NCBI GenBank assembly: GCA_001771275.1
Contig: METE01000002.1
Location: 88,300-121,849 of the forward strand
DNA from: a candidate division Kazan bacterium RIFCSPLOWO2_01_FULL_48_13
GTDB taxonomy: Bacteria > Patescibacteriota > Kazan-3B-28 > UBA10110
Reading direction: 5' to 3'
Length of the DNA: 33,550 nt
Part shown: positions 1 to 33,550 of the stretch, one piece after another
Layout: each line of letters starts with the position of its first letter
How positions within the stretch are numbered: the first letter of the stretch is position 1
The notes under the pieces: model-generated
What the model was told of the DNA's origin: nothing
Databases searched by the model: none
What the model saw: only the letters and a program-made list of their open reading frames with translations
Made by a program: the position numbers and the translations under genes

Positions 1-268
1 TCTCGATGTTGCCGGTGGTTAACTTAGGGTTGCGATATTTGTCTCCGCGCTCTACAACCTGGCCAGTCACCGCCACCACATATTCTGGCCCTAATTCTTT
101 AGTGAGATGGGCCTTAGTATCATCAAAGACTGTCTGAATAACTCCAGACACATCTCGCAGGTCCATAAACACGATCCCGCCCATGTTGCGGATGCTGTGC
201 ACCCATCCTTTTAGCAAGATGTTTTTACCGACCTGTTTTACCGCGCGTAGGGCCAAACTCCTCTTCAT
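1..268 (-). CDS. aspS: Aspartyl-tRNA synthetase, N-terminal part (runs off the left edge)
   Basis: Charges tRNA-Asp (possibly also tRNA-Asn) with aspartate in the cytoplasm. Only the first 89 codons are in the window, reading leftward from an ATG at 268 that follows a strong ribosome binding site (GGAGGT, about 281-287 on the complement). The visible part is the OB-fold anticodon-binding domain: 'GWVHSIRNMGGIVFMDLRD' followed by 'GVIQTVF', the usual AspRS opening in which the domain recognises the anticodon. The class II catalytic core would lie beyond the edge. LysRS and AsnRS share the fold, but the GG-I-F-DLRD-G-IQ-VF pattern fits AspRS best. Whether it is a discriminating or non-discriminating enzyme cannot be seen here. 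Confidence 0.93.
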   Translation of the reverse strand, partial: MKRSLALRAVKQVGKNILLKGWVHSIRNMGGIVFMDLRDVSGVIQTVFDDTKAHLTKELGPEYVVAVTGQVVERGDKYRNPKLTTGNIE

Positions 269-307
269 TTTTGGGATTTTACCTCCATATCATACCATAA
301 ACTATCA

Positions 308-330
308 GTTACTTTTCCGAGAAAAGTAAC
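308..330. repeat. Perfect 10-bp inverted repeat, 3-nt loop
   Basis: GTTACTTTTC at 308-317 pairs exactly with GAAAAGTAAC at 321-330 around CGA. It lies between aspS and the small membrane protein gene. There is no T-run on either side strong enough to call it a terminator, although it sits downstream of the gene at 506-793. Confidence 0.6.
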
Positions 331-399
331 CAAAATCTTCCGCCAGTCGCCCTCGCTCCTCATCAGATAAAATATAGCTTTCCGCCTCTCGCTGAACTC

Positions 400-431
400 C
401 CCATCCCCAGTTTCTGGAACTGGGGGATGGG
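400..431. repeat. Palindromic hairpin also found inside the riboswitch at 10011-10041
   Basis: CCCATCCCCAGTT pairs with AACTGGGGGATGGG (one bulged G) around a TCTGG-type loop. A near-identical hairpin in the opposite orientation occupies the variable stem of the riboswitch at 10011-10041. This points to a dispersed palindromic unit rather than a local structure. Confidence 0.7.
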
Positions 432-505
432 TCAGACAACAGCTTCGGCAGCGCTAATTTTATCGATTCGGGACACTCGGGCTCCAATGGCGGAAATTAG
501 GCAAA

Positions 506-793
506 TTATTTGCCGATCATCAATTTGGCCAGTGAGTTAAACACATTCTGCAAAATAGGAACGATCCCTGGGAATAGTACGATCACCAGCACAAACCACA
601 GCCAGTTCTTTTTGATCAGATTCCAGAGAAAGGCGGCCAACGCCAAAATGATGATGATCGAGATTACCCATTGATACTTTTCGGGGAAGATCCCCACAAA
701 CTGGTTATAAATATTAAAGATCCTCTCAAAAAAACCGGTAGTGGCTTCTTCGGTGACTTTGTTGACGATGGTGTTGGCAATAGTGTTATTCAT
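506..793 (-). CDS. Small two-helix membrane protein, function unknown
   Basis: 95 aa. I do not recognise a family. There is a polar N-terminal third, then a hydrophobic stretch at about residues 42-60 ('WVISIIIILALAAFLW') and a second at about 64-80 ('NWLWFVLVIVLFPGIVPIL'). This suggests a hairpin in the cytoplasmic membrane. The ATG at 793 has no Shine-Dalgarno site. TATTAT lies 7 nt upstream, matching the leaderless pattern seen at several genes here. It is transcribed toward aspS but sits more than 230 nt from it, with repeats between, so a shared operon is unlikely. Confidence 0.7.
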   Translation of the reverse strand: MNNTIANTIVNKVTEEATTGFFERIFNIYNQFVGIFPEKYQWVISIIIILALAAFLWNLIKKNWLWFVLVIVLFPGIVPILQNVFNSLAKLMIGK

Positions 794-827
794 ATCACTA
801 ATAATATTTTATCACAATATTCTTTTT

Positions 828-861
828 GCCACCCCATCCGTCGGCTGACGGACGGGGTGGC
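828..861. repeat. Inverted repeat with the GTCCGTC palindrome core
   Basis: Two 15-nt arms (GCCACCCCATCCGTC and GACGGACGGGGTGGC, one mismatch) flank GGCT. The core, CCGTC-GGCT-GACGG, recurs at 6777-6794, 6904-6921 and 14747-14764. The stretch from 794 to 1042 holds this repeat and otherwise no gene I would support. Confidence 0.75.
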
Positions 862-1042
862 ACCCCAAAAGACACCCCAATCACCGATTGCTACCCAAAC
901 AGCAAAAACTGCCTTACTTAGCGCTATTGGCTGAACTCGGTCATCTGTCCATACAGCTGACCTCAAACAACAGCCGCGCCGTAGTGGCAGTTTTGCTATT
1001 GGCTAACGCAATTGGTTCAATGGGTCGTCACAAAACAAAAAT

Positions 1043-1083
1043 AACGTCCCTCCTCTCCTCCCCTTGGCAAGGGGAGGAGAGGG
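1043..1083 (-). terminator. Strong hairpin after PGI/PMI gene, probable terminator made from a dispersed repeat
   Basis: CCTCTCCTCCCCTTG at 1052-1066 is exactly complementary to 1068-1082, giving a 15-bp arm with a TTGGCAA-type loop. On the minus strand it is followed by ACGTTATTTTTG. It begins just 3' of the stop of the gene at 1089-2090. Relatives of the same palindrome occur at 26229-26249 and 25250-25280. Confidence 0.6.
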
Positions 1084-1088
1084 TGGGG

Positions 1089-2090
1089 TTATTTTGCCAT
1101 AGCTGCCTTAAACTGTTCCACCATATCAACTGGGGTGGGATCGATGCCGAGCTCCAAGGCCAGAAAATAAGATACCCAATCCATTAGCATTAAACTGCTC
1201 AGGACCTTTTCCAGATAATTATTTCCGATCATATTAATGATTTGGCTATTTATCCCCCGCCCTCGTAAGACGGTGGATAGCACCTCCATTCGGTGATTAA
1301 TGCTTGGGTGATCGCTGGCATCTTTTAACATTAGGGCAAAATAACGGCCTCCCTGCGGATTGGTAAAACCGAGCATCTCGTTATGGTTCATCTCTGGGAT
1401 AATATTCCAGAAGCAGGGCACCTTGCTGTTTTCGTTGATCTTGATCTTAGCGATCCGGGCCACTGGCCAGTAGTTGTCCGAGGCATAAATAAGCGGAGTG
1501 AGGCCAACTAACTGGTGAGCAATCTGCTGGCCGGTTTCTGCCAACCGTATCTGCCGCAACGCCGTGGCAGCGGTAATTAGCGCGGTGGCAGCTGATTCCG
1601 GCAAAATATTGGCATTGATTAATAGTTGGGTGAGCACGGCGATAACATAACCAGATGACATTCGCGGTTGAAAGTTCTCAGACTCTTTGGTTAGCCACAC
1701 CAACGGCAGTGAATTAGCTATGGCCAGTTCGGATAGTTTCCCCCCGGTAGTGATGACGGCTACTTGAGCGCCCTGTTTAAGCGCTGCGGCGGCGGCCGAA
1801 ATAGTTTCTTCGGTATTGCCAGAAAAAGATATGGCTATTACTAGTGTTTGGGGCGAAACCGGTTTAGGCAGATCGTAGCTACGATGGATCGAGAATGGCA
1901 CCCTGATATCCTGCTGAAAAAAGGCATAGACCAGATCGGGCGATAAGGCGCTGCCGCCGATTCCGGCGATTATGATTTCGTTTATATCTGGCGACAGATG
2001 AATATTTTTAGCTAAAGCCAGCCCTTTGGCAAACTGCTCCGGGTAGCCTACTATCATCGAATACATATCGGACGGATCTTTTGGGTTCAT
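1089..2090 (-). CDS. Bifunctional phosphoglucose/phosphomannose isomerase
   Basis: Interconverts glucose-6-P with fructose-6-P and mannose-6-P with fructose-6-P, linking glycolysis to sugar-nucleotide supply for the envelope glycosyltransferases in this window. 333 aa, the usual length of the archaeal/CPR PGI-PMI family. It has a SIS domain with 'AGIGGSALSPDLV' (about 42-54) and the sugar-phosphate loop 'AISFSGNTEETISA' (about 85-98), then the family-specific C-terminal domain with 'ENSKVPCFWNIIPEMNHNEMLGF' style residues (Glu and His of the PEMNHNE motif are the expected catalytic ones). The ATG at 2090 has no clear Shine-Dalgarno site. It differs from the classical Pgi family. Confidence 0.9.
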   Translation of the reverse strand: MNPKDPSDMYSMIVGYPEQFAKGLALAKNIHLSPDINEIIIAGIGGSALSPDLVYAFFQQDIRVPFSIHRSYDLPKPVSPQTLVIAISFSGNTEETISAAAAALKQGAQVAVITTGGKLSELAIANSLPLVWLTKESENFQPRMSSGYVIAVLTQLLINANILPESAATALITAATALRQIRLAETGQQIAHQLVGLTPLIYASDNYWPVARIAKIKINENSKVPCFWNIIPEMNHNEMLGFTNPQGGRYFALMLKDASDHPSINHRMEVLSTVLRGRGINSQIINMIGNNYLEKVLSSLMLMDWVSYFLALELGIDPTPVDMVEQFKAAMAK

Positions 2091-2133
2091 CGTCTTGATT
2101 TATTTAGAGACAACTAAACTTCTCTTACTGACC

Positions 2134-2167
2134 CCCAATATACAGAGCGACCGCTCTATATATTGGG
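2134..2167. repeat. Long hairpin between nfo and PGI/PMI genes
   Basis: CCCAATATACAGAGCG (2134-2149) pairs with CGCTCTATATATTGGG (2152-2167), 15 of 16 positions. It lies just downstream of the nfo stop on the minus strand. It may act as an RNA 3'-end structure, but no T-run follows, so I do not call it an intrinsic terminator. Confidence 0.6.
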
Positions 2168-2181
2168 AAGGGCGGTGAGGG

Positions 2182-3039
2182 TTATTGGGCCAGGGTTTTA
2201 ACATATTTTAGTTCTTTTATTCGGGCTGGGATGGCGCCCTTGGAGTCACCGCCGTAAGGCGTTTCCATAATAAATGGGAGTTGCCGCAGCTTAGGATGGT
2301 GGAGCAGGGCTTTAAAGCCAGCGGCACCGATATGGCCCCTCCCGATCAGCTCGTGGCGATCTTTTTTGGATCCCAGTTCAAATATTGCATCATTAATATG
2401 GATGAATTTAAGATGCTTGAGGCCGATCAGCTTATCAAATTTGCTAACTAACGCATCGATATCTTTTTTAGTACGCAGGTCGATGCCAGAAACAAATAAA
2501 TGACAAGTATCCAAGCAAAAGCCGAACCGTTTTTTATTCTTTATCCCCTGCCAGATTTGCGCCAACTCCTCGATCGTATCTCCGATCCGGTGGCCCGCGC
2601 CGGCATCGTTTTCGATGATTAAAGAGATGGGATACTTCTCATCACTTAATTCGGCTAATCGGTTGAGGGTTTCGGTGGTTAGCCTAACCCCTTCGGCATT
2701 ACTATTTTGATTACTACCACAGTGAAAATTATAGCCGTCCGCTTTAATTGCGTGAGCGGTGCGAATCTCCTCCTTCATCTTTTTTAGGCTCATGCGCCGA
2801 AGCGTATCTTTATGGCTAGCTGGATTAGGTAGATAAGCGGAGTGGACAAGGACTTTTTCCACCTTTGATTTGGCCAAAGCATCCTGATATTTTTTTATCT
2901 CGGATGGATCAACCACTGATGTTTGCCAAACTTGTGGGCTGCCCACAAAGATCTGGATGGCGTTACAGCCGATAGTTTCGGCTTCAGCGATAGCCCTATG
3001 CAACCCCCCAGCCGCCGAGACATGATAACCAATCAGCAT
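2182..3039 (-). CDS. nfo: Endonuclease IV (AP endonuclease)
   Basis: Cuts the backbone 5' of abasic sites in base-excision repair; a Zn-dependent TIM-barrel enzyme. 285 aa, the full family length. Opens with 'GYHVSAAGGL' and then shows the family signatures: 'FVGSPQVW', 'HSAYLPNPAS', 'ENDAGAGHRIG', 'FCLDTCHLFVSGID', 'HINDAIFELGSKKDRHELIG' and 'METP'. These supply the metal-binding His, Glu and Asp residues. The ATG at 3039 is 8 nt after the stop of the upstream secreted-protein gene. It has no Shine-Dalgarno site, and GATAAT lies 6 nt upstream, so an internal leaderless promoter is possible as well as read-through. Confidence 0.96.
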   Translation of the reverse strand: MLIGYHVSAAGGLHRAIAEAETIGCNAIQIFVGSPQVWQTSVVDPSEIKKYQDALAKSKVEKVLVHSAYLPNPASHKDTLRRMSLKKMKEEIRTAHAIKADGYNFHCGSNQNSNAEGVRLTTETLNRLAELSDEKYPISLIIENDAGAGHRIGDTIEELAQIWQGIKNKKRFGFCLDTCHLFVSGIDLRTKKDIDALVSKFDKLIGLKHLKFIHINDAIFELGSKKDRHELIGRGHIGAAGFKALLHHPKLRQLPFIMETPYGGDSKGAIPARIKELKYVKTLAQ

Positions 3040-3046
3040 ATGTGTA

Positions 3047-4099
3047 TTATCTCAGGGAGTTGCGGATTATATCTACCACCGACCAGTTGTTACCGCTATC
3101 GTTGCCGATAGTTACCACAAAATTATGCTCATTAACGACAAAGTCTCGCCTAATGGTACCGGTGTCACTCAGCGACCTAATAAACAGGTGCTTGTAGGGG
3201 TGGTTTTTAGCCGTGTACAGCGTGCTGGATATTTCTGGAGTTCCCCAAATCCCTGGATTAAGATCGGCGATAAAGTTTTGAATTGCTTGGTCTATAGTAG
3301 TGCCGGCATTGCGAACCAAATGAACACCCAACGGATAGTCGCCTTCCATTGGGACGGATGGGCTACTGAGATAAATTGCAGAGCTGAACACGCTACTATT
3401 CTCTTCGCTGAGAGAAAAATCGCGAGCAATTTCCCAGTTGTTAGGATAATCGAATACTAAATCTGAGCCCTGAGGGTTATAAGTCTTTATCTGCGAGGGG
3501 TTGTTTCCGATTACAAATCGGAACAATATGGATCTATATTTATGATTAACTCCTTTTGGCGTTACCCGATAGCCCCACTCGTCATGCTCTCTAACTAATG
3601 ATAGGACCAGATCGTATGTGCCATTTGGTGTATTATCAGCGACCCTCACCGTCCAACTTAGATCCATGATCCCGCCTTTATTGACGGGAGCGCCATCATA
3701 GTAGGCCAAGCGGTTGCCATTAATTACAAAACTGGACGCATCCAAAAAAGATGGTTTATTATCCATCGGATCCCAGGTCCCGATACCAATAGCATGAGCA
3801 TTGGGATAGCTGGGGCCCTCTTTTATCAGCGCGCTTTTGCCATACCAAACTTCAGCCCGCGGGTTGCGCGATCGATTTCTTACTTTAACCGACATCTGGA
3901 TAGTTGCTCCTGGCGGAGTATTAATAATTGAATAAGGATAGCCGTCGGGGGTAAGCTGCTCGATCCCGCTTTGGCCCATCAATTCCCAGGCTAAAGAACG
4001 CGGCAGTTGCTCGAAGGCGATAACTGATGGTACGCCCGACCAGATTTGGCTGGTTAGTAGAGCCACGATCAGCCATAGAATTATTCGCGCTTTGTTCAT
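3047..4099 (-). CDS. Secreted protein of unknown function
   Basis: 350 aa from the ATG at 4099, chosen because GGAGGAG lies at 4101-4108 on the complement; a longer in-frame ATG at 4132 lacks such a site. The N-terminus is a signal peptide or anchor ('ARIILWLIVALLTSQIW', about 4-20). Residues of about 40-195 look like a beta-rich Ig-type domain ('PPGATIQMSVKVRNRSRNPRAEVWYG', 'WTVRVADNTPNGTYDLVLSLV'). The last third contains 'FDYPNNWEIARDFS', a pattern common in PsbP-like or stress-type lipoprotein domains. I cannot name a function. It is followed closely by nfo (7-nt gap), probably through compact packing rather than shared biology. Confidence 0.75.
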   Translation of the reverse strand: MNKARIILWLIVALLTSQIWSGVPSVIAFEQLPRSLAWELMGQSGIEQLTPDGYPYSIINTPPGATIQMSVKVRNRSRNPRAEVWYGKSALIKEGPSYPNAHAIGIGTWDPMDNKPSFLDASSFVINGNRLAYYDGAPVNKGGIMDLSWTVRVADNTPNGTYDLVLSLVREHDEWGYRVTPKGVNHKYRSILFRFVIGNNPSQIKTYNPQGSDLVFDYPNNWEIARDFSLSEENSSVFSSAIYLSSPSVPMEGDYPLGVHLVRNAGTTIDQAIQNFIADLNPGIWGTPEISSTLYTAKNHPYKHLFIRSLSDTGTIRRDFVVNEHNFVVTIGNDSGNNWSVVDIIRNSLR

Positions 4100-4200
4100 A
4101 TCTCCTCCAGATATTAATTGTCGGCTACACATTGATTATATCTTTAAATTTGGTCGAGCGGAGATTGGATAGTTGTACTACCATCTAATACAGCATGGGG

Positions 4201-4650
4201 TTAATGAATCGTGGTCTCATTGGATGCGTTTGCTTCTTGAATGGCTGCTTCCCTAAACTCCCGCCAGGCTGGCATATCCCAGGCCTTCGCGTCACTGAGT
4301 GTTGGGTGGTGAGGCAGCGTTCCGTGACATTCTATTTTGGATGAGTCCCGGGTGTCTTTGGCTGGTGCCACAAAGTGAACCGGATCATCTTCCGGTGTGA
4401 TCTCTGGTGGATCAATTAGGCGACCATCACCGTTGCCACATATCCAATAAAAAGGGATTTTTCGAGCGGGCTGGTCGTTATTGCCTTCCACCTCGGTCCA
4501 TTCCAAAATAACGCCACCCCTTTTTGAGAAATTCTCTTCTCGGTATTTAATATCGTCTTGCTCGGCCTGTTCTAACCGCTCGGCCCGCCGCCGCAGGGTT
4601 TCCCGCCAATTCTTAGGCACTGCCTCTCCGTGCTTAGGTATGAACAACAT
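4201..4650 (-). CDS. Hypothetical soluble protein
   Basis: 149 aa; not recognised. Charged and hydrophilic with no membrane segment. The first 45 residues are helix-prone and rich in Arg and Glu ('NWRETLRRRAERLEQAEQDD'). The middle has a beta-like stretch ('VILEWTEVEGNNDQPARKIPFYWICGNGDG'), and the tail is again charged. Cys and His residues are too scattered for a clear zinc site. GAGGAG lies about 13 nt upstream of the ATG, a little far. Base composition looks slightly more GC-rich than neighbouring genes. It stands alone between the secreted protein and tRNA-Glu. Confidence 0.6.
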   Translation of the reverse strand: MLFIPKHGEAVPKNWRETLRRRAERLEQAEQDDIKYREENFSKRGGVILEWTEVEGNNDQPARKIPFYWICGNGDGRLIDPPEITPEDDPVHFVAPAKDTRDSSKIECHGTLPHHPTLSDAKAWDMPAWREFREAAIQEANASNETTIH

Positions 4651-4729
4651 ACGGCGGAGCTCCTCTTGGTTATGTCTTTAGTTTATCAGAAAAGTCGGCT
4701 ATGCTCTTAAATGTATCGAATGCCCCCTG

Positions 4730-4735
4730 TATAAT
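4730..4735 (+). promoter_or_regulatory. -10 box of tRNA-Glu
   Basis: TATAAT, preceded directly by TG, 8 nt before the tRNA 5' end. No convincing -35 hexamer is visible 16-18 nt upstream. Confidence 0.6.
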
Positions 4736-4743
4736 AAGTGCGA

Positions 4744-4818
4744 GGCGCCATCGTCTAGTGGTTAGGACGCCAGGTTCTCATCCTGGTAACCGGAGTTCGA
4801 CTCTCCGTGGCGCTACCA
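4744..4818 (+). tRNA. tRNA-Glu (anticodon CTC)
   Basis: Full cloverleaf. The acceptor GGCGCCA pairs with TGGCGCT (first pair G-U), followed by discriminator A and an encoded CCA. The D-arm is GTC...GGAC. The anticodon stem CCAGG/CCTGG holds the loop TTCTCAT, giving anticodon CTC at positions 34-36, which reads GAG. The T-arm CGGAG-TTCGACT-CTCCG is perfect. C34 reads only GAG, so a TTC isoacceptor should exist elsewhere. Confidence 0.97.
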
Positions 4819-4855
4819 GCCTACGCCAAGGCTACGGCCGGCTTCGCCATAAATT

Positions 4856-4875
4856 CCGCTCCTGGAGCGGTTTTG
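4856..4875 (+). terminator. Terminator after tRNA-Glu
   Basis: CCGCTC (4856-4861) pairs with GAGCGG (4865-4870) around CTG, followed by TTTT. The T-run overlaps the -35 of the next promoter. Confidence 0.6.
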
Positions 4876-4900
4876 ACTATATCTCCATATTTGATAGGAT
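4873..4900 (+). promoter_or_regulatory. Probable pyrF-pyrE promoter
   Basis: TTGACT (4873-4878), 16-nt spacer, TAGGAT (4895-4900). This predicts a leader of roughly 90 nt before pyrF. Confidence 0.5.
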
Positions 4901-5000
4901 AAGGGGTCGAGAGGTGGCTGATGGGGGTTGGTCTCCTCAACAACACCTTGAAAACGAGTAAGCTTACTGAATTCTAAATACCCTGAAGGAGGGATTTGCC

Positions 5001-5807
5001 ATGGCAAGAGATGGTAGCCTATCACTGGCAGAAAGGATTATAATCCCGCTGGATTTTTCAAGACCAGAGGAGGCTTTTGGCGTTGTGGAGATGCTAGTGT
5101 CATCGGGATGCTGGTTCAAGCTGGGGCTCGAGGCTATTACAGCCTCACTGAACCCAGATGTTCCGATCGTGGCTAACTGCATCAAGCTGATTAAACGGGA
5201 AGGTGGCCGAATCTTCTTTGACGGAAAATTCTGCGATATACCCAATACGGTCGGAGCCGCCGCCGCCAACGCAGCGGCGCTGGGGGGAGTTGATGCATTT
5301 AATATGCACGCCTGGTCTGGTCGCAAGGCTATGCTGAAAGCAGTGGCTAATCGAGGCCAGGCCGAGGTGTGGGTGGTGACGCTGCTTACATCCTTGGGCT
5401 ACGAAGACTTGGCTGATCTGGGATTCTTTGGAATGCCATCGAACATGATGACTGGATATGCAAAAGAGGGGAAAATACAGTATCTTGTTAGACGGATGGC
5501 GGTGGTGGCAAAGGAGTGCGGCTGTCAGGGAATTATCTGTAGCCCACGAGAATTGCCGGCACTCCAAGACATCTCGCTGACTAAGATAACCCCGGGTGTT
5601 CGTCCAGAGTGGGCTTCTCAGGATGACCAGAAACGGATCATGACTCCGCGCGAGGCAATCGCGAAAGGAGCTGACTTTTTGGTTATCGGACGACCGATTA
5701 CTTCTCCGCCCCCCACAATGGGTGGCCCAAAAGAAGCATTCAATCGCGTGCTCGACGAGATTTTGCTTGGCTTGGAAGAGCGCCCTCTCGGCAAGGTAGG
5801 TGCGTGA
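5001..5807 (+). CDS. pyrF: Orotidine 5'-phosphate decarboxylase
   Basis: Decarboxylates OMP to UMP, the last step of de novo pyrimidine synthesis. 268 aa. Catalytic elements are present: 'PLDF' (Asp18), 'FKLG' (Lys40), and the D-x-K-x-x-D-I-P-N-T signature as Asp74, Lys76 and Asp79. The phosphate-binding end is 'TPGVRPEW...AIAKGADFLVIGRPIT'. The ATG at 5001 follows GAAGGAGGG at good spacing. The stop overlaps the next ATG by one base, so pyrF and pyrE are translationally coupled. This order fits a UMP-making pair. Codon use looks somewhat GC-richer than that of the sigma-factor genes. Confidence 0.96.
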   Translation: MARDGSLSLAERIIIPLDFSRPEEAFGVVEMLVSSGCWFKLGLEAITASLNPDVPIVANCIKLIKREGGRIFFDGKFCDIPNTVGAAAANAAALGGVDAFNMHAWSGRKAMLKAVANRGQAEVWVVTLLTSLGYEDLADLGFFGMPSNMMTGYAKEGKIQYLVRRMAVVAKECGCQGIICSPRELPALQDISLTKITPGVRPEWASQDDQKRIMTPREAIAKGADFLVIGRPITSPPPTMGGPKEAFNRVLDEILLGLEERPLGKVGA

Positions 5808-6592
5808 TGAACTCTAACCTTAATCTGGTAAGCCAAGAGCTACTGTTGAAGTTCCTGGCGGAGCACAACGCCTACTATGAGTGTCCCAAAGACGAGACTG
5901 GAAAACGGCTGGGGCCACTGGTCGGTTACGCCGGCAAGTATTTAAAGCCCGGTGGGTCGACATATGTCAGCGAGCAGGCAAACTATGTTGGCGAAGTCTA
6001 CTACAACATCGCCGCCCTCGAGCGTAAACCCCAGAAGCTGCGGAAGCTGACTGGCTTGCTATCGGACATCGTTCGCTCCGAGAGGGTACATGGTCGGCTG
6101 CGCCACACGGCGCAATCGGACATTGTTCTTTTGGCAGCACCGATGGGTGGACTAAGCTGCGCCCTGCAACTGTCAGAGAACCTTGATTTGGACTACACCT
6201 TCGCTGAGAAGAAGGTGACTAAAGCAGCGACCGAAGATGGTCAGCGCGAGGAATCGGTACTGGTTATGGGTCGTCACGAAATCTGCCCGGGCCAGGAAGT
6301 CTTCTTGGTTGAGGATGTATGCAACAATTTCTCAACCACCAAGGCGATTAAGCACCTGGTAGAATCGTTCGGGGCCAAGTTGGTCAGAATCATCTGCTTA
6401 GTTAACCGCTCACCGGCGGATAGCTGGGAAGGTATTCCAGTCATTTCGCTTGGCCACATTCCTACGGCTCAATACCAGCAAGGGGATCCATTCGTCGTCG
6501 ACGATGTCGCTGCCGGCAATGTGGTGTGGAAACCGAAGCTCAAGTGGCCTGAGCTGATGGAGACCATGCGACGAGCGGCCAACACTGCATGA
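5807..6592 (+). CDS. pyrE: Orotate phosphoribosyltransferase-like protein
   Basis: Expected to join orotate to PRPP to make OMP, the substrate of PyrF. About 261 aa from the ATG at 5807, which overlaps the pyrF stop (a GTG at 5804 is the alternative); AAGGTAGG lies just upstream. A type I PRTase fold is indicated by 'VFLVEDVCNNFSTTKAIKHL' at about 167-186, the PRPP-binding strand and loop. The usual T-T-G-x-S loop reads C-N-N-F-S-T, so the canonical TG is missing. 'DIVLLAAPMGGLSCALQLS' supplies the upstream substrate segment. It is longer than typical PyrE (about 210 aa) through N-terminal and C-terminal additions. Its position next to pyrF supports the call; the altered loop leaves some doubt about substrate. 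Confidence 0.85.
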   Translation: MNSNLNLVSQELLLKFLAEHNAYYECPKDETGKRLGPLVGYAGKYLKPGGSTYVSEQANYVGEVYYNIAALERKPQKLRKLTGLLSDIVRSERVHGRLRHTAQSDIVLLAAPMGGLSCALQLSENLDLDYTFAEKKVTKAATEDGQREESVLVMGRHEICPGQEVFLVEDVCNNFSTTKAIKHLVESFGAKLVRIICLVNRSPADSWEGIPVISLGHIPTAQYQQGDPFVVDDVAAGNVVWKPKLKWPELMETMRRAANTA

Positions 6593-6620
6593 GCTGCAGC
6601 TTTCCAATCACACCATCATT

Positions 6621-6653
6621 CCGGGTGCGCTTGACCAGCGCCCCGGGTTTTTT
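6621..6653 (+). terminator. Intrinsic terminator of pyrF-pyrE
   Basis: CCGGG-t-GCGC (6621-6630) pairs with GCGCCCCGG (6638-6646) with one bulged T, followed by GTTTTTT. Confidence 0.85.
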
Positions 6654-6697
6654 ATTGTCAAAATTGCTTACACAAATTTGTCATTCCCGCTTTACCC

Positions 6698-6807
6698 GTC
6701 ATCCTGGCTTGCCGCGCCCCGTAGTGAGCTCTGCTCTACTACTGGGGTCCAGGATCTTATATTAGATTCTGGATGCGTCCGTCGGCTGACGGACTTACCA
6801 GAATGAC
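6698..6807. repeat. GTCAT-ended dispersed element (contains the 31-nt CCCCGTAG palindrome and a GTCCGTC palindrome)
   Basis: Begins GTCATCCTGG and ends CCAGAATGAC, which are inverted ends. Inside are a 31-nt palindrome at 6717-6747 (CCCCGTAGTGAG...CTACTGGGG), also found at 19474-19504 with two differences, and the GTCCGTC-GGCT-GACGGAC core at 6777-6794. The element at 14734-14809 carries the same ends and core in reverse order. MITE-like in form. Confidence 0.7.
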
Positions 6808-6849
6808 GAAAGCAGAGAACTTGGAGTGACAAGGGGATAATCTTTTATT

Positions 6850-6934
6850 GTCATTGCGAGGGTGTTAGCCCGCGGCAATCTACTCCACAGAGATTGCTTC
6901 ATCGTCCGTCAGCTGACGGACTTCTCGCAATGAC
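6850..6934. repeat. Dispersed element with GTCATTGCGAG inverted ends
   Basis: GTCATTGCGAG (6850-6860) is the exact inverse of CTCGCAATGAC (6924-6934). Internal sequence includes GCAATCT...AGATTGC and another GTCCGTC palindrome (6904-6921). Partial relatives occur near 25290-25320 and 26265-26293. Together with 6698-6807 it fills the 400-nt gap after pyrE. Confidence 0.7.
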
Positions 6935-6999
6935 GAGTACAGTGAGTGAGTACTCAAAATCCCGGCAAGCCGGGACATTGAGTTGGAGTGCAAAGTTAA

Positions 7000-7197
7000 T
7001 TACTTCTTCTTCAGGATGGGCAAACCGGTACGGGCACTCTCGATGACCTTGTAGCCCTCGGGTACTGCATCGCAGGCGCCGACGCTGGCAACCTTGGCAA
7101 AGTAATAAATCATCTGCTTGCGTCCCCCCTTAAGGCTTACATTCTTGCTGTGCAAGAAGTAAGTGTTACCCTTGCTGTTCCTATGACTGTAGGCCAT
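7000..7197 (-). CDS. Small conserved protein of unknown function
   Basis: 65 aa, basic, with no signal or membrane segment. The pattern 'HRNSKGNTYFLHSKNVSLKGGRKQMIYYFAK' followed by 'AVPEGYKVIE...TGLPILKKK' resembles a small family I have seen as an uncharacterised protein in several bacterial groups; I cannot assign a role. The start is secure: GGGAGGAGG lies a few bases before the ATG, one of the strongest ribosome binding sites in the window. TATAAT stands about 23 nt upstream, so it probably has its own promoter and short leader. Confidence 0.8.
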   Translation of the reverse strand: MAYSHRNSKGNTYFLHSKNVSLKGGRKQMIYYFAKVASVGACDAVPEGYKVIESARTGLPILKKK

Positions 7198-7219
7198 GTG
7201 CCTCCTCCCGAAGTTATTA

Positions 7220-7225
7220 ATTATA
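7220..7225 (-). promoter_or_regulatory. -10 box for the small conserved gene
   Basis: TATAAT on the minus strand, about 23 nt before the ATG at 7197, with the ribosome binding site between. The -35 is not clear. Upstream, 7268-7296 can form an imperfect GGTG...CACC hairpin. Confidence 0.5.
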
Positions 7226-7333
7226 TACCAACATCTTAGACTCTATCAGATATGCACTCCTGTTGTAAAGGTGTTTTCCACCTATGGGAAAAGGCACCAG
7301 ATGGGGTGTCTAATTTTGCTTATCTGGAGTATA

Positions 7334-7374
7334 AAAAACGGGAGATTGGTTGTGGGGACAACCAAGAGCTCCCG
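7334..7374 (-). terminator. Intrinsic terminator of purF
   Basis: On the minus strand CGGGAG, an internal loop, TTGGTTGT, a 4-nt loop, and the complementary strands form a 14-bp interrupted stem (outer arms 7340-7345 and 7369-7374), followed by TTTTTT (7334-7339). Confidence 0.85.
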
Positions 7375-7406
7375 GGCTACTTTATAGTAACCATAAGATT
7401 AAACGA

Positions 7407-8834
7407 TTAAACCTCGGCCCGGCCAGCCGGAACCGGCAAAGGGTAGTCGCCGGTAAAGCAAGCTGTGCAGAATTCGGTGGATCCCATTACCCCGAAGATG
7501 GCCGGCAGGTCTAGATAGAGCAGATAGTCAGCACCGAGCTCGGCACGAACCTCGTCGTCCGTTTTGTTGTGAGCGATCAGCCTATCCTCGTCGGGTGTAT
7601 TGATGCCCATATAGCAGGCGTGGCGATGAGCCGGCGCCGTAACTGCATAGATAACACCAGCCGCCCCCGCCTCCCATAGTTGACGCACTATCTCTCTGCC
7701 TTGATCACCGCGGACGATTGAATCGTCGCTGACCAACACCCATTTATCCAGCACCTCGTCCGGATTGACAGTGAATCGACGCTCGATCATCTCCAGTCGG
7801 CTCATACTATCCCCTTGGAAGATACGCTCCGAGAAGCGATCCTTCAGAACCACCGTGATCATTGGAACAAATCTATGAGCATACTCGTAGAAACCAATCG
7901 AAGCTCCTTCGGCCGATGGTCCGCCAGAGAATGGCACCGAGCTGACCAGATCGGGCATCGGCCATCCTAATTCGATGATCCGCTTGGCGATCTGCTTGCC
8001 TAATTGACGGCGGATGGTATCTACCAACTGTCCGGTATTGTGCCGAGAGTCGGGCCGGGAAAAATAGAATCTTTCCATTAGGCACTCGTGCCGGTCGGGG
8101 GCGCAGACCGGGATTTCCTGCACTGAGCCGTCTGGTGAAATGATCAGGAGAGAGCCGGGCTTTACTTCCTGAACCTTGCCGTACTGAGCCAGTAAAGCCG
8201 ATTCCGAACAGACAAGGGCATGGGTATCCGTCTTTACCCAGAAGAGCGGACGAAACCCAAACTTGTCGCGGGCAGCGAACAGCCGCTTGCTGGGAGTGAT
8301 CGCCACTAAAGAGTAGGCCGCGGGCAACTCCCTCATCATTTTTGCAAAGGCATCGGCTTCGTTTAGTTTATCGATCCGCATGGCGGAGCCAATATACTTC
8401 ACAATAACCTCCGCATCGCAGTTCGAGCCGAAAACACAACCACGATTCCGTTTTAGCCATTCGCGCCATTCGTCCAGCATTGGGATGTCCCCATTACTAG
8501 CGAGTAGCAGATTGTGGCCACCATCGTCATCGTAGAGTGGTTGGGCATTGCGCTGGATGCGCTTGGCGGCCGTCGAGTATTGCACGTGGCCAATGCCAAC
8601 ATCCCCCGCTCCTACCCCTTCCTTGAGGTGGCCGATCTCGTGCAGATCAGTCAGCCATTTGGTGGCTGCCATTGGTTTCTTGCGATGATAGGCAACCGAG
8701 CCAGGTTGCCGGCTGTTAATAATGGCCAACCCGGTGGAGTTTCTTCCCCTGTTCTGTATGTGGATCAATTTGTTGATGATGGTATCCAGTACATCATCAC
8801 CAACAAAGCTGACAATACCGATGACTCCGCACAT
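7407..8834 (-). CDS. purF: Amidophosphoribosyltransferase (glutamine PRPP amidotransferase)
   Basis: First committed step of purine synthesis: PRPP plus glutamine gives phosphoribosylamine. 475 aa. The N-terminal Ntn glutaminase begins directly at 'MCGVIGIV', so Cys2 becomes the N-terminal nucleophile after Met removal and there is no propeptide, unlike the B. subtilis enzyme. The C-terminal PRTase has the PRPP loop 'VLVSDDSIVRGDQG' (about 366-379; the usual TT after RG is DQ). Cys251, Cys407, Cys456 and Cys459 match the four cysteines that bind the [4Fe-4S] cluster in B. subtilis PurF. GGAGGT precedes the ATG. It is monocistronic, with its own terminator. Confidence 0.96.
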   Translation of the reverse strand: MCGVIGIVSFVGDDVLDTIINKLIHIQNRGRNSTGLAIINSRQPGSVAYHRKKPMAATKWLTDLHEIGHLKEGVGAGDVGIGHVQYSTAAKRIQRNAQPLYDDDGGHNLLLASNGDIPMLDEWREWLKRNRGCVFGSNCDAEVIVKYIGSAMRIDKLNEADAFAKMMRELPAAYSLVAITPSKRLFAARDKFGFRPLFWVKTDTHALVCSESALLAQYGKVQEVKPGSLLIISPDGSVQEIPVCAPDRHECLMERFYFSRPDSRHNTGQLVDTIRRQLGKQIAKRIIELGWPMPDLVSSVPFSGGPSAEGASIGFYEYAHRFVPMITVVLKDRFSERIFQGDSMSRLEMIERRFTVNPDEVLDKWVLVSDDSIVRGDQGREIVRQLWEAGAAGVIYAVTAPAHRHACYMGINTPDEDRLIAHNKTDDEVRAELGADYLLYLDLPAIFGVMGSTEFCTACFTGDYPLPVPAGRAEV

Positions 8835-8960
8835 TTTGGACCTCCATCCAATGAAATTAAGAACAACCTAATTGGCAAAGAGCCAACGAACGCCCGTCAG
8901 ACCATGCGGCCTGACATTTAATTCTAATCGATTTTCCTAAAAGCTCAACCCCATAGAAGA

Positions 8961-9001
8961 TTTGGGGAGATACCGCTTAATTCGGCAAAGCTATCCCCAA
9001 A
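8961..9001 (-). repeat. Imperfect hairpin downstream of the riboswitch-controlled gene
   Basis: TTTGGGGA-ga-TA at 8961-8972 pairs with TATCCCCAAA near 8992-9001, with ACCG/CGGC inside. It could end the transcript of the gene at 9015-9830, but no T-run follows on the minus strand. Confidence 0.4.
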
Positions 9002-9014
9002 ATTCTCTACTGGG

Positions 9015-9830
9015 TCAAGCCGCCCGCAGGAAAGCTTGCAGATCAGGGATCTCTTTGGCCAGTTTGGCTTTTTCGATCCGTTTAAGCAGCGCGCGGTATT
9101 CTATTAGATTAAAATAGCGGCTGGACGCCTCTAATAGATCAGCAGCCTGGCTAAATTGATCATGTTTAGAATAATGCTCTATTAAACCAATGTAATCGGC
9201 TTTGGGGTCCTTGGGTACTATTGTTGACTCAGCGGTTTCCGTTTTAGCCGTGGGAGGATCGGGGTCAACCGGCTCCTCGGTTATGATTTGGGCGGATGAT
9301 TCGGTAATCGAAACATTTTCTGCTTCACTAACTACACTGCTCTTACTGTTGGCGCTGGCAGAATAGAATTTACTAATAAATGAACTCTGGTCGGTGGCCG
9401 CCATCTTTTTTTGACTCAATACAGCAAGCAGCCGGTTGCGTAAAACATCCAGCTCCTTAATCAAGCTCTTGATTTCGCTAATCAACAGGCCTTTGGCGCC
9501 ATAAGTTAAACTATCCGCCTGATTAAGGTATCCGCGTTGTTCGCTCGCGGTTAGCAGGGTACTATTGGCGGCTTTCTCCAATTGGCGCAAGCGAGCCTCG
9601 CCGGAGGCGATAAACCGATCCAGATAAGGCATTAGCCCGCGCAGGTGGCTAACTTTAACACAGGCATCGATCCCGGCATACCAATCGGCCGCCTCTTTGG
9701 GAGTGAATACCCCTAAGCTTTCGCCGTAAGCTACGGTACTATTAAGATCGGCGATAAGGTCGAACGCCTCATTTGACATCATCTCGTCTTCATCTCGCTC
9801 CTCAACTATTTCTAACTCTTCTTTCTCCAT
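9015..9830 (-). CDS. Unrecognised acidic, helix-rich protein downstream of a cobalamin riboswitch
   Basis: 271 aa from the ATG at 9830; alternatives are ATG at 9878 and TTG at 9914, both in frame. I prefer 9830 because the longer forms would read through the 26-bp palindrome; no start has a good ribosome binding site. There is no signal peptide or membrane segment. An acidic opening ('KEELEIVEERDEDE') is followed by a helical region of about residues 20-140 ('AADWYAGIDACVKVSHLRGLMPYLDRFI', 'LISEIKSLIKELDVLRNRLLAVL'). Then comes a Ser/Thr/Pro/Glu-rich linker of about 150-215, and a C-terminal helical piece ('YIGLIEHYSKHDQFSQAADLLEASSRYFNLIEYRALLKRIEKAK') that looks like a TPR-type helix pair. 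No B12-binding motif (DxHxxG) is present. Confidence 0.75.
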   Translation of the reverse strand: MEKEELEIVEERDEDEMMSNEAFDLIADLNSTVAYGESLGVFTPKEAADWYAGIDACVKVSHLRGLMPYLDRFIASGEARLRQLEKAANSTLLTASEQRGYLNQADSLTYGAKGLLISEIKSLIKELDVLRNRLLAVLSQKKMAATDQSSFISKFYSASANSKSSVVSEAENVSITESSAQIITEEPVDPDPPTAKTETAESTIVPKDPKADYIGLIEHYSKHDQFSQAADLLEASSRYFNLIEYRALLKRIEKAKLAKEIPDLQAFLRAA

Positions 9831-9849
9831 CTTTGGCTCAATCCTAACT

Positions 9850-9875
9850 GTATATACGGTAGCTACCGTATATAC
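9850..9875. promoter_or_regulatory. 26-bp perfect palindrome, candidate operator or RNA hairpin
   Basis: GTATATACGGTAG followed by its exact reverse complement. It sits 20 nt upstream of the ATG at 9830 and downstream of the riboswitch. As DNA it could bind a dimeric repressor. As RNA it folds to an 11-bp stem with an AGCU loop. If translation starts at 9878, the same bases would be coding. Confidence 0.7.
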
Positions 9876-9985
9876 CATCGGTGGCTGGTTTAAAATTTGA
9901 CTTATAATTAACAAACACCTCTCGCGGAGAGAGGCTTAGTAAAAACACAAGGTTTTCCCTAACTCTTCTCACGGAGTTGGTTCTA

Positions 9986-10095
<110 letters not shown>

Positions 10096-10117
10096 ACCTA
10101 ATCTTTAAGGTAAAACT

Positions 10118-10149
10118 ATTATACACCCCCGACTGAACATTCTGGCAAT
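10118..10149 (-). promoter_or_regulatory. Promoter of the riboswitch transcript
   Basis: On the minus strand TTGCCA (10144-10149) stands 20 nt (a long spacer) before TATAAT (10118-10123), which is preceded by GTG. Transcription would start near 10111, about 16 nt before the riboswitch closing stem. Confidence 0.55.
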
Positions 10150-10234
10150 CTGGCGGTGGTCGGAGTAGACAAATAAAAGGCGGCAATTCTGCTGTAGGGC
10201 AGAACTGCCGCTCACGATCCGAGCGATTCACTGA

Positions 10235-10885
10235 CTAAGTCCGGTCAGGCTCGTCGTAAAGACCGGTGGAGCCGAAGCCGCCGCTGCCTCGCTCGGTCTC
10301 GTCCAGTTCGGTGCGTATGGACACGAGATTGATCTGAGGAATCAGCGCTGTAATAAAGACGATCTGGGCGATTCGCATATCTTTCTTTAGCTGAAACCTC
10401 ACCATACCCTCGTTTACCAGCACTACTCCCACTTCTCCCCGGTAGTCTGGATCAACTGTCCCGGGAGCGTTACCGATAGTGATCCGATGCTTAGAGGCCA
10501 GACCGCTGCGGGGAGCCACTAAATAAAACATCGGGAAAGGCATGGCAGTGATGAAACCAATGCCAGCTAATACCGATTCACCCGGCTCGAGCCAATAGAC
10601 CCATTCCAATTTGAGATCTTCTTCATCACTTTCTTCCTTCTCCGAACCCTCTACGAGTATGCCCTGGATGTGCTTCATCAGCTCCTTGTTCGGCAAATTG
10701 TATTTATTGGGGAGCGTGAAGTCAAACAGGGTTTTACGCAGGATGCCGTCCGGTTCCATCTCAAATGGAGAAACGATCGCCCGCAAATACACATCATAGC
10801 CGATGGCCCCTTCGGTTTGACGCTTAGGCATTTGACCGCCCGGTAGAACATGGATATCAATCTCTGGCCGATCATTCACAATCAT
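10235..10885 (-). CDS. dut: dUTP diphosphatase (dUTPase-like)
   Basis: Hydrolyses dUTP to dUMP, keeping uracil out of DNA and feeding dTMP synthesis. 216 aa from the ATG at 10885 (the ORF also allows GTG at 10888); AGGA is close upstream. All five trimeric dUTPase motifs are visible in order: 'GAIGYDVYLRA', 'APRSGLASK', 'GNAPGTVDPDYRGEVGVVLVN' (catalytic Asp in TVDPDYRG), 'RIAQIVF', and the C-terminal Gly-rich arm 'RGSGGFGSTG'. About 60 residues are inserted between motifs 1 and 2, including an acidic loop ('EGSEKEESDEEDLKLEW'), making it longer than the usual 140-155 aa. dCTP deaminase is related, but the C-terminal arm favours dUTPase. Confidence 0.93.
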   Translation of the reverse strand: MIVNDRPEIDIHVLPGGQMPKRQTEGAIGYDVYLRAIVSPFEMEPDGILRKTLFDFTLPNKYNLPNKELMKHIQGILVEGSEKEESDEEDLKLEWVYWLEPGESVLAGIGFITAMPFPMFYLVAPRSGLASKHRITIGNAPGTVDPDYRGEVGVVLVNEGMVRFQLKKDMRIAQIVFITALIPQINLVSIRTELDETERGSGGFGSTGLYDEPDRT

Positions 10886-10967
10886 CACTTCCTCAACAAC
10901 TTTCTGATTATCAACCCCCGCAGACCCGCCTGATGGCAGACAGGGATGGACAGACTATTTTATCACA

Positions 10968-10996
10968 CCAAAACCCCGAGCCACAAGGCCCGGGTT
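10968..10996 (-). terminator. Intrinsic terminator after the RRM gene
   Basis: On the minus strand CCCGGGCC pairs with GGCTCGGG (one G-U) around TTGT, followed by GTTTTGG. The T-run is short but position and shape fit. Confidence 0.7.
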
Positions 10997-11027
10997 TAAG
11001 TTTTAATTGAACTTAATCAACTAAGAA

Positions 11028-11345
11028 TTATCGGCGACCATAACTACTGCCACCACCACCACGATTGCCGCCACCGAAACCGGGGCGATCAACCTTGGGA
11101 CGAGCAACATTCACCGAGATAGTACGACCATCGAGCTCTTTGCCATTGAGTTCATCAATCGCCTTCTGAGCTTCCTCATCAGTAGCCATCTCGACGAAAC
11201 CAAAGCCCTTGGAACGGCCGGACATGCGATCAATGATCACAGCCGCGGATTCCACGGTACCTGCGCCAGCAAAAAACTCGCGGAGGTTATCGTCCGTAGT
11301 AGCATAGTTCAATCCACCGACAAACAATTTCTTGTTGTTATCCAT
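11028..11345 (-). CDS. RRM-type RNA-binding protein, glycine-rich tail
   Basis: 105 aa. One RNA recognition motif with RNP2 'LFVGGL' (7-12) and RNP1 'KGFGFVEM' (46-53), then 'NGKELDGRTISVNVARPK' and a Gly/Arg tail ('GGGNRGGGGSSYGRR'). This is the architecture of the cyanobacterial Rbp and cold-inducible RNA-binding proteins, which bind single-stranded RNA and often act as RNA chaperones; the role here is inferred from that family. It has its own consensus promoter and a roughly 97-nt leader that can pair with the start codon, as described separately. AAGG, about 12 nt upstream, is the only Shine-Dalgarno candidate. Confidence 0.93.
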   Translation of the reverse strand: MDNNKKLFVGGLNYATTDDNLREFFAGAGTVESAAVIIDRMSGRSKGFGFVEMATDEEAQKAIDELNGKELDGRTISVNVARPKVDRPGFGGGNRGGGGSSYGRR

Positions 11346-11400
11346 GTGAGATCTAAACCTTACTTACTTAATATACGTAGGGCGGTCCTGCATCTCACAC
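11344..11400 (-). promoter_or_regulatory. Leader stem that can cover the RRM start codon
   Basis: On the minus strand GTGTGAGAT (11400-11392) can pair with ATCTCACAT (11352-11344), nine pairs including one G-U. The second arm contains the AT of the start codon. The AAGG ribosome site lies in the loop. Confidence 0.5.
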
Positions 11401-11448
11401 GGTCGAACGTTATACACTTTCTCCCAGGAGATTACCTACTCCAACGCC

Positions 11449-11476
11449 AGTATACCCTAACCAGTCAGAAAGTCAA
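11449..11476 (-). promoter_or_regulatory. Consensus promoter of the RRM gene
   Basis: TTGACT (11471-11476), 16-nt spacer, TATACT (11449-11454) on the minus strand. The -35 overlaps the stop codon of the Nudix gene. The predicted start is near 11442. Confidence 0.75.
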
Positions 11477-11907
11477 GCTGAGGCCGGATTTTGCTCGAGA
11501 TAAGCCATAGCCTGGCTTAATACTACTCGGGCGGCTGGAAAGGTAATCAATTTATTCGCCTCCTCCGGGGTAACCCAGCGGTAATCTTGCAGCTCTTCTT
11601 CCAATATCTTAACGGCGGAATCCCCCACCCGGCCCAAGAAGTATTTGACGGTTTTATGGATGGTATTTTTATCCTGATGGCTGATAAATTGATATTTTTC
11701 GGTAGCGCTCCAATTGGGAGCTAATTCGACATTGGTAATACCGGTTTCTTCGCGCAACTCTCTTAGAGCCGACTCCACTTCGTTCTCATTGCCTTCGGGA
11801 TGGCCTTTAGGAAAAGACCAGTGCCCCACATTGTGGCGCACCAGTAGAAATTTAAGTTGGCCTTTTATCCACTGGACCGGGACTACTCCGAACGAATGTT
11901 GTTCCAT
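11473..11907 (-). CDS. Nudix hydrolase, bis(5'-nucleosyl)-tetraphosphatase-like
   Basis: 144 aa. The Nudix box is complete: Gly35, Glu39 and 'RELREETGI' (49-57), the Mg-binding REXXEEXG core. The opening '[36 protein letters not shown]' style and 'YFLG' and 'YRWVTPEEA' segments resemble asymmetric Ap4A hydrolases, which clear dinucleoside polyphosphates; substrate is inferred from that similarity only. The ATG at 11907 lies inside the truncated glutamate racemase reading frame, with GAGAAG as a weak ribosome site, so translation may be coupled to the relic upstream. Confidence 0.9.
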
Positions 11908-12065
11908 AAACTTATCTTCTCATAAACGGCGGATTGCGAGCGATTGCCGTAAGGCACTCTCGCTGTATCACCTAAGTAGATGTAATCGTACTGCGGCAGC
12001 TTTTTTACGATTGCCTTAAGTAGGATCAAGCCACCGAGGCCAGAATCGAATACACCAATCTTCAC
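11883..12065 (-). pseudogene. murI: Truncated glutamate racemase (5' fragment only)
   Basis: 60 codons. The first 45 or so ('[13 protein letters not shown]' and '[18 protein letters not shown]') are an unmistakable MurI start, with the Asp-Ser pair and the DTARVPYG motif. After 'SAVYEKI' the frame runs into the Nudix gene start and stops. A working racemase needs about 250-270 aa and two catalytic cysteines (near 70 and 180), both absent here, so D-glutamate for peptidoglycan cannot come from this gene. It looks like a deletion that joined the murI 5' end to the Nudix gene. A complete murI may exist elsewhere. Confidence 0.85.
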
Positions 12066-12117
12066 GATAAATTACAAATTAAAAAGTATAAATTATTGTC
12101 ATTTCGACCAACCCCCT

Positions 12118-12208
12118 GTCATCCTGAAAACACTTTACTGCCGTGGGCCATATTATAGATAACTTATTCAGGATCCAGGCCTGGATTCCAGATCGAGTCT
12201 GGAATGAC
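12118..12208. repeat. GTCAT-ended element, family shared with 21086 and 31352
   Basis: Ends are GTCATCCTGAAAAC and GGAATGAC. On the minus strand it contains CCAGGCCTGGATCCTGAATA followed by AGTTAT, also present in the elements at 21086-21175 and 31352-31539. The gap 12066-12294 holds this element and no gene. Confidence 0.75.
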
Positions 12209-12294
12209 AAAAGGGCGGACAGACAAAAACAGAGAATGGATTCCCCGCTGGAGTTTACCCTCAACTTCGATCTGGGGCAGAAACGACAAGTAGG

Positions 12295-12828
12295 TTAAAA
12301 GGTGATGGGAATGGTTAGCTGGTCGTCGTTGGCTGGCAATCCAGACGGATTATCTTTGTATAGGATTAGTGTGCCGGTTGAGCTCGGAGGTTGAAGCGCA
12401 AAATTAAGCGTAACGGTAAACGGCACAAAACTCGGTGTCATCCAGTCGCTTTGCGCCTGAGCTACACCTTCAGCCAGCAGATTGTTGCTGGCATCAAATA
12501 GTTTGACCGGGAAAGAGGCTTCAAAATACCAGCCGCCAACTGCCTGGCCGGTGATAGTTAGAGGGCTACTAATCTGCTGATTGGGCGACGGAGCAGTGAC
12601 CTGAATTAAATCAGTTTTGTCGAGGGCATTACCGATATCTTCGGAAAAGGTTTTGCCTCCGTATGCGCACTGTCTCGGATAAGATTCCATTACCGGCTGA
12701 CCGGTCGCGGCGCAACTGTTAAAATTGGTTACTGCTATTTTAGGGGAACTAAATGATTGCCAAACCCACACACCGACGGCTACTAAGATAATTAACAGGA
12801 TAGCGAAGATCCATTGTTTCTTGTCCAT
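12295..12828 (-). CDS. Membrane-anchored Gmad2-domain protein
   Basis: 177 aa. One N-terminal membrane anchor (about 6-25, 'WIFAILLIILVAVGVWVW'), then a short Cys pair region ('NSCAATGQPVMESYPRQCAYGGKTFSE', about 37-63), then a C-terminal Ig-like domain of the Gmad2 type ('PSPNQQISSPLTITGQA...WYFEASFPVKLFDA...GTLILYKDNPSG'). Gmad2 was named from spore-germination proteins but is widespread in exported proteins of non-sporulating bacteria. It is probably exposed outside the membrane; no specific function is visible. No clear ribosome site precedes the ATG. A TATAAT lies about 24 nt upstream of it. Confidence 0.85.
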   Translation of the reverse strand: MDKKQWIFAILLIILVAVGVWVWQSFSSPKIAVTNFNSCAATGQPVMESYPRQCAYGGKTFSEDIGNALDKTDLIQVTAPSPNQQISSPLTITGQAVGGWYFEASFPVKLFDASNNLLAEGVAQAQSDWMTPSFVPFTVTLNFALQPPSSTGTLILYKDNPSGLPANDDQLTIPITF

Positions 12829-12951
12829 ATACTTATTGGCTTGGTGAAATATTATAGGTCTTAATTATACCAAAATCACCCCGCGAAGAGGTGACCTGGT
12901 AGATCTGATTTTCTAACTTAGTCATTATATCACAAATTCCGAGTGATGAAT

Positions 12952-12957
12952 TATAAT
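12952..12957 (+). promoter_or_regulatory. -10 box directly upstream of the symporter gene
   Basis: TATAAT ends 7 nt before the ATG at 12965. There is no ribosome binding site between them, so the transcript is probably leaderless. No clear -35. Confidence 0.55.
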
Positions 12958-12964
12958 TAAACCA

Positions 12965-14272
12965 ATGGCAAAATCAATAACGCATAACCGGGAGCAGTGG
13001 CAAAGTAAATGGGGATTTATATTAGCTTCGGCTGGTTCAGCGGTTGGCTTAGGTAATTTTTGGAGATTCTCTTACCTGGTGGGAATGAACGGTGGGGCGG
13101 CCTTCGTATTGGTCTATTTAGCCTCAGTGTTAGTAATTGGGGTGCCACTAATGATTGCCGAATTCCTGCTGGGAAAACTGACGGGTTTAAGTATTGTATC
13201 GGCGTTTCGGAAAATATCTGGTAATCGAAAACTATGGGTGGCCCTTGGCTTGATCGGCGTGGTTGCCTCGTTTGTTACCCTGGGCTACTACGCGGTGATT
13301 GGTGGCTGGGTGGTGGGCTATTTGGGTCAATCTTTATCTGGAAATCTGCCCAGGGATCCTGCGACAGCTGATGCGGCCTTTAGAATATTTAGCACTACTC
13401 CGGCTTTGCAGATCGTTTGGTATACCTTGTTTTCTTGGATCGTAGCCACTATTGTTAGTCGCGGGGTAAGAGCTGGCATCGAAAAATACAACCGCATACT
13501 AATGCTGATGTTTTTGATGCTACTTACTGGAATGGCCATCTACGCTTTAACCCTACCGGGCGCTCGTGAGGCCTTGAGCTTTATGTTTAAATTTGATGCC
13601 AGCAAGATCACTCCGCTGGTAACTTTATTAGCCGTGGGTCATACCTTTTTTAGCCTCAGCTTAGGTGCTGGGATCATGATTGCGTATGGCAGTTACCTAC
13701 CCAAAAAAATCACGCTGCCGTTTGCTTCGATCGTCATTAGCGTCATCGATGTAATTGTGGCGCTGCTGGCCGGTCTGGTTATCTTTTCGATTGTATTTAG
13801 TTTTGGATTATTTCCCGATTCTGGTACGGGCATTGCTTTTGTAACTCTACCTCCCCTGTTTGCGGTTATGCCCGGAGGAACCTGGTTGGCCACGATCTTT
13901 TTCTTTATGTTGGCGGCAGCCGCTATTACCTCGGCCGTCTCGATCTTGGAGGTTGTGGCAGTCTATTTAATGGACGAGTGGAAGGTTAGCCGACAGGTCT
14001 CTACCTGGGGTTCGGCTATCGCCATTTATTTATTTGGATTAATCTGGACCGCTAACGATATTACATTGGTGGATAAGATAGCCGGGGGATATCTACTGGT
14101 GTTGGGTGCATTGGCCGTTGCGTTATTGGTCGGCTGGGTAGTCCCGCTCAGCAACTTAGCTAAGCTTTTGCAGACTAAAGCTACCCATCCAGTGCTACGC
14201 GGTTTTTACTTTCTCAATCGCTATCTGATACCGATCACTCTGGTCTGGTTACTCTTGAGTGGCACATTTTAG
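12965..14272 (+). CDS. Sodium-dependent transporter, SNF (neurotransmitter:sodium symporter) family
   Basis: 435 aa, about 11 predicted membrane helices, close to LeuT-type bacterial members. The opening is diagnostic: 'WGFILASAGSAVGLGNFWRFSY' with 'NGGAAFVLVYL', the first two helices that hold the Na+ sites and substrate pocket. Helix 6 and 8 regions are visible at about 205-240 and 290-340 ('FMLAAAAITSAVSILEVVAVYL'). Substrate is probably an amino acid by family analogy; it cannot be read from sequence alone. It is the only transporter of its kind in the window, and convergent with the cupin gene (19-nt gap). Confidence 0.94.
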   Translation: MAKSITHNREQWQSKWGFILASAGSAVGLGNFWRFSYLVGMNGGAAFVLVYLASVLVIGVPLMIAEFLLGKLTGLSIVSAFRKISGNRKLWVALGLIGVVASFVTLGYYAVIGGWVVGYLGQSLSGNLPRDPATADAAFRIFSTTPALQIVWYTLFSWIVATIVSRGVRAGIEKYNRILMLMFLMLLTGMAIYALTLPGAREALSFMFKFDASKITPLVTLLAVGHTFFSLSLGAGIMIAYGSYLPKKITLPFASIVISVIDVIVALLAGLVIFSIVFSFGLFPDSGTGIAFVTLPPLFAVMPGGTWLATIFFFMLAAAAITSAVSILEVVAVYLMDEWKVSRQVSTWGSAIAIYLFGLIWTANDITLVDKIAGGYLLVLGALAVALLVGWVVPLSNLAKLLQTKATHPVLRGFYFLNRYLIPITLVWLLLSGTF

Positions 14273-14291
14273 GTGACAACATCCAACCCAC

Positions 14292-14690
14292 CTACTCGGT
14301 GGTAATGCCATCAAACTCTTCTGGCTTAAGCATAGCCTGAGTTTTGGTTGTTCTAATAGTCCCATCGATGTGCTCTGGCGGAGAGTAAAGAGTGTAAAAC
14401 TTTAGTGGTTTATCGGTGGAGGTGTTAATTACATTGTGGTCGGACCCAGCTGGAATAATCACCCCAAATCCATCACTAACCATATGGTCAACTCCATCGA
14501 TCACCACCTTGCCCTCGCCTTCATCAAATCGGAAGAACTGATCGATATCGTGATGAATCTCTGCGCCAATATCTTCGCCAGGTTGTAATGTCATTAATAC
14601 TAACTGAGTATGACGGCCAGTGTAAAGAACTCGGCGGAAATCGGTATTGGTGACCGTTTCTTTTTCTAAATCAATTGCATATCCTTTCAC
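14292..14690 (-). CDS. Cupin-domain protein
   Basis: 132 aa, a single cupin barrel. Motif 1 is 'LQPGEDIGAEIHHDIDQFFRFDEGEGKVVIDG' (His-His ... Gln-Phe-Phe); motif 2 is 'GVIIPAGSDHNVINTS' with a His. This small stand-alone type resembles cupins annotated as mannose-6-phosphate isomerase-like, but sugar activity is unproven. The start is a GTG at 14690 with GGAGG at good spacing, followed by 'KGYAIDLEKET'. Downstream it converges with the symporter gene. Confidence 0.9.
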   Translation of the reverse strand: MKGYAIDLEKETVTNTDFRRVLYTGRHTQLVLMTLQPGEDIGAEIHHDIDQFFRFDEGEGKVVIDGVDHMVSDGFGVIIPAGSDHNVINTSTDKPLKFYTLYSPPEHIDGTIRTTKTQAMLKPEEFDGITTE

Positions 14691-14733
14691 ATTGCCTCCA
14701 AATGATTGTTACTAATTATGCAGTTTTTATCCC

Positions 14734-14809
14734 GTCATTCTGGTAAGTCCGTCAGCCGACGGACGCATCCGGAATCGTATTATACGATCCCCGACGAGGC
14801 GAGGATGAC
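14734..14809. repeat. GTCAT-ended element with GTCCGTC palindrome
   Basis: Starts GTCATTCTGGTAAG and ends GAGGATGAC. Carries GTCCGTCAGCCGACGGAC at 14747-14764. It is the same element as 6698-6807 in reverse orientation, lacking the 31-nt CCCCGTAG palindrome. Confidence 0.75.
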
Positions 14810-14827
14810 GATGCGCGGTGAACATCG

Positions 14828-15436
14828 TCATTTTTTAATGTAGTGTTCTTTTAGTAAGTGCCAGATAGCGGGAATAACCGATACAACGATAATGCCAATG
14901 ATTATCCAAGTGATATAACTTTCTGCTCCCGGAATAACTTGAGTGAGGTAAAAGCCAGAGAGGGTTAAGCTTAAGGTCCAGAGCAATCCACCAAAGATAT
15001 TATAAAATACGAAAGTTTTGTATTGCATTTGGCCAATACCAGCCACAATCGGGGCAAAGGTGCGCACTACTGGGATAAATCGCGCTAAAATAATTGTCAT
15101 CGGGCCATATTGTTTGTAAAAATTATGGGCGCGAATCAGGTTCTTTTTGTGAAATAATATAGAATTTTCTCTCCGAAACAGTTTAGGCCCTACTGTTTTT
15201 CCAAAAGCATACCCAAAGTTATCACCCAAAACCGCGCCGACAAAAACGACGAGTAGAAGCGTAGCGATGTTGAGATATCCCTGTGAGGCTAACAGGCCAG
15301 CCGTGAACAACAAACTATCACCCGGTAAAAAGAAGCCAATAAATAATCCAGATTCGGCAAACACAATCCCGAATACACCTAAGTATCCGACCGTTTTGAT
15401 CAGCTCAATTAAATTTTCGCCAGAGAACCAGTCCAT
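14828..15436 (-). CDS. DedA-family membrane protein
   Basis: 202 aa, four to five membrane segments. Family hallmarks: 'GYLGVFGIVFAESGLFIGFFLPGDSLLFTAG' (the FLPGDSLL motif), 'GDNFGYAFGK', 'KQYGPMTIILARFIPVVRTFAPIVAGIGQM' (the R-x-[FI]-P-x-x-R motif), and 'NIFGGLLW'. DedA proteins are linked to membrane lipid recycling, including return of undecaprenyl phosphate, and to membrane potential. The ATG at 15436 has no ribosome binding site; TATAAT stands 9 nt upstream, fitting the leaderless pattern. Confidence 0.94.
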   Translation of the reverse strand: MDWFSGENLIELIKTVGYLGVFGIVFAESGLFIGFFLPGDSLLFTAGLLASQGYLNIATLLLVVFVGAVLGDNFGYAFGKTVGPKLFRRENSILFHKKNLIRAHNFYKQYGPMTIILARFIPVVRTFAPIVAGIGQMQYKTFVFYNIFGGLLWTLSLTLSGFYLTQVIPGAESYITWIIIGIIVVSVIPAIWHLLKEHYIKK

Positions 15437-15498
15437 TACCCAATCATTATACCGTCAAACCGCCCGAGATAGCTGATTTAATTAAGGATGGCGAGAGT

Positions 15499-17382
15499 CT
15501 ACCAGTTTAGGTTGGACTTAACCCGATGCATCACAGAACTATTTTCTCGCTCTTTGGGCGACAGAGCGGCTACTTTTCTCCAAAACAAGACAAGATCATG
15601 TTCTTTTAGTTGGTGATAGGGATGCGGGTACAATTCGGGCTCGTTAGTCATTGAGGGCAGTGCAATAGGGTTAACCGGTTCCCCCAGCACACCTGCGTCA
15701 TCTTGTTCATCGGCAGCTGATAATTCTGCCCGGCCACACTGTTGAAGTAGGCCTATATATAATTTGATGTTTTTAACTAGTCCGCGCCGCTTAGCCTCAA
15801 ACTTTAATTTCCTTAATGCCCGACTTTCGATTTGGCGAATGCGTTCTCGGCTTACATTGTAATACTGGCCGATCTCTTCTAATGTACAATCCGCTCCGGT
15901 GCTTTTATTTAATCCAAGCCGGAGATTTAATATATGAATCTCTTTTTTATTCAATCCAAACTGCTGCATTAATGTCCGGAGTTCCTTTTTGGCCGTCTGA
16001 TAAGCCATGGCCAGTTCGGGGTCAGCCATCTTTTTATCAGAGATGAATTGATGGCGGGGAGATTCCTCGTCCAGACTCCCTCTGCCTCTTAAAAGGCCAG
16101 CGTCCAGAGATTCAATTGTCCGATTGTAGTTCAGCACCTGTTCCATATCCTCCACCCGAACTCCCAATCGAGCAGCCAATTCCGACTGGGTTAGCGCATC
16201 CCCAGCGTCCACTGCTGCCTGTCTGATAGCGCGATTTAGCCTGAAGATCGATTCGAATACATGTATCGGAAGGCGAATGCCCCGACCTCGGTTGCTAATC
16301 TCCCGATAGACGGCCTGTTTAATCCACCAAGTTGCCAAGGTGGAGAGTTTCAATGGTTCGTCTTTAATTACCTGTCCAGTTTCTGGGTCGCGGATACGAT
16401 AATCTGGATCGTATCTTTCTATCGCCCTAATCAGGCCCAGGTTGCCCGCCTGGATCAGATCCAGGAAATCCAGACCTCTGCCTGTATGTTTTTTGGCGAT
16501 CGAAACCACCAACCCCAAATTGCTATTGATTAATCTTTCTTTGGCTGACATATCACCTGCCCGATAACGCAAAGTTAGGGAACGCTCCTCTACTACGCTC
16601 AACAGCGGGGTTCGTCTAATGGCCATCAAGTAAGCTTTAACGGAATCCTCGGTCATGCGGTCCTCGGCCAAGAGCTGCTCGGTAGTTTTGGCCGGCCGGC
16701 CCGAATCCTTCTCAACCTCTTCACCCGCATCATCGTTGGATGCCGGCTCACTGTGCTCTTTGCCCTCGGGGGTTTTATCATCGGGCAGCTCGATTGCGGG
16801 CATACTCACATCCCTGGTCTCCACCCGGTGTCGTCTGTTGTCGGAACTGGGTTTGGGAGGAGGCGCAGTCTTTGCCCCGTTAATCCCTGGGGAGAAAGAT
16901 GGCTCTGAGATGGGATTATAGGCAAAATCGACTGCCAAGCGAGCCAAGATCAAATCGGCCAGCTCCGGGTGGACAAACTGGCCATTAGCGTATCTCCGGC
17001 ACTGCTCGGGGCGTCTTGATCCTTCTTGCTTAATAATAGAAATCATCTCGTTGGCTTCTGACCGCGAGCGCCTAATAATGTCCTCGACTTTTACATAGCC
17101 AACCGGAGCGGCCTCTTTAAGGGCCGCCACATCACTTAATATATCCCTTAAAGTTTTGGAGTCGACGACTTCTTTATTGTTAGATTTATTACTAAAATTA
17201 TCAGGATAGGCCGTTCGATAACGCCCAATAATCTGGGGCAGGCGCTTTCGATCATCATCCCCCACCATTTCCAATATCTCATCGGTATGGACCCCGGGTA
17301 TTTTGGATTCACTAAACAGCTTAGCCGTAGGGTCGTTTGATGGCGGTAATTCCACTGATGGTAAAGATATTTTTTCTTTCAT
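15499..17382 (-). CDS. RNA polymerase sigma-70 family factor, second of a tandem pair, with long N-terminal extension
   Basis: 627 aa from the ATG at 17382, 10 nt after the stop of the upstream sigma gene (an ATG at 17418 would overlap that gene). No ribosome binding site is evident. Residues 1-235 are an extension with a helix-turn-helix-like piece ('VKVEDIIRRSRSEANEMISII') and an acidic Pro/Ser linker. Then come region 1.2 ('DSVKAYLMAIRRTPLLS'), region 2 ('GLVVSIAKKHTGRGLDFLDLIQAGNLGLIRAIERYDP', with 'STLATWWIKQAV'), region 3, and region 4 ('TLEEIGQYYNVSRERIRQIESRALRKL'). Residues 325-350 contain an insertion between 2.2 and 2.3 shared with its neighbour. It is probably housekeeping-like or a group 2 factor; which of the two is the main sigma cannot be told. 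Confidence 0.93.
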   Translation of the reverse strand: MKEKISLPSVELPPSNDPTAKLFSESKIPGVHTDEILEMVGDDDRKRLPQIIGRYRTAYPDNFSNKSNNKEVVDSKTLRDILSDVAALKEAAPVGYVKVEDIIRRSRSEANEMISIIKQEGSRRPEQCRRYANGQFVHPELADLILARLAVDFAYNPISEPSFSPGINGAKTAPPPKPSSDNRRHRVETRDVSMPAIELPDDKTPEGKEHSEPASNDDAGEEVEKDSGRPAKTTEQLLAEDRMTEDSVKAYLMAIRRTPLLSVVEERSLTLRYRAGDMSAKERLINSNLGLVVSIAKKHTGRGLDFLDLIQAGNLGLIRAIERYDPDYRIRDPETGQVIKDEPLKLSTLATWWIKQAVYREISNRGRGIRLPIHVFESIFRLNRAIRQAAVDAGDALTQSELAARLGVRVEDMEQVLNYNRTIESLDAGLLRGRGSLDEESPRHQFISDKKMADPELAMAYQTAKKELRTLMQQFGLNKKEIHILNLRLGLNKSTGADCTLEEIGQYYNVSRERIRQIESRALRKLKFEAKRRGLVKNIKLYIGLLQQCGRAELSAADEQDDAGVLGEPVNPIALPSMTNEPELYPHPYHQLKEHDLVLFWRKVAALSPKERENSSVMHRVKSNLNW

Positions 17383-17392
17383 ATAGAATCTG

Positions 17393-18847
17393 CTAACTAA
17401 AATCTGGGTCGGTATCATTAAAAGACAAGTTGGTTGATTTATTATCTATTCTTTCTACTTTAGACCAAGTTAATTGATTAGACCGAGTAATTAAGCGGGG
17501 CTTGGGGAATACAATCTCGGCGGCTCCTTTGGCCGAAAGTTTCTTTTTCTGCCAGTCAATAGCCTCCTCTGTCTTACCGTCAGATTCCAGCTCTTCTAAC
17601 CGATATGCCTCTACAATATCGGCTCGACGGCTTTGAACTAAAGATTCCAAGCAGGCCAATAGTACCGGGCCAACGCCCTTTCGTTTAACCCAAGCCTTAA
17701 GTTGGTCTATCGCTCGCTTTTGGATCTGGCGAATGCGTTGTTGGGTAAAGCCAAATATAGCCCCGATCTTTGCTAAAGTAGTTTCCGATCCTTCGGGATT
17801 ATCCAAGCCGTATCTCATTTCTAATATGTATATGTCTTTATCGGATAGACCGCTTTTTTTCATCATATGTTTTAGCTCGCTCCGGGCAGCTCTGTACTCC
17901 TCCACCAACACCGGATCAGGAGGATACGAATCGCTCATCATCTCTATAAATTCTGTTTCTTTCTCCAACCCTCCACCCAATGAGTTAGGATTGTCACCGT
18001 GTTGAACCCCCGTGTTTAATGAGGCAGTTCTCATTCCATAAGCCAATAGCTGTTCTAATTTATCAACCGGAGTTTCGAGCCTTTCGGCCATTTCGGCGAT
18101 AGTCAACTCCTGGCCCTTAGAACCCCCTAACTGTCCCATTTTCTTGCGCAGAGCGGCCAACTCCAGATGTATATGGGCTGGCCGGCGCACAGTATCCCCC
18201 TGAGTTTCTATTGCCCGATTAATCAACTGGCAGATCCACCAATGAGCGTAGGTGTTAACCCTAAGCGGCCTATCTTCTCCAATTATCTCCTGAGTTGTTT
18301 TGTCCCGCTTGCGATATTCGGGATCATATTTGTCTATCGCTCGGATTAGCCCTTTATTGCCCTCCTGAATAAGATCTAAAAACGACAATCCACGGTTGGT
18401 GTATTTTGGATTTTTAGCGACATACACCACTAATCTTAGGTTATGATTGATGAGTTTCTCCCGAGCAGACATATCACCCTCTTTACGATACCGATTAGCT
18501 AATTCCACCTCTTCCTCGGTAGTCAATCGGGGATACTTGCTTATGTATATGAGATAGGATTTAATTCCACTGAATAGTTGATTGTCTTCGGCGGCCAACC
18601 GTTCCGAATCCCCTATTGGTTCATCTTCTCCCCAATCTACTATGTCAAGTATATCGGAATCAGGGTTATTATAGGCTTCCTCAACCTCGATTTTAACTCT
18701 CTCAATTTCCGATACATCCAATATGGTAACTCCCGGCATTACGACTTCGGGCAGTTCCCTCAACCTGCGCCATCTACTCGATTTTTGGGGAGTTTCGCTT
18801 GGGTTATCGGACATAGCCGATTCTATGACTTGTGATTCTTTAACCAT
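17393..18847 (-). CDS. RNA polymerase sigma-70 family factor, first of a tandem pair
   Basis: 484 aa. Regions 1.2 to 4 are all present: '[23 protein letters not shown]', '[41 protein letters not shown]', '[17 protein letters not shown]', '[22 protein letters not shown]', and '[30 protein letters not shown]'. Region 2.4 reads '[10 protein letters not shown]' where RpoD has RTIRIPVHM, so its -10 contacts may differ from those of its neighbour, which keeps 'GIRLPIHV'. It shares a 14-15 residue insertion at 178-195 with the downstream sigma gene. A tail of about 75 residues after region 4 is not typical of RpoD. A duplicated pair in one operon is unusual. Confidence 0.92.
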
Positions 18848-18946
18848 CTAAAGGTAAGTTAACAGAACTATGGCCCGTCTATATCTGACGAACTTCCTAA
18901 TATAGCACAAAATCAGGCCTCCAACAGGGTAACGCGGATAGTTAGG

Positions 18947-19210
18947 CTATTGGCGCTTATTGCGGTCCGCGAGGCTCAAAAGATAGATAAACAGTCCTAA
19001 ACACACTAAAAAGATGCCTAAACCGATTTTGGAGATTGTCGGTACAGCCGTAGTAGAAATTGCCGGATTTTGAGCTATGTAGTATATAAATGTAATGCAT
19101 TTTGTTGGCTGTCCTTTGCTGTAGCTATGGAGCAACGGATGGCCAGGGCGGAAGGATTTACCCTGCTGTATATATTTTATAAGTCGGGTATAAACTTCGA
19201 ACCCTATCAT
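18947..19210 (-). CDS. Doubtful small ORF with C-terminal membrane anchor
   Basis: At most 87 codons. Only the last 40 residues look protein-like: 'TISKIGLGIFLVCLGLFIYLLSLADRNKRQ', a single membrane segment followed by a basic tail, as in surface proteins or sortase substrates (no LPXTG-like motif). The first half reads like non-coding sequence, and the 3' end of a tRNA-like relic (19139-19163) overlaps it. It may be the surviving end of a lost surface-protein gene. The region 18848-19219 holds nothing more secure. Confidence 0.25.
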   Translation of the reverse strand: MIGFEVYTRLIKYIQQGKSFRPGHPLLHSYSKGQPTKCITFIYYIAQNPAISTTAVPTISKIGLGIFLVCLGLFIYLLSLADRNKRQ

Positions 19211-19219
19211 TCACATCAT

Positions 19220-19257
19220 ACAAGAAAATCCCGAACAGTAAGTTCGGTATTTTCTTG
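19220..19257 (-). terminator. Terminator-like hairpin after the tRNA cluster
   Basis: CCGAAC/GTTCGG around 5 nt, extended by ACAAGAAAAT/ATTTTCTTGT arms. On the minus strand the inner stem is followed by GATTTTCTTG. It begins directly after the CCA of the outer tRNA-like unit. Confidence 0.65.
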
Positions 19258-19297
19258 TGGCTGGGGCGGAAGGATTCGAACCTACGATCACGGGACT

Positions 19298-19446
19298 CCC
19301 GCACCAAAATTTATTGTTTTTTCACGCTGGCTGGGGCGCTAGGATTCGAACCTAGGATCATGGGACCAGAACCCATTGCCTTGCCGCTTGGCTACGCCCC
19401 ACTAATAGGGCGTGAAAAAATAGATTATCAATAAATTTGGTACGGG
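19298..19446. repeat. Inverted repeat bracketing tRNA-Gln
   Basis: Left arm 19298-19327 (CCCGCACCAAAATTTATTG, TTTTTT, CACGC) is complementary to right arm 19410-19446, apart from one base change, one extra base and an 8-nt insertion in the right arm. tRNA-Gln begins at the very next base after the left arm. Confidence 0.8.
19328..19401 (-). tRNA. tRNA-Gln (anticodon CTG)
   Basis: Complete cloverleaf. Acceptor TGGGGCG pairs with CGCCCCA (U1-A72, typical of tRNA-Gln), discriminator G and encoded CCA. D-arm GCC...GGC. Anticodon stem ATGGG/CCCAT with loop TTCTGGT, giving CTG (reads CAG). T-arm CTAGG-TTCGAAT-CCTAG. A second isoacceptor for CAA should exist elsewhere. Confidence 0.96.
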
Positions 19447-19473
19447 ACAGGCGCCACCCAGATGCCTTGTTTA

Positions 19474-19504
19474 CCCCGTAGTGAGCTTCGCTCTACTACT
19501 GGGG
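19474..19504. repeat. 31-nt CCCCGTAG palindrome inside a tRNA D-loop
   Basis: Same 31-nt unit as 6717-6747 with two adjacent differences (TC for CT). It interrupts the D-loop of the outer tRNA-like unit between AGCGG and TAAACAAGGC. Confidence 0.8.
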
Positions 19505-19579
19505 CCGCTTGGCTACGCCCCATCACAAGTCGACCCTATTATCACCTATGGGGTGGCGATGTTCAAGCTCTAAGACCGC

Positions 19580-19897
19580 TTAATAGATAGAGATCAAGAT
19601 CGCGGCTAATAATCCGAGCCAGGTCAGTGTCAGCGCTACTAAGCTGATAGCGCCATACCACCGGCCCTTAAGCACCAGGGCGAGCGGATATCCTAATACA
19701 GCCCCGCCGCTCATCACGGCAGTAATAATAAACACCGATGGCAGCACTACCATACTAGCCACGGAGGGTTGATTGTTGCCGACATTCATCCATTTTTCGG
19801 CATTGGTGATAAATAAGGACCACAGCCATAACACTAATCCAGCTCCGACGGCCTGAACGATACTTAAGACCAAGATCGAATACACTTTTTTCTTCAT
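19580..19897 (-). CDS. Small multi-helix membrane protein, function unknown
   Basis: 105 aa with three hydrophobic segments of about 8-30, 50-72 and 80-103 ('ILVLSIVQAVGAGLVLWLW', 'MVVLPSVFIITAVMSGGAVL', 'ISLVALTLTWLGLLAAILI'). No family recognised; the spacing resembles small CPR inner-membrane proteins of unknown role. The ATG at 19897 is 4 nt after the stop of the glycosyltransferase gene, so the two are co-transcribed and probably coupled. Confidence 0.75.
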   Translation of the reverse strand: MKKKVYSILVLSIVQAVGAGLVLWLWSLFITNAEKWMNVGNNQPSVASMVVLPSVFIITAVMSGGAVLGYPLALVLKGRWYGAISLVALTLTWLGLLAAILISIY

Positions 19898-19901
19898 CTA
19901 T

Positions 19902-21032
19902 TTATTTACCCATTATCTCTTTATAGAGCTTACTGGTGGTCTGGGCCATCCGATTAACTGAGAAGTTGCGCACAGTCTCCCGACCTCCAGCAATCAGCTT
20001 GTTCTGGAGTTTTTTATCGTTTAGTAACTTCATGATTGCCGCGGAGAGCTGTTTGGGATTACCGGGGTCAACTAATAACCCGTTTTTATTAGTAGTTACT
20101 ACCTCCGGGATACCGCCGACCTTGGTGGCGATTACCGGCACACCGGCTCGCATCGCCTCGAGAATGGAGATGCCAAAGGCCTCGGACTTAGATGGCAACA
20201 CAAAAACGGTAAATAATTGAAGGATACCGCTAACCCCCGATAGAGAACCAGTAAACACCACCTGCTTATCGATCTTTAGCTTTTTAGCTAACCACTCTAA
20301 TTTGCGCCGCAGAGGTCCGCCGCCAACCAAAACTAAACGAGCTTTGGGTATTTTTTTTAACACTCGTTCCATCGCCTTAATCAAAGTAGCGGTATCTTTC
20401 TGGATATTCAGACTACCGACTGTACCAATAATGATGTCTTGCTTGCGCAAGCCATACTGATTAATAATATCCAAAGTCGGCTTATCGATATGTTTGGGTT
20501 CGAACGACTCGATGCCATTGTAGATCACCTGCACTTTATGGGGCCGGGTGATCTTATTGTTGATCAAAAAATTAGCTACGGCTTTCGACACCGCGATATT
20601 CATATGGGTGGTCGAATCCAGCATCTTCATCGCTCGAATGTGCGCCCAGTCCAGCACTGGGTTTGCCAGATGAAATTGCGGCGTTCGAGCATGTTCAGTG
20701 TAAACAGTCTTAATAGGTAATCCTCTCACCGCTAATCGGGCCAACAGCCCAGCACGCTGCCCGTGGGCATGCATAATGTGCGGATCATACTTACGGAGCA
20801 GTTTCTGGATCGCCCTGACCGCATCAGTATCTGAACGAGCCCGCATCGGCACCATAAAAGTAGACACTTTCTTTCTTTTTAATGCATCAGCTAACGGTCC
20901 TTGCGGGAGAATAACCGACAAGGCAAAATCTTTGTCCGATAGATTATCCACTAATGAGAGCAGGTGGCGAGGCGCCCCGGTTAAGGAGCTATCGGCAATC
21001 ACATAGAAGATGCTGATTTTCTTACTGTTCAT
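19902..21032 (-). CDS. Glycosyltransferase family 4 protein
   Basis: 376 aa, GT-B fold. N-terminal domain: 'VIADSSLTGAPRHLLSLVDNL' (acceptor side, with the Gly-Ala-Pro loop) and 'PHIMHAHGQRAGLLARLAVRG'. C-terminal nucleotide-sugar domain: 'IGTVGSLNIQKDTATLIKAMERV', 'ARLVLVGGGPLRRKLE', and the EX7E motif in 'KSEAFGISILEAMRAGVPVIATKVGGIPEVV'. It transfers a sugar from an activated donor to an envelope lipid or polysaccharide acceptor; the exact sugar is unknown. No ribosome site precedes the ATG. It leads an operon with the small membrane protein downstream. Confidence 0.93.
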   Translation of the reverse strand: MNSKKISIFYVIADSSLTGAPRHLLSLVDNLSDKDFALSVILPQGPLADALKRKKVSTFMVPMRARSDTDAVRAIQKLLRKYDPHIMHAHGQRAGLLARLAVRGLPIKTVYTEHARTPQFHLANPVLDWAHIRAMKMLDSTTHMNIAVSKAVANFLINNKITRPHKVQVIYNGIESFEPKHIDKPTLDIINQYGLRKQDIIIGTVGSLNIQKDTATLIKAMERVLKKIPKARLVLVGGGPLRRKLEWLAKKLKIDKQVVFTGSLSGVSGILQLFTVFVLPSKSEAFGISILEAMRAGVPVIATKVGGIPEVVTTNKNGLLVDPGNPKQLSAAIMKLLNDKKLQNKLIAGGRETVRNFSVNRMAQTTSKLYKEIMGK

Positions 21033-21085
21033 ACGCGTAGTAAATTATTTCCGCTCATCTCGTTATTCCCATCTTTTTTTCCTTT

Positions 21086-21175
21086 GTCATTCCGGACTTG
21101 GTCCGGAATCCAGGCCTGGATCCTGAATAAGTTATTTATAGTAGGCCTACGGCAGTAAAGTGTTTTCAGGATGAC
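21086..21175. repeat. GTCAT-ended element, family of 12118 and 31352
   Basis: GTCATTCCGGACTTGG at the left, GTTTTCAGGATGAC at the right; contains the CCAGGCCTGGATCC block followed by TGAATAAGTTATTTATAG, shared with 12118-12208 (other strand) and 31352-31539. It fills the gap between the glycosyltransferase and gltX. Confidence 0.75.
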
Positions 21176-21238
21176 AAGGGGGTTATTTATTGTCTTAGTG
21201 TCAGTAAAATGTTTTTATGATGACTGGTGGGGACAAGA

Positions 21239-22525
21239 TTAATCAAGTTTCTTTAATGCTACTTCTAATCGTTTGATAGATTCCTTTTTACCTAATGCGC
21301 TTAACAGCTCAACTGGACTGGGGCTGCCGGATAGGCCAGAGAGCGCTACCCGCACTGGCCAGAAGATATCGCCCGGCATCAAACCTTCGGCTGTGGCGGT
21401 GATGTCTAATATTTGTTGGAGCTTCTTTTCCGTCCAAGATGGTTCACTGATAACGGTGAGAACCTTGATGGCAATAGAAAGTCCGGTAATGGTTTGGGCT
21501 GGACTGGATTTTTTGAATACTAACAGATTTTTATCGTAATCCAGGTCTTTATAAAAATAACTCATCAGCTCTGGCAGTCGCGCTAAATATTCGGCCCTGT
21601 CTTTAAGCAGAGCCAAAACTTTTTTGTGATACGCTTCTGTGCCTTTAAATGGAATATACGGTTTGGCCAATTTATAGTAAGCGCCGATACTTAGTTCCGA
21701 TAGATAATGATGGCTAACATGATTAAGATATTTTAAATCGAATACGGCACCAGCTTTTTGGACTCGCGATAATTCAAATACATTAACCAATTCTTTTAAC
21801 GAGAAAAATTCTCTGCCCTTCGGATCGGACCAACCTAATTGAACTAAAAAGTTAATTAATGCTTCGGGCAGATAACCTTTACTGATGTAATCAGCGAAGT
21901 TAACATCACCCGTCCGCTTACTCATCTTGCTTCTATCCGCATTAAGAATCAGAGGGATATGGGCATATTCTGGAATAGGAGCATTCAGAGCCTGAAATAA
22001 TAAGATGTGCTTGGGGGTGTTAGAGAGGTGGTCTTCACCCCGAATTATGTGAGTAATCTTCATATCCCAATCGTCAATCACATTCACAAAATGAAAGACA
22101 AATCCCCCATCACTTTTTTGAATTACAAAGTCTTCGACTTCTTTAGCATCAAACTCGACCGAGCCTCTGATAATATCCTTAACTACAATCTTGCCAGTGG
22201 TGGGGGTTCTAAAGTAAATCGCGCCATCTTTTTTGTAAGCTAAGTCTTTTTTAAGTAGCTGTTGGAGATATTTTTTGTATAAAGTGGTGCGTTTGGATTG
22301 ATAGTATTCTTCGTCCCATTTTAAGCCCAACCATTGCAAATTAGTTTTAATATCTTTTTCGAAAATCTTTTGGCTCCGCTCTTTATCAGTATCTTCGATA
22401 CGCAAAATTAGTTTGCCGGAATGACGCTTGGCAAACAGATAATTAAACAGCGCAGTGTGCGCGCCACCGATGTGCAGAGCGCCAGTTGGACTCGGCGCAA
22501 AACGTACCCGCACTTGCCTCCTCAT
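21239..22525 (-). CDS. gltX: Glutamyl-tRNA synthetase
   Basis: Charges tRNA-Glu, including the tRNA-Glu in this window; in bacteria without GlnRS it may also mischarge tRNA-Gln for later amidation. Class I signatures: HIGH variant 'HIGG' at 18-21 within 'RFAPSPTGALHIGGAHTALFNYLFA', and 'DRSKMSKRTGD' near 205-215. 'RIEDTDKERS' is also family-specific. At 428 aa it is shorter than the common 465-490, mostly in the C-terminal anticodon-binding part. ATG at 22525 with TACAAT 6 nt upstream and no Shine-Dalgarno; an AGGAGG followed by GTG at 22513 could be an alternative start giving 'MRVRFAPSPTG'. Confidence 0.96.
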   Translation of the reverse strand: MRRQVRVRFAPSPTGALHIGGAHTALFNYLFAKRHSGKLILRIEDTDKERSQKIFEKDIKTNLQWLGLKWDEEYYQSKRTTLYKKYLQQLLKKDLAYKKDGAIYFRTPTTGKIVVKDIIRGSVEFDAKEVEDFVIQKSDGGFVFHFVNVIDDWDMKITHIIRGEDHLSNTPKHILLFQALNAPIPEYAHIPLILNADRSKMSKRTGDVNFADYISKGYLPEALINFLVQLGWSDPKGREFFSLKELVNVFELSRVQKAGAVFDLKYLNHVSHHYLSELSIGAYYKLAKPYIPFKGTEAYHKKVLALLKDRAEYLARLPELMSYFYKDLDYDKNLLVFKKSSPAQTITGLSIAIKVLTVISEPSWTEKKLQQILDITATAEGLMPGDIFWPVRVALSGLSGSPSPVELLSALGKKESIKRLEVALKKLD

Positions 22526-22586
22526 ATCTTAATTGTACCAAAACGACGCCCTAAAGGCGCCACTGTTGAGCCACTTCCCCCGATGG

Positions 22587-24938
22587 TTAAAGGGTATAGA
22601 TATAGTCAGACAAGGGGAAATTCTTGACCAGATAGCCATTAGTCCAATCCGCGGAACTGGTTTCGATTATCCCGTCATCATCAAAGGTGGATAAATGGGG
22701 TAAAAATGAGTAATCCGACCAAACAAATTCCAAATCGGTGTTGTCTTGAACGCCCTCCCCCTTTTGTAAAGTAATCACCTGCTGAACACCACCAAAGTCG
22801 GCATCTGCATCGGATAAATAATTAGCCTCAATGGTAGGAATAGTGGTGTCACCCAATAATGTGGTGCCGAAAAAATCCATAACGGCAAACCCTGTGCCAC
22901 ATTCAGCCCGCAAGGTGTAGGCTCTCGTTACGCCAGCGCTAATCACCTGTTCTCCTCCATTCGCCGGAGTGTTGTTAAAAGCAACCTGAACCCAATACCA
23001 ACTATTATTTTCTAAATCATTGATTCCTTTGGTTTTAACATTTAGCGGGGAATTTAAATAAGTCACGCCATCATCGTTGGAGATCTGGGTAATCTGAGCA
23101 GAATTAGTGATATCGGTGCCATCCCGCAGGAAGGTAAATCCTCCTAGATCAGCCGAAGAAGGATTGGTAGTGCTGCTGTCACTAATAAAGATCCGAAAGG
23201 TAAATTTTTTAATAGCCACATCCCCTGCCGTATCGGCAGTGACTTTAAACTTATACAGATCAACGGTAGCGCCCGGCTGGATAATGCCGGGACCACCTGG
23301 ATTATTGTTGGTTACGGTTACTCTAGTGTTGTACAAGACCATGGCGTGACCGAATTGATCCAGCACATCACTGCCATCTAATTCGGTGCCGGAAATTTCT
23401 CCGACAGAACTGAAGTAGGCGGTGTCGTTGCCAGTGGTATCCAACCCCACAGTGAGGGTATCGCGAAAAGTGCCGCCCCATTCTTCCCCCACTTTCTTAG
23501 CTTTACCCAATACGGTTACCACCGCAGAACTATCTTCCGGTACATACATATCTAAGTTGTCGAAGGTAGTGCGCGCAGAGCCAACTGACGCCTCGCGGCT
23601 GGCGGTACCGGTTTTAGTAGGGAAGATGATCTTTAAATTATCCATCGAAGTGTACCCAGCGCTGCCAGATAAAGTAACCTCGTCCATGGTGAAGGTTAAT
23701 TTAGTGACCAACTGGGATTCATCAAAGGCCAAGAATTTGAATTTAGCCAAAGCAGTGTGACTGGAAATGCCACCGATCACAATGGCTGATGCTGGGGAAT
23801 CACCATCAACCGAACTGACCAAACTACCCGAAGCAACTACTGTCATGGTTTGACCCGTACCTCGATAAGTAGCCAACACTTCGCTAGCAGTATCATTGCC
23901 GATGGCAGAAATTTGGCTAACTCTAATGGTGTGGGTATCACCGGCCGGGGTAGAAACACCTAGGTCAGATCTAAAAGCGATCCGAACCGATGTGTCAACA
24001 ATCAACGGGGTAGCGAGCATAAAAATATGGGTTTCAATTAGAACGCCAGTATCCTGACATTGTTCGGTATTAGAAACTTTTGTTTCATAACTACCATTAC
24101 CATCTAAATCTGCCCACAGCTCAGCATTATCTAAAGCGTTAAAATCATCTCGGGCATCACCCAGCGTATCTTCGATAGTAATATTGGTAACCCTAATGTC
24201 CTCCCATTCAGCCGTTTCGTTAAGAATTTCGGTGTATGTCCAATCAAAATCCGTCCTGCCCACCACTATATTTCGAGAGATGGGAGTATCGAGAGTGGTA
24301 ACTAAGGCCGTGGGTTGGTATTGCGGGGGCGCTTCGGTTAAAATTGCCTCAAAAATCAGTTCATCAGGAACCGGTTGAAAAAAGAATAGTAATGGCAGCC
24401 ACCAGCGATCTGTAAGATAAGGGTATTGGTATAGGCCCTGGAAAGCGGTTGGCCACAAGACCGCCCGAAGATGAAAATCATCCGGATACATACCGGACGG
24501 GTTATCAATGTATGTCAAATAAACATGGAGCTTTCTCCAACTATTTTCGGACAGGCTAACCGGCATATTGGAAAAATCAAACCGCAACCCTTTCAAACCA
24601 GTCGCATCAATGGTTTTAAGAATTACGCCAGTATTATCAGAGACTTTGGCGCTATCCACGATAGGGGCAGTCAATTGTATACCCAGTCCGGTCAGCAATG
24701 TGGTGCCCGGCTGCGAAGCCTTCGCTTCAATCACTATCGGCGTATCTTGTTCACCCCAGTAGGCCTCGTGTAAGCCGATTGATGTCTCGGCAATTCTAAC
24801 CTCGGCTATCGGTGCCGAGTGTACCACATTAGGATTAGGTGGCGCTGCTAAGGCCAAGCCCGTCACAACTAACTGGCCAATCCCGGTGGTAATTAATAGA
24901 GTGGTACCGATTAAGCTAAATAGGTAGTTTCTAAACAC
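22587..24938 (-). CDS. Large secreted surface protein (S-layer or adhesin-like), CPR type
   Basis: 783 aa. GTG start at 24938 with AGGG about 8 nt upstream. Signal peptide: 'LFSLIGTTLLITTGIGQLVVTGLALAAP' (about 6-33). The rest is beta-rich, Thr/Ser/Asp-rich and poor in Cys, with repeated Ig-like modules, such as 'SLVSSVDGDSPASAIVIGG', 'VTNNNPGGPGIIQPGATVDLYKFKVTADTAGDVAIKKFTF' and 'QTFRISG' type strands. The C-terminus holds 'FVWSDYSFLPHLS' and 'SADWTNGYLVKNFPLSDYIYTL', a tail I associate with CPR exported proteins. No LPXTG or other sortase signal is visible, so attachment is unclear. The most likely place is the cell surface. Confidence 0.85.
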   Translation of the reverse strand: MFRNYLFSLIGTTLLITTGIGQLVVTGLALAAPPNPNVVHSAPIAEVRIAETSIGLHEAYWGEQDTPIVIEAKASQPGTTLLTGLGIQLTAPIVDSAKVSDNTGVILKTIDATGLKGLRFDFSNMPVSLSENSWRKLHVYLTYIDNPSGMYPDDFHLRAVLWPTAFQGLYQYPYLTDRWWLPLLFFFQPVPDELIFEAILTEAPPQYQPTALVTTLDTPISRNIVVGRTDFDWTYTEILNETAEWEDIRVTNITIEDTLGDARDDFNALDNAELWADLDGNGSYETKVSNTEQCQDTGVLIETHIFMLATPLIVDTSVRIAFRSDLGVSTPAGDTHTIRVSQISAIGNDTASEVLATYRGTGQTMTVVASGSLVSSVDGDSPASAIVIGGISSHTALAKFKFLAFDESQLVTKLTFTMDEVTLSGSAGYTSMDNLKIIFPTKTGTASREASVGSARTTFDNLDMYVPEDSSAVVTVLGKAKKVGEEWGGTFRDTLTVGLDTTGNDTAYFSSVGEISGTELDGSDVLDQFGHAMVLYNTRVTVTNNNPGGPGIIQPGATVDLYKFKVTADTAGDVAIKKFTFRIFISDSSTTNPSSADLGGFTFLRDGTDITNSAQITQISNDDGVTYLNSPLNVKTKGINDLENNSWYWVQVAFNNTPANGGEQVISAGVTRAYTLRAECGTGFAVMDFFGTTLLGDTTIPTIEANYLSDADADFGGVQQVITLQKGEGVQDNTDLEFVWSDYSFLPHLSTFDDDGIIETSSADWTNGYLVKNFPLSDYIYTL

Positions 24939-25323
24939 TGTTTTGCCCTAAAAATACACTTATTAACAGATATGGCCTGACTGGTCGCATTCTACTCTTT
25001 TCTGCCAAAAAGTCAAGATAAATCTGCTCCCCAGTCAGTCTTTTATATATTCAGCCTTATTGGGATGATGTGGGACAGAGATTGCCCCACGGGCTATCAC
25101 CCCCACAATAACTATACGCTGAGTTACAGCGACCGCTTTATCTCAGCGTAAGAGATAGAATAACACCTCCCTGCCTCCTCTCACCCTAAGGGGATGGGTT
25201 GTCCATGATGACAAGAGTGCGGGGATAATAAGTAGGCCGGTTCACCCCCCCCCTCTTCCTCTTGGCACGAGGAGGAGGGGTTAGGTTACTACGAGTTATC
25301 ACCCCTCGTAATGACTAAAGGGT
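24939..25323. other. Gene-free gap with hairpins and degraded repeats
   Basis: 385 nt between the surface protein and the WecG-type gene. It holds TACGCTGAG (25115-25123) and its exact inverse (25142-25150), a CCCCTCTTCCTC/GAGGAGGAGGGG hairpin (25250-25280) related to the CCTCTCC palindrome, and a weak remnant of the GTCATTGCGAG element (CTCGTAATGAC at its right end). No gene is supported. Confidence 0.7.
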
Positions 25324-26193
25324 CTATCGGCGGGCGAGCTTGTATTCGAGGACGGTGCGCATAAATTCGAGCGTGGCGGTTTTGATTCGTTCTTTTCGCC
25401 AAGGCTGGGTGAGATAGCGCCAAACCCACTCTAAACCTCGTTTCTGTAAGAAGTAAGGGGCTCTGACGGCCTTAGAGTTTTTGGTGGGGTCGTTAATAGC
25501 AGTAGCGCCCACAATAAAGTCAAACGCACCCCCGATGCCCATCAACACCCCTCGATCTAACTCCCGAGTGTATTGGCGCATCCAACGGAGCTGCTCAGTG
25601 GCCGGAAAGGCTAAGAAGATGAAGTGCGGTTTAACCTGTTTAATCCGATGTATCACTTCTTCTTCTGGCTCATAGGGTGGCCCGGCCATCACCTCGGCGA
25701 TCTGCAGTCTGGGATACAGCAGCTGCAGTTTGCGTGACACTTCGTAGGCCACTCCCGGAGCCGCTCCCAGCAGAAAGATGCTTAGCCCCTTAACAGAAGC
25801 TAACTTACTGATCTCCCACAGCATATCTACGCCAGTCACCCGTTCAGGAATCACGCTGGTTAGCCACTTAGGATAGATCACTACACCGGCGCCCACGATC
25901 AGTAATTGAGCCCAGGCCTGAATCCGAGCCCACCAAGCTATTCGGCTCAAGGGAATAGACAAGAATTTAGCTGCCCATAAAATTCCCACCCCATCGGCTA
26001 AAGCCAGGTCAGCGTTATTAACCACTTCACGGAAGTGGCCATCCTTAAGCGCCTGCATTACGAACTCGGGATTGGGCGTAACGATATAATGCGCCTGGCG
26101 ATCGCGCGCCAATTCTTCAACTTTATTAAGCGCCTGCGGCATAGTTAGCGCATCAATCTGAACTCCTAAAATGTCTACTCGTTTCCTGTTCAT
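25324..26193 (-). CDS. WecG/TagA/CpsF-family glycosyltransferase
   Basis: 289 aa. Members move N-acetylmannosamine or similar sugars onto a polyprenyl-linked GlcNAc to start teichoic-acid or capsule chains. Signatures: 'ILGVQIDALTMPQAL' at the start, 'HYIVTPNPEFVMQAL', 'NADLALADGVGILWAAKFL', 'VTGVDMLWEIS', 'LFLLGAAPGV' (as IFLLGAAPGVAYEV), and 'FLAFPATEQLRWM...MGIGGAFDFIVG'. Residues of about 80-115 add a hydrophobic segment ('IQAWAQLLIVGAGVVIY') absent from the shortest members. The ATG has TATAAT 6 nt upstream and no Shine-Dalgarno, so it is probably leaderless and has its own promoter. Confidence 0.94.
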   Translation of the reverse strand: MNRKRVDILGVQIDALTMPQALNKVEELARDRQAHYIVTPNPEFVMQALKDGHFREVVNNADLALADGVGILWAAKFLSIPLSRIAWWARIQAWAQLLIVGAGVVIYPKWLTSVIPERVTGVDMLWEISKLASVKGLSIFLLGAAPGVAYEVSRKLQLLYPRLQIAEVMAGPPYEPEEEVIHRIKQVKPHFIFLAFPATEQLRWMRQYTRELDRGVLMGIGGAFDFIVGATAINDPTKNSKAVRAPYFLQKRGLEWVWRYLTQPWRKERIKTATLEFMRTVLEYKLARR

Positions 26194-26228
26194 AGATTTA
26201 TTATAGGATTCTGAGCAACCCTACCCTA

Positions 26229-26293
26229 CCTCCCCTTGGCAAGGGGAGGAGAGGAGGGGTTAGATTGCCATGGGCTAACGCCCTCGCAATGAC
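26229..26293. repeat. CCTCCCC palindrome next to a GCAATGAC repeat end
   Basis: CCTCCCCTTG (26229-26238) is exactly inverse to CAAGGGGAGG (26240-26249), the same palindrome as 1052-1082. It is followed by ATTGCCATGGGC and CTCGCAATGAC, the right end of the element at 6850-6934. Confidence 0.7.
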
Positions 26294-26307
26294 CTATTTT
26301 GTAATTT

Positions 26308-27462
26308 TTAATTCTTAATTTTTAATTGCTGATTAACTATTGTCATTATATCTTGCTTAAATTTCTCGCGGCTAAATTTCTGAGCGTGCTGACTGATCTC
26401 TCGCCAATCAAATTTCTTTTCCATCGTAATGAATCTGCGAATTGCTATAGTTAATGATTCTGTTGTAGGCTCGTCAAAAAATAACCCGGTAACTCCATCC
26501 ATCACGCTTTCCCGGGCTCCGCCAACACCATAGGCAATCACTGGCTTGCCGGCAGCCTGGGCCTCAACTGGCACGATGCCAAAATCTTCTTCGCCGGGGA
26601 AGAGAAGAGCCCGCGCATTCCTGAGATACTCCAACTTGCTTTGATCGCTCTGCCAACCTAAAAATTCTATAGTGGGGCCGGCTAATCGTTCCAGGTTTTT
26701 GCGCGCCTCTCCCTCGCCGATAATCACCAGGGGCAGCTTAAGGGCGTTACAAGCTAAAATGGCCCGGTCGATCCGTTTATAGCCAGACAGGCGTGATAAC
26801 ACTAAGAAATATCCAGCATTGCTCTTCTTGGGAATAATCTTATGGGTATCAACCGGTGGATAAACCACCTGCGCATCGCGCCGATAGTATTTATGGATCC
26901 GCTTTTTAACATGAGTGGAGTTGGCCAAATAGATGGATGGCCGACCGGCCGATAATTTGTCCCAGATCCGTAAGTTGTGCAGTAGCTTTTTAATAATTGT
27001 TTTAGCCCAGCCCGGCAAGCGCTGTTCATCGACATAGGTATGATAGGCGTCCCATAGATAACGAGTGGGTGAATGACAGTAGGAAATATGAATTGTCTCG
27101 GGCTCGGTAATAATTCCGCCAGCAAAAGAGTTGTTACTGGAGATCACCAAATCATATCCACTAAAATTAAAATTTTCGACCGCTCCCGCCATCCACGGCA
27201 GCAGGAATCTGACCGGGATCCGAAAGGTTTTAAACCAAAACTGCAGCGGCGACACGATAATTTTTTTATTGGCAAATAATCGGTCCAACTTGTGATGATA
27301 CAACAGGGTATAGATCGGAGCATCGGGAAACATCTCCGCCAAAGTCAGCGTCACCTTTTCGGCACCGCCAAAGTTTACTAAAAAATCATGAACGAGAGCT
27401 AATTTTATCCCGTTAGAGATAGACAACCTAGCGTTACTATTTGAACTCTGAGATTTATGCAT
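26308..27462 (-). CDS. Glycosyltransferase family 4 protein (mannosyltransferase-like)
   Basis: 384 aa. 'LALVHDFLVNFGGAEKVTLTLAEMFPDAPIYTLLY' is the typical start of the WbaZ-like mannosyltransferase group. 'HISYCHSPTRYLWDAYHTY' marks the acceptor side. The donor domain has 'FLVLSRLSGYKRIDRAILACNAL', 'LVIIGEGEARKNLERLA' and the EX7E stretch 'EEDFGIVPVEAQAAGKPVIAYGVGGARESV'. It works in the cytoplasm on lipid-linked or polysaccharide acceptors; the sugar is a guess from family. It lies 65 nt downstream of another GT4 gene. The start codon is covered by an inverted repeat (27407-27420 and 27514-27527). Confidence 0.92.
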   Translation of the reverse strand: MHKSQSSNSNARLSISNGIKLALVHDFLVNFGGAEKVTLTLAEMFPDAPIYTLLYHHKLDRLFANKKIIVSPLQFWFKTFRIPVRFLLPWMAGAVENFNFSGYDLVISSNNSFAGGIITEPETIHISYCHSPTRYLWDAYHTYVDEQRLPGWAKTIIKKLLHNLRIWDKLSAGRPSIYLANSTHVKKRIHKYYRRDAQVVYPPVDTHKIIPKKSNAGYFLVLSRLSGYKRIDRAILACNALKLPLVIIGEGEARKNLERLAGPTIEFLGWQSDQSKLEYLRNARALLFPGEEDFGIVPVEAQAAGKPVIAYGVGGARESVMDGVTGLFFDEPTTESLTIAIRRFITMEKKFDWREISQHAQKFSREKFKQDIMTIVNQQLKIKN

Positions 27463-27527
27463 GCTGATCTATCTACTTGCGAAATTCCCCCGCCAATCAG
27501 TTGTCGTTAGGTGATCTCTAACGGGAT
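27407..27527 (-). repeat. 14-bp inverted repeat flanking the glycosyltransferase start
   Basis: ATCCCGTTAGAGAT (27407-27420) and its exact inverse ATCTCTAACGGGAT (27514-27527), 93 nt apart. One arm touches the stop codon of the upstream GT4 gene, the other lies within the first 20 codons of the downstream one, with the ATG at 27462 between them. Confidence 0.7.
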
Positions 27528-28610
27528 TTAGAGGTTTTGCCATAGCGCCATTAGTTTCTCGGCCGATCTCTCCCAGTTAAATTCCCGTAATCTTACCTTG
27601 CCCTTCTCGATAAGAGATTGACGCAGGTCATTATCCCGCAGCAGCTTTAGCATTCCGCCTGACAACGCATCAACATCGTCTGGATCGACCAATAGCGCGG
27701 CTCCGTCCGCCACCTCCGCCATCGCGCCCAGGTCGGAAGTAATCACTGGCACCCCAGCCGCAAAAGCCTCTAAGATATTGAGGCCAAAACCCTCGTACTG
27801 AGAAGGAAAAACCAGTCCTTGTGATTTTTTATACAGGGTGGGCAGGTGCTCAGCGGGCAGATAGTTCTTAACAATGATGTAGCCCTCGGCTTTGAGCTGC
27901 TTGATCAATTTGATGATCCGAGTATGACCATAGCCTTTCCCCCCGCCCAATAACAACTGAACTGGCTCATCCGCCTGCTTCTGAAACTCGACAAATCCCC
28001 GAATTACATTGAGCAAGTTCTTGCGCAGCTCCAACCGGCCCACATAGATAAAGTACTTGGTTAGTCCGGGATAGGCCGCCGATAGATCGATCTCCGGCTG
28101 ATCAAAATCAGTTCTGAGAGCATGATAGATTACCTCAATATTCTCACCCGGAACATTAAAGTACCGCTTGAGATCTTTTTTGGTCTGCTGGCTCACCGCG
28201 ATTAATTTAGCCGAAACTTTGATCGCCCGTTTTAATGTATAGATTGATAGCAGCCGCGTTTTAAGAGAGTAGCTCTGCGGATAAAGATAAAAGGCCAGAT
28301 CGTGGATGGTGGCTACCGCTTTAGCCGGCAGATGGTTTGGCAAGAAATTGGCCGGCGACCAAAAGATATCCGGTCGGCGCTGTTTTAATTCTTGGCTTAA
28401 TGCTCTGATCGTCCATAGTCGGCGGCCGGGCACCACAATATTTTTGATTCTTTCGTTAAACTCGATTCCGGCAATTGGTGTGGGCGAATAGAGCCAATAA
28501 GTATTCTCAGTGTCTAATTTTAATAATGCCCGGATTAATTCGGTAGTTGATACCTCGACACCGGTTTTAGCGGCGGTGAGCAGCTTGGACGCATCGATGC
28601 CAATGATCAT
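27528..28610 (-). CDS. Glycosyltransferase family 4 protein
   Basis: 360 aa. 'IGIDASKLLTAAKTGVEVSTTELIRALLKL' is the N-terminal Gly-rich loop, and 'ATIHDLAFYLYP' (the H-D-L-A motif) is common in the plant sucrose-synthase-like GT4 group. The donor side has 'FIYVGRLELRKNLLNVIRGF', 'LLLGGGKGYGHTRI', and the EX7E motif in 'YEGFGLNILEAFAAGVPVITSDLGAMAEV'. Its ATG overlaps the murA stop (ATGA), so the two are translationally coupled, placing it in an envelope operon; the donor sugar is unknown. Confidence 0.93.
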   Translation of the reverse strand: MIIGIDASKLLTAAKTGVEVSTTELIRALLKLDTENTYWLYSPTPIAGIEFNERIKNIVVPGRRLWTIRALSQELKQRRPDIFWSPANFLPNHLPAKAVATIHDLAFYLYPQSYSLKTRLLSIYTLKRAIKVSAKLIAVSQQTKKDLKRYFNVPGENIEVIYHALRTDFDQPEIDLSAAYPGLTKYFIYVGRLELRKNLLNVIRGFVEFQKQADEPVQLLLGGGKGYGHTRIIKLIKQLKAEGYIIVKNYLPAEHLPTLYKKSQGLVFPSQYEGFGLNILEAFAAGVPVITSDLGAMAEVADGAALLVDPDDVDALSGGMLKLLRDNDLRQSLIEKGKVRLREFNWERSAEKLMALWQNL

Positions 28611-29887
28611 CTCGTTGTCTCCTCAGCTGCTTCTTCAACCCGCTCCACTTTAGCGCCCAGGGCTTTTAATTTATCGACGATCCGCTCGTATCCTCGATCG
28701 ATCAATTCAGCTCGGCTAATTACGCTTTTACCATCGGCGATCAGGGCGGCCAGCACCAGGGTGGCGCCGGCCCGGATATCTAAGCTTTCGATCTCTTTGC
28801 CATGCAAGGGAGTGGGACCAGAGACGATCGCCCGGTGCGGATCCAGAATGCTAACTGTCGCTCCCATCTTCTCCAGCTCGACAAAGTAGTTAAGCCGGCC
28901 ATCATACATCGTTTCGTAGATATTGCTTGTCCCACCCGCCTGAGTAAGCAGAATAGCAAACGGCGCTTGCAGATCGGTGGGAAAACCGGGGTAGATATCG
29001 GTACGAATATTAACCGGCTTCACTAAGGTAGTGCGATGAATCCGGATCTGATCAGTGCCAATCAGATCAAATTTAACATTGGCATCACGCAACTTTTCGG
29101 TAAAGATATCTAAATGGTCATGGGTATACCCCTTGATCAGCACATCGCCGTGAACTACCGCAGCGGCGATGGCAAAAGTGCCTGCTTCTAATCGATCAGG
29201 AATAACAGTTAATTCAGCACCGTGCAGTCGCTCGACTCCTTCGATAATTAATGTATGAGTACCAATCCCGCTAATCTTGGCTCCCATCTTGTTTAAACAT
29301 TCTGCTAAATTATTAACCTCGGGCTCAGCAGCAGCTAACCGAATTTCGGTAATGCCGCGGGCCAACACAGCGGCCATAATAATATTTTCTGTGCCAGTAA
29401 CACTCATCTCTCCTAAAACTATCTTGGCGCCAACTAATTCTGGCGCTTCGATGTAATAAAACTGGTTATCGGAGCGAACGGTGGCGCCTAAATTCTGAAA
29501 GGCCTTGAGGTGCACATCAATCGGTCGGGCGCCGATGTGGCAGCCCCCGGGATGAGTTACTTTTATTTTTTTAAATCGCGCCAACAACGGACCTAAAATT
29601 AAGACCGAGGCGCGGATCTTGCGCACCAAAACTAAATCCGGATCCCGACCATCAACTTTACTGCTGTCGACGGTTAACCTATTATTAGAGAAGCTGGTGA
29701 CGGCTCCCAGGCTTTCCAAGATCCGGGACAGCGTACGGATATCCTGAATATCTGGGACATTATTAATAACACACGGCTCCGAGGTCAACAAGGTGGCCGC
29801 CAAGATCGGCAGAGCGGCATTTTTGGAGCCGCTAACCGTTACCTCACCCGACAGGGAGTGCCCCCCCTCAATTATGAGTCTACTCAT
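28607..29887 (-). CDS. murA: UDP-N-acetylglucosamine 1-carboxyvinyltransferase
   Basis: First committed step of peptidoglycan synthesis: adds enolpyruvate from PEP to UDP-GlcNAc. 426 aa from the ATG at 29887, chosen because AAGGAG lies just upstream; an upstream in-frame start at 29950 adds 21 unlikely residues. The inside-out alpha/beta barrel is indicated by 'VSGSKNAALPILAATLLT' (about 18-35), and the catalytic loop 'THPGGCHIGARPIDVH' carries Cys116, the fosfomycin target. 'GEMSVTGTENIIMAAVLA' and 'YPGFPTDLQAP' are other family marks. Downstream glycosyltransferases are coupled to it. This supports an ordinary peptidoglycan wall. Confidence 0.97.
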   Translation of the reverse strand: MSRLIIEGGHSLSGEVTVSGSKNAALPILAATLLTSEPCVINNVPDIQDIRTLSRILESLGAVTSFSNNRLTVDSSKVDGRDPDLVLVRKIRASVLILGPLLARFKKIKVTHPGGCHIGARPIDVHLKAFQNLGATVRSDNQFYYIEAPELVGAKIVLGEMSVTGTENIIMAAVLARGITEIRLAAAEPEVNNLAECLNKMGAKISGIGTHTLIIEGVERLHGAELTVIPDRLEAGTFAIAAAVVHGDVLIKGYTHDHLDIFTEKLRDANVKFDLIGTDQIRIHRTTLVKPVNIRTDIYPGFPTDLQAPFAILLTQAGGTSNIYETMYDGRLNYFVELEKMGATVSILDPHRAIVSGPTPLHGKEIESLDIRAGATLVLAALIADGKSVISRAELIDRGYERIVDKLKALGAKVERVEEAAEETTR

Positions 29888-29941
29888 GGCGATTTTCTCC
29901 TTTCCCTGACTACATTTTACCAGTAATTTAAACAGATACCA

Positions 29942-31342
29942 ATGAGGCAAAATTGGTGGGCACTAACAGGTTACACAGCGGCTGTTTTGGTGTTTATTGT
30001 CCTCGCTACCGGCGTTACTCTATTTGCCACCGGTTACAAGTTTGATTGGGGCACTAAGACACTCAAAAAGACTGGCTTCCTATTGGTAGAGACCTACCCC
30101 AAAAACGCCAACTTAAAAGTTGCCGGCAAAAAGACCGGCACTACGCCAATAACAGTAAAACGGCTGTTGCCGGGTGATTATTTAGTAGAGATGGGAAAAA
30201 ACGATTATCGCAACTGGACCGGTACTTTAAATGTTGAATCGGGGTTGGTGACTGAGAAACGCAACACTCTGTTAACTTTTAAAGAACTCTCTCCCAAAAT
30301 AATATTTGATAAGCCAGTAGACCTGCTGGCGGTTACCCCAGATCATAATCGAGCCGCGTTGGTAGTGGACAGCGAAATGCTGCTGCTAAACATTGCCAAT
30401 GGCTCCACCTCAAATATTTTAGCGCCGACTTTGATCTTGCAGCAAATTAAAGGCGCGGATGGTAGAGACCTATCTACCGCCAAGATATCAGCGATGGTGT
30501 TTGGTCCGGATAATCACGGGCTGTTAATCAGCGCCGTTGGCCGCCGCAACACCTACCAGTTGCTGTTAGATACCGACAACGGCCAGATGACACTACTGTC
30601 CAAGGGAGGATTAATGAGAAATGAGTGGTTAAATAGCAACCAGCTAACCTTCGCCCAGGTTGGCATCTTATATCTTTATCAGATGGGCGATAAAGCCCCT
30701 AAAATAATCCAGAACCAGCTAATCGACTACTCGATCGTGGAGGGAGCTATTTATGGGATAACCAGCGACGAGTTTGGCAAGCACTCTTTGTTGAGAATCG
30801 AAACGGATGGCAACAGCAAAATAGAGACCGCCGATCTGCCAGTAGCCAAGACTTACCAATTAGCCAGAATAGACGACAGCTGGATGCTAATTACCGGGAG
30901 CGGTGGCCCTCAAAGTATCTGGATGAGCGAGCGGGCCGAGGGCAAGATAAAATGGAACAAGTTTGCCAGTAATGTCACCTCAAGGGTGTGGTGGGACAAC
31001 AACTATCTCGCATATATTGCCGGCGGGGGCTTGATGGTGGCCGACATAAAGAAGGAGATCCAAGAAGCGGTGCGAGTAGCAGTCGCCGGCAATTGGCAGA
31101 CCCTGCACTTTAGTTTTGACACGCTGCTATTTGTCAGTAACGGTAAATTAAGCAGTATTGATATTACGGGGAAAAATCAATACCAACTATTGGAACTGTC
31201 TGCCGCCAACCAGGCCGAACCGATCGCTCCCCAGATTAGCCGACTGCTTTACATTGGCCAAGATAAAAAGCTATATACCGTAAACCTCCGGGACGAAACC
31301 ACCGGCCTGCTTAATCTAAATCCGTTTAACCCAATCGGCTAA
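29942..31342 (+). CDS. PEGA-domain membrane protein with beta-propeller-like body
   Basis: 466 aa. One N-terminal membrane helix (about 9-30, 'TGYTAAVLVFIVLATGVTLFATGY'), then a PEGA domain at about 43-95 ('GFLLVETYPKNANLKVAGKKTGTTPITVKRLLPGDYLVEM'), the fold common in surface carbohydrate or protein binding. The remaining 360 residues are beta-rich with repeated 'LLLDTDNGQMTLLSKGG' and 'YLAYIAGGGLMVADI' units that look like propeller blades. Exported and membrane-tethered; no enzyme motif seen. It is transcribed away from murA with a 54-nt gap and no obvious ribosome site. Confidence 0.88.
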   Translation: MRQNWWALTGYTAAVLVFIVLATGVTLFATGYKFDWGTKTLKKTGFLLVETYPKNANLKVAGKKTGTTPITVKRLLPGDYLVEMGKNDYRNWTGTLNVESGLVTEKRNTLLTFKELSPKIIFDKPVDLLAVTPDHNRAALVVDSEMLLLNIANGSTSNILAPTLILQQIKGADGRDLSTAKISAMVFGPDNHGLLISAVGRRNTYQLLLDTDNGQMTLLSKGGLMRNEWLNSNQLTFAQVGILYLYQMGDKAPKIIQNQLIDYSIVEGAIYGITSDEFGKHSLLRIETDGNSKIETADLPVAKTYQLARIDDSWMLITGSGGPQSIWMSERAEGKIKWNKFASNVTSRVWWDNNYLAYIAGGGLMVADIKKEIQEAVRVAVAGNWQTLHFSFDTLLFVSNGKLSSIDITGKNQYQLLELSAANQAEPIAPQISRLLYIGQDKKLYTVNLRDETTGLLNLNPFNPIG

Positions 31343-31351
31343 CCGTTGTTT

Positions 31352-31539
31352 GTCATCCTCGGGCTTGACCCGAGGATCCAGGCCTGGATCCTGAATAAGT
31401 CATTTATAGTAAGCCTACGGCCCCAAAGGGGAGCCTTAGACTCTGGCGAACGGCGGGTTTTTATAAACCCAGCCAGGATCCGGGATCTTAAGATTCTTGC
31501 CGGAGTTTACCCTCGACTGCGATCGGGGGTAGGAATGAC
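31352..31539. repeat. Long GTCAT-ended element, family of 12118 and 21086
   Basis: GTCATCCTCGGGC at the left and GGAATGAC at the right. Shares the CCAGGCCTGGATCC block followed by TGAATAAGTCATTTATAG with the other two copies, but is twice as long, with extra sequence in the right half. It fills the gap after the PEGA gene. Confidence 0.7.
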
Positions 31540-31569
31540 ATTATAGGGTGCTCCGAAATGACAGAAGAT

Positions 31570-32337
31570 CTACAGCGGTAAGATAACCGGAATTTTAGGG
31601 ATATCGGCAAATTTGTTCAGCTGATCGACATCAACTGGCGGAGTGGAGATAAGATCGGCTGTGACGATCAGCCGGCGCAGATTGGTTCCCACTGGCACAC
31701 AGGTCATAATCGACATAGTGGGTGTGGGGGTCTGTTTTAATACGCTGGTTTCTTTGGGGCTAACTACCTTGCTGCCGTTGACTCGATAAACATATTCACC
31801 GCCTTCGTAGTAGACATACAACAGGTCGTTGGTTTTAACCTGCTCGAGCAACGCAAATACACGATTATAATCGCCGCCTCGCCACCAGTAGTAAGAGCTG
31901 TGACCGGTAATAAACATATTGCCTACTCGGCCGGGCAGAGCCGTATTGGCGTAGTGGGCCACCCCGCTTTTCAGCGATTCCAAAATATCTTTGTTGTTAG
32001 TGCTCTCTACTATCACGATCGGAGCGTTAACATTAATCTTAGGAATAATCAACCGCGTATCTTGCGGGATAGGCTGGGTCCGTTCGCCAATTTGAGGGGC
32101 GATCGAAGCATAATCGGGTGAGGAAATGGGAAGTCCCAAGTTGGTACCGGCCTTCTGCCAACTGCCGGAATTTACCCAGTAATGCACCTGAGCATAAATA
32201 TTCGGCCACATAATAAAGGCAGTAGAAATAGCAAAAAATATTAGAAAGAGGCCCAAAAACTTGAGTATCTCCATAAAAAATCCGCGAGCGCGACTGCGCG
32301 GTTGATGATTTGAGACATAATTTAATTGCTGTTCCAT
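31570..32337 (-). CDS. Sortase (class D/E-like transpeptidase)
   Basis: 255 aa. One N-terminal membrane helix (about 23-44). The catalytic domain has the catalytic His146 in 'FITGHSSYYWW' and Cys213 in 'MTCVPVGTNLRRLIV', followed by Arg221/222, the three residues needed for cutting and joining sorting-signal proteins. 'LIIPKINVNAPIVIVE' is the usual domain start. It likely anchors or joins exported proteins; no typical LPXTG protein is in this window. TATACT sits 7 nt before the ATG, with TTGCCA 18 nt further upstream and no Shine-Dalgarno site, the clearest leaderless promoter here. Confidence 0.94.
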   Translation of the reverse strand: MEQQLNYVSNHQPRSRARGFFMEILKFLGLFLIFFAISTAFIMWPNIYAQVHYWVNSGSWQKAGTNLGLPISSPDYASIAPQIGERTQPIPQDTRLIIPKINVNAPIVIVESTNNKDILESLKSGVAHYANTALPGRVGNMFITGHSSYYWWRGGDYNRVFALLEQVKTNDLLYVYYEGGEYVYRVNGSKVVSPKETSVLKQTPTPTMSIMTCVPVGTNLRRLIVTADLISTPPVDVDQLNKFADIPKIPVILPL

Positions 32338-32374
32338 TACTGTCAGTATACCCCGTTAGAAATACTGGTGGCAA

Positions 32375-32782
32375 TTACAGGTCAAAGCCAATCTTCTCAG
32401 CTAAAACCTCAAACTTTTGTACGCCCTCCAACCTACTACTATCCTTAAACTCCCAAGTGGGATATAACTTAATATTTTCGGCCCGACAGGCCGCATTTTG
32501 TACACCACTATTGACACTGACATCACAGTTGACATAAGTAACAAACTTCCAAGCATCAGCAAACATCTGCTTTTGATATTTGCAAGCTGAACAAAACTCC
32601 GAGCCATACATCTTCACCCCTGCCGCAGTTAAGGCTTTGGCCAGACTTTCGATCTTAGCGGACGGAAAATCACTAACTGGCGCGGCGTTATTCGCGGGCG
32701 GCTTAGCTGCAGCACAACCCGCCCCCATTAAGGTAACTAACATCAACATCGCTATCGGCCAAAATTTAATTTGGTTCATCAT
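32375..32782 (-). CDS. Thioredoxin-fold lipoprotein or membrane-anchored redox protein
   Basis: 135 aa. Hydrophobic start with a possible lipobox ('VTLMGAGC', Cys23; not a perfect match), then a thioredoxin-like domain with 'MYGSEFCSACKYQKQMF' (CxxC at Cys64 and Cys67) and 'YVNCDV...CRAENIKLYPTWEF'. This is the pattern of the Trx domain fused to VKOR in other bacteria, which oxidises exported proteins. It is likely to act outside the membrane in disulfide formation. ATG at 32782 (another at 32779). Next to the cupredoxin-like and SafE-like genes it suggests an exported redox unit. Confidence 0.87.
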   Translation of the reverse strand: MMNQIKFWPIAMLMLVTLMGAGCAAAKPPANNAAPVSDFPSAKIESLAKALTAAGVKMYGSEFCSACKYQKQMFADAWKFVTYVNCDVSVNSGVQNAACRAENIKLYPTWEFKDSSRLEGVQKFEVLAEKIGFDL

Positions 32783-32817
32783 GAGATTATCTTATCAAAT
32801 AAAATCGCAGGGGTTAC

Positions 32818-33210
32818 TTAATTAAATTGAATTACAAAGTTATACATCCCCATGGCGCACAAGCCCTGCAACACAGTCCCCGCTGGTTGAGGATACACTT
32901 CTACGAGAGTCTCTCCAGATATTGGAAGATTAGTCTGATACCCAATACTGGGAATCACTAAAGCCGAGGAACAATCGAAAGTTCCTTTAGTGACGATTTT
33001 AATAATAGTTGGGGTATTAGCTTTGGCCACCGTGCCGCGGGGCGAATATCCCCCTCTGGCCGTGATGGTAATGATTTGCTTACCATCCACCATGGTGACA
33101 TTGTTTCTCTCGGCGGCTGTTGGTTGTGTTTTTGGTAGTATGCGAGCAAGAATAACCGTTCCGCCAATCAAGATAACTACCAAGGAGATGGTAATGATAA
33201 TCGCTTTCAT
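32818..33210 (-). CDS. Membrane-anchored cupredoxin-like protein
   Basis: 130 aa. N-terminal membrane anchor (about 3-24, 'AIIITISLVVILIGGTVILA'), then a cupredoxin-like beta domain: 'QIITITARGGYSPRGTVAKANTPTIIKIVTKGTFDCSSALVIPSIGYQTNLP' pattern and 'GLCAMGMYNFVI' near the end. Candidate metal ligands are Cys in 'FDCSS' and Cys/Met in 'LCAMGM'; no conserved His, so copper binding is not certain. It lies 19 nt after the SafE-like gene, forming an operon typical of CPR, where it probably supports metal or redox handling outside the membrane. Confidence 0.85.
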   Translation of the reverse strand: MKAIIITISLVVILIGGTVILARILPKTQPTAAERNNVTMVDGKQIITITARGGYSPRGTVAKANTPTIIKIVTKGTFDCSSALVIPSIGYQTNLPISGETLVEVYPQPAGTVLQGLCAMGMYNFVIQFN

Positions 33211-33229
33211 CTAATTACAATAATATCAG

Positions 33230-33550
33230 CTAAAAATTAAATACGGGGGCGATGAGTCCGGCTGCAACCAGGCTGTTAATAATGTTGAACAACGCAAAGA
33301 TGATAACTATTAACCCCGCGCTCTTGTAAAAGATGCCGGCTTTAACATTATCTCGGATACTAAATGAACTAAAGCTGACTAAGGCTAATACCGGTAAAGT
33401 TCCTAACGCAAACGCTAACATTGTTAGCCCACCCGACAGGAAACTGCCAGTAGATAGCGTATAGATCTGCATTGATTGAGTAAAACCACATGGCAAAAAA
33501 AATGTGACAATCCCCACCAACGCAGGTGTTAAGGTGTGATTTATTTTAGT
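33230..33550 (-). CDS. SafE/TauE (DsbD-like) membrane protein, C-terminal part (runs off the right edge)
   Basis: The frame is open to the end of the window, so the TTG near 33520 is not the start. 106 residues are visible: 'TPALVGIVTFFLPCGFTQSMQIYTLSTGSFLSGGLTMLAFALGTLPVLALVSFSSF' pattern and two more membrane helices, ending '...LIAPVFNF'. The 'FFLPCGFTQ' motif with its Cys is shared with DsbD/CcdA-type and heavy-metal or sulfite exporter-like families. Four helices are likely in this half. It is the upstream gene of the cupredoxin-like and Trx-like pair. Confidence 0.85.
   Translation of the reverse strand, partial: TKINHTLTPALVGIVTFFLPCGFTQSMQIYTLSTGSFLSGGLTMLAFALGTLPVLALVSFSSFSIRDNVKAGIFYKSAGLIVIIFALFNIINSLVAAGLIAPVFNF

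Follow-up and report, generated by a model that had tools for sequence, protein, structure and literature searches.

Why does a complete tRNA-Gln(CTG) gene lie within the anticodon loop of a second tRNA-Gln gene, and what became of the tRNA that it interrupts? The locus was found in a stretch of 33,550 nucleotides (G000:C2:88300-121849, hereafter the window) of a genome of 790,858 bases, 97% complete, that is placed with candidate division Kazan (Patescibacteria). It is probably what is left of a homing-type mobile element with tRNA genes as its targets, one that persists by replacing rather than by splicing. The genomes compared were metagenome assemblies, some of which contained N runs. The insert arm of the window nest was also present in JAFGPN010000015.1 (G001, Patescibacteria, same genus as the window genome G000) and in METB01000001.1 (G004, candidate division Kazan). 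The nest and its immediate surroundings contain the following features, in minus-strand order.

19538-19566, minus strand: promoter-like TTGAAC-17-GATAAT, preceding the outer 5' half and read directly from the sequence
19457-19522, minus strand: 5' half of the split outer tRNA-Gln (acceptor strand, D-arm and 5' strand of the anticodon stem)
19522-19504, minus strand: first segment of the outer 5' half, TGGGGCGTAGCCAAGCGGC
19503-19469, minus strand: 35-nt palindrome inserted in the D-loop of the outer tRNA; it forms the core of a dispersed repeat
19468-19457, minus strand: second segment of the outer 5' half, AAGGCATCTGGG
19456-19448, minus strand: junction, TGGCGCCTG
19447-19402, minus strand: left repeat arm plus leader of the inner tRNA
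19401-19328, minus strand: inner intact tRNA-Gln(CTG) (ARAGORN; Rfam tRNA, 60.5 bits)
19327-19297, minus strand: right arm of the inverted repeat, then GT before the outer 3' half
19294-19258, minus strand: 3' half of the outer tRNA-Gln, CCA included (19296-19258 with the preceding GT)
19220-19258, minus strand: terminator-like hairpin with 17-nt arms, 94% complementary
19204-19140, minus strand: second displaced 3' tail of a tRNA, its T-loop carrying an insert; the outer 3' half in G001 is its homologue
19100-19008, minus strand: fragment of a GIY-YIG endonuclease gene, truncated to the N-terminal 31 aa (Pfam, 27.3 bits, E=4.6e-6)

The preliminary description of a tRNA-Gln(CTG) nested in the anticodon loop of a second tRNA was confirmed, and each element that it had listed lay where it had been placed. 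The outer acceptor stem, described as perfect over seven pairs, was formed by 7/7 Watson-Crick pairs. The outer D-stem, T-arm and encoded CCA were present, with one T-T mismatch in the T-stem that was shared by the intact inner tRNA of G001. The inverted repeat said to bound the insert had arms of ~30 bp around the inner tRNA. The candidate promoter corresponded to the TTGAAC-17-GATAAT sequence, whose counterpart in G001 was TTGAAA-17-GATAAT, and the terminator proposed directly after the outer CCA corresponded to the hairpin listed above. In the predicted RNA fold, the outer acceptor stem closed around the nested tRNA with a z value of -5.5, and 0/200 shuffles were as good. The outer D-loop palindrome, which is the core of a repeat with ~20 dispersed copies in G000, had gone unremarked, as had the second 3' tail and the GIY-YIG fragment. 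Related genomes, which the preliminary description had proposed to search for the same layout, provided it in G001, an independent assembly, at 91% identity. Because of this conserved layout and the direct repeats within the window nest (39 nt at 90% identity and 19 nt at 100%), the nest is more than a chance arrangement.

Nesting was found at many tRNA genes in several species. Up to 400 nt on either side of each tRNA, with other tRNAs masked, the sequence before it was searched for a copy of its 20-nt head and the sequence after it for a copy of its 20-nt tail; a match of at least 15/20 was counted as an echo, the thresholds having been chosen in the course of the analysis. Own-isotype echoes were found at 20/46 tRNAs in G000, 11/40 in G001, 7/45 in G003 and 7/45 in G004, and control queries of other isotypes matched at 0-2.5% in these four genomes. 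In G013, a genome of a distant family, 3/40 tRNAs had own-isotype echoes. An intact tRNA was flanked by both half-echoes for Gln, Met (three genomes), a second Met, Thr-TGT, Thr-CGT, Ile, Val (two genomes) and Pro. Inverted repeats were present at the nests of Met, Thr, Val, Ile and Pro, some of which were multilayered; two outer 3' halves were stacked at Thr-CGT of G000, and several 5' halves at Met of the same genome. The repeat arms paired in every cassette examined, and better within a cassette than with the arms of most others. A strict double-tail pattern applied to 380 genomes returned a single true nest, together with a false positive in coding sequence, and exact acceptor repeats are therefore a poor screen. 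A BLAST search of plasmids gave ordinary tRNA-Gln-like matches and nothing else. Viral contigs containing the left-junction motif were rejected as chance matches, no tRNA being present in them.

Small GIY-YIG nuclease genes were concentrated around tRNA genes. With UvrC left out, 16/46 GIY-YIG genes in G000, G001, G003 and G004 were located within 350 nt of a tRNA, compared with 2.1 expected from the territory under an assumption of uniform placement (binomial p~8e-11). A preference for intergenic positions would raise the expected count, but hardly to the observed level. The strand was that of the nearest tRNA for 15 of these 16 genes; the remaining 30/46 GIY-YIG genes were away from tRNAs. 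A GIY-YIG gene was located within the nest itself at Pro in G000, Gln-TTG in G001 and Arg in G004, and the Pro nest was ordered as outer 5' half, tRNA, GIY-YIG gene and outer 3' half. The only small GIY-YIG gene of G013 lay between two broken Tyr heads, upstream of an intact tRNA-Tyr. Outside the order, a GIY-YIG match was found near tRNA-Gln loci in 3/20 cases. In the window, the GIY-YIG fragment lay downstream of the nest, 231 nt from the inner tRNA, and the nest contained no intact nuclease gene.

If the cassette were transposon-like, inverted repeats around a tRNA would be moved in trans by a transposase or recombinase, and GIY-YIG genes would merely accumulate near tRNAs. The cassettes share terminal inverted repeats with MITEs, and the repeat CCCCGyA...TrCGGGG was present at most insert junctions and common to several isotypes. 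An empty hairpin with Gln cassette ends in G005 and the many nests that contain no nuclease gene are also consistent with such movement. However, the cargo tRNA was always of the isotype of its target, which a transposon has no reason to match, and the nuclease association was strong and included genes within nests. Furthermore, the Gln cassette end, across nine genomes, occurred at tRNA-Gln loci only, except for the one empty copy. A transposon-like origin is thus considered unlikely. The empty hairpin (L105 from ~1501; G005:C1:383656) was bounded by GTGGCGCCTGTCCCGCA...TGTGCGGGAGT and contained no tRNA.

The nests could also be remnants of integrase-type elements (phage or ICE) whose attachment site was the anticodon loop or T-loop and which were then deleted almost entirely, a reading that we regard as quite improbable. 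The anticodon loop, the T-loop and the tRNA 3' end are known integrase sites according to PMC9897764, which cites Williams 2002, and tail-only loci had the outward form of a restored tRNA with a displaced tail. Integrative elements in tRNA genes split the target, restore its function and displace a fragment (Islander database, PMC4383910). Such elements are large, encode an integrase and restore the target by completing the host half, whereas the nests had a tiny insert, ~50-600 nt at many loci, and a complete second tRNA. No integrase was found in any insert examined, the ORFs there being GIY-YIG only. In addition, a nest would require two oppositely oriented events, yet the arms on both sides matched.

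The pairing of the outer halves distinguished a split tRNA from a duplicated one. Where the outer acceptor halves differed from the inner tRNA (Met in G000, G001 and G004, Thr-TGT in G000, and Ile and Val-GAC in G003), they paired with each other at 7/7 positions, G-U allowed, and each of these loci had at least one mismatch when the outer 5' half was crossed with the inner 3' half. The outer halves of the second Met paired in either combination, and those of Thr-CGT (G001) and Val-TAC (G004) no longer paired, as expected from decay. Since the outer halves at sister loci paired mutually better than with the inner tRNA, the resident tRNA was split and not plainly duplicated. The outer halves are thus usually one split resident tRNA, and the insert brings its own cognate tRNA. 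At the orthologous Met site, the outer tRNA of G001 was of the GTCAGGG type and the inner of the GCCAGCG type, and these were reversed in G004. G000, G001 and G003 had one and the same inner Met tRNA sequence over 75 nt, despite an identity of ~50-87% between the neighbouring proteins. The resident tRNA seems to have been replaced repeatedly and in both directions.

These alleles bear on a tandem tRNA duplication followed by decay of the flanking copies and insertion of palindromes, which is disfavoured and in our view highly improbable. The outer and inner Gln sequences were similar, decay of outer copies was seen, and the repeated Met heads of G000 resemble tandem units, but duplication does not fit outer halves that are complementary and that, at Met, Thr, Ile and Val, pair less well with the inner tRNA, nor does it fit the repeat arms at the junctions, the nuclease genes within nests and the swapped Met alleles. 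The preliminary description had left the choice between a decayed duplicate and a new interrupted tRNA locus. Its suggestion of decay was supported by the outer tRNAs of G004 and G001, and the plain duplicate was contradicted by the mutual pairing at the sister loci.

The orthologous Gln-CTG sites showed a patchy distribution. Upstream of tRNA-Gln(CTG), a gene set encoding a 105-aa protein, a glycosyltransferase and a glutamyl/glutaminyl-tRNA synthetase (Pfam) was common to G000, G001, G003, G004, G006 and G008. The site was nested in G000 and G001 and half-nested in G004, and it was occupied by one uninterrupted tRNA in G003, G006 and G008, with a displaced tail downstream in G006. The nest of G001 was complete, with a perfect anticodon stem (ACGGG/CCCGT), and its outer tRNA carried a further insert in the T-loop. 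The outer 5' half of the window tRNA was kept in G001 and G004; in G004 it had a D-loop palindrome at the equivalent place and was followed by the same insert arm, but the outer 3' half was absent. In G007, a tRNA-Gln of a different type was bounded by the same junctions; the outer 3' half next to it was of the common type, and the GTGGCGCCTGTCCCG junction was again present. The tRNA-Gln(TTG) of G000 also appears to be nested, inside an outer tRNA of the other type, its right side being hidden by an N run. Two very unlike tRNA-Gln types with one anticodon (TGGGGCG... and TCCCGGATCGTC...) alternated among species of the order (L094 = G003:C6; L110-L114).

A spliced, functional outer tRNA-Gln is unlikely on this sequence comparison, because relatives have lost the 3' half (G004) or gained a T-loop insert (G001). 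Excision of the inner tRNA from the transcript, with joining and use of the outer halves, would agree with the conserved promoter, terminator and acceptor pairing and with the predicted closure of the outer stem, but is extremely improbable given these losses, the interruption of the outer D-loop in three genomes, an anticodon loop that cannot be restored to a standard form and the lack of a group I intron match. At the window nest and the other nested loci, Rfam gave tRNA matches only, and a group I intron core was not found. Group I introns and archaeal or eukaryotic tRNA introns also lie in the anticodon loop; in contrast, the nests had no intron ribozyme match, and function would be restored through replacement instead of splicing.

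The reading that we favour, a homing-type element acting by replacement, would proceed as follows. A small GIY-YIG endonuclease would cut the tRNA gene of a recipient, and repair from the donor copy would place the cassette in the anticodon loop. The cassette would be a complete tRNA of matching isotype, flanked by an inverted repeat that is often CCCCGyA...TrCGGGG. Its arrival would destroy the resident tRNA, and the cassette tRNA, presumably resistant to cleavage, would serve as the working substitute and be transcribed from the promoter of the resident. Afterwards the nuclease gene would decay, as the fragment at 19100-19008 of the window may illustrate, and the outer halves would gather palindromes before decaying in turn. 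The inverted repeat perhaps acts in processing of the precursor; to our knowledge, known homing elements lack such a repeat, which counts against this reading, as do the nests that contain no nuclease gene, the window nest among them, and the many GIY-YIG genes away from tRNAs. Introns and inteins persist in essential genes through self-splicing. The present insert seems to persist by giving the cell a spare of the gene that it broke.

Comparable replacement is known from fungal mitochondria, where mobile ORFs replace gene ends, as in the atp6, atp9, cox2 and nad3 hybrids of Glomus and atp6 of Allomyces (PMC3630166). In these cases, a LAGLIDADG or GIY-YIG gene and a foreign replacement gene part arrive jointly, and the displaced native part stays downstream (PMC3630166). 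The nests resemble them in that a replacement is supplied (the inner complete tRNA) and the native part is displaced (the outer halves), in the patchy distribution with empty orthologous sites in G003, G006 and G008, and in the nuclease gene in or beside the insert at sister loci, although the window has a fragment only. Mobile ORFs replace the 3' ends of mitochondrial protein genes, whereas here a complete tRNA lies inside an inverted repeat in a bacterial anticodon loop, at several isotypes. SegB of phage T4, a free-standing GIY-YIG homing endonuclease beside tRNA genes, drives inheritance of the linked tRNA region (PMC2988022) and is a precedent both for the position of the nuclease and for the driving of a tRNA region. 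However, SegB cuts an intergenic region of the tRNA cluster, and neither a nested tRNA nor a split resident one is involved there.

A search of the open-licence literature found no description of a bacterial tRNA nested in another tRNA, nor of a GIY-YIG gene lying inside a patescibacterial tRNA gene. A wider proposal is that selfish elements, each moving a GIY-YIG nuclease along with a cognate tRNA that resists cleavage, are widespread in Patescibacteria, invading many isotypes at the anticodon loop or T-loop and replacing tRNA sets layer by layer; we hold this to be evenly balanced between true and false. If inserts do persist by supplying a spare of the broken gene, this would explain the turnover of tRNA genes in very small genomes and would give both horizontally acquired tRNAs and the tRNA gene fragments that confuse annotation a concrete origin. 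It would also provide many small GIY-YIG nucleases with predicted tRNA-gene targets.

Other displaced tails and heads were observed in G000. Downstream of its tRNA Ile, Asn, Trp, Leu-CAG, Arg-CCG and Gly-TCC (L012, L021, L123, L125, L127), a terminator, an inverted T-arm copy, a structured core of ~130 nt and a 20-nt tail copy followed in this order. The core was conserved (GGGAAAGGGGTCGGGGAAACGGGAG...), and the final 20-nt copy of the 3' tail was direct. Rfam at permissive settings assigned these cores to no family and gave only tRNA and weak chance matches. This T-loop tail class (Ile, Asn, Trp, Leu, Arg and Gly) may be a related but separate process. A short type of T-loop insert, AAGTTTATACCCGACCTATAGAATATATATGGCAGGGTAAAT, was present at several displaced tails, including those of Ser and Leu-TAA of G000 (L129, L125, L126) and the window tail at 19140-19204. 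Broken 5' heads lay upstream of Lys-CTT (L127:1648-1722), Pro-CGG (L129:1993-2067) and Asp (L129:3721-3797). The Lys-CTT and Pro-CGG heads had a palindrome such as TCCGTCAGCTGACGGA within the anticodon arm or in place of it, and the Asp head had a different hairpin with a seven-base loop instead of the palindrome. Elsewhere in the window, a cobalamin riboswitch (Rfam RF00174, 39 bits) was located at 9976-10106 on the minus strand. Two neighbouring, slightly overlapping genes of the sigma-70 family, encoding 639 and 484 aa, occupied 15499-18847, which is unusual in so small a genome.
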